Assembly (NCBI GenBank): GCA_903919315.1
Contig: CAIXHP010000036.1
Location: 1 to 53,992, forward strand
DNA length: 53,992 bases
Direction: 5' to 3'
Origin: an uncultured Pseudomonadota bacterium
Lineage (GTDB): Bacteria > Pseudomonadota > Alphaproteobacteria > UBA9219
The position numbers were made by a program, and so were the translations under genes. Numbering within the stretch: the stretch's first letter is position 1; the number at the start of each line of letters is the position of its first letter. Under the pieces are notes generated by a model. That model saw only the letters and a list, made by a program, of their open reading frames with translations. It was not told the DNA's origin and ran no database searches. Shown here piece by piece: positions 1 through 53,992 of the stretch.

Positions 1-58
1 AAAGGGGAATGTGATTCTCTATCCAACTGGATAGAGCCTTGGACAGTATTCCTTGCAT
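1..58 (-). CDS. Partial CDS running off the left edge, function unknown
   Basis: An open frame on the minus strand starts with ATG at 58 and is still open at base 1. It encodes MQGILSKALSSWIENHIPL and more beyond the edge. The start is supported by an AAGGA ribosome binding site seven bases upstream. It lies downstream of the small unknown gene at 113-505 in the same direction, so the two may be cotranscribed. Only 19 residues are visible, too few to name a family. Confidence 0.45.
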   Translation of the reverse strand, partial: MQGILSKALSSWIENHIPL

Positions 59-112
59 TTTGGATTCCTTCTTTGGTCGGAAAGAATCCTTATCTTGAAT
101 CTCTTCAAGGCT

Positions 113-505
113 TTATCCAACTGCGTCCGGTACTATGGTCTGAGCCTCAATCGGCAAATTCACTGGAGCAATTTCTAGACAATCGTAACAAGCAGACAGA
201 ATTTGGAAATCATTCATCCTGTCGGAAAAAGCTATCTTGTCCTGCAAGCTAGTCTCCCCATGTTTAAAAAAATTTCTTGCCTTGTTGATTAGATCGAAAA
301 TGGCTTTCTCCGTATAGTCAGGGTAGGCCCTCACTAACACATCAACCATCCGGGGCTTTCTGGCCCTTGCACAATTTTTCTCGTAAATCTCTCGTGCGGC
401 GCAGGCTAGCGAATGAATGGCAATCGCGTCCCCGTTGTCAAAGAACAGGCGGATGGCAGTACAAAGTTGTCGGTTCGCGGCCTCAAGTTTTGAAATCTCT
501 TTCAT
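113..505 (-). CDS. Small conserved hypothetical protein
   Basis: This encodes 130 residues. The N-terminal part (ISKLEAANRQLCTAIRLFFD, then a helix with SLACAAREI) matches my memory of a widespread, uncharacterised bacterial family whose members begin with a K-LEAA-RQL-TAI-LFF motif and contain a later NFFKH segment. Here NFFKHGE is near residue 80. I recall family members as longer, near 200 residues, so this copy may be shortened at its C-terminus. No catalytic motif, signal peptide or membrane segment is visible. The ribosome binding site before the ATG is weak. Confidence 0.6.
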   Translation of the reverse strand: MKEISKLEAANRQLCTAIRLFFDNGDAIAIHSLACAAREIYEKNCARARKPRMVDVLVRAYPDYTEKAIFDLINKARNFFKHGETSLQDKIAFSDRMNDFQILSACYDCLEIAPVNLPIEAQTIVPDAVG

Positions 506-621
506 TTTTACCGGACACCATATCTGTTCAGTTCTCTTGGCTTAGCCGCATCGAAGAAGGAGCGTCGAAGCCGCCGAAGGCGGTGGTGGCTTCTGATTGA
601 TGGGCAAGATTTCTTTGACCA

Positions 622-2880
622 TCACACCGCCTTCACAAACGCCTCCATCACCTTCTTTACCCCGGCTTTGTCGAACGCGATTTCGAGTTTGTCGTGGTCG
701 ATGCGGCGGATGGTGCCGGTGCCGAATTTTTCGTGGAAGACGCGGTCGCCGAGGTTGAATTTGCCTTCGCGGCGAGGGGCCGCGACTTCATAGGCTTTGC
801 CTTCGATTTCGAGGGGCTTGAGGCGCGGCGGCGCGGCGTGGGGTTGTCCGGCGCGGAGTTGTTGCCAGAGAGGCGGCGTGCGTTCCTGCCGTTCGGCGCG
901 TTCCCATCCCCCGCTGGCGACCGAGCCGCGCGACTGGATGGTGGAGTGGTGTTCGACATGCTCGGCGGGAAGCTCGGCGATAAAGCGGGAGGGTAAGGGG
1001 TTGATCCAGCTGCCGTGCAGCAGCCGGTTGGCGACGTGGCTGATCCACGCGCGGCGGCGCGCGCGGGTGATGCCGACATAGGCGAGACGGCGCTCCTCCT
1101 CCAGCCCGCGTGTGCCGCTTTCCGACAGCGACAGACGGCTGGGGAAAATCTCCTCCTCCCAGCCGGGCAGAAAGACATAGTCGAACTCCAATCCCTTCGC
1201 GCCGTGCAGGGTCATGAGGCTGACTTGCTCGACGCTTTTCGTGTCGGTGACTTCGAGGACGAGGCTGACATGTTCCAAAAACGCGGGCAGCGTGTCGAAC
1301 TCGGCCATCGCGCCGACGAGTTCTTTTAAATTGTCGAGCCGTCCCGGAGCCTCCGGCGACTTGTCGGCTTGCCACATGCCGGTGTAGCCGGATTCGTCGA
1401 GCACGATCTGCGCCACTTCGGCATGCGGCAAGGCGTTCAGCAATTCGCGCCAGCGTACAAAGCCCTGCATCAGGTCACGCAGCGTGGAGCGCAGCTTGGG
1501 CTTCAACTCGTCGGTTTCGCAGAGCCGCGTGGCGGCCTCGCTGAGCGAGACGCCCGCTTGCCGCGCAAAGCCGTGCAACTGCTGCAAGGCCGAGGGGCCG
1601 ACGCCGCGTTTGGGCAGATTGACGATGCGTTCGAACGCGAGATCGTCTTCGGGCGCATGCACCAGCCGCACATAGGCCAGAGCGTCGCGGATTTCGGCGC
1701 GTTCATAAAACCGCGCCCCCACCAGAACGCGATAGGGAATACCGAGCTGGATAAAGCGCTCTTCGAACTGGCGCGTCTGGAATCCGGCGCGAACCATGAT
1801 GGCGACGTCGTTGAGCGGGACTTGGCGGCGTTGCAGCGCCTCGACTTCGTCCGCGACCCAACGCGCTTCCTCTTCGCCGTCCCACAACGTGCGCACATGA
1901 ACCTTGTCGCCGGGGTCGGCGGATGTCCACAGTGTCTTGCCGAGGCGCATCGTGTTCTGGGCGATCAGGTGCGCCGCCGCGCCCAGAATATGCGCGGTGG
2001 AGCGGTAATTTTCTTCCAGCCGGATCACCTGAGCGCCGGGGAAGTCTTCTTCGAAACGCAGGATGTTGCCGATCTCCGCCCCGCGCCAGCCATAGATGGA
2101 TTGGTCTTCGTCGCCGACGCAGCAGATGTTCCTGTGCGTCTGCGCCAACAGCCGCAACCACAGATATTGCGCGACGTTGGTGTCCTGATATTCGTCCACC
2201 AAGATGTAGCGAAAACGACGCTGGAAATCCTCCAGCACATCCGGATTTTGGCGCAGCAGCGTCAACTGATGCAGCATCAAATCGCCGAAGTCGCAGGCGT
2301 TCAGCTCTTGCAGGCGCGTTTGGTACTGCGCGTACAGCTTGGGCATCTTGCCGTTCGCCATCTCGCTGACATCGTTGCGCACGTCGGCGGGCAGCAGGCC
2401 GCGATCCTTCCAGCGTTCGATCACCGAGGCGACCATGCGCGGCGGGAATTTCTTGTCGTCGATGTTCTCGGCTTCGATCAATTGCTTGATGAGCCGAAGC
2501 TGGTCGTCGGTGCCGAGGATGGTGAAATTGGGCTTAAGCCCGACGCGTTCGGCGTGGGGGCGCAGCAACCGCGCCGCCAGCGCATGGAACGTGCCGAGAA
2601 ACCACCCCTCAACCGACCGGCCCAGCAACGCGCCGACGCGCTCGCGGATCTCCGCCGCCGCCTTGTTGGTAAAGGTCACGGCCATAATCTGGCCCGGCAC
2701 CGCCTTGCCGGTCATGAGAAGATGCGCGAGGCGGGCGGTCAGGACGCGGGTCTTGCCCGTCCCGGCCCCCGCCAGCACCAGCACAGGCCCGTCCAACGCC
2801 TCCACCGCCGCGCGCTGCGCGACATTCAGGTGATGGCCCGCTGAGGGGGGCGGGGTGATGGGGAGGGCGGCTTGGGTCAT
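622..2880 (-). CDS. uvrD: ATP-dependent DNA helicase, UvrD/PcrA family
   Basis: A superfamily 1A 3'-5' helicase of 752 residues acting in repair and replication-fork restart. Walker A is AGAGTGKT at residues 37-44. Motif II is VDEYQDTN, followed by GDEDQSIYGWRGAE, then the SLMTLHGAKGLEF and EEERRLAYVGITRAR motifs of the UvrD C-terminal core. The last 50 residues (GDRVFHEKFGTGTIRRID) form the Tudor-like tail typical of UvrD/PcrA. The frame is open upstream to a TTG at 2922, but the ATG at 2880 places the conserved LN-AQ-AAV motif at the usual distance. A GC-rich hairpin lies just past the stop (567-593). UvrD versus PcrA naming is a matter of lineage convention. Confidence 0.95.
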   Translation of the reverse strand: MTQAALPITPPPSAGHHLNVAQRAAVEALDGPVLVLAGAGTGKTRVLTARLAHLLMTGKAVPGQIMAVTFTNKAAAEIRERVGALLGRSVEGWFLGTFHALAARLLRPHAERVGLKPNFTILGTDDQLRLIKQLIEAENIDDKKFPPRMVASVIERWKDRGLLPADVRNDVSEMANGKMPKLYAQYQTRLQELNACDFGDLMLHQLTLLRQNPDVLEDFQRRFRYILVDEYQDTNVAQYLWLRLLAQTHRNICCVGDEDQSIYGWRGAEIGNILRFEEDFPGAQVIRLEENYRSTAHILGAAAHLIAQNTMRLGKTLWTSADPGDKVHVRTLWDGEEEARWVADEVEALQRRQVPLNDVAIMVRAGFQTRQFEERFIQLGIPYRVLVGARFYERAEIRDALAYVRLVHAPEDDLAFERIVNLPKRGVGPSALQQLHGFARQAGVSLSEAATRLCETDELKPKLRSTLRDLMQGFVRWRELLNALPHAEVAQIVLDESGYTGMWQADKSPEAPGRLDNLKELVGAMAEFDTLPAFLEHVSLVLEVTDTKSVEQVSLMTLHGAKGLEFDYVFLPGWEEEIFPSRLSLSESGTRGLEEERRLAYVGITRARRRAWISHVANRLLHGSWINPLPSRFIAELPAEHVEHHSTIQSRGSVASGGWERAERQERTPPLWQQLRAGQPHAAPPRLKPLEIEGKAYEVAAPRREGKFNLGDRVFHEKFGTGTIRRIDHDKLEIAFDKAGVKKVMEAFVKAV

Positions 2881-2947
2881 GGAGCGGTGGTAAACCACCC
2901 CGGCCCTTCCGGCAAGCGGCAAACCATGGGACGTGGCAACGCGCCGC

Positions 2948-4033
2948 TCAGGCTTCTTTTTTCGCCTGCACCGCCGCTGCCTGTTCGGGGGCTACCAAGC
3001 GGATCATCACCTTGTTGCGCCCGGTTTGTTTGGCATCGTACAGCGCCGCGTCGGCGCGGGCGATGAACGCGTCGAGGTCTTCGTTCGGGCAATATTCGGT
3101 CGCCCCGATCGAAATGGTGATGACACCCAGCGTCTCTTGGCTGTTCTTGCGCCGGATCTGCTTGGAGCCGAGGTTGGTGCGCAGTTGGTTCGCGACGTTG
3201 ACGGCGTTCTGAACTTGTGTGCTGGGCAGCAGAATCACGAACTCCTCGCCACCGTAGCGGGCGATGATGTCGCGGCCTTTCAAGTTTTCGATCAGCGTAC
3301 GCGCCACGAGCCGCAGCACCTGATCGCCGACCAGATGGCCATAACTGTCGTTGAACTTCTTGAAATGGTCGATGTCCGCGATCAGCAACGACAGCGCCGT
3401 TCCGGTCTCGGTGGCCTCCTGCGTGGCGCGCGCCAATTCGTTGCTGAAGAACTTGCGGTTGCCGACTTCGGTCAGCGGGTCGGTCATCGACTCCTTGCGC
3501 ACCTGATCGAGGCTGTAGCGCACCTCGGTCAACTGCTGCGTCGATTGCGCCAGCTGGGTATGAAGCCGTTGATTCTGATCGGCCATAACGCGCGTTTCGT
3601 TCGCCACGCGGTTGACGGCGGCGCGAATCTGATCCAGCGACACCGTCGCTTGCAAGGTGCCCGAAAAATTGGTCAGGGTACGGTCGTATTGAGACGCGCC
3701 GCTCGATGTCTGATCCAAAACGCCCATCACGCGCTTTAACTCGGACTCGATGCTGGTGGTGGTTTCGTTTAAAACGCGGTGCTCGGCTTCGAGGCTGAGG
3801 TGCGACTGGTACAGCGCCGCGCATTGCTCCTGTGTCAGCGACTCGAATTGGCTGAGCAACGAATCCATGGCCATTTTCAGATTGGGATTGTCGCCGGAAT
3901 GATAGCTGAAATAGACAGCAAAATTGTCCGGGATCGGCGGGAGATTGTCGCGTTTGAGGTGTTCGAGAGCCTTTTGCGCCCAAGTGTCGCTTTGGTGTGT
4001 GGTCTCGTCCCTTTTGATCTCGTCGATGGTCAC
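2948..4033 (-). CDS. GGDEF-domain diguanylate cyclase
   Basis: 361 residues; predicted cytosolic enzyme making c-di-GMP from two GTP. The C-terminal GGDEF domain (about 190-345) begins at MTDPLTEVGNRKFF and carries the active-site loop RYGGEEF, so it should be catalytically competent. The product-inhibition I-site, RxxD five residues before GGEEF, reads KGRD here, so feedback inhibition may be weakened. The N-terminal half has the PPIPDNFAVYFSYHSGDNP motif common in alphaproteobacterial GGDEF proteins, then a long heptad-rich helix (about 75-185) likely to mediate dimerisation. No membrane segment is visible. The start is GTG with a GAGG site five bases upstream. It follows leuA in the same direction, 134 bases away, so cotranscription is uncertain. 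Confidence 0.9.
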   Translation of the reverse strand: MTIDEIKRDETTHQSDTWAQKALEHLKRDNLPPIPDNFAVYFSYHSGDNPNLKMAMDSLLSQFESLTQEQCAALYQSHLSLEAEHRVLNETTTSIESELKRVMGVLDQTSSGASQYDRTLTNFSGTLQATVSLDQIRAAVNRVANETRVMADQNQRLHTQLAQSTQQLTEVRYSLDQVRKESMTDPLTEVGNRKFFSNELARATQEATETGTALSLLIADIDHFKKFNDSYGHLVGDQVLRLVARTLIENLKGRDIIARYGGEEFVILLPSTQVQNAVNVANQLRTNLGSKQIRRKNSQETLGVITISIGATEYCPNEDLDAFIARADAALYDAKQTGRNKVMIRLVAPEQAAAVQAKKEA

Positions 4034-4167
4034 GGCTGCCTCATGCGGGGGTATGGAGGGGGCGGCGTTCCGTCAAAACGGACGCGCCACCCCGACCTTG
4101 TTCAATTTGACACGCCCACCTTTATCGTCTTACCGGCAAAACGGCAAGAGACAAGCCGGGCGCGGCC

Positions 4168-5736
4168 TTAAACCCCCGACAAAACGGCGACCTCCGGCGG
4201 CAGTTCTTTCAGCCGCTTGACCGCCAGTTTGTTCAGCGCGTGGATATAGGCGCGGCACGAGGCCACCAACGTATCGGGATCGGCCCCTTGGCCGTTGACG
4301 GTACGGCCCTTTTCCTCAAGCCGGACGGTCACTTCGGCCTGCGCGTCGGTGCCAGCCGTGACGGCGTTGACCTGATACAGCTGCAGTGTGGCTTCGTGCG
4401 GCACCAACTGGCTGATGGCGTTAAAGATCGCGTCGACCGGGCCGTTTCCGGTTGACGTCGCCGTGACGGAAGCGCCGTCGATGGAAAGCTCCAGCATGGC
4501 GCGTTGCGGCCCTTTTGAGCCTGCCTGCACCTCGAAACCGAGGAAGCGGATGTGGTCATTGGCGCGGGCGACTTCGTCGTCCACCAGCGCCATGATGTCT
4601 TCGTCAAACACTTCCTTTTTGCGGTCGGCAAGGTCTTTAAAGCGGTTGAAAGCGTCCGTCAGCGCGTTGTCGCCGAGGTCATAGCCCAATTCGACCAGTT
4701 TCGAACGGAACGCGTTGCGTCCCGACAGTTTGCCGAGCTTGAGCGAGGTCTTGGCGATGCCCACCGACTGCGGTGTCATGATCTCATAGGTTTCGCGGTT
4801 TTTGATCATGCCGTCCTGATGGATGCCGCTTTCGTGCGCAAAGGCGTTCGCGCCGACGATGGCCTTGTTCGGCTGCACCACAAAGCCGGTGACGGTCGAG
4901 ACGAGGTGCGAAGCCTTGGTGATCGCCTCGGACTTAATCCCGGTGGTAAAGGGCATAACATCGCGCCGTACGCGCAGCGCCATGACCACCTCTTCCAGCG
5001 CCGCGTTCCCCGCGCGTTCGCCGAGGCCGTTGATGGTGCATTCGATCTGCCGCGCCCCGCCAAGGACACCCGCCAGCGAATTGGCGACCGCAAGGCCGAG
5101 GTCGTTGTGGCAATGGGTGGACAGGATGGCCTTGTCAATGTTCGGCACGCGGTTGACGATCATCTTGAACAGCTTGGCGTACTCCTGCGGCGTGGTGTAG
5201 CCGACCGTGTCGGGGATGTTGATGGTGCGGGCACCCGCCTTGATCGCGGCTTCGACGCAACGGCACAGAAAGTCGTGTTCGGTGCGGCTGCCGTCTTCGG
5301 CGCTCCACTCCACGTCGTCGCAGAGCTTGCGGGCAAGGGTGACGCTGTCGATCGCGGCTTGCAGGACTTTTTCCGGCTCCATCTGCAACTTGTGCTTCAT
5401 GTGCAGCGGCGAGGTGGAGATGAAGGTGTGAATACGCTTCAGCGGCGCGGGCTTCAAAGCCTCGGCCGCGCGTTCGATGTCGGCGGGGTTAGCGCGCGCC
5501 AGCCCGCAGACGGACGAAGTCTTCACCGCCTTGGCGATGGCATGCACGGCCTCAAAGTCGCCTTTGGAGGCGATGGGAAAGCCCGCCTCCATCACATCAA
5601 CGCCCATTTCCTCCAGCACCAGCGCGATGCGAAGCTTTTCTTCCAGATTCATCGCGGCCCCAGGCGATTGCTCGCCGTCGCGCAAGGTGGTGTCGAAAAT
5701 GATGACGCGTTGAGACGCGGATGGTGCTGCGGTCAT
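4168..5736 (-). CDS. leuA: 2-isopropylmalate synthase
   Basis: 522 residues; first committed step of leucine biosynthesis, condensing acetyl-CoA with 2-oxoisovalerate. The HMGL-like TIM barrel starts with FDTTLRDGEQSPG (residues 14-26), which carries the metal-binding Asp. The HCHNDLGLAVANS motif supplies the other metal ligands. The C-terminal third (from about 385) is the LeuA regulatory domain that binds leucine for feedback inhibition. The ATG at 5736 has AGGGA five bases upstream. A leucine-rich leader peptide precedes it (5807-5848), suggesting attenuation. No other leu gene is nearby. Confidence 0.96.
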   Translation of the reverse strand: MTAAPSASQRVIIFDTTLRDGEQSPGAAMNLEEKLRIALVLEEMGVDVMEAGFPIASKGDFEAVHAIAKAVKTSSVCGLARANPADIERAAEALKPAPLKRIHTFISTSPLHMKHKLQMEPEKVLQAAIDSVTLARKLCDDVEWSAEDGSRTEHDFLCRCVEAAIKAGARTINIPDTVGYTTPQEYAKLFKMIVNRVPNIDKAILSTHCHNDLGLAVANSLAGVLGGARQIECTINGLGERAGNAALEEVVMALRVRRDVMPFTTGIKSEAITKASHLVSTVTGFVVQPNKAIVGANAFAHESGIHQDGMIKNRETYEIMTPQSVGIAKTSLKLGKLSGRNAFRSKLVELGYDLGDNALTDAFNRFKDLADRKKEVFDEDIMALVDDEVARANDHIRFLGFEVQAGSKGPQRAMLELSIDGASVTATSTGNGPVDAIFNAISQLVPHEATLQLYQVNAVTAGTDAQAEVTVRLEEKGRTVNGQGADPDTLVASCRAYIHALNKLAVKRLKELPPEVAVLSGV

Positions 5737-5799
5737 GGCGATCCCTTATGAAAAAGATAGAAAAAGAGGATAACGATGTCGGATGAGGAAACGGCGATA

Positions 5800-5834
5800 C
5801 GCGGGGCTAAAGCCCGCGCAGTCGCAGAAGCCCG
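5800..5834 (-). promoter_or_regulatory. Candidate leuA attenuator stem-loops
   Basis: On the minus strand the segment CGGGCTT occurs twice within the leader-peptide codons, at about 5828-5834 and 5810-5816. It is followed once by AGCCCCG, at about 5802-5808. Either copy can pair with that downstream arm. The nearer pairing gives a compact CGCGGGCT/AGCCCCGCG hairpin over the leader stop codon. The farther pairing gives an alternative long-loop structure. Such mutually exclusive pairing is what attenuation needs. No U-tract follows the hairpin directly, though T-rich runs occur nearer the leuA start, so control could be at transcription or translation. This is inference. Confidence 0.45.
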
Positions 5835-5848
5835 AGCAGGGAGATCAT
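5807..5848 (-). CDS. leuL: Leucine-rich leader peptide upstream of leuA
   Basis: A 13-codon open frame, MISLLGLLRLRGL, precedes leuA on the same strand and ends 70 bases before its start. Six of 13 codons are leucine, clustered as CTG CTC, CTT CTG, CTG and CTT. AGGGA lies five bases before the ATG at 5848. The same frame is open to an upstream ATG at 5902 (31 codons), so the leader could be longer. Its position and leucine content are as expected for ribosome-mediated attenuation of a leucine gene. The symbol is by analogy with enterobacterial leuL and no homology is claimed. Confidence 0.7.
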   Translation of the reverse strand: MISLLGLLRLRGL

Positions 5849-5977
5849 CGTCTTCCCTGTCGCCTCGACCATAGTGCCGCAAGTATGGGCCGCATTGTTC
5901 ATAGGATTGAGCCTAACCGATCCCCTGTCGCTCGTAAAGCGGAAGCTTAGGCCAACGCGAACCCGCGCCGGTCAGCC

Positions 5978-6727
5978 TCACGGCTTGGGGGCGGACGGCG
6001 GGGCAGCAGGTTTTGGGGCAGGCTTGACCGCCTTCTCGCCCTTGATGTTGTCCCACACAAGCGCGTTGAAGCCGTTGTAGTGGGCCAGAAAGCCATCCTT
6101 ATCGCTCAACGGAGTAAAGGTCTTCTTCTCGCCTTCGTAGAAATACGGCTTACTGCCGTCAAAGCAAAGGATGGTGTTGTACGTCCCCATATTGCTGAGC
6201 GGCTCGGCGAGATTGTAGCTGCCGTCCCACGGTTGGGGGACGACGAGGGTGTAATAGCAGTGTTCGTCGCTCGCGTGTTCTTTGCTTCGAAGGCCCTTCC
6301 AGCTCGAATACTCGTCGGCCCGAACGGTCCTCACGCTCAGATCCGTTTTCGCTGCAGGAATGCGAATATCCTCGACCGGCATCGCGCCGCCGGGGTTTTT
6401 GTCCGTTAGAGCCTTAAACTTCGCCTCCGGCGTACGGGTCAAAAGATCATAGACGAGGGGAGGCGCTTGCTTAACCAAAATCCCCTCCGGCGAGGCCGGA
6501 TCGAGTCCCTCAAAGGCTGGTTTTTTAGGCCAATAATAGTAAGTCAAAGCCGCCGCCGCCGCGACAAACGCCGCGCCGATGCCCAAGGCCACATACCGCC
6601 GCTTCCGCGAACCCTTCGCCTTCCCGCCCGTGGGCGCACCAAAAATGAGTCCCTTGGGTGGCGTAAATTTAAGCCCTGCTCGCGCAGCAGCGGGCGTACC
6701 GGAGGAATTCACCGTGGTTTTAGCCAT
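5978..6727 (-). CDS. Membrane-anchored hypothetical protein
   Basis: 249 residues from the ATG at 6727, chosen over an upstream in-frame start because AAGGA sits at a good distance before it. The N-terminal 45 residues are polar and basic. One membrane segment follows (YVALGIGAAFVAAAAALTYY, about residues 44-63), flanked by RKRR, so the large C-terminal part should be periplasmic. That part (about 65-235) has no motif I recognise. It ends in a Pro/Lys/Ala tail (KPAPKPAAPPSAPKP). No operon partner is evident; leuA and its leader lie downstream on the same strand. Function unknown. Confidence 0.75.
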   Translation of the reverse strand: MAKTTVNSSGTPAAARAGLKFTPPKGLIFGAPTGGKAKGSRKRRYVALGIGAAFVAAAAALTYYYWPKKPAFEGLDPASPEGILVKQAPPLVYDLLTRTPEAKFKALTDKNPGGAMPVEDIRIPAAKTDLSVRTVRADEYSSWKGLRSKEHASDEHCYYTLVVPQPWDGSYNLAEPLSNMGTYNTILCFDGSKPYFYEGEKKTFTPLSDKDGFLAHYNGFNALVWDNIKGEKAVKPAPKPAAPPSAPKP

Positions 6728-6870
6728 AAAACATCCTTCCCTAATGTCCTTCGATCCTACACCCCAAACGCAAAAGCGCAAAAAACTTTCAGGGGAGCCG
6801 ACGTTAGGGCCGATCAAGAGGCAAAACGCTTCAACGCTTGGCCTATCTGAAGAAAGACGGGGATGGTTAA

Positions 6871-7053
6871 CACCGTTCCGTCGCGGCGGAGGCTGCCGTA
6901 GCCACCCTTTTGGGAAATTTGTTGGAGCAAGCGGACGAACCTATAATCACACCCGTCATGGGCGCTTTGTTGCAGGAAGTCGTCGCTATCCTCGCCATCC
7001 TCAACGCCCTGCGCCTCATTTGGGGTGGTAAGATAGAGACGGAGTTGATGTGA
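6871..7053 (+). pseudogene. Remnant of the C-terminus of a heavy-metal P-type ATPase
   Basis: In this frame the translation ends with ITPVMGALLQEVVAILAILN, then ALRLIWGGK and a stop at 7051-7053. The P-(V/L)-x-GALLQE-x-x-x-x-x-x-ILNALRL pattern matches the last membrane helix and end of CadA/ZntA/CopA-type ATPases as I know them. A stop at 6868-6870 closes the frame upstream, there is no start codon, and none of the phosphorylation (DKTGT) or hinge (GDGxND) motifs occurs nearby, so this is a relic. The 415-base gap it lies in, 6728-7142, otherwise shows only weak ORFs. Confidence 0.45.
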
Positions 7054-7142
7054 GCAGAGAGGTTTTTCTATACTGAGCACGATCAAGCTTTGCACCTTTT
7101 GTGCTGCATGCGTCGAGGGGGCGGAAAAAGCCTCCCGCTCCG

Positions 7143-8192
7143 TCAGTAGACAAAAAGGATGTTCAGGTCTTCTTTGGGGACAAAAGACTTCGCTGTTGCA
7201 ACAAAGGTTTTCCCGGATCGAACAAGTTTCAACCCCTCAGGCGAACACAAGGAAAAGAGGGAGGATTTTCCCTTGTCGATGAAGAGCGTGAAGCTCCCGA
7301 TAGGCCCCGCCCAGGTTTTGGCCGTGCCCAATATATATTGGATTGAATCACTTTGCAGGCATGCGTGACCATCATTGTCCGGACTGGCCTTTCCTGTATT
7401 CTTCTTCGCATCCGTTCGACTCTGTAAGGCCTTCCGGAAGGTCCGATCTGGGCAGTAATCTTTTTCCCACTCCGCACTTTCGATGAACGCACCGCCGCAG
7501 GTTCCCATGGATGTGTAGCCCGGAACTGGCCGGTAAGAGTGACGGATGCGCGTCTCCTTTCCGGCGGGAAAAGTTTGTTTCCAATAATATGTAATTTGCG
7601 TTTTCCAAGCACCACTGTAAAGTTTATCGGAGCGTCCGGATTCTTCGTTCTCCACAACGTCGGCAGCATCAAGCGCCTCGAGCTTTTTGCCAATTGCAGG
7701 CTCACTTCCTTCGGCATCCAAAGGATACGGGTTTAAGGGGGTGAGTTTCAAATTGCGGAACTCGGTCGTGATGTCATTGCCGTCCTTTGCGGAGACGCGC
7801 ACCTCCATTTCAGGCTCAACCTTTTTTCCTTCAACCCATGTTTCAAAACGCAAAAAATTCACATCATTGGTCTTGATGGCTTCTTCAAGTGCCGGTGGTT
7901 TGATGCCGCTCAATTGCATCATGTCGAGTTCTGGCATGGGAAATGCGACCGTCAAAGTCGCGTCCTCAGCGCCCATGTTTTTAAACACATATTCGACGTC
8001 AATCTTATCCGGTGAAATCTTCAGGATTTCCGATGCCATCTGCACTCTATCCGTATGTTCGAAAACAAGCCCGCCGGTCCCCAGGGCGGCGACACCGTCG
8101 TTGGCCATGGCCGTCGACGCGCCTTGCGCCAGCGTTAGGGTTCCTATCAATACTCCGAAACGGCAGATGCGGGGCTTTATGACATCGAACAT
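7143..8192 (-). CDS. DUF4424-family exported protein
   Basis: 349 residues from the ATG at 8192. The N-terminus is a signal peptide (FGVLIGTLTLAQGASTAMA, cleavage near residue 30). The mature part starts NDGVAALGTGGLVFEHTDRV, followed by EILKISPDKIDVEYVFKN and LTVAFPMPELD, the hallmark of DUF4424 proteins, whose role is unknown. Cysteines in the later part could form periplasmic disulfides. The frame runs further upstream, but the chosen ATG gives a clean signal peptide and follows an AGGGGTGA site. It appears monocistronic and is divergent from prmA. Location is predicted periplasmic; function is not known. Confidence 0.82.
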   Translation of the reverse strand: MFDVIKPRICRFGVLIGTLTLAQGASTAMANDGVAALGTGGLVFEHTDRVQMASEILKISPDKIDVEYVFKNMGAEDATLTVAFPMPELDMMQLSGIKPPALEEAIKTNDVNFLRFETWVEGKKVEPEMEVRVSAKDGNDITTEFRNLKLTPLNPYPLDAEGSEPAIGKKLEALDAADVVENEESGRSDKLYSGAWKTQITYYWKQTFPAGKETRIRHSYRPVPGYTSMGTCGGAFIESAEWEKDYCPDRTFRKALQSRTDAKKNTGKASPDNDGHACLQSDSIQYILGTAKTWAGPIGSFTLFIDKGKSSLFSLCSPEGLKLVRSGKTFVATAKSFVPKEDLNILFVY

Positions 8193-8390
8193 GCGCACAT
8201 TCACCCCTGTCTTGCCCGAAAGCCGCACGACAGCATACTCGTCGCCGCCGTGTTTGGATGTACAAGATAACACAAACACCTCAGCCCTGACCATACCCCC
8301 TTGCTCGAGAAATGACGACCGGATTCCCCACTTTCGCCGCATGGTCGTCTGTGGTTATCTGGCTTTTTCCGCCCTCACCCTGTGAACCCC

Positions 8391-9314
8391 ATGCCGCCTA
8401 AGCCTCAACTCTGGAATGCTTCGATTGCCTGTTCGCCCGCTTTGGCGGAAGTTGTTGCTGCGGCTTTGGAGGACGATGCGGTTTCCATTACGTTGTTGAT
8501 CCCGCCGCGCACGGCGATGGCGCAGGTGGATGCGCTTTATGATCATGCACCGGATGCGGGGGCTTTGACGGCGCAGTTGGCGTTGCTGGCCGCGTTGCAT
8601 CGGGCGAAGATGCCGCGTTTTGTCGTGACCGAGGTGGGCAATCTCGACTGGCTCAAGAAAGTCGCCGCCGATTTTCCGCCTTTGCCCATCGCGCGGTGGA
8701 CGGTGTATGGGGCGGAGCATCGGCACAAGATTACCAATCATCGCCTCGCGCTCCAAATCGATGCCACCTCGGCCTTTGGCACGGGCGAGCATCCGACGAC
8801 GCGGGGGTGTTTGCTGTTGTTGGATGAACTGTTAAAGCGCCGGGGCGGGACCGCCCCCCTCCCCCGGCGCGAACATTGTTACTCCATGCTCGATGTCGGG
8901 TGCGGTTCCGGCATTTTGGCGATGGGATTCGCCAAGGCTTGCCGAGGTCGCGCCGTGGCGGTCGATCTTGACCCCGACGCCGTCGCCATCGCGGCGGGGA
9001 ATATCGGCGCGAACGGCCTTCGCAACCATGTGCGGACGGCGCGCAGTTTCGGCTATCGGAATCCTTTGGTGGGCGGGAACGCGCCCTATGACCTCATCAT
9101 GGCCAACATTTTCGCCCGCCCTTTGTGCCTGATGGCCAAGGATTTGGCACGGCACCTGCGCCCCGGCGGCGTGGCCATTTTATCCGGGCTTTTGAACAGC
9201 CAAGCCAACGCCGTTCTCGCGGCGCATCGGCAACAGGGGTTGTATCTCATCAAGCGGCTGCGGCTGGGCGAATGGTCGGTGCTTGCGTTGCGACGTCCGC
9301 TCAAGGCATCATAG
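8391..9314 (+). CDS. prmA: Ribosomal protein L11 methyltransferase
   Basis: 307 residues. PrmA uses S-adenosylmethionine to methylate ribosomal protein L11. The N-terminal substrate-recognition part (about 1-100) is followed by AFGTGEHPTTRGCL, characteristic of PrmA. The SAM-binding glycine loop is MLDVGCGSGILAMGFAK, and the catalytic-region motif is DLIMANIFARPL. An in-frame GTG lies at 8382; I prefer the ATG at 8391, though neither has a clear ribosome binding site. The gene ends four bases before pepP, so the two form an operon. Confidence 0.93.
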   Translation: MPPKPQLWNASIACSPALAEVVAAALEDDAVSITLLIPPRTAMAQVDALYDHAPDAGALTAQLALLAALHRAKMPRFVVTEVGNLDWLKKVAADFPPLPIARWTVYGAEHRHKITNHRLALQIDATSAFGTGEHPTTRGCLLLLDELLKRRGGTAPLPRREHCYSMLDVGCGSGILAMGFAKACRGRAVAVDLDPDAVAIAAGNIGANGLRNHVRTARSFGYRNPLVGGNAPYDLIMANIFARPLCLMAKDLARHLRPGGVAILSGLLNSQANAVLAAHRQQGLYLIKRLRLGEWSVLALRRPLKAS

Positions 9315-9318
9315 GCGC

Positions 9319-11127
9319 ATGACCACGGATCACACTCTCCGGTTGCAAGCCCTGCGCGACGCTTTGAAGCTTCGCGGCCTCGATGGTTTTCTCGTGCCGA
9401 TGGAGGACGAGTACCAAAGCGAATACGCGCCCGCCCATGCGCGACGGCTGCGGTTCCTGTCCGGTTTCACCGGATCGGCGGGCTTCATCGTCGTTTTAAC
9501 GGAATCGCGGCCCGACGCTCCCGCCGCCGCCTTTTTCACCGACAGCCGCTACACGTTGCAAGCCAGCCAGCAACTCGCGAGCGTCGATTTTGCCCTGTTC
9601 GACAGCGCGGAGACTTCGCCTTCCGACTGGCTAAAAGCCAACACCGCCAAGGGCATGAAGATCGGCTTTGATCCATGGCTTCACACGGCCAACGGGGTCG
9701 AACGGCTGGGCAAGGCTTTGGCCCAGAGCGGCGCGGAGCTGGTGCCGGTGGACTCCAATCCCATCGATGCTATTTGGACGGATCGCCCCGCGCCCTCGAC
9801 CAAACCCATTCGCGTCCATGAACTGGCCTATGCCGGAAAAAGCTCCGCCGAAAAGCGCCAGAGTCTCGCCGCCGAGCTGACGCGCGGGCAGATTGATGCC
9901 GCCGTCATCACCGATCCGGCCTCGGTCGCGTGGTTGCTGAACGTGCGCGGCGACGATGTGCCGCATACGCCGCTGCCGCTCAGCTTCGCCATCCTTAAAG
10001 CTTCGGGCGCGGTCGCGTGGTTTGTCGATCCGCGCAAGATCACGGGCGATTTGGATGCGCAGCTCGGCGGTGATGTGACGCGTTGCGCTCCTGACGCTTT
10101 TCCCGCCGCGCTTCGGGAACTCGGCGCGGCGCATAGCCGCGTGCGGATTGATCCGTCCGAAGCGGCGCACTGGATCGTCGCGTACCTGCAGGACTCCGGC
10201 GCGTTGCTGGATCGCGGCGATGATCCCTGCGTTTTGCCCAAAGCCTGCAAGAACGCCACCGAACTCGACGGTATGCGCAACGCCCATCGGCGCGACGGCG
10301 CGGCGTTGACGAAATTCCTGTGCTGGCTGGACGCGAACGTGTCCGGCGGCGCTTTGACCGAATTGGTGGTTGAAGAAAAGCTTGCGGCGTTCCGCGCTGC
10401 CAACGATCTTTATCGCGGCCCCAGCTTCGGCACCATTGCGGGCGCTGGCCCCAACGGCGCGATTGTGCATTACCGCGCCACGCCAGAGTCCAACCGCGCG
10501 TTGGAGTCCGGCTCGTTGCTTCTGCTCGACAGCGGCGGCCAGTATCTCGACGGCACGACCGACGTAACGCGCACCGTGGCGCTGGGTGAGCCTTCGGCGG
10601 ACATGCGCGACCGCTTCACTCGCGTTTTAAAGGGCCACATCGCGCTGGCCAGCATTCGCTTTCCCGCCGGAACCACAGGCGCGGAATTGGACGTTCTGGC
10701 GCGGCAGCATCTGTGGGCCGTGGGACTGGACTACGGCCACGGCACCGGTCACGGGGTCGGCAGTTACCTCGGCGTCCACGAAGGGCCGCAGGGCATCTCG
10801 CGGCGCAACGCCGTCGCTTTAAAACCCGGCATGGTGTTGTCGAACGAGCCGGGATTCTACAAACCCGGAGCCTACGGTATCCGCATCGAAAATCTGCAAA
10901 CAGTCGTCGCTTTGCCGGAAGTCGGCGCGTCGGAACGCGCGTTCCTGGGCTTTGAGCCGCTGACACTCGCCCCCATCGACCGGCGCTGCATCGATCTTGC
11001 GCTGATGACGGCTCCGGAACGCGCTTGGCTCAACGCCTATCACGCCCTCGTCCGCGAAGCGCTCACCCCCCTCATGGACGACACGACAGCGGCGTGGCTG
11101 CGCGAGGCGACGGCGGGGGTTTCGTAA
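9319..11127 (+). CDS. pepP: Xaa-Pro aminopeptidase, M24B family
   Basis: 602 residues, the long three-domain form of cytosolic aminopeptidase P, which removes an N-terminal residue before proline. Two creatinase-like N-terminal domains (about 1-300) precede the pita-bread catalytic domain. Expected metal ligands are visible in order: the Asp residues of LLLDSGGQYLDGTTDVTRT, the His in HGTGHGVGSYLGVHEGP, the Glu in SNEPGFYKPGAYGIRIEN, and the Glu within IEN. The ATG at 9319 is four bases after the prmA stop, which supports this start and coupling. The symbol pepP is used in the generic sense. Confidence 0.92.
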   Translation: MTTDHTLRLQALRDALKLRGLDGFLVPMEDEYQSEYAPAHARRLRFLSGFTGSAGFIVVLTESRPDAPAAAFFTDSRYTLQASQQLASVDFALFDSAETSPSDWLKANTAKGMKIGFDPWLHTANGVERLGKALAQSGAELVPVDSNPIDAIWTDRPAPSTKPIRVHELAYAGKSSAEKRQSLAAELTRGQIDAAVITDPASVAWLLNVRGDDVPHTPLPLSFAILKASGAVAWFVDPRKITGDLDAQLGGDVTRCAPDAFPAALRELGAAHSRVRIDPSEAAHWIVAYLQDSGALLDRGDDPCVLPKACKNATELDGMRNAHRRDGAALTKFLCWLDANVSGGALTELVVEEKLAAFRAANDLYRGPSFGTIAGAGPNGAIVHYRATPESNRALESGSLLLLDSGGQYLDGTTDVTRTVALGEPSADMRDRFTRVLKGHIALASIRFPAGTTGAELDVLARQHLWAVGLDYGHGTGHGVGSYLGVHEGPQGISRRNAVALKPGMVLSNEPGFYKPGAYGIRIENLQTVVALPEVGASERAFLGFEPLTLAPIDRRCIDLALMTAPERAWLNAYHALVREALTPLMDDTTAAWLREATAGVS

Positions 11128-11139
11128 CACGGGGAGCCG

Positions 11140-11665
11140 CTACACGGCTTTCGCAATCATTCCCGCCATATCGCGGACAATTTGCGCTACCGCCGACGGA
11201 CGCTGACGCGGACGTTGAAAATTCATATGGCCGAGCCGCCACATGCGGCGGAAGAACTGGCGGGTTGCTTCAAGATGTTCCGTTGTGGTTCCGCCGTTGC
11301 GGGCGGCGATGGCCTCAATCGTGCGTTTGCCGTCCAATCTCTGAAACAGATCGCGTTCGGCGCTGGTCAGCGTTTGTTTGCGCCCTTCACGCTGGAGGAT
11401 GGTTGTTCCACCTTCATCGCGAACATCCAGTCTGTGCCGCAATGTCGGCACCAGACTTTTGAATGAGTCATCGTCAAAGCGGATGCCGTAGTTCGCTTTG
11501 TTTCCGTTCGGTTTTCGCAGCATGAAAGCGTGGCCGCTGGGCGGTGGGGCCAAAAGCTCCATGACGGCCCATTGTTCCGGCTCAGGCCGTGACGCAATCC
11601 TCTGATAGAGGGGTTGGTCGTGGCGCAGGACTCCGTCGGGATAGTAATACAGATTGTCATACCAA
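11140..11665 (-). pseudogene. C-terminal piece of an unrecognised protein, fused out of frame to rhuM
   Basis: A frame with coherent protein character runs from about 11665 (GGCDWYDNLYYYPDGVLRHD) to the stop at 11140, some 170 codons. No start codon lies near its beginning; the first ATG is at 11562. The last 80 residues (LTSAERDLFQRLDGKRTIEA onward, then FFRRMWRLGHMNF) look like a winged-helix-type module of the kind found at the end of some oxygenases and methyltransferases. That is inference. The frame differs from that of the RhuM-like gene it abuts, so this appears to be the tail of another gene joined by deletion or recombination. A short protein from the internal ATG is possible. Confidence 0.5.
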
Positions 11666-12140
11666 TCACATCCACCAATCCACGGCCCGTATCGGAGGTC
11701 AAGTCAGCCGTCTGTGCTGTTTGTTGCACCAAGCGCAAGGCCGCCTCCAACTCGCGCGCGTTGCTTTCGAGACGCTGACGATTGATTGTGTAGCCCTGCG
11801 TTAAATGTTCTCTCAGCACCTGCGTCGCCCACTGACGAAACCGAACGCCGCGTCGGGAGTTAACGCGATAGGCAACCGAGATAATCATATCCAGATTGTA
11901 AAGCTTAACGGTACGGGAAACGCTGCGCGTCCCCTCCGTTTGAACTATTAAAGATTCCTTGATAGTTGGCTCTTCCTCAAGCTCACCATCCCCGTATATC
12001 CCACTGATATGTATGTTGATGTTAGCAACTGTGCTGTCGAGCAAATCGGCCATCTGGCGCTGAGTTAGCCAAACGGTGTCCCCCTCAAGCCGTACTTCGA
12101 CCGGGCGGCCTTCCTGTTCATAAATGACAATTTCACTCAT
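11661..12140 (-). pseudogene. RhuM-family (virulence protein RhuM-like) gene, 3'-truncated
   Basis: The first 160 codons match the RhuM family: EIVIYEQEGRPVEVRLEGDT, WLTQRQMADLLDSTVANINI, YNLDMIISVAYRVNSRRGVR and FRQWATQVLREHLTQGY, then LTSDTGRGLVDVI. The family normally continues with an aromatic-rich C-terminal half and reaches about 330 residues. Here the reading frame turns to nonsense after residue 160 and overlaps the foreign C-terminal piece in another frame, stopping at 11367. The start has an AGAGG site. RhuM proteins are DNA-binding-like accessory proteins often found in islands and near restriction systems; their mechanism is unsettled. This copy is probably inactive. Confidence 0.7.
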
Positions 12141-12197
12141 TCGACTACCTCTCTGGCCGCGATCTTTGTGGAGCGCCTCCCTCCGGGAGGGGATTAT

Positions 12198-13445
12198 CTA
12201 ATCCTCCGACCGCCCCTTTGCCGCGTCGGTCAGCGTCCGCCAGAAAACGTCCGGTAGGGTTTTGATCCAATTCTCCGGCGCGAAGAATGCGAGGACGTGG
12301 GAGCGGGCGGCGGCGCCCAGCCGTTGGCGTTCGGACGGATCGCGCAGCAGGCGGCGGAGCGCTTCGGCGGCGAAGGCGATGTCCGGCTCGGCCCAATTCG
12401 CTTCGTATTTGTCATAAATTCGTTGCGGGTCACACACCGGAACGAGTTTGCAGGGAACCAGAACACTGCACTCCGGCGACATAAAGTCGCGCGAACCCGA
12501 CCAGTCGGTGGCAATCACAGGCTTGGCCGCCGCCATCGCTTCGGCCAGCAGCAAGCCGAAACCCTCGGCACGATGCAGCGACATCACCACGTCCGCCCGC
12601 GCGATCAAATCCTTGATGCCGTCCTCGCTCATCACATCGCGGATGACATGCACGTTGGGCATTCCGGCGATGGCGCGTTCCAGATGGTCGCGCGCGCCGG
12701 GCCACGCGCTCTCGTTGTTCGCCTTGAGCACCAGCACGGGGTTGGCATCGCCTTCGGTGGCGCGGCGGAACGCCTCGACCACCGCTTCGGGATTCTTGCG
12801 CGCCAGCGTCGAGCGCACGTCATAGGCGAACAGCACAACGGGCCGCCCCTGAAACTGTGGCAGAGGATCGCGGCGCGGCACCATAGGCTGCGACGCGGCA
12901 TCGAACGGCAACGGCAGGACATGCACCGCCCGCCCCGGCAAAGCCTTGGCGACGGCGTCGGCGATAAAACGGCTCGGAGCCCAAATCTCGTCGACGCAGC
13001 GCAGGGCGCGGATCCATTTGGGCGGCAGAACGTCCAGCTCCCAAAACCAATAGCCGACGACATGGCGGCTGCGCAAACGTCGCCGCCCGATGGCCGCCAG
13101 CACCAGATTGAGGATGTCGGGATTCACATGCAGGATGGCAAGCCCACCGGGCGCGGCCTGTTCCGGCCAGAGCGGGCCCGCGTCGAAATCCTCCATGGCG
13201 GCAAAACGGCTGACGTTCGCGCCGTGCGCCGTCACACCGGCAGCCCTGATCCGTCGCAGCATGTGCCGCGCGCTCTCGCCCAGCCCCGACGCGGTGCCCA
13301 GAAAGCCCACAACGACCACATCGCCCGGCAGCGTCGCCCGCGCCGGATCAAGCGGGCGCGCCAATCCACGCGCCAGCGCTTTGACTTCCAACCGCCGCAG
13401 CCAAGCGGGTTGGCTGCGGTACAAAGCGCGGATCCAGAGATTCAT
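12198..13445 (-). CDS. Glycosyltransferase, GT4-like (GT-B fold)
   Basis: 415 residues. The N-terminal Rossmann domain begins near GDVVVVGFLGTASGLGESAR, whose glycine-rich loop is typical of the acceptor domain. The C-terminal donor-binding domain contains SMSLHRAEGFGLLLAEAMAA, that is, the E-x7-E motif (EGFGLLLAE) of retaining GT4 enzymes, and AKPVIATDWSG. The sugar donor and acceptor cannot be told from sequence. No other polysaccharide genes are adjacent; it is downstream of the YerC-like regulator on the same strand, 65 bases away. A CCTCCC-TCC-GGGAGG hairpin lies just beyond its stop at 12176-12190. Confidence 0.85.
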   Translation of the reverse strand: MNLWIRALYRSQPAWLRRLEVKALARGLARPLDPARATLPGDVVVVGFLGTASGLGESARHMLRRIRAAGVTAHGANVSRFAAMEDFDAGPLWPEQAAPGGLAILHVNPDILNLVLAAIGRRRLRSRHVVGYWFWELDVLPPKWIRALRCVDEIWAPSRFIADAVAKALPGRAVHVLPLPFDAASQPMVPRRDPLPQFQGRPVVLFAYDVRSTLARKNPEAVVEAFRRATEGDANPVLVLKANNESAWPGARDHLERAIAGMPNVHVIRDVMSEDGIKDLIARADVVMSLHRAEGFGLLLAEAMAAAKPVIATDWSGSRDFMSPECSVLVPCKLVPVCDPQRIYDKYEANWAEPDIAFAAEALRRLLRDPSERQRLGAAARSHVLAFFAPENWIKTLPDVFWRTLTDAAKGRSED

Positions 13446-13510
13446 ATCAGATAGGCGAGGCCAGAGCGCACGTCATTTGAACAGGCGTGAACATCGTTGC
13501 GAAAAGACGG

Positions 13511-13849
13511 TCAAGACTTGCGCTTGTTCTTGCGCCGGTCAAGTACCAAGCGGTAGCCCTGAAAATTCTCCTGTTGGAGAAAACGCGCCACCCGCCCCAC
13601 GGTCGTCACGCTCACGCCGGTTTGCGCGTGGATGTCGCGGTACGAAAGCTGGCCTTCGTCCAGCAACCGCGCCACCCGCCAACGGTCAGCCAGATCGGCG
13701 ATTTCTTTCGGTGTGCAGAGGTCGACCAAAAACCGGCGGCATTCATCCGCGTCGCGCAACGCCAGAAACGCGGCGCAAAGCTCCGCCTCGGCTTCCGCGT
13801 TCGCGCCTTTGAACCGCGACGTTTTCAGACGAGCTGAACGTTCGGCCAT
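13511..13849 (-). CDS. YerC/YecD-type TrpR-related DNA-binding protein
   Basis: 112 residues from the ATG at 13849, which has AGAGG nine bases upstream. The TrpR-like helical fold is recognised from FLVDLCTPKEIADLADRWRV, ARLLDEGQLSYRDI, then the helix-turn-helix GVSVTTVGRVARFLQ. Family members are small repressor-like proteins of unknown ligand. It lies between queH (upstream, 68 bases) and the glycosyltransferase (downstream, 65 bases), all on the minus strand, so the three may share a transcript. The C-terminus is strongly basic (DRRKNKRKS). Confidence 0.85.
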   Translation of the reverse strand: MAERSARLKTSRFKGANAEAEAELCAAFLALRDADECRRFLVDLCTPKEIADLADRWRVARLLDEGQLSYRDIHAQTGVSVTTVGRVARFLQQENFQGYRLVLDRRKNKRKS

Positions 13850-13917
13850 TTTATGATCCTCTCTCTGTGCAATCGTCCTATTTGACCACATCGGACGGCA
13901 AAACGCCACACGGGCCT

Positions 13918-14607
13918 TTAGTTTTCTGCTTTATCCATCAGGGCAGCGCCCCCACTTTCGATGGTGGCTCGCCCGGACTCGCGACGGCGCTGGTTGGCAT
14001 CGCGCAGCGAAAAGACGCAGCCGCAGTACTCCTGCTGATAAAAACCTTCACGTTTGGCCAGCTCGATCCGGCGGTCGGCTCCGCCGTCCTTGCGCCAGTT
14101 GTAATCCCAATACTGCAAGTCAGGGTAACGCGCCGCCGCGCGGTGGCCGCAGTCGTTGACCTGATCCATGTTCTTCCACCGCGACACGCCCAGCGACGAC
14201 GTGAACAGCGCAAATCCCATATCATGCGCAAACAACGCCGCGCGTTCGAGCCTCATGTCAAAGCAGAGGGTGCAACGCGCGCCGCGCTCCGGCTCCTGCT
14301 CCAACCCCTTGACGCGCGCGAACCAGTTGTCAGGGTCATAGTCGCCATCGACGAAGGGCACACCGAGCTTATCCGCAAAGCGCATGTTTTCCCGCTTGCG
14401 GATTTCGTATTCGTCGCGCGGATGGATGTTGGGATTGTAAAAATACACCATCAGGCCAAGCCCGCTGGCGCAAATCGCCGCCATCACCTCGCCCGAACAA
14501 GGCGCGCAACACGAATGCAACAACACCCGCTCCACGCCCTTTGGCACAGGCAGAGGACGGCGCTCAAGCGCCGTAGGGCAATCGGGGAATGGCGGGTCGG
14601 TCGTCAT
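13918..14607 (-). CDS. queH: Epoxyqueuosine reductase QueH
   Basis: 229 residues. QueH performs the last step of queuosine tRNA modification, reducing epoxyqueuosine, and is the non-orthologous replacement for QueG. Cysteine motifs fit the family: [11 protein letters not shown] near the N-terminus, [13 protein letters not shown] in the middle, and [13 protein letters not shown] near the end, which supply Fe-S and redox cysteines. Other conserved pieces are [16 protein letters not shown] and [17 protein letters not shown]. The frame extends upstream to a TTG at 14679; the ATG at 14607 gives a normal N-terminus, though no strong ribosome binding site precedes either. Confidence 0.92.
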
Positions 14608-14794
14608 GGCCAAGTTTTTAGGCGCATGGTCAGGCTTCTGGCAAGCACTCACAGGGTGTTTGTTAAGCAGGTTAACCAAGAGCAGCGCGAGATGGCATGC
14701 GGAGACAGCCAGCCGAAGACTTCATAGCCACAGTACGCTACCAACTGATATTGTCGTATTCTTCTCAAGCAGCCAATAAATCTGACATCTTGTT

Positions 14795-14920
14795 TTATCC
14801 GTTCTCTTGACAGATATACCGCTCACGCATAACCTCCTCCGGGGGTTCGAAAGAATCTGATTCTTCGAGACCATTCAAGTAGCGGTTGCTTTCGTTGGAA
14901 CGTATCGCAGTCTTCCGTGC
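14795..14920 (-). pseudogene. Possible C-terminal gene relic
   Basis: Between two stops the minus strand has an open frame of 41 codons with protein-like composition (NESNRYLNGLEESDSFEPPE then EVMRERYICQENG). It has no ATG, GTG or TTG start in a useful place. An in-frame ATG near its end follows GGAGGAGG but leaves only 11 codons. I read it as the tail of a decayed gene, or a short peptide with an unusual start. The rest of the 440-base gap 14608-15047 shows no gene, tRNA or clear terminator; an inverted GAATC motif near 14863-14872 is the only other structure seen. Confidence 0.25.
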
Positions 14921-15047
14921 TTAAGTCCGAAGGGTGGCCGTTTGTGTTCGGACCTCGCAGTAAAAAGAGGTCGTACGTCTGCTTACGGTTTTAACACTAG
15001 AGTCGCCAGCACAGCGCTGGAACATAGCTCAATATGGTGTGTTCGGT

Positions 15048-16262
15048 ATGTATGGACTGTTTCGCACGTTAGCCTTTGTCGTTGGATTAACCGTTTTTGC
15101 TTTTCAGTCAGGGGCATATGCAAATGCTCCCGATCCTGGACAAATCGTATGGTCACCCATTTCTGAGATAGGAGACTCGCTTTTCCCTGCGCTTGTTTTG
15201 GCAACGCGGACGATGAGTCCCCATCCTGACAACAAGAATGCGCATTTAGGCAGCTTGGGTGATCCCCTCGGATTGTACGGTGTAAAAATACACAATGTCT
15301 ATGGAGACACAAAAGTTCACGTGACAATCACCATAGACGGGTTGGCGGAACCAAGTACTTTTGAAGGCACTATGACGGATGCTGACCGAATTTACACGAT
15401 TACGCCTTACATAAGATACAAGTCAAACGCCCTTGCCAATGTAAACCAACCTTTTCCCACCACCGTAGTATATCAGGTCGCCTTTAATAATATGGCAAGC
15501 GAGGAGCGCACTCAAAGCATCAACGTCAGATCTATCAATGACATGCCTTATTCCATACAGAATGGCAACGAAAAGACGGATACGACATTGTTGTTCGCGG
15601 CCTATGTAAATGAAAACCACCCGATCATTGACAGGGAGATTTTAAAAGACGCTTTGGCGCACAGGGCCGTCGCAAGCTTCAATGGCTATGACACAGACAC
15701 CACAGGGGTATTACGGCAAATATTTGCTATATGGAATTCCCTGCAAAGGCACGATGTAAAATACTCCAGCATTGTCGCTCCATCCGGTTATTCAAAAGGC
15801 ATACAGAGCCAGCATGTACGCTTGATTGATGAAAGCTTTAAAAACTCGCAGGCCAACTGCGTTGATGGCTCCGTCCTCATAGCATCAGCCTTATACAAAA
15901 TTGGCATGTGCCCTGTTCTGATAATGAAACCGGGCCACATGTTTTTAGGAGTTTATTCGAATCAGGAAGCGTGCAGCCGCAAAAAAATCAACGACATGAT
16001 TTTTATTGAGACAACCAGAATAGGCAGCATCAAACCGCTCAACACGCTCCAAAAAAACTGGCGGTTCAAAACCGACACCGGATACATGACCAGCATCTCT
16101 TACATATCACTTCTTGGTGCGATAGAGGCGGGAGAGGCCGAGTACAACGATATCTCCTTAGCAATTAGGACAGGCCAAAGGGGTTATCGCACTCTGGATA
16201 TAGACCAGTTACGCAAAGCTGGCCTCACGCCAATCACCAGAGAAAGCAACGACAGTAATTAG
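15048..16262 (+). CDS. Secreted transglutaminase-like cysteine hydrolase
   Basis: 404 residues. The N-terminus is a signal peptide (LAFVVGLTVFAFQSGAYANA). The central part is likely beta-rich (about 60-180). The C-terminal half carries a transglutaminase-like triad: Cys in SQANCVDGSVLIASALYKIG, His in LIMKPGHMFLGVYS, and the acidic residue in MIFIETTRIG. The C-x-D/E, PGH-x-F/x-V and IETT spacing resembles the transglutaminase-like domains known to me from bacterial exported proteins. Base composition is visibly AT-richer than its neighbours, suggesting transfer. The GTG at 15039 is an alternative start. The gene stands alone, and substrate and role are unknown. Confidence 0.65.
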   Translation: MYGLFRTLAFVVGLTVFAFQSGAYANAPDPGQIVWSPISEIGDSLFPALVLATRTMSPHPDNKNAHLGSLGDPLGLYGVKIHNVYGDTKVHVTITIDGLAEPSTFEGTMTDADRIYTITPYIRYKSNALANVNQPFPTTVVYQVAFNNMASEERTQSINVRSINDMPYSIQNGNEKTDTTLLFAAYVNENHPIIDREILKDALAHRAVASFNGYDTDTTGVLRQIFAIWNSLQRHDVKYSSIVAPSGYSKGIQSQHVRLIDESFKNSQANCVDGSVLIASALYKIGMCPVLIMKPGHMFLGVYSNQEACSRKKINDMIFIETTRIGSIKPLNTLQKNWRFKTDTGYMTSISYISLLGAIEAGEAEYNDISLAIRTGQRGYRTLDIDQLRKAGLTPITRESNDSN

Positions 16263-16511
16263 GGCATACATATAAAGCTAGGATTATGCTCGCTATAATG
16301 ATCAAGCAAATCAATATTACAGTCCTATGGTTTAACCGTTGAGAGTATGGATATCATCCAAAATGTCAGTGCATGGCGATACCTACCCCTTGTTGTTCTT
16401 GTCTCCGGCAGAAATTGATCGAGGGTAAGTCGCCATCCCAAAGCCAATCTGGACGCTCGCGCGCCCCTGTGCCAAGCTTGGTGAGCCTGTCGATTCGGAA
16501 AAAACGGATGG

Positions 16512-16526
16512 GAACAAAAATAGAAC
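16512..16526 (+). promoter_or_regulatory. LexA/SOS box of recA
   Basis: The sequence GAAC-AAAAATA-GAAC matches the alphaproteobacterial LexA site GAAC-N7-GAAC exactly. It directly abuts a TTGCCG hexamer (16527-16532) that could serve as -35, so LexA binding would block the promoter. A second, imperfect copy, GAAC-N7-AAAC, is at 16555-16569. Both lie about 55-110 bases before the recA start. The rest of the 360-base gap 16263-16622 shows nothing else convincing. Confidence 0.8.
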
Positions 16527-16622
16527 TTGCCGCGCGGGCGCGGATAGGGTAAAAGAACAAAACATAAACAACAGTCCTTCACGGTTTCAATGCCTCAGCC
16601 ACCAAAACCCAAGGAGCCGACC

Positions 16623-17714
16623 ATGAGCACCCCCAGCCGTAACGCCAGCCTCCACGTCGTCGAAAAGGACGGCAAGGACACCGAACGTCAAAAAGCGCTC
16701 GATGCCGCGCTCAGCCAGATTGAACGCGCTTTCGGCAAAGGCTCGGTGATGAAGCTCGGTTCACGCGAGGGCGTGACGGAAACCGAGGTCGTCTCGACCG
16801 GCTCGCTCGGCCTCGACATCGCGCTCGGCATCGGCGGGTTGCCGCGTGGCCGTATCATCGAAATCTATGGGCCGGAAAGCTCGGGCAAGACCACGCTGGC
16901 GCTGCATGCCATCGCGCAAGCTCAAAAAGTGGGCGGCACCTGCGCCTTTGTGGACGCGGAACACGCGCTCGACCCCGGCTATGCCCGCAAGCTGGGTGTC
17001 AACATCGACGACCTGCTGATCTCGCAGCCGGACGCGGGCGAACAGGCGCTTGAAATCGCCGACACGCTGGTACGCTCCGGAGCCATCGACATTTTGGTTG
17101 TGGACTCCGTCGCCGCCCTCGTGCCACGCGCCGAGCTGGAAGGCGAAATGGGCGACAGCCATGTAGGATTGCAAGCGCGGCTGATGAGCCAAGCGTTACG
17201 CAAGCTCACCGGCTCGATCTCCAAATCCAAATGCATGGTCATCTTTATCAACCAGATCCGCTTGAAAATCGGCGTGATGTTCGGCAACCCCGAAACCACA
17301 ACCGGCGGCAACGCGCTCAAATTCTACGCCTCGGTTCGCCTCGACATCCGGCGCATCGGCGCGATCAAGGATCGCGAAACCGTGGTCGGCAACCAGACGC
17401 GCGTCAAGGTGGTCAAAAACAAGATGGCCCCGCCCTTCCGCGTCGTCGAATTCGACATCATGTATGGCGAAGGCATTTCCAAAGTCGGCGAACTGGTCGA
17501 TCTCGGCAGCCAAGCGGGCGTGGTGGAGAAATCCGGCGCGTGGTTCTCCTATGACGGCCAGCGCATCGGACAGGGCCGCGAGAACGCCAAGCAGTTTCTG
17601 CGCGACAATCCCGACATGGCCGCCGCCATCGAGAACAAGGTTCGCGCCAACGCGGGCCTCGTCGCCGAAGCCATGATGGGCGCCCCCGATACCGGCGAGG
17701 CCGCCGAAGACTAA
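16623..17714 (+). CDS. recA: Recombinase RecA
   Basis: 363 residues. RecA forms filaments on single-stranded DNA, drives strand exchange and stimulates LexA cleavage. Walker A is GPESSGKT (residues 83-90), Walker B is in [20 protein letters not shown], and the L1/L2 DNA-binding region includes [20 protein letters not shown] and [20 protein letters not shown]. The ATG at 16623 follows AAGGAG with a six-base spacer, which decides it over the in-frame ATG at 16590. SOS control is expected from the box at 16512-16526. A strong GC hairpin follows the gene. Confidence 0.98.
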
Positions 17715-17721
17715 CCCCCAA

Positions 17722-17751
17722 CGCCCCCGCCCCTCTTGCGGGGCGGGGGCG
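17722..17751 (+). terminator. GC-rich hairpin after recA
   Basis: A perfect 12-bp stem CGCCCCCGCCCC/GGGGCGGGGGCG with loop TCTTGC begins eight bases after the recA stop. There is no T-tract after it, so it may be a hairpin-only or factor-assisted terminator, or a 3'-end protecting structure. Confidence 0.6.
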
Positions 17752-18066
17752 GGGGCGCGAATGCCCCTGCCCTCGCAACAGCTGCCTAAAAACGGGGCAA
17801 GTGTAGGTGAAGAGCGTCCCCACGCCGACAAACCCGCAAAAGATTAAAATTTTAATTAAAAACTTCTTAATCGTTTCGGGCATAAATGGTAAGTGTGTAT
17901 AAAGTGGTGCCGTGTCCGGACGTTGGGCAGGGCGTCACGGAACGGTATGGCGTTCGATGCATAGAGCGATTGAAGATAAGGGATTGAGTTATTTTATCGA
18001 CCTTTCCCGAAGCACGGTGATCGGCGATGCCGCGAAAGGCACGCTCAGCGAGGGAGAATTCGCATC
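17752..18066 (+). promoter_or_regulatory. Upstream region of dotA with an AT-rich palindrome
   Basis: No convincing gene lies here. At 17843-17856 there is a perfect 14-bp palindrome, ATTAAAATTTTAAT, inside a 30-base AT-rich block that stands out from the GC-rich surroundings. It is about 210 bases before dotA and could be an UP-element or a site for a silencing or integration protein. An AGGGAGA motif at about 18051-18057 is the likely ribosome binding site of dotA. I could not define -10 and -35 hexamers with confidence. Confidence 0.35.
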
Positions 18067-21000
18067 ATGATGTTTTCGTCGAATAATGACAAAAACGCCC
18101 CTCCGAAGAAACGCTCCACGCTGGGCTTTCTGTTTAATCCCGACATCAGCGGCAGTATTCGTCCCGTGGGCGAGGTCATCGGCATGTTCGTGCGCCTCAT
18201 CGCCATGATTTTTGCGATGAACGGCCTGTTCCCGCGCCAACACCCCGCGTTGCAGAACACCAAGATCAAGTTGACGATGGGCGAAGTCATCGCCACAGCC
18301 TACAACGGCCTGTCTTTCACCCGCGAAGGCCTGCCGAAAGTCCTTCTCTTCGTCGGCGTGGTCGGCTGCCTCGCCTTCTCCGCCCTCCTCGTCCTCACCT
18401 TCCTCGGCAGCCTCCTCGTCGGCCAAGCCCACGCCGCCGGCGGCATGTTCGACACCCCCAACGAGTCCAAAGATGCCGCCTACGGCTGGCTTTGCTATCT
18501 TTTTCTCGCGGACGGGAGTTCGTCCACGGCCTGTCCGGATAGCGTTATTAACGGCAGCTATGGTGTCACGGTCGGAGGCAGGGAGTATACTTATCCGTTG
18601 GGGAGCACATACAATTTGCAGAAGGCACTCCACGTTGCGCTCCGCTTTTACAGCAATGGCGTTCTTGTCTTCGCGGGTATTATCCTTATCTACCACCTCC
18701 TGTCCATGGTCGTCGAAACGGCGCACCACGGAGTCGCCATGGGCAAGCGCGCCAGCCAGATATGGGCACCCATTCGCTTGGTCGTGGCCATGGGGCTGTT
18801 GGTTCCTGTCGGCGAATCCGGACTTAACAGCGGACAGTATATCGTCATTCAGATGGCGCGTTGGGGATCAGGCCTTGCCAGCAATGTTTGGAATGGCGTG
18901 CTTGCAGAAATGATCACTCAACTGAGTGCTGGAGCCCCCATGAAGGCTCCGCCCGTGCCGCTGGCCAACGAGTTAGCCACCCACTTGGCGACCATGAAGG
19001 CCTGCCAGTTGGCTATGAACGCCATGACACAGACACTTTACGCAGGCGACGCTGATCTACAAAAAACCTATGCGGTCAAGCTTTTCCCGGAAGACCTCAG
19101 CATGGGGTGCGGCCCGAAGGACTGTAAGTTCAGTTTCGGCACTGATCGTCACCAGAAACTTTGCGGTTACATCGATATCCCCGATGCACCGACGGCCGCT
19201 AATGCGGGCTCCTTGGGGGCAGGCAACAACGATCTAGCAGGGCAGCTTCGCGATGCCCAGATACGTACCATAAGGACAACACTTACGGCCATCAACAGTT
19301 CTCCGCTCACAGACGTTGCCAAATCAGTTCTATATTATCTCGACAAAAGTTACCTCGGCACCACGAGCTGCAGAAACTACCCATCCTCGGTTGACTGTCA
19401 GGACAAAAACGCCCTTGGTGCCAAGCCGTTTGGCGATCTGGTGACCTATTATCAAAATCTGCTGAATGCCAACTACTACGCTCTAACCGGCGGCGCCGCC
19501 TTTAAAGCGGACCAAGCGTTGAAAAATGTGCAGAGCATGTATGGCCCTCAGGGCTGGGTCATGGCCGGAGCTTCTTATATGCAACTAGTGCGTGCACAAG
19601 GTGCCGTCATCGAAGCCGCGCAAATTATGCCCATCGGGCACCCTCCGATGAAAAAAGATATCGGCTATAAGACCGTTGATATCATAACCAGTCTTGGCGG
19701 TGTCCTGCGCGATGTTGGCGGTCTGCAGAGTCCTTTCGCTTTAACGATTGGGGCTTTGGCGAACTTCGCCGCTAAAGACATTCTACCTGCCACGATTAAT
19801 GCGCCCCAACTGGCCAATAGCCCAGCAACCGGGGCTCCCGGCACACCTTTAGCCGCTGCCCCCACTACCAACGCAACGAAGGCTGGGGCAACGGCTAACG
19901 CCATACTTACGGCGATTGATTATATCGCCTCAACCTTTGGCGTTTGGCCTGAAGGCAACGGCCTTATGTTCAAGTTTGGTCAAAACGCCAGTCCTTTGTT
20001 GGAACTTTCTTATATGGGATACCAAAATGTCTCAGTGGGATTGGCCCTTATCACGGGAGGAGGAATAGCTTCAATCCTTGGTGGTGCCGTTAGCTCAATC
20101 GTTTATGGCGTGGCGGGCCTGTTTACCGGCGGTCCGGTTGCTGCGGGCGCTGGTGCGCTGGCCGGCGGCATCGTCGCGGAGGGCGGTGGCTTGGTTATGA
20201 CCATCGGCCTTATTTTCCTTACGAGTGGGTTCGCACTAGCCTTCATCCTGCCAATGATCCCATTCATCAAATTCTTCTTTAATGTTCTGACTTGGATATT
20301 GAGCGTTTTCGAAGCCGTTGTTGCGGCTCCGATCTTCGCCTTGGCGCATGTTTCCCCGCATGGCGAGGGCATGCCAGGTGATATGGCGCGAACGGGGTAT
20401 TTCTTCATCTTGAGTATCACGCTCCGTCCCGTACTGATGATCTTTGGCTTGTTGGCCGGGCTGTTGCTGTTCAACGTCGCCATAAACTTTCTGAACCTGA
20501 CCTATTCGATCGCGGTGCAGGGGTCCGGCGCATGGGGCGGCTCGTTAGCCGTGTTGTCAAAGCTGGTCTTCTCGGTAATGTATGTCGTGTTGGCCTACAT
20601 TTGCGCCAACAAATGTTTCCAGAGCATCAGCTTCTTCCCCGACCACGCCCTGAGCTGGATGAGCGCACGCGGGCCAGAGTCCAAGAGCATGGGCGATGCC
20701 CAGCTGCTCAACAGCACGACCGCCGCCGTGGGGGGCATGATGGCCGAGAGGGTCATCGGAGGGGGTATGCGTGGGATTGGAAACTTGGCGAGCAAGCCAG
20801 GGTCGGCGTATAATACTGAAAAATCCTCAATAGCTGCGAGGGACAGACATGATAAATTGATTAGAACGCTTGGTGGGGCAAACTCGACGCTGAATCCAGC
20901 TTTGACCCAGTTCAACAACCCTGGATCTACTACACCTCCTGTCCCGCCTACGAGTGTACCATCAGCGAATAATCCGCCGACGGCTCCTGCTACTACCCCA

Positions 21001-21102
21001 CCATTGACACCACCGTCCACGCAAGCGGGTCCGGGGACACCATCAACGACACCGGGCAATCTAGCAGGCAGTAGCTCCACAACGAATCCGCCAAATCCGT
21101 GA
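18067..21102 (+). CDS. dotA: DotA/TraY-family type IV secretion membrane protein
   Basis: 1011 residues. DotA/TraY proteins are inner-membrane parts of type IVB (Dot/Icm, IncI-type) secretion systems. Membrane segments visible in order: about 35-55, 93-118 (LLFVGVVGCLAFSALLVLTF), 197-218, 233-250, several between about 655 and 760, 780-805 (LRPVLMIFGLLAGLLLFNVA) and 825-850. The family signature YHLLSMVVETAHHGVAMGKR, then IWAPIRLVVAMGLLVPV, is clear. Between segments is a large, likely periplasmic region (about 250-650) with several cysteines. The last 75 residues are a Pro/Thr/Ser-rich tail. No other dot/icm gene is in the window. Confidence 0.85.
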   Translation: MMFSSNNDKNAPPKKRSTLGFLFNPDISGSIRPVGEVIGMFVRLIAMIFAMNGLFPRQHPALQNTKIKLTMGEVIATAYNGLSFTREGLPKVLLFVGVVGCLAFSALLVLTFLGSLLVGQAHAAGGMFDTPNESKDAAYGWLCYLFLADGSSSTACPDSVINGSYGVTVGGREYTYPLGSTYNLQKALHVALRFYSNGVLVFAGIILIYHLLSMVVETAHHGVAMGKRASQIWAPIRLVVAMGLLVPVGESGLNSGQYIVIQMARWGSGLASNVWNGVLAEMITQLSAGAPMKAPPVPLANELATHLATMKACQLAMNAMTQTLYAGDADLQKTYAVKLFPEDLSMGCGPKDCKFSFGTDRHQKLCGYIDIPDAPTAANAGSLGAGNNDLAGQLRDAQIRTIRTTLTAINSSPLTDVAKSVLYYLDKSYLGTTSCRNYPSSVDCQDKNALGAKPFGDLVTYYQNLLNANYYALTGGAAFKADQALKNVQSMYGPQGWVMAGASYMQLVRAQGAVIEAAQIMPIGHPPMKKDIGYKTVDIITSLGGVLRDVGGLQSPFALTIGALANFAAKDILPATINAPQLANSPATGAPGTPLAAAPTTNATKAGATANAILTAIDYIASTFGVWPEGNGLMFKFGQNASPLLELSYMGYQNVSVGLALITGGGIASILGGAVSSIVYGVAGLFTGGPVAAGAGALAGGIVAEGGGLVMTIGLIFLTSGFALAFILPMIPFIKFFFNVLTWILSVFEAVVAAPIFALAHVSPHGEGMPGDMARTGYFFILSITLRPVLMIFGLLAGLLLFNVAINFLNLTYSIAVQGSGAWGGSLAVLSKLVFSVMYVVLAYICANKCFQSISFFPDHALSWMSARGPESKSMGDAQLLNSTTAAVGGMMAERVIGGGMRGIGNLASKPGSAYNTEKSSIAARDRHDKLIRTLGGANSTLNPALTQFNNPGSTTPPVPPTSVPSANNPPTAPATTPPLTPPSTQAGPGTPSTTPGNLAGSSSTTNPPNP

Positions 21103-21281
21103 AAAAAGTTTAGGCTGTCTTGGCGCATGCGGTTTTGGCCCGTGCATGGCGACGATGTGAGATCCTCGCTGCGTTGAGTTGGCGGTCGCTCAGCGTTGCC
21201 GCGTCTCATGGACATGATGTGGCCGCCCCATGCCCCTCCATCGTGAGGGCAAGAGGGCTATGATTCCCAGCCCCTTCCCGC

Positions 21282-22274
21282 TTACGCTTTCCCCAGATAC
21301 CGGCGCAGGTTGGCGTGGACGCGGTCGCGGACGGGGGTCGTCGCGGGGGGCGGGTCGAAGGGTTTTCCGGACATAATCTCATAGAGCGCGATGTATTTCG
21401 CGCTGAACTCCACCATCGTTTCCGGCGGAATGGCGGGGATTTCGTCTTTGTAGGGGTCGCATTGGCCCTTGATCCACAGGCGCAGGAATTCTTTGTCGAG
21501 GCTGTCCGGTTCCTCGCCCGCCGCCATGTGGGCGGCGTAGCTGTCGGCTTTCCAATAGCGGCTGCTGTCCGGCGTGTGGATTTCGTCGGCGATCCTTAGC
21601 TGGCCGTCGCGGTCGATGCCGAATTCATACTTGGTATCGACGAGGATCAAGCCGCGCTGCGCCGCCAGTTCACGGCCTCGCGCAAAGAGGGCCAGCGCCG
21701 CTTGAGCCACTTCGTCCCAGCGCTTTTGGTCGAGCAAGCCTTGCGCCACGACTTCGGCTGCCGTCACCGGCACGTCATGCGCTCCGGCTCCCGCCTTGGT
21801 GGTGGGAGTCAGGACGGTCGCGGGCAGCTTTTGGTTCTTGCGCATACCGTCGGGCAAGGCGATGCCATAGGGGCAGCGGTCGCCTTTGGCGTACATCGGC
21901 CAGATCGAGGTGTCGGTGGAGCCGGTCAGATAGTCGCGCACCACGACTTCGATGGGCAGCATCTCAAGCCGCCGCACCACCATCACGTTCGGATCGGGAT
22001 AGTCGATGACGTGGTTGGGCAGAATGTCTTTCGTCGCCTCGAACCAATAGCGTGCGGTTCCGGTCAGCACCTGCCCCTTGAACGGCACGGCGGCGAGGAC
22101 TTTGTCAAAGGCGCTTTGGCGGTCGGTCGTCACCATCACGCGGCGCTCGGCATCCACGTCGTAATGGTCGCGCACTTTGCCGCGTCCAAAGCCGGGGATG
22201 TCCGCGAATTCGGCATCCACCAAGACATCGTCGAGACGCGCCCGGATCAGTTGGCGAAGCTCTTCTGGATTCAT
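21282..22274 (-). CDS. purC: Phosphoribosylaminoimidazole-succinocarboxamide synthase
   Basis: 330 residues. PurC makes SAICAR from CAIR, aspartate and ATP in purine synthesis. Family motifs: GRGKVRDHYDVDAERRVMVT, TDRQSAFDKVLAAVPFKGQV, EMLPIEVVVRDYLTGST, and LILVDTKYEFGIDRDGQ with IADEIHTPDSSRYW. At 330 residues with an N-terminal extension it resembles the longer, yeast-like PurC class rather than the ~240-residue bacterial form. The ATG at 22274 starts four bases after the nadE stop, so it ends a three-gene operon. The gap to dotA (21103-21281) holds a weak GCCCCTC/GAGGGC hairpin near 21231-21250. Confidence 0.95.
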   Translation of the reverse strand: MNPEELRQLIRARLDDVLVDAEFADIPGFGRGKVRDHYDVDAERRVMVTTDRQSAFDKVLAAVPFKGQVLTGTARYWFEATKDILPNHVIDYPDPNVMVVRRLEMLPIEVVVRDYLTGSTDTSIWPMYAKGDRCPYGIALPDGMRKNQKLPATVLTPTTKAGAGAHDVPVTAAEVVAQGLLDQKRWDEVAQAALALFARGRELAAQRGLILVDTKYEFGIDRDGQLRIADEIHTPDSSRYWKADSYAAHMAAGEEPDSLDKEFLRLWIKGQCDPYKDEIPAIPPETMVEFSAKYIALYEIMSGKPFDPPPATTPVRDRVHANLRRYLGKA

Positions 22275-22278
22275 GGCC

Positions 22279-23967
22279 CTAATTCTCCCGGTAACGGTTG
22301 GTGATCGGATAACGCCGATCCTGACGAAGATGCCGCCGCGTGACTTTGGGGCCCGGCGGAGCCTGACGGCGTTTGTACTCGGAGCGGTCGAGCATCGCCC
22401 ACACGCGCCGCACCGTCGCCGCATCATGCCCCTCGTCCACCGCCGCCGCCAGCCCCTTATCGTGTTCGATCAGGCTTTGCAGGATGGCATCGAGCGTCGC
22501 ATAGGGCGGCAGGCTGTCTTGATCCGTCTGGTTCGGGCGCAATTCCGCCGTGGGCGCTTTGGTCAGCACGCGTTCGGGGATGATCGTTCCCTCTGGCCCC
22601 AAGGCTCCCTCCGGCTTGTGCGCATTGCGCCAACGCGCGAGGCGGTAAACTTCGGTTTTGTAAACGTCCTTCAGCGGCGCATAGCCGCCGCACATGTCGC
22701 CGTACAGCGTGGCGTAGCCGACGGCCATTTCGGATTTGTTGCCGGTGGCCAGAACCATCGCGCCGCTCTTGTTCGACAACGCCATCAGGATCACGCCTCG
22801 GCACCGCGATTGGATGTTTTCTTCGGTGAGGTCGGAGGCGCATCCGGCGAAGGGCACCGCCAAGGTTTGCTCAAACGCCTGCATCGCCGCCGCGATGGAG
22901 AGCGTGTCGAGGCGGCAGCCGAGCGCCTTGGCCACCGCCGCCGCGTCGTCCAGACTGTCTTGCGAGGTGTAGGGCGACGGCATCATCACGGCGCGCAGAC
23001 GGTCGGCTCCTAACGCATCAACTGCCACCGCCGCGACCAGAGCGCTGTCGATCCCGCCCGAAAGACCCAGCAGCGTATTGCGAAAGCCGTTTTTGTTGAC
23101 ATAGTCGCGCACGCCCAGCATCAGCGCCTGATAGACCGCCGCTTCGCCATCGGGGATGGGGGCGATGACGGAAACCTCTGGGGCGACGGAATCGAACTTG
23201 GGAGCGCCCTCGCCGCCTCCGACATTCTCGCGGCAGACCCACGAAGTCAGCACAAGGTCTTCGGCCCACGCCTTCGCCTGCGCCGTGATTTCGCCAGCGG
23301 CATCCATGATGAAGGACGCGCCGTCGAAGACCAGTTCGTCTTGTCCGCCGATCTGGTTGACGTACACCAGCGGCAAGCCGGTTTCCTGCGCTCGGCACAC
23401 CGCGATGTTGCGGCGCACGTCGTGCTTGCCGGATTCGAAGGGGCTGCCGTTGGGAACCACAAGGAGATGTGCCCCGCGTTGGCGCAAGTGCGCCGCCACT
23501 TCGGGCGACCACATGTCCTCGCACACCATGATGCCGAGGCGATAGCCGCGCCATGCGACCGGTTCGGGCAAAGGCCCGGCGGCAAACACGCGCTTTTCGT
23601 CAAACGAGCTGTAGTTCGGCGGGTTGCGCTTGAAAACCTGCGCGACCACCGCGCCGCCATCGAGCAGCAGCGACGCGTTGTAGAGATTGCCGCCTTCGCG
23701 CCAAGGCGCACCGATCAAAAGCGCCGGGCCGCAAGCCGTGTCGCGGGCCAGAGCCATCACGCCCGACTGAACCGCGTCCAATAGGCTGGACTTGAGCGCG
23801 AGGTCTTCCAAGGCGTAGCCGGTGACGCACAATTCGGGCGCAATCACAAGTTGCGCGCCTTGCCGCGCCGCATCGCGCCAGACTTCGGTCAAACGGACTA
23901 AATTTCCCGCGATGTCGCCGACAACCGGATTCAGTTGCGCCAAGGCAAGCAGCAACCGCTCCGTCAT
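22279..23967 (-). CDS. nadE: Glutamine-dependent NAD+ synthetase
   Basis: 562 residues with two domains. The N-terminal nitrilase-like amidase (about 1-260) releases ammonia from glutamine; its Glu/Lys/Cys residues fall in VIAPELCVTGYALEDL, KRNPPNYSSFDEKRVF and GIMVCEDMWSP. The C-terminal synthetase (about 280-562) adenylates deamido-NAD+, with the P-loop LGLSGGIDSALVAAVAVDAL and LATGNKSEMAVGYATLYGD. It makes NAD+ from NaAD, ATP and glutamine. It is flanked by the small exported protein upstream (18-base gap) and purC downstream. Confidence 0.97.
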   Translation of the reverse strand: MTERLLLALAQLNPVVGDIAGNLVRLTEVWRDAARQGAQLVIAPELCVTGYALEDLALKSSLLDAVQSGVMALARDTACGPALLIGAPWREGGNLYNASLLLDGGAVVAQVFKRNPPNYSSFDEKRVFAAGPLPEPVAWRGYRLGIMVCEDMWSPEVAAHLRQRGAHLLVVPNGSPFESGKHDVRRNIAVCRAQETGLPLVYVNQIGGQDELVFDGASFIMDAAGEITAQAKAWAEDLVLTSWVCRENVGGGEGAPKFDSVAPEVSVIAPIPDGEAAVYQALMLGVRDYVNKNGFRNTLLGLSGGIDSALVAAVAVDALGADRLRAVMMPSPYTSQDSLDDAAAVAKALGCRLDTLSIAAAMQAFEQTLAVPFAGCASDLTEENIQSRCRGVILMALSNKSGAMVLATGNKSEMAVGYATLYGDMCGGYAPLKDVYKTEVYRLARWRNAHKPEGALGPEGTIIPERVLTKAPTAELRPNQTDQDSLPPYATLDAILQSLIEHDKGLAAAVDEGHDAATVRRVWAMLDRSEYKRRQAPPGPKVTRRHLRQDRRYPITNRYREN

Positions 23968-23985
23968 GTCGCGCTCTCCGTCGGG

Positions 23986-24366
23986 TTACGGTTGATCGAC
24001 GAGTACAGGCTTGTTCTGCAGCCGCGCAGCGTTGGCGCTAACTTGCGCCTGCGTTTGCTGGATCGTCTTTTGCGCGGCGCGAACCACGATCTGGCCGACA
24101 GCGTCGGCATCAGCCTGCGCTTCCTGACTGACGCAGTTCATATAGGCTTGCGCGTCCGCGACATACTGGTTGTGCTGAGTCCACTGGGCGGTGACCGCGT
24201 CGGCCGGAGCTTCGGGGTCGTGGGCCATCGGCATGGGGGGCTGGGGCGCCATGCATTTGGTCGATTGCCAGTTGCCACGACCGTCGGTCGCGTTGATCGT
24301 CCCGGCCTGAGCGGAAACGGACGACGCAAGAACGGCAAGAAGGGCGATGAATAAAACAGGGCGCAT
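23986..24366 (-). CDS. Small exported hypothetical protein
   Basis: 126 residues with a clear signal peptide (VLFIALLAVLASSVSAQA, cleavage near residue 22). The mature part has two cysteines (STKCMAPQPP and YMNCVSQEAQ) that could form one disulfide. A helical alanine/glutamine-rich C-terminal half follows. The ATG at 24366 has GAGGAGG seven bases upstream, a very good site. It is first in the operon with nadE and purC. I do not recognise a family, and nothing links it to NAD or purine metabolism besides position. Confidence 0.8.
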   Translation of the reverse strand: MRPVLFIALLAVLASSVSAQAGTINATDGRGNWQSTKCMAPQPPMPMAHDPEAPADAVTAQWTQHNQYVADAQAYMNCVSQEAQADADAVGQIVVRAAQKTIQQTQAQVSANAARLQNKPVLVDQP

Positions 24367-24622
24367 GAGGTATCCTCCTCGTTGAATGTACGCCTCATTC
24401 TAGCGGGAAAACGCTTTCGCGCCAATGTTTAGAGAGGCGGGAATGTTTGGGGAACGCTGATTTCGGTCCTAGCAGGCGATCAGGACATCAGACCGCATTT
24501 TAACAAGAACAAACGGGCAACCAAGGTTGAGCCATCCGAGGAAGGCGTATATGTTCAGCTGATTCTGATAGTTCGCTCCGTCCGAAATTCAGGCAGCTTG
24601 TGGTTTGTGATCGAGGTTTTTC

Positions 24623-25372
24623 ATGGGTATGCGTGTCGCTGGATTGGCTTTGGATTCGGATGTTGCGAACCAAGACCCGTACAAGTTCGACACCGGCGTG
24701 AAGATTGCGCGAATAAACTGCCACGGCCATTCCTTCGCCTGTATCGGGCGGCAGTTTTCGAGTTGGCATGGCGGTGGCAGCGGGGCGCAACCGCTCTACC
24801 TGCGGCAAGGCGGCGATTTGACCATCGTCAATCCCGACCGTGAAGCCCCGATCGCCTATCTCGAAATCATGGATCAACGTAATTATTGCCGGACTGGCGA
24901 CACATGGCGCGATTCCACCCCACTGGACCTTCAGATGGAGCTGACTTCGTCGGTCGCTCTGAGCGTCTTTCCCCGCACCCCTTTGAACCTCGTGCTCAAC
25001 GGCCCGATGGCCTTTGCGGATTTGCTCGCGCAGCAAGTTCCGCACGCCAGTTTCGTGAGCCAGAGAGCGCGTGAGTATGTCCCACTTCGTTCCCGCCACC
25101 TTCCGCATGCGGCCTTTGTCGCGTCGGAACTCGGCGGCAAACAGGCCGTGGCGGAATGGGGCGTGTTTGTTCTTGGCATCGGTCAGGGCGAACGCGCTCT
25201 TGAGCAGTTTCTCAAAGCTCCATCGCTCAGCGAAAATCAGGATGTGCGCGACGGATTCCGTGAGCTTCTCGATCCGCTCCTGAATCGCAAGGACGGCGGC
25301 TCCGCTCCACGGCGGCACGACGCGCCGCTTCTGGGGTTGTCCCAAAGGGCCGAAGGGTTGGATCGAGCCTAA
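24623..25372 (+). CDS. Hypothetical protein, 249 residues
   Basis: The start ATG at 24623 follows a GAGG site by seven bases. The N-terminal part (MGMRVAGLALDSDVANQDPY, then KFDTGVKIARINCHGHSFAC) reads like a folded beta-rich domain. The C-terminal 100 residues are less ordered, and the end (LGLSQRAEGLDRA) lacks character. A competing minus-strand frame of 298 codons covers the same DNA but is richer in improbable residue runs, so I prefer this strand. No signal peptide or membrane helix. No family recognised. The 256-base gap before it, 24367-24622, shows no gene. Confidence 0.5.
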   Translation: MGMRVAGLALDSDVANQDPYKFDTGVKIARINCHGHSFACIGRQFSSWHGGGSGAQPLYLRQGGDLTIVNPDREAPIAYLEIMDQRNYCRTGDTWRDSTPLDLQMELTSSVALSVFPRTPLNLVLNGPMAFADLLAQQVPHASFVSQRAREYVPLRSRHLPHAAFVASELGGKQAVAEWGVFVLGIGQGERALEQFLKAPSLSENQDVRDGFRELLDPLLNRKDGGSAPRRHDAPLLGLSQRAEGLDRA

Positions 25373-25395
25373 ATCGGATGGATTGGTTCGAAACA

Positions 25396-25424
25396 TGGGA
25401 TCCCCGCCTTCGCGGGAATGACGG
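25396..25424. repeat. REP-like hairpin element
   Basis: The element TGGGATCCCCGCCTTCGCGG followed by GAATGACGG has a CCCGC-CTTC-GCGGG stem (25403-25416). It resembles a short interspersed palindrome common in alphaproteobacterial intergenic spaces. It sits between the convergent 24623-25372 gene and fabF, where it could also act in termination. A diverged copy is at 37869-37895. Confidence 0.5.
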
Positions 25425-25444
25425 AATTTGTGCTTAAGGAGCGG

Positions 25445-26704
25445 TCAGACTCGGCGGAAAACAAGGCTGGCATTGGTGCCGCCGAAGCCGAAGGAGTTTG
25501 ACAGGACGACGTCGAGTTTCTTTTCCTTCGCCTTGTGCGGCACGAGGTCGATGCCGGCGCAGCCTTCGGACACGTCGTCGAGGTTGAGCGTGGGCGGCAC
25601 GAGGCTGTTTTCCATCGCCTTGATGCAATAGATCGCTTCGACCGCGCCCGCCGCGCCCAGCAAATGGCCGATGGCGGATTTGGTCGAGGACATCATCACC
25701 TTGCCGATGGCATCGCCGAACAGGCGCTTGACCGCGCGCAATTCGATCTCATCGCCCAGCGGAGTCGAGGTGCCGTGCGCGTTGATGTAGTCCACCGCGT
25801 CGGGCGTGATTCCGGCGCGGTTCAGCGCCGCCTTCATCGCGCGGAAACCGCCGTTCCCGTCTTCCGCCGGAGCGGTCATGTGATAGGCGTCGCCGGACAT
25901 GCCGTAACCGATCAACTCGGCGTAAATATGCGCGCCGCGTTTTTTGGCGTGTTCATATTCTTCCAGCACGACCACGCCCGCGCCCTCACCCATGACAAAG
26001 CCGTCACGGCCCTTGTCATACGGGCGCGAGGCTTTTGTGGGTGTGTCGTTGTAGGCCGTGGACAAGGCGCGCACGGCGCAGAAACCCGCCATGCCGATGC
26101 GGCAGACGGCGGCTTCGGCGCCACCGGCCACCATAACGTCCGCGTCGCCCCACAGGATCAGCCGCGCGGCATCGCCGATGGCATGAGCGCCCGTGGCGCA
26201 GGCCGTCACCACCGAATGGTTCGGGCCGCGCAGACCGTGTTGAATCGAAACCTGCCCCGACGCGAGGTTGATCAGGCTGCGCGGGATGAAGAAGGGCGAC
26301 ACGCGACGCGGCCCTTTTTCGTGCAGCACGATCGAGGTTTCAAAGATTTCATTCAGGCCGCCGATGCCGGAGCCGATCAAAACGCCTGCGCGTTCCCGCG
26401 CTTCGTCGTCGGGCGGCACATAGCCGCTGTCCTTGATCGCTTCGGTCGCCGCCGCCATCGCAAAATGGATAAAGTTATCCATTTTCTTTTGCTCTTTCGG
26501 CTCGATGAAGCGATCCGGGTTGAACTCGTCCGGCCCGTCGCCGCGCGGCACTTGGCCCGCGATCTGGCACGTCAGGTCGGAAGCGTCAAAGGACGTGATT
26601 CGTCCCAAGCCGCTTTCGCTGGCCGTCAGACGACGCCAGTTCGCGCCCACCCCCACACCGAGGGGGGACACCATGCCAAGTCCGGTTACGACAACGCGTT
26701 TCAT
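25445..26704 (-). CDS. fabF: 3-oxoacyl-[acyl-carrier-protein] synthase II
   Basis: 419 residues. FabF condenses malonyl-ACP with acyl-ACP in fatty acid elongation. The catalytic Cys is C169 in VVTACATGAHAIG, and the two His are in NAHGTSTPLGDEIE and STKSAIGHLLGAAGAVEA. The N-terminus MKRVVVTGLGMVSPLGVG and the end NSFGFGGTNASLVF are typical. The ATG at 26704 is chosen over an upstream start because it gives the canonical N-terminus. It lies 42 bases after acpP, the usual acpP-fabF operon. Confidence 0.97.
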   Translation of the reverse strand: MKRVVVTGLGMVSPLGVGVGANWRRLTASESGLGRITSFDASDLTCQIAGQVPRGDGPDEFNPDRFIEPKEQKKMDNFIHFAMAAATEAIKDSGYVPPDDEARERAGVLIGSGIGGLNEIFETSIVLHEKGPRRVSPFFIPRSLINLASGQVSIQHGLRGPNHSVVTACATGAHAIGDAARLILWGDADVMVAGGAEAAVCRIGMAGFCAVRALSTAYNDTPTKASRPYDKGRDGFVMGEGAGVVVLEEYEHAKKRGAHIYAELIGYGMSGDAYHMTAPAEDGNGGFRAMKAALNRAGITPDAVDYINAHGTSTPLGDEIELRAVKRLFGDAIGKVMMSSTKSAIGHLLGAAGAVEAIYCIKAMENSLVPPTLNLDDVSEGCAGIDLVPHKAKEKKLDVVLSNSFGFGGTNASLVFRRV

Positions 26705-26746
26705 ATGCCAAGCCACACAGCTTTTAGCCCGTTCGAGCCGCCGGAA

Positions 26747-26986
26747 TTAGGCGGCTTTTTTCTGGCTGATGTAATCAACCGCGTCTTTGACGGTGATGAT
26801 TTTTTCAGCCGCGTCATCGGGAATTTCAACGCTGAATTCTTCTTCGAAAGCCATAACGAGCTCGACCGTGTCCAAGCTGTCGGCGCCGAGATCATCGATA
26901 AAGCTGGCGTTGTCCGTCACCTTGGCGGCATCGACCCCCAAATGCTCGACGACAATCTTCTTCACGCGTTCTGTGACATCACTCAT
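26747..26986 (-). CDS. acpP: Acyl carrier protein
   Basis: 79 residues, small and acidic. Ser37 in [17 protein letters not shown] is the site of 4'-phosphopantetheine attachment. Helix I ([20 protein letters not shown]) and helix III are typical. A longer GTG-initiated frame starts at 27043 but adds a non-family N-terminus, so the ATG at 26986 is used. It is first in the operon with fabF. The 289 bases up to the divergent ABC transporter should hold promoters for both; I did not define them. Confidence 0.96.
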
Positions 26987-27275
26987 GTTCAGCTCAGCCT
27001 TCTGTTGTTTAACGACAAGAGGCGCGACCTTGGATTCGGCCACGACTCGGGTTTCTCGCGCAGCGGGACGTGAATCAGTCCCGATCGGATCGATCCTCTC
27101 TATTCTGTGCGCGAGCGGCTGTCCAGAAGATTAAGAAACGCGCCCGTAATTTTTTTGCTTAAAGCGATAGAGAGTCTTATGCTTGCTGGGCACAGAAATA
27201 GGCAGGGTTAATTTTTTCTCCTCCCTCGAAACGATCCGTTTCCAGTTTAAATTCAATAGGTTGTAAGGATCAGCG

Positions 27276-29090
27276 ATGCGCACATCCATCCCCACGGAAG
27301 CAAGCATGAACACACAAAGCGATCGCAATTCGGACCAACCGCGTCAAAAGAATCTCCGCGTTCTGCGCCAGCTCTTTCCCTATCTGCGGCCTTACCGCGC
27401 CATCGTGGCGGGGGCGGGACTCGCTTTGGCGCTGACCGCTTTGATTCCGCTCAGCATCGGCTATGGGCTGCGCGCGATGATCGATCAAGGTTTTGCCGCG
27501 TCCGATCCGGCGATGCTCGACCGGAGCCTTTTGGGGTTGCTGGGCCTGATCGTGGTGATGGCGGCGGCTACCTTTGCCCGGTTCTCGCTCGTCGCATGGC
27601 TGGGCGAGCGTATCGTCGCCGATCTGCGCCGCGCCATGTACGACCATATCCTGCGGCTCAGCCCGGCCTATTTCGAAACCGCGCGCAGCGGCGACATTCT
27701 GGCCCGGATCACGGCGGACACCAGCGTGCTGCAAGTCGTGGTGGGATCGTCCCTGTCCGGCGGGGCGCGGAACATTCTGATTCTTATCGGCGGCACGATC
27801 ATGATGATGCTGACCAGCGCGCAGCTGAGCGGCCTGATGGCGCTGATGATTCCGTTGATCGTCGTTCCGATCGTCTTTCTGGGACGCCGCGTGCGCATGC
27901 TCTCGCGCGCCAGCCAGGACAAGATTGCCGATGTGAATGTTTATGCCGAGGAAACCATCCACGGCATTCGCACGGTGCAGGCCTTTGGGCACGAGCTGTT
28001 CGACCGCCTGCGTTTCACCGCGCATGTGGAAGGCGCGTTGAGCGTGGCGATGCGCCGGATCCACGCGCGGGCTTGGCTGACCGCGTTGGTTATCTTTCTG
28101 GTCTTTTCCTCCATCGGCATCATTTTGTGGACGGGCGGACACGCCGTGTTGAGGGGCGAGCTGAGCGCGGGGCAACTGGTCTCGTTCAGCTTTTTCTCGG
28201 TTCTGGTCGCCGGAGCTGTCGGCGCTGTCAGCGAATTGGTGGGCGATCTGCAACGCGCGGCGGGCGCGACCGAACGCATCTTTGACCTTCTCAACGTCGC
28301 GCCTACCGTCGTTGCCCCCCTCAAGCCCGTGCCTATGCCGGTGCCGGGGCGCGGCGAGGTGCAGTTTGAGAACGTCACGTTCCGTTATCCCGCGCAGCCC
28401 GATCATCCCGCCTTGCACGACATCAACTTCGCCGTCAAATCAGGCGAGCGCGTGGCGATTGTCGGCCCCAGCGGCGCGGGCAAGACCACCCTCTTCCAGC
28501 TTATGCTGCGATTCTACGATCCGCAGACCGGGGTGATCCGGCTGGACGGCATCGACATTCGCGGCGCGGCGTTTCAGGATTTTCGCTCCCACATCGGACT
28601 TGTGCCGCAGGATCCGACGATTTTTTCGGCCAACGCGTGGCACAACATTGGCTATGGCCGCGAGGGCGCGAGCGAGGACATGATCGTGGCCGCCGCCAAG
28701 GCCGCCCACGCCCATGAATTTCTTGAAGCCTTGCCGCAGGGCTATGACACCTTCCTCGGCGAAAAGGGCGTGCGGTTGTCGGGCGGGCAGCGCCAGCGGA
28801 TCGCCATCGCCCGCGCGATCCTGCGCAACCCTTCGCTGCTGCTGCTCGACGAAGCCACCTCGGCGCTGGATGCGGAGAGCGAGCGGCTGGTGCAGGATGC
28901 CTTTGCCCGGCTGATGCAGAACCGCACCACGCTCGTCATCGCGCACAGGCTGGCGACGGTCGTCAACGCCGACCGCATTCTGGTTCTGGAGCAGGGAAAG
29001 ATCGTCGCGACCGGGACGCATGCCAGCCTGATCGCCGAAGGCGGGCTTTACGCCCGATTGGCTGCGTTGCAGTTCGATCCCAACCTATGA
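27276..29090 (+). CDS. ABC exporter half-transporter, MsbA/ABCB-type
   Basis: 604 residues. The N-terminal ABC transmembrane domain (about 30-330) has six predicted helices, for example PYRAIVAGAGLALALTALIP and ILIGGTIMMMLTSAQLSGLM. The nucleotide-binding domain follows: Walker A GPSGAGKTT, Q-loop VPQDP, signature LSGGQRQRIAIARAI, Walker B LLLLDEATSALD, and the H-loop in LVIAHRLATVVNADRI. It should work as a homodimer exporting lipid or another hydrophobic substrate. The ATG at 27276 has AAGGA seven bases upstream; an in-frame ATG at 27306 is less favoured. Its 3' end overlaps the convergent DedA gene by six bases. Confidence 0.93.
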   Translation: MRTSIPTEASMNTQSDRNSDQPRQKNLRVLRQLFPYLRPYRAIVAGAGLALALTALIPLSIGYGLRAMIDQGFAASDPAMLDRSLLGLLGLIVVMAAATFARFSLVAWLGERIVADLRRAMYDHILRLSPAYFETARSGDILARITADTSVLQVVVGSSLSGGARNILILIGGTIMMMLTSAQLSGLMALMIPLIVVPIVFLGRRVRMLSRASQDKIADVNVYAEETIHGIRTVQAFGHELFDRLRFTAHVEGALSVAMRRIHARAWLTALVIFLVFSSIGIILWTGGHAVLRGELSAGQLVSFSFFSVLVAGAVGAVSELVGDLQRAAGATERIFDLLNVAPTVVAPLKPVPMPVPGRGEVQFENVTFRYPAQPDHPALHDINFAVKSGERVAIVGPSGAGKTTLFQLMLRFYDPQTGVIRLDGIDIRGAAFQDFRSHIGLVPQDPTIFSANAWHNIGYGREGASEDMIVAAAKAAHAHEFLEALPQGYDTFLGEKGVRLSGGQRQRIAIARAILRNPSLLLLDEATSALDAESERLVQDAFARLMQNRTTLVIAHRLATVVNADRILVLEQGKIVATGTHASLIAEGGLYARLAALQFDPNL

Positions 29091-29720
29091 CGCGGGGGGA
29101 ACGTCGTCGGGCGGCGCGACCTGCGCCTGATCGCGGCGATTCCGCCAACGGACGAACATCACCCGCGCGATGATCACGGCGGCGAACAAGCCGAGAGCGG
29201 CGATCATGAGGCTGCGCACTTCGTAATTGACCTCGGCCTCGCGATGCTTGCCCAAGTGCGCGAAGATGTTCCCAAACAGGTAACCCGCGCCGCAAAAAGC
29301 CAACGCCCAGATAAACGCCGCCGCCAGATTCAGGATCGCGAACCGCCGCCACGGAATGCGGCTCATCCCTATGGCGATGCCGCTGACGTTGCGGATGCCG
29401 TACATAAAGCGATAGGACAAGATAAACGCGGCGGCGTATTTTTCCAACCAGCCAACCGCCTTGTCGAACTTTGGCTGCAATTTCGGATAATGGGCGATGA
29501 TGCGCGTGCCGTAGCGACGGCCCAGAAAGAAAAACACCTGATCGCCGCAAAAACTGCCTAGCCATGCCGCCACGAACAACGCGCCGATGTTCAGAAAGCC
29601 CCGTTGCGCCGCGAGCGCGGCGAAAATGACGAAAGTTTCCCCTTCCAGAGCCGCCCACACAAAGGTGATCAGGTAAAACCAATCACCATTCTGCCGCACC
29701 ATATCGAGAATTTCAGCCAT
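29085..29720 (-). CDS. DedA-family membrane protein (VTT domain)
   Basis: 211 residues from the ATG at 29720. DedA proteins are inner-membrane proteins, some of which recycle undecaprenyl phosphate or scramble lipids. The family core is visible: WAALEGETFVIFAALAAQRG (E-G within the first half-helix), FVAAWLGSFCGDQVFFFLGR, the RYG and FDKAVGWLEKYAAAFILSYR region and FMYGIRNVSGIAIGMSRIPW. Four to five helices can be drawn. The C-terminal tail is polar (RDQAQVAPPDDVPPAS). The frame extends 87 codons upstream, but that part is not family-like and overlaps the next gene. Confidence 0.88.
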   Translation of the reverse strand: MAEILDMVRQNGDWFYLITFVWAALEGETFVIFAALAAQRGFLNIGALFVAAWLGSFCGDQVFFFLGRRYGTRIIAHYPKLQPKFDKAVGWLEKYAAAFILSYRFMYGIRNVSGIAIGMSRIPWRRFAILNLAAAFIWALAFCGAGYLFGNIFAHLGKHREAEVNYEVRSLMIAALGLFAAVIIARVMFVRWRNRRDQAQVAPPDDVPPAS

Positions 29721-29871
29721 CGCCTTACCGAAAAGAGGGGGAGAAGGAACAAGGACGCCCCCGTGCGTCCATCGCAAGCAACCAAACCATCGCGAACAAG
29801 ACCACGATTCACCTTGGGTTGGGAAGCCCCTTCGCGCGGATGGAGACCCCCGGCAACATGGCGCATAAAAA

Positions 29872-30747
29872 TCAGTCCGGCGTGAACGAAGGCGCTTGCT
29901 TCGGCTGGTTGTCCAAAGTCGCGCCCGGAGGGGTTTGCCGCGCATTTCGCGCCCGCAGATCGTCGTCTTCGTCGAAGTCAAAGCCGAGCGCCTTATACTG
30001 CTCCGGCACCGAGGCTGCGCCGAGCATCAGCACGTTCAGGCATTGGCTGAAATGCGGATCGAAGGGGTTTTTGCGCATGGTATCAAGCAGCATCACGAGT
30101 TGCGCCAGCGCGTCCTTGATCTTGTTGCCGTCCCAGTCCATCTGGTTGACCAGTTCCGAATCCCGCGCCCCCGGGCCGCCGACGACCACGCCGAGGACCA
30201 ATTGCGCCTGCTCCAGCTTGCGCAGGAAATTGATCTTGGTGTGGTGCGCCATCCTATCCGTGCCGTAGGATTCCAGCCCCTCTTCGGCCATCATGTCGAT
30301 GGTGGCGCGCATCATGCGCAGGCGGCGCATGAGCAAGTCTTGCGCCACCTCGCGGTCAATTTGCTCAAGGCCATAGAGGATGATCAGGATGTCTCCTGAG
30401 CTTTCGTTCGCCATCACCATGCGCTCGCGGCAGGCCTTGATGGCGCCCGCGCCGAGGAACGTCTGGTGTTCGGGCGTGCTGCCGGTCGGGTCGATCACAA
30501 TCGGGCCTTTGTGCCGAACGTTGCGATCAACCAAGTCGCCCAACTCGCGCCGCGCAATGCCCCGACTGACGCTGAGCGCGACGAGGTCCCAGTTGTGCTG
30601 GTCGGCGTAGAGCGCGACAACATCCTTGATCGTCGCCGCGAGCTTTCCGGTGTCGTCCTGAAAGACAAACGGAACCTGCACCTCGATCGCGCGCAGAACG
30701 TTCTTTAGGGTTCCAAAGGTATCGAAATGCACGATGGGCTGATTCAT
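29872..30747 (-). CDS. Conserved-looking hypothetical protein, 291 residues
   Basis: The protein begins MNQPIVHFDTFGTLKNVLRA and has no signal peptide or membrane helix. The first 130 residues look alpha/beta with a possible phosphate or nucleotide pocket (VIDPTGSTPEHQTFLGAGAI). The middle is helical and rich in Met and Arg (DLLMRRLRMMRATIDMMAEE). The tail is acidic then low-complexity (FDFDEDDDLRARNARQTPPG). The ATG at 30747 has GGAG eight bases upstream. It lies 82 bases after greA on the same strand and before dedA. I do not recognise the family. Confidence 0.7.
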   Translation of the reverse strand: MNQPIVHFDTFGTLKNVLRAIEVQVPFVFQDDTGKLAATIKDVVALYADQHNWDLVALSVSRGIARRELGDLVDRNVRHKGPIVIDPTGSTPEHQTFLGAGAIKACRERMVMANESSGDILIILYGLEQIDREVAQDLLMRRLRMMRATIDMMAEEGLESYGTDRMAHHTKINFLRKLEQAQLVLGVVVGGPGARDSELVNQMDWDGNKIKDALAQLVMLLDTMRKNPFDPHFSQCLNVLMLGAASVPEQYKALGFDFDEDDDLRARNARQTPPGATLDNQPKQAPSFTPD

Positions 30748-30829
30748 ACGAACACTCCCGACAACAGGGTTGCAACATCATTCCCGCGACGCGAACAGAT
30801 CCGGCACCAAGCGAAACGGCCCCGATACC

Positions 30830-31306
30830 TTACTTGAACGCCACCTTCACGATCTCGTACGACTTTGAGCCTTTCGGGGTGCTAACCTCGATATTGTCGT
30901 TCACCTGCTTGCCGATCAAAGCCCGCGCCAAGGGCGAGGTGACGGACAAAAGCCCCGCCTTGATGTCGGCTTCGTCTTCGCCGACGATCTGATAGCGCAC
31001 TTCCTCTTCGGTATCGTCGTCCACGAGCGTGACGGTCGCGCCGAATTTGACGGCTTTGCCGTTCAACTTGGACACGTCAATCACCTCGGCGCGGCCGATT
31101 TTGTCTTCCAGTTCCTGAATGCGGCCTTCGACGAAGCTCTGGCGTTCGCGCGCGGCGTGGTATTCGGCGTTTTCCGAAAGATCGCCATGTTCGCGGGCCT
31201 CGGCAATCGCCTTGATGATAGCGGGCCGCTCGGTGCCGCGCAGGTGGCGCAGTTCTTCCTCAAGCCGGTCATAGCCCGAAAGGGTCATCGGAACTTTATC
31301 GTTCAT
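30830..31306 (-). CDS. greA: Transcription elongation factor GreA
   Basis: 158 residues, the usual GreA length. GreA enters the RNA polymerase secondary channel and promotes cleavage of backtracked RNA. The N-terminal coiled coil contains the acidic tip in [20 protein letters not shown] (Asp and Glu of GDLSENAEY). The C-terminal FKBP-like domain ends with [20 protein letters not shown]. The ATG at 31306 is taken over an upstream frame extension, with GAGGAGT just before it. It is cotranscribed with the DUF1653 gene upstream (46-base gap). Confidence 0.96.
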
Positions 31307-31352
31307 GGATACTCCTCGAATTTCCAGTGATAGAAAGAACAGACTTTCCGGA

Positions 31353-31568
31353 TCAAGCCAGACGCTCGAACCGAAGCTTCTCAACCCCGTTGTCGTTCAC
31401 CGTTTCACAGAACATCGCCAGTGGGCGCACCCATACCTGACCCGCGCCATAGAGAGCGCGATAGACCACCAAGTCCTCTCCGGTTTCGGTGTGCTTGGCG
31501 ACGGCAACGACTTCGTATTCTTGCCTGTTGCGATAATGGCGATACCTTTCCCCAATGGCAACCATCAT
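31353..31568 (-). CDS. DUF1653-family small protein
   Basis: 71 residues from the ATG at 31568 (a second ATG follows at 31565). The family pattern is clear: [55 protein letters not shown]1653 proteins are small beta-rich, SH3-like proteins of unknown function, often encoded alone or next to housekeeping genes. It precedes greA by 46 bases on the same strand. The 290 bases upstream to the next gene (31569-31859) show no other gene. Confidence 0.88.
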
Positions 31569-31859
31569 CGAATAGACCTCCCAAGGTCGCAAAAAAGCCC
31601 CCGCCGCCCTTGGTTAATAAGCTGCAGGTCGAGAATCAGACCTAGGAAAGATAGGTCCGCAATGCGGCAACTTCAAGGCTTCCCGGTTGCAGCTGGCCGT
31701 TTCAGGGGCGCAGCGCCGACTATCCTGCCCGTTAACCAAGATAATCGCTACCGTGGCGATTTACATTTCTCCCGGTTTATTCAACTATCAACCCTGTCGG
31801 AGTGGTGTTTCTGCTCGTGAGACGCTGATTTTCCAGAACAACCTTAGGAGGGAATGTTT

Positions 31860-32771
31860 ATGTTGGATATTGTTACGCCCAGATTAACGTTGAAAGAAAC
31901 AGCTGATTCCCTCCTCAGAGAATACAATTCGGCCGCCAACGAACACACAAAGGATGAGCGACACAATGATATAAGCTCGTTGTTGCAAGGTCTTTCTCTT
32001 CTTGACCCGAACGCAACGTCCGACAGCCCTCACCACCAGCGCGATCTTGACGCTCTGCACGTTTGGGGCAAGACCTATGTCGCTGTGGCCGGGGATGCGA
32101 TTGTTCACAGCGATGTCCGAACATTGTCCTTTTTGGGAAACCGGTTGGTCAATGCCGCCTCGCACCACCCGCTTGTCGCTCACGAAGCCCTCGCGGTCTT
32201 TCACGGTGTTGCAAGCCGTGTCGTGGCTTCCGCATGGCATTGCGTTCAGGAGATTCAGCCCTTTGCCTCTCTGGAAAACACCGAGCGGGCCTATGTCGCG
32301 CTCGTTCAAGCTGCCGCAAAAGCGAAAGGCACGGTTGGGGATCATCCGGCCAGCGCGACCTATCTTCAGGAAATCGCCGACGGCGCAAAGGATCGTGTCG
32401 TGAAGGTTCGACAATCTCCTTTGAGCAAGGTTCCCACGCTTCGGGCGTGGGCTTTGATGGCTGGCGCCGTCGCGTTTCGTGAGCATGATGTTTCGCTCTT
32501 GTTGCCGTTATCCGATTTCGTAAGTGGCAACAAAGCCTTCCTGAAAGCGAATCCGCGCGTCGCCGTTGAAATCGCCGCCGCCTATCTGAGGCAGGAGTTT
32601 GCACTCGGACGTCAGGGAAAATTGGCGGACACCTCCGGCCTTCGCGAAAATCTGCTCCCACAGATGGAGCCGAAATTCATTGCGGAGGCTTATGCTGCAG
32701 CCACCGCCCCGATACCCCCGAAGCCCGGCGCCGCGAGCAAGCGCTTTGCGGAAAGCTTGACGCCGACGTAA
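31860..32771 (+). CDS. Hypothetical protein, 303 residues
   Basis: Starts MLDIVTPRLTLKETADSLLR. An AGGAGG site lies eight bases before the ATG at 31860, which favours it over the ATG at 31854, too close to that site. The protein is alanine-rich and almost entirely helical by eye, without signal peptide or membrane segment, and may form a helical-repeat fold. Short motifs: SFLGNRLVNAASHHPLVAHE, LRAWALMAGAVAFREHDVSL and PRVAVEIAAAYLRQEFALG. It is convergent with carB (27-base gap) and divergent from the DUF1653 gene. No family recognised. Confidence 0.65.
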   Translation: MLDIVTPRLTLKETADSLLREYNSAANEHTKDERHNDISSLLQGLSLLDPNATSDSPHHQRDLDALHVWGKTYVAVAGDAIVHSDVRTLSFLGNRLVNAASHHPLVAHEALAVFHGVASRVVASAWHCVQEIQPFASLENTERAYVALVQAAAKAKGTVGDHPASATYLQEIADGAKDRVVKVRQSPLSKVPTLRAWALMAGAVAFREHDVSLLLPLSDFVSGNKAFLKANPRVAVEIAAAYLRQEFALGRQGKLADTSGLRENLLPQMEPKFIAEAYAAATAPIPPKPGAASKRFAESLTPT

Positions 32772-32798
32772 CCCCCTGCATCGGGCGATGGCGCTCGG

Positions 32799-35700
32799 CT
32801 ATTTGAAGTAAGCCTGCAGCGCCATCACTTCGAGGCTTCCGGTTTGCAAGGCGCCGATGGCTTCCACGGCGGCCCTTGCGCCGGGCATGGTGGTGTATTG
32901 GGGGATGCCTTGCATGAGGGCGGTGCGGCGGAGGCTGAAGCTGTCGGCCAAGGTCTGCGCGCCTTCGGCGGTCGTGTTGATCATCATCTGGACTTCGCCG
33001 TTGATCATCGCGTCGACGACGTGCGGCTGGCCTTCATAGACCTTGTTCACGCGCTTTACCGGCACGTCCGCTTCTTGCAGCGCGGTCGCCGTGCCGCCGG
33101 TGGCGATCAGTTGGAAGCCCAGCGCGATCAGGCGACGCGCCAGCAAGATAGCCGCAGCCTTGTCGCGGTCTTTCACCGAGATAAAACAGGTTCCCGTCAG
33201 CGGCAGTTTCAGCCCCGCGCCGAGTTGCGCCTTGGCGAAAGCATGCGCGAAATCGCGATCCAGACCCATCACTTCGCCGGTCGATTTCATTTCCGGCCCC
33301 AGCACCGTGTCCACGCCGGGGAAACGTGCGAAGGGGAACACCGGAGTCTTGACCGCGAGACGCGCCACGCCTGCGGGCTTTTTCTTTTCTTCCCGCACGA
33401 GGTCGGCGAGCTTTTCGCCCACCATGACCCGCGCGGCGAGTTTCGCAATCGGCGTTCCAATCGCCTTGGCGACGAACGGCACCGTGCGGCTGGCGCGGGG
33501 GTTGACCTCAAGGATGTAAACATCTTCGCCCTTGACCGCGAACTGCACGTTCATCAGGCCGACGACACCGATGGCCAGCGCCAAGGCTTCGGCCTCGCGG
33601 GCAATTTCCTTGACGATCTGCGGCGCGAGGGAATGCGGCGGCAACACGCACGAGCTGTCGCCCGAATGGATGCCCGCTTCTTCGATATGCTCCATGATGC
33701 CCGCGACGAACACGTCCTTGCCGTCCGCCACCACGTCGACATCAACCTCAATCGCGTCCTGAAGGTAATAGTCGATCAGCACGGGGTTGTTGCCCGACAC
33801 ATACACCGCTTTTTGCGTATAGCGGCGCAGCGCCTCGACGTTGTAGACGATCTCCATCGCCCGACCGCCCAGCACATACGAAGGCCGGATGACGATGGGA
33901 TAGCCGATCCGGGCCGCCACCTTTTCCGCTTCTTCGAGATTACGCGCCAAGCCGTTGGCCGGTTGCCGCAAATCCAACTTTTTCAGCAAAACTTGAAAGC
34001 GCTCGCGGTCTTCCGCCAGATCAATCGCGTCCGGCGTGGTGCCGAGGATCGGAATCTTCGCGTCTTGCAGCGCGTCGGCGAGGCGCAGCGGCGTTTGTCC
34101 GCCAAACTGCACCATGACACCGAGCAGCGTTCCCTTGCGTTGCTCCACGCGGACGATCTCAATGACATCTTCGGCGGTCAGAGGCTCGAAATACAGGCGG
34201 TCCGAGGTATCGTAGTCCGTCGAAACCGTTTCCGGGTTGCAGTTGACCATGATGGCTTCAAAGCCCGCTTCGCGCAGCGCCATCACCGCATGGACGCAGC
34301 AATAGTCGAACTCGATCCCCTGCCCGATCCGGTTCGGCCCGCCGCCGAGGATCATTACCTTCTTTTTGTCGGAAGGCTGCGCCTCGCACGCCACGAGATT
34401 CCCGCAGCCGTTTTCGTAGGTCGAATACAAATAGGGCGTGAACGAAGCGAACTCAGCCGCGCAGGTGTCGATGCGTTTGTAAACCGGCGTGACGTTCTGC
34501 TTGCGCCGCGCGGCGGCGATGTCGGATTCCTTTTTGCCCGCCAGCTGCGCCAGACGCGCGTCGCTGAAGCCCATCGACTTGAGCCGCAGCCAGCCCGCCG
34601 CGTCCTTGGGCGTTCCCTTGGCGCGCACGTCCGCTTCGGCGGCGACGATGCCCGCGATTTGTTCGACGAACCACGGGTCAAATTTGCAGATGGAATGGAT
34701 CGTCGGCACGCTCATGCCGCGCCGCAAAGCTTCGGCGATGACCAGAATGCGGTCGCAAGTGGGACGCGCCAGCGCGGCATGAACGGCGTGCAAATCGGCA
34801 TCTTTCAGCGAACGCATCTCGTTCAGACCGGTCAGGCCGATTTCCAGACCGCGCAGCGCTTTTTGCAGGGATTCCTGAAAGGTGCGGCCAATCGCCATGA
34901 CTTCGCCGACGGACTTCATCGCGGTGGTCAGGTTGGCTTCGGTGCCGGGGAATTTTTCGAAGGTGAAGCGCGGAATCTTGGTGACGACGTAATCAATCGT
35001 CGGCTCGAACGCAGCCGGAGTCACGCCGGTGATGTCGTTTTTCAGTTCGTCCAGCGTGTAGCCGACGGCCAGACGCGCGGCGACCTTGGCGATGGGGAAG
35101 CCCGTCGCCTTGCTCGCCAGCGCCGACGAGCGGCTGACGCGCGGGTTCATTTCGATCACCACCATGCGCCCGTCGGCGGGGTTGACGGCGAACTGCACGT
35201 TCGAGCCGCCGGTATCGACGCCGATTTCGCGCAGCACCGCGATGGAGGCGTCGCGCATGATCTGGTATTCTTTGTCCGTCAACGTCAACGCGGGCGCGAC
35301 CGTGATGCTGTCGCCCGTGTGAATGCCCATCGGATCGACGTTTTCAATCGAGCAAATGATGATGCAATTGTCGTTGCGGTCGCGCACGACCTCCATCTCG
35401 TATTCTTTCCAGCCGAGGACGGATTCTTCGACCAGAACTTCCGTGACCGGGCTGGCGGCGAGGCCGCTGGCGACGATGTCGGCGAATTCGGCGCGGTTGT
35501 AGGCGATGCCGCCGCCCGTTCCGGCGAGCGTAAAGCTGGGACGGATGATCGCGGGAAGGCCGACGGCGGCGAGCGCGTCTTGCGCTTCGACCATGTTGGT
35601 GACGACACGGCTTTTCGGGCTGACGAGTCCGATCCGGTCCATCGCGTCGCGGAACTGTTGCCGGTCTTCGGCTTTTTCGATGGCCTCGCGCTTCGCGCCG

Positions 35701-36047
35701 ATCAGTTCAATGCCGAGCCGTTCCAGCGTGCCGTCCTTCGCCAGCGCCATCGCGGTGTTGAGCGCCGTCTGGCCGCCCATCGTCGGCAAAAGGGCATCCG
35801 GCTTTTCGCGCTCCAGAACCTTGGCCACCATCGCGGGCGTGATGGGCTCGATATAGGTCACGTCGGCCACATCGGGGTCGGTCATAATCGTGGCGGGGTT
35901 GGAATTCACCAGAATGATCCGGTAGCCTTCCTGCCGCAGCGCCTTGCAGGCCTGCACCCCCGAATAATCAAACTCGCACGCCTGCCCGATCACGATGGGG
36001 CCAGCGCCAATGATGCAGATGGATTTCAGGTCGGTGCGTTTGGGCAT
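32799..36047 (-). CDS. carB: Carbamoyl-phosphate synthase large chain
   Basis: 1082 residues. CarB makes carbamoyl phosphate from ammonia delivered by CarA, bicarbonate and two ATP, for pyrimidines and arginine. Two homologous ATP-grasp halves are visible: the first starts [20 protein letters not shown], the second near [20 protein letters not shown]. Each has a synthetase motif such as [20 protein letters not shown] and [20 protein letters not shown]. The C-terminal MGS-like allosteric domain (about 945-1082) follows. Its ATG overlaps the carA stop codon (TAATG), so translation is coupled. Confidence 0.98.
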
Positions 36048-37261
36048 TATGAAGTCCTCCGCCCTGCCTTATGCGCCGCGATCATGGCGACGAAGCGTTG
36101 GAAAAGATAGTGGCTGTCGTGGGGGCCGGGGGAGGCTTCCGGGTGGTATTGGACGGAGAAAGCGGGTTTGTCTTTGAGCCTCAGGCCTTCGTTGCTGCCG
36201 TCGAACAGGCTGACATGCGTCACTTCGGCGAATTTGGGCAAGGTTTCCGGCAACACGCAAAAGCCGTGGTTCTGGCTGGTGATTTCGACTTTTCCGGTCA
36301 GCAGGTCTTTGACGGGATGGTTCGCGCCGCGATGGCCGCGCGGCATTTTGGCCGTGCGCGCCCCCAGCGCCAGCCCTAGCATCTGGTGGCCCAGACAAAT
36401 ACCGAACAACGGCACACCCCTTTCCAGCACCGCACGGATCACGGGAACTGCGTACACGCCGGTCGCCGCCGGATCGCCGGGGCCGTTGGAGAGAAACACG
36501 CCGTCGGGATTCAGTTCGAAGATCTCGTTCACCGAAGCCTGCGCCGGAACCACCGTGACGCGGCAGCCCGCGCTGACGAGGCACCGAAGGATGTTGCGCT
36601 TAGCGCCATAGTCGATGGCGACGACATGGAAACGCTCCGTCGATTTGGCGGGCGAAGGGGCCGCAGGACTCCAGATGCCGTCTTCCCATGGATAGGTGCA
36701 GGGGCACGTCACGTCTTTGGCCAGATCCATGCCTTCAAGGCCGGGCCATGCTTTGGCATGCGCCAGAATGGAGTCCAGATCGAACCGGCCATCGGGAGCG
36801 TGGCAGATCACGCCGTTCGGCGCACCGCCGTCGCGGATACGGATGGTCAGCGCCCGCGTGTCGATGCCCGCGATGCCGATCAGATTGTTTTGCTTGAGCC
36901 ATGCGCCCAGATGCTCGGCGGCGCGCCAGTTGGACGGCTCGGTGATCGAAGCCCGAAGGACGAGGCCGCGCGCGGCGGGCTTTGCGGTTTCGATGTCCTG
37001 CGCGTTGGTGCCGACGTTGCCGATATGCGGAAAGGTAAAGGTGATGATCTGTCCGGCATAGCTGGGGTCGGTCAGAATCTCCTGATAGCCGGTGATCGAG
37101 GTGTTAAAGCAGACCTCACCCACCGCCTCACCTGCGGCCCCTAACCCGTTGCCCCATAACAGGGTTCCATCGGAAAGCGCTAAAACGGCCGTCGCGCCCT
37201 CAGGTTGCGCTTCGGTCATGCGCGGGCTATTTCGTTGCTGCAAAGGCGACGTGGTTGTCAT
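36047..37261 (-). CDS. carA: Carbamoyl-phosphate synthase small chain
   Basis: About 404 residues. CarA is the glutaminase subunit. The N-terminal CPSase_sm_chain domain ([40 protein letters not shown]) precedes a class I amidotransferase with catalytic Cys in [20 protein letters not shown] and His/Glu in [13 protein letters not shown]. Two starts are possible: the ATG at 37261 has a GGA motif upstream, and the ATG at 37219 gives a more compact N-terminus without a visible ribosome binding site. It is divergent from yqeY, 101 bases away. Confidence 0.95.
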
Positions 37262-37362
37262 AATATCCGGCGATGATTGGAACCCGCTTAAACGGGTCGG
37301 CACTATGCCGTCTCAAAGCGCGGTTGGCAACCCCCGAAATATCGCCATGAAATGGAGCCGAA

Positions 37363-37821
37363 ATGCTGCGGACTGAACTCACCGATGCCATGAAAGATGC
37401 CTTGCGGAACAAGAACGAACGGGCGCTCAGCACCGTGCGCATGGTTCTCGCCAAAATCAAGGATGCCGACATCGCCGCCCGGCCCAAGGGCAACACCACC
37501 GGCATCGGCGACGACGAAATCCGCGCTCTGCTGCAAGGCATGATCAAGCAGCGCCGCGAGTCCATCGCCCTCTACCAGCAAGGCAACCGCCCCGAACTGG
37601 CGCAACAGGAGAGCGAGGAAATCGCCGTCATCGAGCGTTTCCTGCCCAAGCAAATGGATGAAGCCGAAACCAAAGCCGCCATTGCCCAAGCCATCGCCGC
37701 CACCGGCGCGAAGGACATCAAAGACATGGGCAAAGTCATGGGCGAGCTGAAAAAGGCCTACACCGGCCAAATGGACTTCGCAGCGGCCGGGGCGGCGGTG
37801 AAGGGGATGCTGGGGGGCTAA
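37363..37821 (+). CDS. GatB/YqeY-domain protein
   Basis: 152 residues, the full length of stand-alone YqeY proteins. They resemble the tail domain of the GatB amidotransferase subunit that binds tRNA; their own function is not established. Motifs: MKDALRNKNERALSTVRMVL, IRALLQGMIKQRRESIALYQ, AVIERFLPKQMDEAETKAAI and MGKVMGELKKAYTGQMDFAA. The ATG at 37363 has GGAG five bases upstream. It often precedes dnaG and rpoD in alphaproteobacteria, as here (dnaG 95 bases downstream). Confidence 0.92.
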   Translation: MLRTELTDAMKDALRNKNERALSTVRMVLAKIKDADIAARPKGNTTGIGDDEIRALLQGMIKQRRESIALYQQGNRPELAQQESEEIAVIERFLPKQMDEAETKAAIAQAIAATGAKDIKDMGKVMGELKKAYTGQMDFAAAGAAVKGMLGG

Positions 37822-37868
37822 GCGTTCGTGCGAAACAGTCCATCGTCAAAGTCACTCACCGCGTCCTA

Positions 37869-37895
37869 CCGTCATGTCCGCTTTCGCCGGAATGG
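37869..37895. repeat. Diverged REP-like element
   Basis: CCGTCATGTCCGCTTTCGCC followed by GGAATGG is a degenerate version of the palindrome at 25396-25424, with an imperfect TCCGC/GCCGGA stem. It lies between yqeY and dnaG. Confidence 0.35.
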
Positions 37896-37916
37896 TGGGG
37901 CGGAGGCATGCGCTAA

Positions 37917-39866
37917 GTGACCTTTCCCCCCGCCTTTCTCGACGAGCTTCGCGTGCGGTTGCCGCTTTCCGGCATCGTGGGAAAGCGCGTGCGGTTGTTG
38001 CGGGCGGGGCGCGAGTTTAAGGCGTGCTGTCCTTTCCACAACGAAAAGTCGCCGAGCTTTTATGTGAACGACGACAAGCAGTTTTATCACTGCTTTGGCT
38101 GCGGGGCGCATGGCGACGTGATCGGCTTTACGATGCGGCACGACGGGTTGAGTTTTCCCGAAGCCATCGAATCGCTGGCGGCGCAAGCGGGGCTGAGCGT
38201 GCCGCAGGACACGCCGGTGGAGCGCGAGCATTTCGACCGCGAGAAGCGGCTTTATCAATTGCTGGAACGCGCGACGGCATGGTTCGAAGAACAGTTGTTC
38301 GCGCCCCATGGCCGCGAGGCTCTGGCCTATCTCCGCCAGCGCGGGCTGAGCGAGGAGGCCATGCGGCGCTTTCACCTCGGCTTCGCGCCGAACGATAGTC
38401 AGGCGTTGCCGCATAAACTGACCGGCGAAGGGTTCAAGCTGGACGAACTGCTGGCCGTCGGACTCATCAAAAAAGCCGAAGACCGTCCCGATCATTTCAG
38501 CTTTTTCCGCAACCGCGTGATGTTCCCCGTCGGCGACCGGCGCGGGCGCACCGTGGCGTTCGGCGGGCGCGTTATGGGCGACGGCGAGCCGAAATATCTC
38601 AACTCGCCGGATCATGCTCTGTTCCATAAGGGCAAGTTGCTCTATGGCCTCTCCCGCGCCCGCGCCGCCATCGCGCAGAACCAGCCGATCATCGTGGTCG
38701 AAGGCTATATGGACGTGATCGCCTTGGTCGAAGCCGGATACCAAGGCGCGGTCGCGCCGCTCGGCACGGCATTGACCGAGGATCAGTTGGGCATCCTTTG
38801 GAAACTGCCGCCGCCCCCCGAATCCCGCGACGGTTCCCGCGACTACAGCCCCCTGCTCTGCTTTGACGGCGACGGCGCGGGGCTTCGCGCCGCCGCGCGC
38901 GCGGTGGAACGCGCCCTGCCCCTCATCACCGCGTCGCAGACGGTGCGCGTCGCCTATCTGCCCTCCGGCGAGGACCCCGACAGCCTCATCAAGCAATCCG
39001 GCAAGGCGGCGATGCAAGCCGTTCTGGATCAGGCCAAGCCGATGATCGACGTGCTGTGGGACTTGACGCTCGAAGGCCGCCGCCTGCAAACGCCGGAGGA
39101 TCGCGGCAATTTCATCAGCGCCATCCGGCAGCGCGTGGCCCGCATCGGCGACGAAGGCCTGCGCAAGCTTTATCAGGACGAGGTGCAACAGCGCCTCGCC
39201 GCCACGTTCCAATGGCAGCCTCAAGCCGCGCAGACCCCTCGCGCCCCGTGGCAGGGCAACGCGCGGCAGGGAGCCTTTCGCAAGGACGGCAAGCGGGGGT
39301 TCGCCTTCCCCATCAGCACCTTGCCCCCCAAACAGCCCCTGAACGCCCAAAATCTCCGCGAAAGGGTGCTTTTGGCGCTTATGATCAATTATCCCGCCCT
39401 TTTTAAGGATTTTGGCGAGGATTTGGCCCGAATCGGCTTTGCCACCCCCCCTTTGGAGGCTCTGAGACAGCAAGTTGTGGATATTTTATCGTCTGATTCG
39501 CACGAAACCCTTGACGCGTCCGAGCTTTATCGCCATCTGTCCGAAGGAGGAACGACAAAGGCTTGGTGCGCAGGTCTAGCGAATGTGCTAGAGGAGGCGA
39601 CGTACATGCGTGCCGGGTTCGCGCGTCCGAACCGCTCACTCGACGAAGCCAGACACGGTTGGAAATCTATATGGAACAATCATTTGCGGGAACTCATTCA
39701 ACCTGAACTCAAAAACGCCGAACGCCTCTTTGCCGAAGACCCGTCCCTCGCGAACAAAGCGCGTCGTGACGAGTTGCGGTTGGAGTGCGAAACGCTGCTG
39801 CGCGAATCGGCGCGCGACGGCGCGGAAGACGGCGCTTTTGAACCGGGACTTTTGCCGCCCTCTTAA
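37917..39866 (+). CDS. dnaG: DNA primase DnaG
   Basis: 649 residues; makes RNA primers for replication. The zinc-binding domain at the N-terminus has C38, H41, C59 and C62 (ACCPFHNEKSPSF, HCFGCGAHGD). The catalytic core includes the RNAP-basic motif and the TOPRIM motif VVEGYMDVIALVEAGYQGAV, with CFDGDGAG carrying the metal-binding Asp residues. The C-terminal 200 residues form the DnaB-binding region. The start is GTG at 37917 with GGAGG upstream. It lies 36 bases before rpoD, the conserved macromolecular-synthesis arrangement. Confidence 0.97.
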   Translation: MTFPPAFLDELRVRLPLSGIVGKRVRLLRAGREFKACCPFHNEKSPSFYVNDDKQFYHCFGCGAHGDVIGFTMRHDGLSFPEAIESLAAQAGLSVPQDTPVEREHFDREKRLYQLLERATAWFEEQLFAPHGREALAYLRQRGLSEEAMRRFHLGFAPNDSQALPHKLTGEGFKLDELLAVGLIKKAEDRPDHFSFFRNRVMFPVGDRRGRTVAFGGRVMGDGEPKYLNSPDHALFHKGKLLYGLSRARAAIAQNQPIIVVEGYMDVIALVEAGYQGAVAPLGTALTEDQLGILWKLPPPPESRDGSRDYSPLLCFDGDGAGLRAAARAVERALPLITASQTVRVAYLPSGEDPDSLIKQSGKAAMQAVLDQAKPMIDVLWDLTLEGRRLQTPEDRGNFISAIRQRVARIGDEGLRKLYQDEVQQRLAATFQWQPQAAQTPRAPWQGNARQGAFRKDGKRGFAFPISTLPPKQPLNAQNLRERVLLALMINYPALFKDFGEDLARIGFATPPLEALRQQVVDILSSDSHETLDASELYRHLSEGGTTKAWCAGLANVLEEATYMRAGFARPNRSLDEARHGWKSIWNNHLRELIQPELKNAERLFAEDPSLANKARRDELRLECETLLRESARDGAEDGAFEPGLLPPS

Positions 39867-39902
39867 GCTTTCAAGACGAAATCAGCACGAAAGTTGAACG
39901 CC

Positions 39903-42242
39903 ATGCCCACGAAGACATCGCCGAAGCCCGCCAAGAAAACCGCCAAGCCCGCCGCGCCCAGCGCCAAGGCCAGCGCGGCGAAAAAGCCTGCGCCCAAGGC
40001 GGCCAAGCCCGCGCCCAAAAAGCCGGAGCCGAAAAAGCCCGAAACCAAGAAACCCGAATCCAAATCGGCTGCAAAGGCGAAGCCCGCCGCCGTCAAGGAG
40101 CCGGTGAAGGCCGCAGCGAAGACGGCAACAAAGGCATCGGTGAAAACGCCCGCGACGGAAGCCAAGCTTGCGCCCAAACCCACGGCGACGAAAACGGCGC
40201 CGGTCAATCTGTCGCTCGATGACAAGCCGATCGAAGAGGACAAGAGCGAAGCCCCCATCATCGACGCTACCGCCGATGCCATCAAAAAGATGGTCAAGCG
40301 CGGCAAGGAGCGCGGCTATGTCACGATTGACGAGATCAACGCCGCTCTGCCGCAGGACAAGATCAACTCTGACCTGATCGAAGACACGATGGCTATGCTG
40401 TCGGAACTCGGCATCAACGTCATCGAAGGCGACGACGAAGAATCTCAGGAAAAGCCCGCGAGCGAAGACGGCGAAGAAGAAGGCGAAGCCAAGGGCAACA
40501 TCGACGCGGCGGACATCGGACGCACCGACGATCCCGTGCGGCTGTATCTGCGCGAAATGGGCTCGGTCGAGCTGCTGAGCCGCGAAGGCGAAATCGCCAT
40601 CGCCAAGCGCATCGAGGCCGGACGCGAGATGATGATCGGCGGCATTTGCGAGTCGCCGCTGACCATTCACGCCATCCTCGGCTGGCACGACGCGCTGAAC
40701 GAGGGCAAGATGTTGCTGCGCGACATCATCGACCTTGAGGCCACCTATGGCGGCGGCCCCGGCAACGAAGCCGAACTGCTCGGCGAAGGCGGCAGCGCCG
40801 ACGTGCCGGAAGACGCCGAAGAAGAGGAAAAGCCCGAAGGCGCGGAAGGCGAAGGCGACTTTGATGCCGAAGGCGACGAGGAAAACCTCTCGCTCTCGAT
40901 GCTTGAGGAGAAACTGAAGCCTCAGGTCATGGAGACGTTCGACAAGATCGCCGCGACCTACACCAAACTGTCTCGCCTGCAGACCCAGCGCCACGCCTCG
41001 ATCCAAAAGGGCGAGGAGATTTCGCCGCAGGCCAACAAAAAGTTCGAGCAGGTCAAGGACGAGTTGGTCGATCTGGTGCGCACCGTGCGCCTCAACAACC
41101 ACCGGCTCGAACAGCTGGTGCAACAGCTCTATACGCTCAACCGCCGCCTGCTCGGCATCGAAGGGCGCATCATGCGCCTCGCCACCGACAGCGGGTTAAA
41201 GCGCGACGATTTCCTCGCGCGCTACACCGGGCACGAGTTGGACCGCAACTGGCTGGAAGATGTCTTTCATCCCAAGCCCGCCGCCAAAAAGACCGCCGAC
41301 GACAAAGCCGCCAAGGGCAAGGCGGGCGCAAAGGGCCACCATGAGCCGAAACACGTCCCCGCCAACGTCAAGGCTTGGACGAAGTTCGTGGAAAAGCACG
41401 AGGGCGAAGTGGATCGCCTCCGCGCCGAAATCGCCTCGATCTGCGACGAGGCCGGACTGCCGCTGACCGACTTTAAGCGCATCGTCATGACGGTGCAAAA
41501 AGGCGAGCGCGAATCCAACCGCGCCAAAAAGGAAATGGTCGAAGCCAACCTGCGCCTCGTCATCTCCATCGCCAAGAAATACACCAACCGTGGCCTGCAG
41601 TTCCTCGACCTGATTCAGGAAGGCAACATCGGCCTGATGAAGGCGGTCGAAAAGTTCGAATACAGGCGCGGCTATAAATTCTCGACCTACGCGACATGGT
41701 GGATCCGGCAGGCGATCACGCGCTCCATCGCCGATCAGGCGCGCACGATCCGCATCCCCGTGCATATGATCGAGACGATCAACAAACTGGTGCGCACCAG
41801 CCGCCAGATGCTGCACGAAATCGGCCGCGAGCCCACGCCGGAAGAACTGGCGGAAAAGCTCCACATGCCGCTGGAGAAAGTGCGCAAAGTCCTCAAGATC
41901 GCCAAGGAGCCGATCAGCCTTGAGACCCCCATCGGCGACGAGGAAGATTCGCATCTCGGCGATTTCATCGAAGACAAAAACGCCGTGCAACCGTTGGATG
42001 CCGCCATTCTCGGCAACCTGCGCGAAACCACGACGCGCGTTCTGGCCACCCTCACCGCCCGCGAAGAACGCGTTCTGCGCATGCGCTTTGGCATCGGCAT
42101 GAACACCGACCACACGCTGGAAGAAGTCGGCCAGCAGTTCAGCGTCACCCGCGAGCGTATCCGCCAGATCGAAGCGAAGGCGCTTCGCAAACTGAAACAC
42201 CCCTCGCGGTCGCGCAAGCTGCGGAGCTTTTTGGATACCTAA
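39903..42242 (+). CDS. rpoD: RNA polymerase sigma factor RpoD (sigma-70)
   Basis: 779 residues from the ATG at 39903 (the frame also opens at a TTG at 39894). Residues 1 to about 100 form a Lys/Pro/Ala-rich extension ([17 protein letters not shown] and similar). Region 1.1 follows ([20 protein letters not shown]), then region 1.2 ([20 protein letters not shown]), a long acidic non-conserved region, region 2 ([40 protein letters not shown]), region 3, and region 4 with the helix-turn-helix [20 protein letters not shown]. It is the primary sigma factor. The extension is longer than I expect for this family. Confidence 0.97.
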
Positions 42243-42249
42243 CGAAAAA

Positions 42250-42271
42250 CCCCTCTCCTTGCGGAGAGGGG
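42250..42271 (-). terminator. Terminator between rpoD and the convergent unknown gene
   Basis: CCCCTCTCC-TTGC-GGAGAGGGG forms a perfect 9-bp stem. On the minus strand it is followed by TTTTTCG, so it is a classic intrinsic terminator for the gene ending at 42306. It starts eight bases after the rpoD stop and may also help end rpoD transcription. Confidence 0.8.
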
Positions 42272-42305
42272 TCTTCGGAGGTCAATCCGTTTTCTGCTTT
42301 ATCGG

Positions 42306-42947
42306 TTAGCTCAGCGCCTTGATCGCGCGTTCGGCCATCGCTTCGCCTTCCGCGCCTGTGACCGTGGTGAGGTCTTCGGCTTTGAGCCGCATTTCGCTCG
42401 CGAGTTGGCGAATCTCTTCCTCAAGCGCCAGATAGACATGGTTCGCATCGTCGCCGCGCCCTTGGGCCAACAGATTGCCCGGATGCACGTCGAAGAAACC
42501 GATCGTGCGGCCATCGGGATAAAGCCCGCCCTCCACCGTGAACTCGTTGGTGCAGGGGATGGCATTGGCCTGAGTCGGCACGACGCGGATCACTTTCTCC
42601 ACCACCGTTCCCGCGCCGCTCACCAGACTGAGGATGTGCGCGCTGTCGACTTCGGCGCGCGGCACCACCGCGCTCGTGCCGATACGGCTGGGGCGAGAAA
42701 GGACGCGCGTCACGCGTTCGACGCGGCCTGTGCGGCGCAACGTCTCGACGATTTCGCGCACAAGAATCGCTTCGCCTTCCGCGATCAGCTCCTCGATGAA
42801 GGCCGACGACATCTGGCCAAACTTGGATCCGACCGCGCGTGATTCGGTGAATCGGCTTTCCAAGTGAGTCCACAGCATCGGTGATTCGGCAGGCAGGTAG
42901 GTGTAACCCGCAGCGCGGAGGAATTCGATATCGCCAGAATCAATCAT
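42306..42947 (-). CDS. Hypothetical protein, 213 residues
   Basis: From the ATG at 42947, which has AAGGA seven or eight bases upstream. The sequence begins MIDSGDIEFLRAAGYTYLPA and is alpha/beta without signal peptide or membrane helix. Possible features are a basic segment (RTGRVERVTRVLSRPSRIG), a valine-rich region (GTVVEKVIRVVPTQANAIPC), a G-x-YPDGRTIGFFDVHPGNLL segment and a helical acidic end. A longer frame reaches 43064 but lacks character. It is convergent with rpoD, with the terminator at 42250-42271 between them. Family not recognised. Confidence 0.7.
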   Translation of the reverse strand: MIDSGDIEFLRAAGYTYLPAESPMLWTHLESRFTESRAVGSKFGQMSSAFIEELIAEGEAILVREIVETLRRTGRVERVTRVLSRPSRIGTSAVVPRAEVDSAHILSLVSGAGTVVEKVIRVVPTQANAIPCTNEFTVEGGLYPDGRTIGFFDVHPGNLLAQGRGDDANHVYLALEEEIRQLASEMRLKAEDLTTVTGAEGEAMAERAIKALS

Positions 42948-43142
42948 GGGAAATGTCCTTTTGAAACGGATGGAACGCGAAAAATTTGAAAACTTTAGAC
43001 AGGAGTCAGCGTAACCCAATATGCTTAAAGACGGTTTAACGCTATGCGGTTTTTGAGGGGGCAAATTTATGAAAAACCGTTAAAATCCTTGGTTTTCCGC
43101 CGTTTTTTAGGGTTTATTTACGTCGCCAAAACCACAAATACA

Positions 43143-43193
43143 AAACCCCTGTCCGACGAACCTGCAATCGCTAGGCATGTCAAACAGGGGTTT
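43143..43193 (-). terminator. Long-loop hairpin after the lysine-rich micro-gene
   Basis: A perfect 10-bp stem AAACCCCTGT/ACAGGGGTTT encloses a 31-base loop. On the minus strand it is followed by TTTTGTATTTG. It lies 35 bases past the stop of the 22-codon gene at 43229-43297 and is a likely terminator or stable 3' end. Confidence 0.55.
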
Positions 43194-43228
43194 AAAAGTA
43201 TCATTCATCGCCCAGAGGGCGATGGAGA

Positions 43229-43297
43229 TTACTTCTTCTTCTTGGCGGTTGTCTTTTTCGCCGGGGCTTTTTTCGCGACTTTTTTCTTAGCAGCCAT
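43229..43297 (-). CDS. Very small lysine/alanine-rich basic protein
   Basis: A 22-codon gene, too short for usual gene calling. It encodes a protein starting MAAKKKVAKKAPAKK and ending in four lysines: 12 lysines, otherwise mostly Ala, Thr, Val and Pro. The ATG at 43297 is preceded by AAGGAGGT, an essentially perfect ribosome binding site, and the stop is followed by a hairpin (43143-43193). A TTGACT hexamer on the minus strand at 43354-43359 could be a -35 element. The composition resembles histone H1-like tails and other AKKxxAKK proteins, so nucleic acid binding is a fair inference. Translation is unproven. Confidence 0.6.
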   Translation of the reverse strand: MAAKKKVAKKAPAKKTTAKKKK

Positions 43298-43659
43298 AGT
43301 GACCTCCTTAACTAGAGTAGAGTTGCCGACATGTTGTGGCTAGCCTTGAGATTAGTCAACAACATTTTGTCGTTTGCCTCGGTGATCGTCTTCGGTGATG
43401 CGTGTTACTCGTCCCGCGTTGCAGCTTCGCAACATCTCTTCATCGACTCTGTGATGTGTGACGCTCACGCGTCATCATCACAATGTGCCGATGAAGTCTT
43501 GGTCGAGACGAAAACGCGTATCACCGACTCGCTTCATGAAGCATGATTTTTATGACATGCGTTTGCTAACGAATTATGAATCTTTTCAGCCGCGTCAAAC
43601 TGCACTATGACTCCCTGACCCGCTGTGCGATCCAAAGAGCGTTCGACAGCATCGCGCGT
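43298..43659. other. Intergenic region without recognised gene
   Basis: These 362 bases lie between the lysine-rich micro-gene and tRNA-Ile2. The right part presumably holds the tRNA promoter, the left part that of the micro-gene. A 71-codon plus-strand frame (43331-43546) has no ribosome binding site or protein-like character. I see nothing else here. Confidence 0.5.
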
Positions 43660-43736
43660 GGGCCTGTAGCTCAGTTGGTTAGAGCGGACCGCTCATAACG
43701 GTTTGGTCGTAGGTTCAAGTCCTACCGGGCCCACCA
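43660..43736 (+). tRNA. ileX: tRNA-Ile2 (anticodon CAU)
   Basis: 77 bases including the encoded CCA. The acceptor stem GGGCCTG pairs with CGGGCCC (one T-G wobble); the D arm has TAGCTCAGTTGGTTAGAG, the anticodon loop CTCATAA has CAT at 43694-43696, and the T arm has AGGTTCAAGTCCT. C4-G69 and C5-G68 and the TTGGTCG variable region resemble tRNA-Ile2, whose C34 becomes lysidine through TilS to read AUA. Elongator tRNA-Met is the alternative; its usual alphaproteobacterial form has a different acceptor stem as I recall. Confidence 0.85.
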
Positions 43737-43962
43737 CCCTACGCTAAAGCTTCGGGTGGCAGGCCACCCTTCTTGGGTGGACTGACAAACGAAAACGAAT
43801 ATGTGTAGGGTGACCTCCCGAAGCTTTAGCGTAGGGAGGCTGGCCACGTTGAGCGCACTGACAAACGAAAACGAATATGTGTAGGGTGACCTCCCGAAGC
43901 TTTAGCGTAGGGAGGCTGGCCATGTTGAGCGCACTGACAAACGAAAACGAATATGTGTAGGG
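43737..43962. repeat. Tandem 76-bp repeats with an inverted flanking copy
   Basis: Immediately after the tRNA CCA is CCCTACGCTAAAGCTTCGGG (43737-43756). Its exact reverse complement occurs twice inside a 76-bp direct repeat, at 43817-43836 and 43893-43912. The repeat units span 43781-43856 and 43857-43932 (one C/T difference seen), followed by a 30-base partial third copy, 43933-43962. Each unit starts ACTGACAAACGAAAACGAAT and contains a CCTCCC/GGGAGG hairpin. The first part also holds GGGTGG/CCACCC hairpins (43755-43780). The array ends 10 bases before the GIY-YIG gene, and its last bases supply part of that gene's ribosome binding site. Confidence 0.85.
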
Positions 43963-43972
43963 AGGATAGCCT

Positions 43973-44212
43973 GTGTGGTATGTCTATTTTCTCAAGCTCT
44001 GCAACGGCAGCATTTATGTCGGATCGACCAATGATCTGAAGCGCCGGTTTGCGTCGCATCAGGCCGGTCAAGTTCTCTCGACGAAAAAGTATGTCCCCGT
44101 CGTTCTCAAAAGCTACCTTGCTGTTGAAGACGAGGAGCGAGCGCGGATGCTCGAAAAATATTTCAAATCCGGTTCCGGCAAAGCGCTCGCGATGAAGCGG
44201 TTCTGGGCATGA
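43973..44212 (+). CDS. Small GIY-YIG nuclease-family protein
   Basis: 79 residues, a stand-alone GIY-YIG domain of the UPF0213/YhbQ-like kind. The motif reads WYVYFLKLCNGSIYVGSTND, then LKRRFASHQAGQ with the catalytic-type Arg, and EKYFKSGSGKALAMKRF with the Glu region near the end. The start is GTG at 43973, preceded by AGGGAGG at a seven-base spacing. It follows the 76-bp repeat array and the tRNA. Such proteins are candidate nucleases, and some behave as mobile or homing-type elements. The substrate is unknown. Confidence 0.85.
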   Translation: MWYVYFLKLCNGSIYVGSTNDLKRRFASHQAGQVLSTKKYVPVVLKSYLAVEDEERARMLEKYFKSGSGKALAMKRFWA

Positions 44213-44255
44213 ACGGGCTATAGCCCCAGGCACCAAGAGAGATTTATGCAGCAAT

Positions 44256-45116
44256 CTACCGTGCATATTTTGGGGCGACGCGAAGAATCGTGCCGGGCAC
44301 GGCTTCGTAACGTGCGATGATGTTCTCGATTTGACCGCTCGACAGCAGTTCCTCCAGCGTCGTGTCGAGCATTCGACGGAAGGCATCCTGATTTTGTGCG
44401 ATGAAGAAAACATTGCCGAACACCCGGATGGGTGGCGCGTCTGCTAAGCGCTGAATCTTTCCCGGGTTGTTGGCATCAAATTTTGCCGCCATGGCCGGAT
44501 CAATAAAAGTCGCGTCGGCTTTTCCCGTCACAACATTGAGCAACAGCTCGCCCACATTCGCGCTTTCCGTCAAGCTGACGGTCTTGGCTTTTGGAAAGTC
44601 GCTGGATGCAATAATGGCCGATGTATCGCCATCCATAACGGATAGGGTTGTGGTCGGCGTATTCAGCGCCGTCTTGATATCCATAAATCGTCCATCCCCC
44701 GCCCGAACATACGCGTAATAGGGCTGATAGGAGAAAGGAACGGTTGAGTCAGTCGAGCGCGAACGCGCGGCGCTCGGCCAAGCCCCGACACAAAAAGCGT
44801 CGAACCTTCTGGATGCTAAAGCGCTTGGAAACGTCCCCCACCCGACTTCTTCGGTCCAATCGATCTTTAGGCCCAATTGTTTCCCTAACAGCTCGGCTAC
44901 ATCATAGGCAACGCCTGACAGCCTCCCCGTGTTCGGGTCTTTGATCAACAGTGGTGGGGCGGATATATACCCGCATCGAATTATCTGTGTGCGCATAACA
45001 CGTTCAAACACGGTTTCCGCCCCTCTGTCCGCCGTGTTTTGCGGCTTTTGAAGAACGAAAACGGATGCGAGCGCTGTGAGCGCTATGATGACCGACAAAA
45101 GGGACGTTTTGTTCAT
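44256..45116 (-). CDS. Periplasmic solute-binding protein, family 3-like
   Basis: 286 residues from the ATG at 45116 (GGAGA upstream). An N-terminal signal or anchor (LLSVIIALTALASVFVLQ) is followed by the bacterial extracellular solute-binding fold: RVMRTQIIRCGYISAPPLLI, LSGVAYDVAELLGKQLGLKI, RFDAFCVGAWPSAARSRS and FRRMLDTTLEELLSSGQIEN. It should bind an amino acid or similar small ligand, or act as a lone sensor domain. No ABC permease or ATPase gene is nearby. It is a paralogue of the protein at 46852-47715, sharing the RC-(A/G)-Y and DAFC-(V/A)-G motifs. Confidence 0.85.
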   Translation of the reverse strand: MNKTSLLSVIIALTALASVFVLQKPQNTADRGAETVFERVMRTQIIRCGYISAPPLLIKDPNTGRLSGVAYDVAELLGKQLGLKIDWTEEVGWGTFPSALASRRFDAFCVGAWPSAARSRSTDSTVPFSYQPYYAYVRAGDGRFMDIKTALNTPTTTLSVMDGDTSAIIASSDFPKAKTVSLTESANVGELLLNVVTGKADATFIDPAMAAKFDANNPGKIQRLADAPPIRVFGNVFFIAQNQDAFRRMLDTTLEELLSSGQIENIIARYEAVPGTILRVAPKYAR

Positions 45117-45188
45117 CAGTCGCTTCTCCGTTAGAAGATGTTTTCTGGCCATGTCATCCACCAACCGCTTGAAAAAATAGCCCCCCCC

Positions 45189-45725
45189 TCAATCACCGTG
45201 CGCCGTGGATTTGTCTCCGTCTTGCGCGTGGCCCAAGGCTTTCATCAGGTAGGTGTGGAAGCGGAAGGGGTTGGCGACGTGGTCGATAGGGGAGATGCCG
45301 CCGCCGGTGCCGCGCACCAGCACGGTGCCAAAGCCCAACATGCGCCCCAGCACGGTCTGGTCGATGTTCGCGCCCTCGACCTTGGTCATGATCAACTCGA
45401 ACGTCGTCGTGGCGATAAAGCCGTATTTGGCAATCACGCGCCGCGAGGTGATGACGAGGTCGGTTGAAATCTGGCGGATATAGGCGACCAGCAACAGCAG
45501 CGTCCCCAGCGCAATGACGGCCAGCGACAGATAGGTCAAGGGCTTGGTGACCATCTCGGCCACCTTGTCGCCCAACGCCGCGCGCGTGGCAAAGGTGCCG
45601 TAATGGCCGATCAGCGCGCCCGTCAACGTCACGAACGAGCCCTTAACGTACACAATCCAATGCAGTCCTGCGACGTGGATGACCTGTTCATCCGGCTGCA
45701 GCATCCTATCGATATGTCGGCTCAT
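45189..45725 (-). CDS. PH-domain (YdbS-like, bPH2) membrane protein
   Basis: 178 residues. Two hydrophobic segments (HWIVYVKGSFVTLTGALIGH, about 22-41, and LTYLSLAVIALGTLLLLVAY, about 63-82) precede the bacterial PH domain, whose core is TDLVITSRRVIAKYGFIATT, FELIMTKVEGANIDQTVLGR and GFGTVLVRGTGG. Function of this family is not established. It lies 31 bases after trxB on the same strand, so they may be cotranscribed. Confidence 0.85.
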   Translation of the reverse strand: MSRHIDRMLQPDEQVIHVAGLHWIVYVKGSFVTLTGALIGHYGTFATRAALGDKVAEMVTKPLTYLSLAVIALGTLLLLVAYIRQISTDLVITSRRVIAKYGFIATTTFELIMTKVEGANIDQTVLGRMLGFGTVLVRGTGGGISPIDHVANPFRFHTYLMKALGHAQDGDKSTAHGD

Positions 45726-45756
45726 AGATTTTCTCCTGTCCGTGACTGCGGCGAGC

Positions 45757-46737
45757 CTAGACGGCTTTCCGGGGCGCGGCTTGTGTTTCTTGCTCCAGCG
45801 CCGCCAGATATTTTTCGGCTTCCAGCGCGGCCATGCAGCCCATGCCTGCCGCCGTTACCGCCTGCCGGAAGACCCTGTCTTTCACGTCGCCAGCGGCGAA
45901 CACGCCGGGGATGTCGGTCGCGGTCGAGTCGGGCTTGGTCACGACATAGCCTTCGGCATCCATCGGAACTTTGCCCTTAAAGATGGCGGTCGCGGGCGAA
46001 TGGCCGATGGCGATGAAGACTCCGTCGGTCGCGACGAGGCTTTCCTGCCCCGTCTTGACGTTGCGAACGCGTACGCCGGTCACGGCGCGCACCGGTTGCT
46101 CGTCGCCTTTGATTTCTTCCACCGTGCTGTCCCAGATGACTTCGATCTTGGGATGGCTGGCGACGCGGTCCTGCAACACGCGCTCACCCCGGAACGCGTC
46201 GCTCCGGTGGATGAGCGTGACTTTGCGCGCGTGGTGCGTGAGATAAAGCGCCTCTTCCATGGCCGAATTGCCGCCGCCGACCACCACGACATCCTTGCCA
46301 CGGAAAAAGAATCCGTCGCAGGTGGCGCAGCCGGAGACACCGAAACCCTGAAAATGCTTTTCGCTGTCGATGCCCAACCACCGCGCCTGCGCCCCCGTCG
46401 CGATCACGACCGCGTCCGCGAGGAACACATCGCCCGAATCGGCGGTGCAGCGGAAAGGCCGTTGGGTAAAATCCACATCCTGAATGAGGTCAAAGATCAG
46501 CTCGGCCCCCACTTTGGTTGCCTGAGCCGCCATTTGCTCCATCAGCCACGGGCCTTGGATGATGTCGGCGAAGCCCGGATAATTTTCCACGTCCGCCGTG
46601 ATGGTGAGCTGACCGCCCGGCTGCATCCCCTGCACCACGATGGGCTTCATATTGGCGCGCGCGGCGTAAATCGCCGCCGTATAGCCCGCCGGGCCTGCGC
46701 CGATCACAAGAAGTTTGGTCTGATGGGTCTTAGGCAT
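45757..46737 (-). CDS. trxB: Thioredoxin-disulfide reductase
   Basis: 326 residues. The flavoenzyme passes electrons from NADPH to thioredoxin. FAD binding: LLVIGAGPAGYTAAIYAARA at the N-terminus. Redox cysteines C137 and C140 in SGCATCDGFFFRGKDVVVVG. NADPH binding: VVVVGGGNSAMEEALYL. The C-terminal FAD motif is IPGVFAAGDVKDRVFRQAVT. The ATG at 46737 matches the family N-terminus better than the longer frame. It is followed by the PH-domain gene. Confidence 0.96.
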   Translation of the reverse strand: MPKTHQTKLLVIGAGPAGYTAAIYAARANMKPIVVQGMQPGGQLTITADVENYPGFADIIQGPWLMEQMAAQATKVGAELIFDLIQDVDFTQRPFRCTADSGDVFLADAVVIATGAQARWLGIDSEKHFQGFGVSGCATCDGFFFRGKDVVVVGGGNSAMEEALYLTHHARKVTLIHRSDAFRGERVLQDRVASHPKIEVIWDSTVEEIKGDEQPVRAVTGVRVRNVKTGQESLVATDGVFIAIGHSPATAIFKGKVPMDAEGYVVTKPDSTATDIPGVFAAGDVKDRVFRQAVTAAGMGCMAALEAEKYLAALEQETQAAPRKAV

Positions 46738-46811
46738 AAAGTCCGTCCGTTCGCTGTGTCGCATGAAGGGACAGCCTAACCTCGGCAGCCTCGGCACCGC
46801 AAGGACATTGC

Positions 46812-46840
46812 GCTTTTCCCCTTCGATTGCGGGGAAAAGC
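46812..46840 (-). terminator. Hairpin after the second solute-binding protein gene
   Basis: GCTTTTCCCC and GGGGAAAAGC form a perfect 10-bp stem with a nine-base loop, 11 bases past the stop at 46852 on the minus strand. The T-run is within the stem rather than after it, so termination strength is uncertain. Confidence 0.55.
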
Positions 46841-46851
46841 CTCGCCTGATC

Positions 46852-47715
46852 CTAGTTAAACTGCGGTTTGGCCGGAACATAGGCCGTGCCGTAGTCCGCT
46901 CCAGCGTTCGCCTTCAGGATCCGATCCGCCATCCCGTTGTCGATGATATTGCGCAGCGATGCATCCAGAAGGTGGAGCAAGGCGGTTTCGTGGATTTCGA
47001 CACCGACGATGATCGGGAAAGACATTAGAGGGTGTTGAAACTCGACTTTGCGCAGAATGGCGACGGGGTTGTTTTGGTTGTACGCGAAAACATTGCTGGG
47101 GCCGCTGATTGTGAGGTCGGCTTTGTTGGCCGCGACATCCATGAAAAGTTGTGCCTCGCCGCCCAGCGGGCCTTTGTCGATCCGCTGCGCTTTCGGGAAG
47201 GAACGACGGGCCACCTCCTCCGAAAGATCGCCGGGGTTCACCGCGATGCGCACATCGTCTTGATTGATGCGGTCAACATTGTTGTCAAAGCGGCGGTCGT
47301 CTGGGCGCACATAGGCCTCCGCTGTCGCGAAATAGAGCGGCACGGTTCCGGCGATAACGCGTCCGCGCGCCGGGGTCATGAACATGCCCGCGCAAAAGGC
47401 ATCGGCCTTACCCGTTTCAAGCGTCGCGGCTATGTCGCTCCAGTCGATTTCGGGGCCCCATTCCACCTTCAACCCGCTGGCCTTTGCAAACTCGACCATC
47501 ACATCCGCCATAACCCCTTTAAGCTTCCCATCGTTGGGATTGGCGCTGAGAAAGGGCGGGTAAAAGGCGTAGGCGCAGCGCAACGTTCCGGATCGGATCA
47601 CGCGCTCGTACGCGCCGTTGGCGCTCGCCGCCGGAGCGTGAACAGGCCGGACAAACAGCGCAAGGAGCGCCAAAAGCGCGATCCCAAGGGCAGTAAATGA
47701 TATTTTGTTGCTCAT
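46852..47715 (-). CDS. Periplasmic solute-binding protein, family 3-like (paralogue)
   Basis: 287 residues from the ATG at 47715, with GAGG six bases upstream. Signal peptide ALGIALLALLALFVRPVHAP, then YERVIRSGTLRCAYAFYPPF, KGVMADVMVEFAKASGLKVE, KADAFCAGMFMTPARGRVIA and HLLDASLRNIIDNGMADRIL. It resembles the 44256-45116 protein in layout and motifs, so the two probably arose by duplication or are members of one expanded family. No transporter subunits are adjacent. The XRE regulator at 47827 is divergent with a 111-base shared promoter region and may control it. Confidence 0.87.
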   Translation of the reverse strand: MSNKISFTALGIALLALLALFVRPVHAPAASANGAYERVIRSGTLRCAYAFYPPFLSANPNDGKLKGVMADVMVEFAKASGLKVEWGPEIDWSDIAATLETGKADAFCAGMFMTPARGRVIAGTVPLYFATAEAYVRPDDRRFDNNVDRINQDDVRIAVNPGDLSEEVARRSFPKAQRIDKGPLGGEAQLFMDVAANKADLTISGPSNVFAYNQNNPVAILRKVEFQHPLMSFPIIVGVEIHETALLHLLDASLRNIIDNGMADRILKANAGADYGTAYVPAKPQFN

Positions 47716-47826
47716 AATCGCCTCATAAGGAAAGACCGACATGGGTTTTCCTTACCTTTGCGCTGGCTTTTGCGTCAATTCTTTCATATTATGATGTGTA
47801 TTTTGCACACTTGCGGGACGGTCAGA

Positions 47827-48465
47827 ATGATTTCTTCACGACAGATCAAGGCGGCGCGGGCGTTGATAAACTGGACGCAGGGCGATTTGGCCGAGGCCAC
47901 GGGGCTGCACCTGAACGCCATCAACAAGATCGAAAACGAAGCGGGCGAGCCGCGCACCAGCACGATGGAGCGCATTCAGGCCGTCTGCGAAGCCTCCGGC
48001 GTGCGCTTTCGCGGCCAGCGCGGGGTGGAGATTCGGGAGGATATGTTTGAGATGTTACGCTTTGAGGGTGCCGACTACATTCGGCACCTCATCGACGATT
48101 TTCTGTCGGTCATGCGCGGGCCGCAAGACGAGGCGCTTATCTGCACGCCCGACGAACGCTTTTTCAACGAATCCGATCCTCGGCAAAACGACCGCTATTA
48201 CAAGCAAATGAAGAAAGCGGGATTCCGCGAACGCTGCATCACGAACCGGGACTATCATCTGTTCGTGAACGAGGACAAAAGCGCCTATCGCTGGCTGCCG
48301 GAAAAAGTTCTGGGAACGATGACCACCAGCGTTTACGTCGACCGGGTGGCGTTCATTCACTGGCGCGTGCGCGAGGTTCTTATCGTGCGCAACAAATCGC
48401 TCGCCGCCACTTTTCGCGGTCAGTTCGAGTTCATGTGGTCGCAAGCCAAGCCGTTCGCGGCATAG
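47827..48465 (+). CDS. XRE-family transcriptional regulator with C-terminal sensor-like domain
   Basis: 212 residues from the ATG at 47827. The N-terminal helix-turn-helix (SSRQIKAARALINWTQGDLA then EATGLHLNAINKIENEAGEP) is a clear XRE/Cro-type domain. The C-terminal 145 residues (about 68-212) are of a kind seen behind short XRE domains, with no recognised ligand motif. It is divergent from the solute-binding protein gene. The shared region has a GTGT-N7-ACAC inverted repeat at 47796-47810, a weak operator candidate. Confidence 0.85.
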   Translation: MISSRQIKAARALINWTQGDLAEATGLHLNAINKIENEAGEPRTSTMERIQAVCEASGVRFRGQRGVEIREDMFEMLRFEGADYIRHLIDDFLSVMRGPQDEALICTPDERFFNESDPRQNDRYYKQMKKAGFRERCITNRDYHLFVNEDKSAYRWLPEKVLGTMTTSVYVDRVAFIHWRVREVLIVRNKSLAATFRGQFEFMWSQAKPFAA

Positions 48466-48474
48466 GAGCGCGGA

Positions 48475-48825
48475 TCAGGTCGGTTGGTTGTCGGCTTCGA
48501 AGGCGATGGCTTTTTCGCGCAGGACGGCTTGCAGCTCGCCCGCCTGATACATCTCGCGCATGATGTCGCAGCCGCCGATGAACTCGCCTTTGATGTAGAG
48601 CTGGGGGAGCGTCGGCCAGTTGCTGAAGTCCCTGATGCTCTGGCGGACACTAGGGTCGGCCAGAACGTCGACGCTTTTGAACTTCACGCCAAGCATGCCC
48701 AGAATCTGCACCGCCTGCGACGAAAAGCCGCATTGCGGGAACACGGGCGTTCCCATCATGAACAGCACGACTTCGTTGCAGGCGATGTCGGTGCGGATAC
48801 GGTCGAGGGCGCTTTCGTTGGACAT
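48475..48825 (-). CDS. grxD: Monothiol glutaredoxin, Grx4/GrxD type
   Basis: 116 residues. The CGFS active site is at Cys32 (FPQCGFSSQAVQIL). The glutathione-binding motifs WPTLPQLYIKGEFIGGCDIM follow. CGFS glutaredoxins carry [2Fe-2S] clusters and work with BolA proteins in iron-sulfur delivery and iron sensing. bolA lies 26 bases upstream in the same operon, consistent with that partnership. Confidence 0.96.
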   Translation of the reverse strand: MSNESALDRIRTDIACNEVVLFMMGTPVFPQCGFSSQAVQILGMLGVKFKSVDVLADPSVRQSIRDFSNWPTLPQLYIKGEFIGGCDIMREMYQAGELQAVLREKAIAFEADNQPT

Positions 48826-48851
48826 GGCATTTCCTTTCCCGTTCGGGTTAC

Positions 48852-49085
48852 TTACGACTTCGGCAGCGCCGTCGTCAGGCCCAGCGCATGAAGTACACCG
48901 CCGACGCGGCCCTGCAACGCCGCGTACACCATTTGGTGCTGCTGCACGCGCGTTTTTCCGGCGAAGGCGTTGCTCTCGACATAAGCCGCGTAATGATCGC
49001 CGTCGCCGCGCAGGTCCGTTAGCTCAATCCGTGCGTCCGGCAGAGCTTCCTTGATCAGACGTTCGATCTCTTCGGCGGTCATCAT
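48852..49085 (-). CDS. bolA: BolA-family protein
   Basis: 77 residues. The fold is KH-like: EIERLIKEALPDARIELTDL, GDHYAAYVESNAFAGKTRVQ, QHQMVYAALQGRVGGVLHAL. The conserved His in QHQMVY and the variable-loop region that help bind a [2Fe-2S] cluster with monothiol glutaredoxin are present. It lies 11 bases after purL and 26 before grxD, the common alphaproteobacterial order purL-bolA-grxD. Two ATG codons start the gene (49085, 49082). Confidence 0.94.
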   Translation of the reverse strand: MMTAEEIERLIKEALPDARIELTDLRGDGDHYAAYVESNAFAGKTRVQQHQMVYAALQGRVGGVLHALGLTTALPKS

Positions 49086-49096
49086 GGCGCGCGTCC

Positions 49097-51310
49097 TTAC
49101 TGTCCCATATAGTTGGGCAACCAGTCTTCGTGCGCCTTGCGCAAGTCCGCGAGTTCCACCGCGCCCGCGCCCTTGATCGACAAGGCCGAACCGAACACTT
49201 CGCCAAGCAAGACATAGGGTACGCCCGCCGCTTCCGCCTTGACCTGAAAAGCGTCGGCATCGCGGGTCGTCACAACATAACGCGCCTGGTCTTCGCCGAA
49301 CCAGAAACCGGCATCCGTGGCTTCGACCTCAAGCGCACAACCCTTGTCGCCCGCCAAGGCCATTTCGGCCACAGCCACCAGCAAACCGCCGTCCGAAACG
49401 TCGTGACAGGCCGTGACATCACGCGCCGCGATCAAGGCGCGGACGAATTTGCCGTGGCGGCGCTCGGCGGTCAAAGGCACCGGCGGCGGCGCACCTTCTT
49501 CGCGGCCATGGATGGAGCGCAGGTAGGTCGATTGGCCGATGTGGCCGTGCGTTTCACCGATGACGAAAATCGCCTCGCCATCGCCCTTGAACGCGATCGT
49601 CATGCCGAGCGTCACGTCGTCGAGCAGGCCGACGCCGCCGATGACAGGCGCTGGCAAGATGGGCTGGCCGTTGGTTTCGTTGTAGAGGCTGCAATTGCCG
49701 GAGACGATGGGATAGTCCAACGCCTCGCACGCTTCGCGCATGCCTTCAACCGCGCCGACGAACTGCCCCATGATGCGGGGTTTTTCGGGATTGCCGAAGT
49801 TCATGTTGTCGGTGAGCGCCAAGGGTTTGGCTCCCACGGCGCTGAGGTTGCGGTAGGTTTCGGCGACGGCCTGTTTGCCTCCTTCGACCGGATCGGCCGC
49901 GCAGAAGCGCGGCGAGCAATCGACCGTCATGGCCAACGCCTTGTTGGTGCCATGCACGCGCACCAAGGCGGCATCGCCGCCGGAGGACTGCGCGGTGTCG
50001 CCGCCGACATCGCAATCATATTGCTCCCAGATCCAGCGACGCGAGCACAGGTCGGGCGTTGCCAGCAGTTTTTGCAAGACGCTCAAGGGCGTTTCGCCCG
50101 ACGGCAACGGATACGCCGAGGCCGCGATGACGGGTTGCTTGGGCGTGGCTTCATGCGGGCGGTCATAGAGGGGCGAATTTTCCACCAGCGGCGCGACTTC
50201 CAAATCGACTTCCTTCACGCCGTTTCGCATGCAGACGAGGCGGCCCGTGTCGGTCAGTTTTCCGATCACGGCAAAGTCCAGTTCCCATTTGCGGAAAATG
50301 CGCTCCGCCACCGCTTCTTGGCCGGGCTTTAGCACCAGCAGCATGCGCTCTTGGCTCTCCGACAGCAGGATTTCATAGGCGCTCATGTTGGTTTCGCGCA
50401 GCGGCACTTTGTCGAGGTCGAGGTTGATGCCCAACGCGCCCTTTGATGCCATTTCCACCGCCGACGAGGTCAGACCCGCCGCGCCCATGTCCTGAACGGC
50501 GACGATCACATCCGTGGCCATCAACTCAAGGCAGGCTTCGATCAGCAGCTTTTCGGTGAAGGGGTCGCCGACTTGCACCGTGGGGCGCTTGCTCTCGGTG
50601 TTGGCATCGAACTCGCCCGAAGCCATCGTCGCGCCCTTGATGCCGTCGCGTCCGGTCTTGGAGCCGACATAGACCACCGGATTGCCCACGCCCGCCGCTT
50701 TGGACGTAAAGATGCGCTGGCTGTCGACGAGGCCGACGGTCATCGCGTTGACGAGGCAATTGCCGTTGTAGCTGGGGTGAAAGTTGGTTTCGCCGCCCAC
50801 GGTCGGCACACCGACGCAGTTGCCATAGCCGCCGATGCCCGCAACCACGCCCGCCACGAGCGAACGGGTCTTCGGATGGCTCGGATCGCCAAAGCGCAGA
50901 GCGTTCAGGTTGGCGATGGGGCGCGCGCCCATGGTGAACACGTCGCGCAAAATGCCGCCCACACCCGTCGCCGCACCTTGGTACGGCTCAATGTAAGACG
51001 GGTGGTTGTGGCTTTCGATCTTGAACACGGCGGCTTGCCCGTCGCCGATATCGACGACTCCGGCGTTCTCGCCCGGCCCGATCAGGACTTGCGGCCCCTT
51101 GGTCGGCAGCGTTTTCAGCCAGCGGCGCGTGGATTTGTACGAGCAATGCTCCGACCACATCGCGGCGGCGACGCCCAACTCAGCCTGCGTCGGCTCGCGG
51201 CCCATCAGGCGCAACAGAACCCTGTATTCGTCGCGCGTCATATTGTGTTCGGCGATTCGGCGAAGAACGTCGGCGCTGATTTCGGGCATCTTCGGGGCGG
51301 GTTGGGTCAT
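49097..51310 (-). CDS. purL: Phosphoribosylformylglycinamidine synthase, PurL subunit
   Basis: 737 residues, the small PurL form that works in a complex with PurQ (glutaminase) and PurS. It converts FGAR to FGAM in purine synthesis. Motifs: [47 protein letters not shown]-type loop [20 protein letters not shown] and [23 protein letters not shown] at 51310 with AGGAG nearby. No purS gene is visible here, although the subunit type requires one; it should be elsewhere. It follows the zeta/partner pair (114-base gap) and precedes bolA. Confidence 0.97.
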
Positions 51311-51424
51311 TGCCTTCTCTCCTCTTTACGCATTTCCATGCTTATCGTGTGCTTACGACTTTTTTTCAAACGGGAAGATACCTTCGTCACCATTGACCGT
51401 GGACGTCTTTGGATAGAAACGATG

Positions 51425-51610
51425 TCATTGTTTTTTTGCCTCTTTTTCGCGCACCAGAGCTTCAGCCTCGTCCGGTGAAACCTCCATAACTTTTCCATCA
51501 CGCCATATAACAAGCTTTGTGCCGCAACGGCGGGCCGTTTCGATAGCCTTCATGGCCCCCGCACGGATACCGGCAGCCACCTGCGGCAGCAACACGTCAA
51601 CAGTCTCCAT
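51425..51610 (-). CDS. Small protein, likely partner (antitoxin) of the zeta-type kinase
   Basis: 61 residues: [20 protein letters not shown], then a helix, the beta-type TKLVIWRDGKVMEVSPDEAE and a charged tail. The ATG at 51610 follows AAGGAG with a six-base spacer and overlaps the end of the zeta gene by 14 bases, so the two are coexpressed. I recall similar small proteins with a LVIWRDGKV-x-E-(V/I)-P motif encoded next to zeta-toxin-like genes in proteobacteria. The antitoxin role is inferred from this layout. It is not like the epsilon antitoxin. Confidence 0.7.
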   Translation of the reverse strand: METVDVLLPQVAAGIRAGAMKAIETARRCGTKLVIWRDGKVMEVSPDEAEALVREKEAKKQ

Positions 51611-52205
51611 TGGAAACTCCTTCTTTGGCGGTTTGTTCAATGGATGCCCACACAGACGTTTTAACAACATTCCAACGCGCATCAATCTTTCCGGCGATGA
51701 GGTCCTGAGCGCTCGTGCCCGGGCCTGAACTGTCATAAACATTCGCTTCATCGACCATCGGCAAATATAGGTGGACGAGATTACGAAGACTCCGCGCAAA
51801 ACGCCGCTCAAGGTCATGATCGGGAATGTTGTGCCCTCCATGCGCCACACGTTGCCGCACGCGGTTCTTGGCCACATCAACGTTGGGAAGCCATAAATAT
51901 ATAAGGCCTGTTCGATAGCCAGATGCCTTGGCCTGCTTGAGTTTGGAAGCAAATATCCTGCTGGCTGCCGTGGTTTCAAACGCAAAGTTTTTGCGCTCTT
52001 TGATCAAAGCATCTATGCGCTCCAGCATAATGCGCCCGGCCGCTACGGGTTGCCCTTCGGGCTCCAGCGGGTTCAATCCACGAGCGATTTCGTCGGCATT
52101 CACAAACTCATGCACCGATAAAAAGTCGGGCAACAACGTCATGGCCGCTGTTGTCTTTCCGGCTCCATTTGGCCCTGCGATCATATAGAGCTGCGGTTGC
52201 GTCAT
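51597..52205 (-). CDS. Zeta-toxin-family P-loop kinase
   Basis: 202 residues. Walker A is GPNGAGKT (11-18); NADEIARGL (36-44) carries the substrate-contacting Asp, and [20 protein letters not shown], with [20 protein letters not shown], matches the zeta/UDP-GlcNAc kinase-like group. Zeta toxins phosphorylate UDP-N-acetylglucosamine or related sugars and block cell wall synthesis, but some homologues act on other substrates. The ATG overlaps the purQ stop (ATGA), so translation is coupled to purQ. A small partner gene follows with a 14-base overlap. Confidence 0.85.
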
Positions 52206-52864
52206 GCCAGCGCTTTGACCACGCTCGCGAACAGCGCGACGCCGTCCGTGCTGCCGTGCAGGGTTTCGGCGGCGCGTTCGGGATGGGGCATCATGCCCAG
52301 CACGTTGCCTTTTTCGTTGAATATTCCCGCGATGTCGCGTGACGCGCCGTTGGGGTTGTCGATGTAGCGGAAGGCCACCTGCCCCCGATCCTCGATTTGC
52401 TTCAGCGTGTCCGGCTCGGCGAAATAGCAGCCGTCGCCGTGCGCGACGGGGAGGCTCAACTCCTGTCCCTGTTGGTACTGGCGGGTGAAGTCGTTGTTGT
52501 TGTTTTCCACGCGCAGCGTCACCGAGCGGCAGACGAATTTCAGGCTGCGGTTGCGGAGCAGAATGCCGGGCAACAACTGCGATTCGCACAACACCTGAAA
52601 GCCGTTGCAGATGCCCAGAACCTTCATGCCCTTGGCGGCGCGGGCCACGACTTCGCGCATGATGGGCGAATGCGCCGCCATCGCGCCGGTGCGCAGATAG
52701 TCGCCGTAGGAAAAGCCACCCGGCAAAACCACCAGATCAAGTTTCGGCAGCTCGGTATCGGCGTGCCAGAGCATCAGAGGCTTTTTGCCCAGCGCTCTTT
52801 CCAACGCCACGGCGGCGTCGCGGTCACAGTTCGATCCGGGAAATACGATAACGGCGACTTGCAT
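52202..52864 (-). CDS. purQ: Phosphoribosylformylglycinamidine synthase, PurQ subunit
   Basis: 220 residues. PurQ is the glutaminase subunit that feeds ammonia to PurL. Class I amidotransferase residues: Cys in [20 protein letters not shown], His and Glu in [15 protein letters not shown]. The N-terminus [20 protein letters not shown] and [20 protein letters not shown] are family hallmarks. The ATG at 52864 follows an AAGGTG site; a GTG at 52870 is an alternative. Its stop overlaps the start of the zeta-type gene. purS is not immediately upstream as it often is in this class. Confidence 0.96.
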
Positions 52865-53047
52865 GGGCACAACACCTTGCGAATGTCAGGGACAACGGAA
52901 CCCCGGCAATCTAGATGGCCGCTGCGACGCTGGCAAGCGTAAGGACGAACATTCGTGCAAAGAGCGTAGGCGCCAATGTGAAAGCCGTTGCCCGCTGTAC
53001 GGCGCAAAATATCACGGCTTCTGTCCGCAGGTCCGCTCCGAATGAAA

Positions 53048-53076
53048 AACGGGCCATATCGACGATATGGCCCGTT
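53048..53076 (-). terminator. Intrinsic terminator after the VPLPA-CTERM gene
   Basis: AACGGGCCATATCG and CGATATGGCCCGTT form a perfect 14-bp stem around a single central A. On the minus strand TTTTTC overlaps and follows the stem, giving a strong intrinsic terminator 29 bases past the stop at 53105. Confidence 0.85.
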
Positions 53077-53104
53077 AAGTCTTTGTCGGCTTAGATACTT
53101 GGAT

Positions 53105-53734
53105 TTATGCCTTGATCGCCATCTTGCGCGCCTTGCGGACACCCGCCAGAGCCAGAAGGCCCAAGCCGAACATCGGCAACGCCGCCGGAAGCGGAATTGC
53201 CGAAACTTCGTAGTGGATATTCAGCAAGCCTCTGCCGAACGCCAAAAGCTGGGCGGAGAAATCGGCGAGACCGGCCGAGAAGTTCTTGATGATGACCACG
53301 CCGGATGTCGGGCTCGTCATCTGCGCGCTGGCGAACACCAGCGGCGTCGATGGGCTGCCGTCGACTCGGCCCCAATGAAAGCTGCGGCTCCAGTTCTGTC
53401 TCTCGAGAGCCGTGTAGCCGCCCGCGTATTTGTGACCGCCATCCTTGTATGCGTACCGCACCGTATCACTGTAAAGCTGGCTGCGCATCGTGCTCGGCAG
53501 CGTGTAGGTGAAGGTGATCATGCTGTGCGACTGCAAAGTACCCGAAACCGAGGACGTTGCAAAACCGGGCTTGTAACGGGCCGAGATCGTGCCGGTCTGG
53601 CCAATGGCAAGCGGCGCGGGAGTCATGCTGACATTCTTACCGGTGAAATCCACAACCGCAGCCGAAGCCGTGGGGGAGAGTGCGAAGCCGCCAAGCAGAG
53701 TGACAACGGCGAACAAAAGAGCCTTGGTCTTCAT
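53105..53734 (-). CDS. VPLPA-CTERM/PEP-CTERM-sorted exported protein
   Basis: 209 residues. Signal peptide KALLFAVVTLLGGFALSPTA (cleaved near residue 25). The middle is a beta-rich domain without recognised catalytic motif. The C-terminus has the tripartite sorting signal: IPLPAALPMF motif, hydrophobic GLGLLALAG and a basic end VRKARKMAIKA, as in proteins processed by exosortase/EpsH-type enzymes. It is probably an extracellular or surface-bound matrix protein. No exosortase gene is in this window. The gene stands alone, followed by the terminator at 53048-53076. Confidence 0.85.
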   Translation of the reverse strand: MKTKALLFAVVTLLGGFALSPTASAAVVDFTGKNVSMTPAPLAIGQTGTISARYKPGFATSSVSGTLQSHSMITFTYTLPSTMRSQLYSDTVRYAYKDGGHKYAGGYTALERQNWSRSFHWGRVDGSPSTPLVFASAQMTSPTSGVVIIKNFSAGLADFSAQLLAFGRGLLNIHYEVSAIPLPAALPMFGLGLLALAGVRKARKMAIKA

Positions 53735-53828
53735 TTATGGCATCTTTGGAAAGGTTGATTCAGGATAACCTTAGTCGGATTAGCAAAACCAGAAACCTTC
53801 CACAACAACAAAAACCACAACTGAACCA

Positions 53829-53848
53829 CTACCGACTGGTGTCGGTAG
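53829..53848. other. Palindrome between the VPLPA-CTERM gene and the IS end
   Basis: CTACCGAC-TGGT-GTCGGTAG is an 8-bp perfect inverted repeat, extended outward by GAAC/GTTC. It sits about 95 bases upstream of the VPLPA-CTERM start, so it could be an operator or a terminator for transcription from the right. Confidence 0.4.
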
Positions 53849-53856
53849 GTTCATTA

Positions 53857-53992
53857 GACCTGTTGCGAAAGTCGGAGGGATTTGGGCGCGGAGCGGGCTT
53901 GGGCGGATGAGCTGGGTTCAGAAACCGGCGATGAGATTGACGATGCCCGCGATGGAGGAGAACTTGGCGGCGTAGGTTGCTTTGGAATAGCG
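53857..53992 (-). mobile_element. Probable end of an IS5-like insertion sequence (partial)
   Basis: After TTA at 53854-53856, a sequence starting GACCTGTTGCGAAAGTC resembles IS5-family terminal inverted repeats (IS1031-type elements use a TNA target). A minus-strand frame enters from the right edge and stops at 53918, with visible end RYSKATYAAKFSSIAGIVNL then IAGF. A transposase C-terminus of the RYxK-x-x-(Y/F) kind is plausible. Only the last 24 codons are seen, so the family is tentative. Confidence 0.5.

Follow-up and report, generated by a model that had tools for sequence, protein, structure and literature searches.

A probable minimal mobile element that pairs a predicted GIY-YIG nuclease gene with palindromes at the 3′ end of a tRNA gene in an alphaproteobacterium

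Organization of the tRNA(CAU) locus

The window, by which we mean the whole 53,992-nucleotide stretch of DNA that was analysed, contains a tRNA gene with the anticodon CAT, specifying either elongator tRNA-Met or tRNA-Ile2, whose CCA end is encoded in the gene and is followed at the very next base by a palindrome. Details of the palindromes, the tandem array and the small reading frame behind them are compiled in Table 1. The complete hairpin 1 palindrome reads CCACCCTACGCTAAAGCTTCGGGTGG, and the left end of the element lies at the CCA of the tRNA. The right arm of the inverted repeat leads into TG, the complement of the CA in the CCA; among 65 elements the T matches in 83% and the G in 98%. 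The first 20 nucleotides past the CCA (43737–43756) are the exact reverse complement of 43817–43836, and the original prediction of an inverted copy beginning at the base after the tRNA is thus borne out, as are the two 76-bp direct repeats that it described, whose best phase starts at 43781. The partial third repeat is likewise present as a shortened copy, but it is the product of a hairpin deletion and not of simple truncation: the inner, 26-bp hairpin that once stood between two copies of GTAGGG is missing. This copy supplies a Shine-Dalgarno-like GGGAGGA 6 nt ahead of the GTG start codon, so that the last repeat does run into the ribosome-binding site of a small GIY-YIG gene, as had been claimed.

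Table 1. Positions of features at the tRNA(CAU) locus in the window
Feature	Position	Strand	Basis
Host tRNA gene, anticodon CAT, encoded CCA; putative landing site	43660..43736	+	ARAGORN, Rfam
Hairpin 1, CCACCC-TAC-GCT-aa-AGC-TTC-GGGTGG, takes in the CCA of the tRNA	43734..43759	+	Sequence; stem changes in relatives
First 76-bp tandem unit (unit 1), made up of a spacer and hairpin 2	43781..43856	+	Repeat comparison
Hairpin 2, CCTCCCGAAGCTTTAGCGTAGGGAGG, with a 20-nt core that repeats hairpin 1 exactly in inverted orientation	43814..43839	+	Sequence
Second 76-bp tandem unit, matching the first at 75 of 76 positions	43857..43932	+	Repeat comparison
Unit 3 remnant, 33 nt identical to the unit with the hairpin deleted between two GTAGGG repeats	43933..43965	+	Repeat comparison
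Ribosome-binding-site-like GGGAGGA, supplied by the last repeat	43960..43966	+	Sequence, inference
GIY-YIG nuclease gene, 79 aa, GTG start	43973..44212	+	Pfam PF01541, E = 1e-11; AlphaFold2

Folding of the region as single-stranded DNA gave z = -7.0 relative to 200 shuffles, and the repeat and palindrome structure is therefore far beyond chance. A CRISPR-like array is ruled out, the palindromic units standing back-to-back without spacers. A scan for an intrinsic terminator of tRNA(CAU) found none, and in an Rfam search of the region only the tRNA passed the gathering score, with no known structured RNA family detected.

The architecture of hairpin 1 recurs, with inner stems that are altered yet still complementary, at L012, L013, L111, L114 and L116–L120. 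L013, a relative in the same family, shares this layout but has a single 76-bp unit, in the order CCA-ending sequence, hairpin 1, spacer, hairpin 2 and then GTGTGGTACG. Because L013 carries the same element with just one unit, the 76-bp array is best read as a tandem amplification of the second hairpin that arose locally, and the 76-bp repeat is rejected as the unit that moves. Palindromes are also tandemly amplified at L185, L190, L191, L193, L201 and L236.

Near the locus, a 22-codon gene on the minus strand (43230–43298), with an AGGAGG site upstream, encodes a lysine/alanine-rich peptide (MAAKKKVAKKAPAKKTTAKKKK) that resembles a histone H1 tail. On the other side, two related genes for periplasmic substrate-binding-like proteins (44256–45164 and 46852–47742, both on the minus strand) enclose a thioredoxin-reductase-like gene (45757–46797, minus strand).

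The GIY-YIG protein

The GIY-YIG gene is the only open reading frame in the element, which lies outside the mature tRNA. Its product consists of one GIY-YIG domain, modelled by AlphaFold2 with a mean pLDDT of 94.5, and has neither the separate DNA-binding region (NUMODs) nor the intron or intein host of I-TevI-type homing endonucleases. Residues Y5, Y15, R25, H29 and E61 are invariant in the alignment, and the Tyr, Tyr, Arg and Glu set of GIY-YIG proteins is present. The nearest solved relatives are UPF0213 BH0048 (1zg2) and SLX1 entries, with I-TevI more distant, and NCBIfam and PHROGs gave only sub-threshold or weak matches. The resemblance to SLX1-type, structure-specific nucleases would fit a hairpin or cruciform substrate. 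Among 25 Bradyrhizobium copies the dN/dS ratio of the nuclease is ~0.06, and the gene is therefore under strong purifying selection.

Association with tRNA and tmRNA 3′ ends

The subfamily profile A1 was run on an even class sample of 385 genomes, in which close homologues scored at least 66 bits and other GIY-YIG proteins at most 57 bits. A same-strand tRNA gene stands 66–470 bp upstream at 38 of the 48 subfamily loci, covering 13 amino-acid isotypes and 23 anticodons, compared with 4 of 37 control GIY-YIG loci, all four from one family in which the gene starts 5–12 bp past the CCA. The ten subfamily loci where no tRNA was called include contig ends, tRNA-3′-end-like sequences and L128, whose gene is broken and which does have a tRNA-Val upstream. 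At some loci without a complete tRNA the 3′-end-like sequence CCTCCGCCA lies ahead of the palindrome, and tRNA-like ends precede the palindrome at L106, L118 and L127. When all sets were pooled, the upstream tRNAs represented 28 anticodons and 118 of 120 ended in CCA; tmRNA 3′ ends are occupied at three loci, outside Alphaproteobacteria. Strong matches in the phylum sample came from 25 genomes, 23 of them alphaproteobacterial. Genome comparison shows that the element in the window belongs to a family widespread in Alphaproteobacteria.

Elements at different isotypes align end to end, at 68–75%, from the first base past the CCA to near the stop codon, and no real homology was found between their flanks, a single 20-bp match being attributable to chance. 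The unit comprises the CCA boundary, one or more hairpins, the GIY-YIG gene and its stop codon, and occupies many tRNA isotypes. No recent jump between isotypes was seen, the best cross-isotype identity being ~75%, within one genome (L111/L117) as well, and neither a target-site duplication nor an excision product was observed. Searches of annotated phage and plasmid collections gave no match to the protein. A homologue (L112) is encoded on one IMG/VR contig, where the arrangement recurs at a tRNA-like CCGCCA. A different GIY-YIG subfamily, without palindromes, occurs at L139, L140, L142 and L161 in genomes of ~1.2–1.3 Mb from one family, where the start codon lies 5–12 bp past the CCA of tRNA-Arg or tRNA-Glu, which possibly reflects a similar preference for tRNA ends.

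Filled sites, empty sites and remnants

In a genus that shared contigs and named loci identify as Bradyrhizobium, the tRNA-Ala(GGC) locus adjoins a MarR-like gene and has the conserved right flank 'cccctactccccgatcacc'. The interval between the CCA and this flank is filled by full elements of 364–530 bp belonging to at least three lineages, and in other alleles by nuclease-less palindromes of 42–131 bp; no integrase or attR repeat was found in the 0.35–0.5 kb unit at this locus. The copy at tRNA-Ala has the appearance of a long resident and is found in many genomes. At L274, L277, L281, L283 and L286 the host flank begins directly past the stop codon of the nuclease, so that the element's right end is placed there, and by analogy with these alleles the window element is expected to end at or just past its own stop codon (44212). 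The element accordingly extends from the CCA to about the nuclease stop codon, or 0.35–0.5 kb. Three deletion remnants in Bradyrhizobium (L287, L304 and L305) have kept both ends of the element. These alleles fuse the first hairpin to the nuclease gene's 3′ end, a structure that recombination between the GCTTCGCC-like motifs at both element ends would produce.

The window's own tRNA gene was compared in 29 relatives (86–99% identical), of which about 10 have various palindromes and the rest none; unrelated sequence starts exactly past the CCA and the tRNA is intact. Empty sites in relatives, which the original prediction proposed to look for, were found both here and at the Bradyrhizobium tRNA-Ala(GGC) locus, and orthologous tRNA loci are either empty or occupied by solitary palindromes, deletion remnants or full elements of different lineages.

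Joint inheritance of nuclease and palindrome

Palindrome type, defined by the first bases past the CCA, was mapped on a tree of 71 nucleases, where it changes 9 times compared with 31–40 times when the labels are shuffled. For tRNA isotype the corresponding numbers are 38 and 42–52, and the contrast between the two traits is large even though the tree is short (79 columns) and partly poorly resolved, which inflates the change counts for both. Nuclease and palindrome accordingly stay paired as the tRNA target changes.

Solitary and dispersed palindromes

In the genome from which the window derives, solitary palindromes are located at the CCA of 7 of the 42 other tRNA genes (43 in total), and an unbiased search with the hairpin motif gave three matches, all at tRNA ends, and none with a reversed-pattern control. 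A second genomic copy of the repeat adjoins a tyrosine integrase at a tRNA-Ser-like end. On contig C5 (L006, 3620–3770) two copies of the hairpin 1 type, beyond those at the window locus, lie beside a tyrosine integrase gene and are preceded by the tRNA-Ser-like end CCCCGTCCGCCA. The L006 copies have no GIY-YIG gene.

Related palindromes are scattered outside tRNA loci in two genomes of another family, G026 and G032, and palindromes can therefore spread otherwise than at tRNA genes. Dozens of near-identical copies (GCCGTAGCTTTAGCGAAGGCGGGC) occur there (L346–L347, L359–L360, L368–L369, L372–L373 and L400–L419), mostly off tRNAs and often nested between CCCTCCC and GGGAGGG in a BIME-like arrangement, with some at contig ends.

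The window's genome also encodes two Y1_Tnp (IS200-like) transposases, L420 on contig C23 and L421 on contig C15, whose flanks share AAACCACCGGCTTTTAGCCGGTAAAGTGGACTTTAG in opposite orientation. No palindromes matching those at tRNA ends were found in the flanks of either gene, and REP sequences driven by a RAYT were for this reason rejected for this genome.

Interpretation of the element

We consider it probable that the element at this locus is complete and belongs to a family of minimal, homing-like mobile elements that insert right past the 3′ CCA of tRNA and tmRNA genes. The suggestion of a mobile, nuclease-linked unit with the tRNA 3′ end as its landing site agrees with the many isotypes occupied, with the filled, empty and remnant alleles, and with the co-inheritance of nuclease and palindrome. 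From this linkage, the co-evolution and the purifying selection we infer that the putative nuclease is the agent of movement. The predicted 79-aa enzyme would recognise the conserved tRNA 3′ end, its cognate palindrome in hairpin or cruciform form, or both, and would break unoccupied tRNA 3′ ends and/or extruded palindromes. Repair of the break, templated by a tRNA gene that already carries the element and guided by the short homology of the conserved T-arm and CCA, would copy the element in past the CCA in a homing-like manner, and this placement would spare the tRNA. Transcription of the GIY-YIG gene probably starts at the tRNA promoter, and the 76-bp array may have arisen from the second hairpin by replication slippage or break repair.

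The same arrangement could be that of a domesticated gene in a tRNA operon. The hairpins would then be 3′ trailers, and the GIY-YIG protein would serve the host in tRNA or trailer processing or in repair, kept at tRNA ends for co-expression and with little or no present mobility. The low dN/dS ratio, the stable residence at tRNA-Ala in many Bradyrhizobium genomes and the failure to see recent transposition would all be expected of such a gene, but the switching among 28 anticodons, the unrelated lineages at one site, the many sites that are empty or hold a broken copy without any replacement being evident, and a palindrome type tied to the nuclease and not to the tRNA make this unlikely. It is also conceivable that the REP-like palindromes are themselves the mobile units, moved by a different enzyme, for instance a Y1 (RAYT-type) transposase, with the GIY-YIG gene as a hitch-hiker or accessory. 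Solitary copies without the gene, at tRNAs and, in G026 and G032, away from them, point in this direction, as does the presence of two Y1_Tnp genes in the window's genome; we nevertheless regard this reading as very improbable, given that both Y1_Tnp loci lack matching palindromes in their flanks, that nuclease and palindrome type co-evolve, and that the elements are homologous end to end with the gene included.

Islands with tyrosine recombinases integrate at tRNA 3′ ends and might leave such sequences behind as att-site debris, which would account for the second repeat copy beside an integrase at a tRNA-Ser-like end and for the tRNA-3′-end-like sequences before the palindrome at some loci without a complete tRNA. 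Most elements, however, lie directly at intact tRNAs and span only the CCA to the nuclease stop codon, and the Bradyrhizobium interval, with its simple filled and empty alleles, contains no integrase, so that we give this origin hardly any credence. Integrative elements at the same tRNA ends may carry the elements between cells, and hitch-hiking of this sort probably explains transport and not the element itself.

Phages and islands classically integrate at tRNA 3′ ends by means of large integrases. Under the preferred reading of a homing-like element, the same spot would here be the speciality of a ~240 bp gene and its palindromes, leaving the tRNA unharmed. We see about an even chance that these sequences constitute a new class of autonomous element, at ~0.35–0.5 kb among the smallest known, in which a single 79-aa putative GIY-YIG nuclease has its cognate CA...TG palindrome as substrate and tRNA and tmRNA 3′ ends as targets, across Alphaproteobacteria and sporadically in other phyla, and whose nuclease-less palindromic derivatives form part of the REP-like repeats of these genomes. 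The family is previously undescribed as far as could be found, no prior description of such elements having been located in the open PMC literature, and a survey of the GIY-YIG superfamily (PMC1564403) makes no mention of palindromes or of a location at tRNA genes. A subfamily annotated only as 'GIY-YIG nuclease' gains a hypothesis of function. The family also offers a testable minimal partnership of nuclease and palindrome, could have given rise to REP-like repeats at tRNA genes, and provides a natural set of alleles in filled, empty and decayed states.

Comparison with known systems

Unlike integrase-type integration at tRNA genes, the family has no tyrosine recombinase of its own and no duplicated tRNA 3′ end (attR). 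Rickettsia palindromic elements, likened here by description, are also mobile palindromes of Alphaproteobacteria; they insert inside genes and, to our knowledge, have not been described with a nuclease. UPF0213 (COG2827-like) proteins and SLX1 are the closest matches in sequence and structure and have the same fold, whereas the subfamily of the window protein scores well apart from other GIY-YIG proteins and is bound to palindromes at tRNAs; SLX1 moreover has a partner and extra domains.

Free-standing GIY-YIG homing endonucleases of the T4 Seg type, among which SegB acts at the T4 tRNA region, resemble the present family in having a nuclease gene at a conserved site with filled and empty alleles, and as with homing genes these presence and absence alleles occur at an exact site in a conserved gene. 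In contrast to the Seg type, the window protein is a catalytic domain only, with no separate DNA-binding domain, and the family carries palindromes and spreads over many non-allelic tRNA genes. With REP/BIME sequences and their RAYTs (TnpA_REP, Y1 HUH) the family shares imperfect palindromes with conserved internal mismatches, an adjacent and dedicated nuclease-type gene, solitary copies, BIME-like tandem amplification and co-evolution of repeat and enzyme. It differs in that the enzyme is of the GIY-YIG type and not a Y1 HUH transposase, that the elements sit exactly at tRNA and tmRNA 3′ ends, and that the moving unit would include the gene up to its stop codon.
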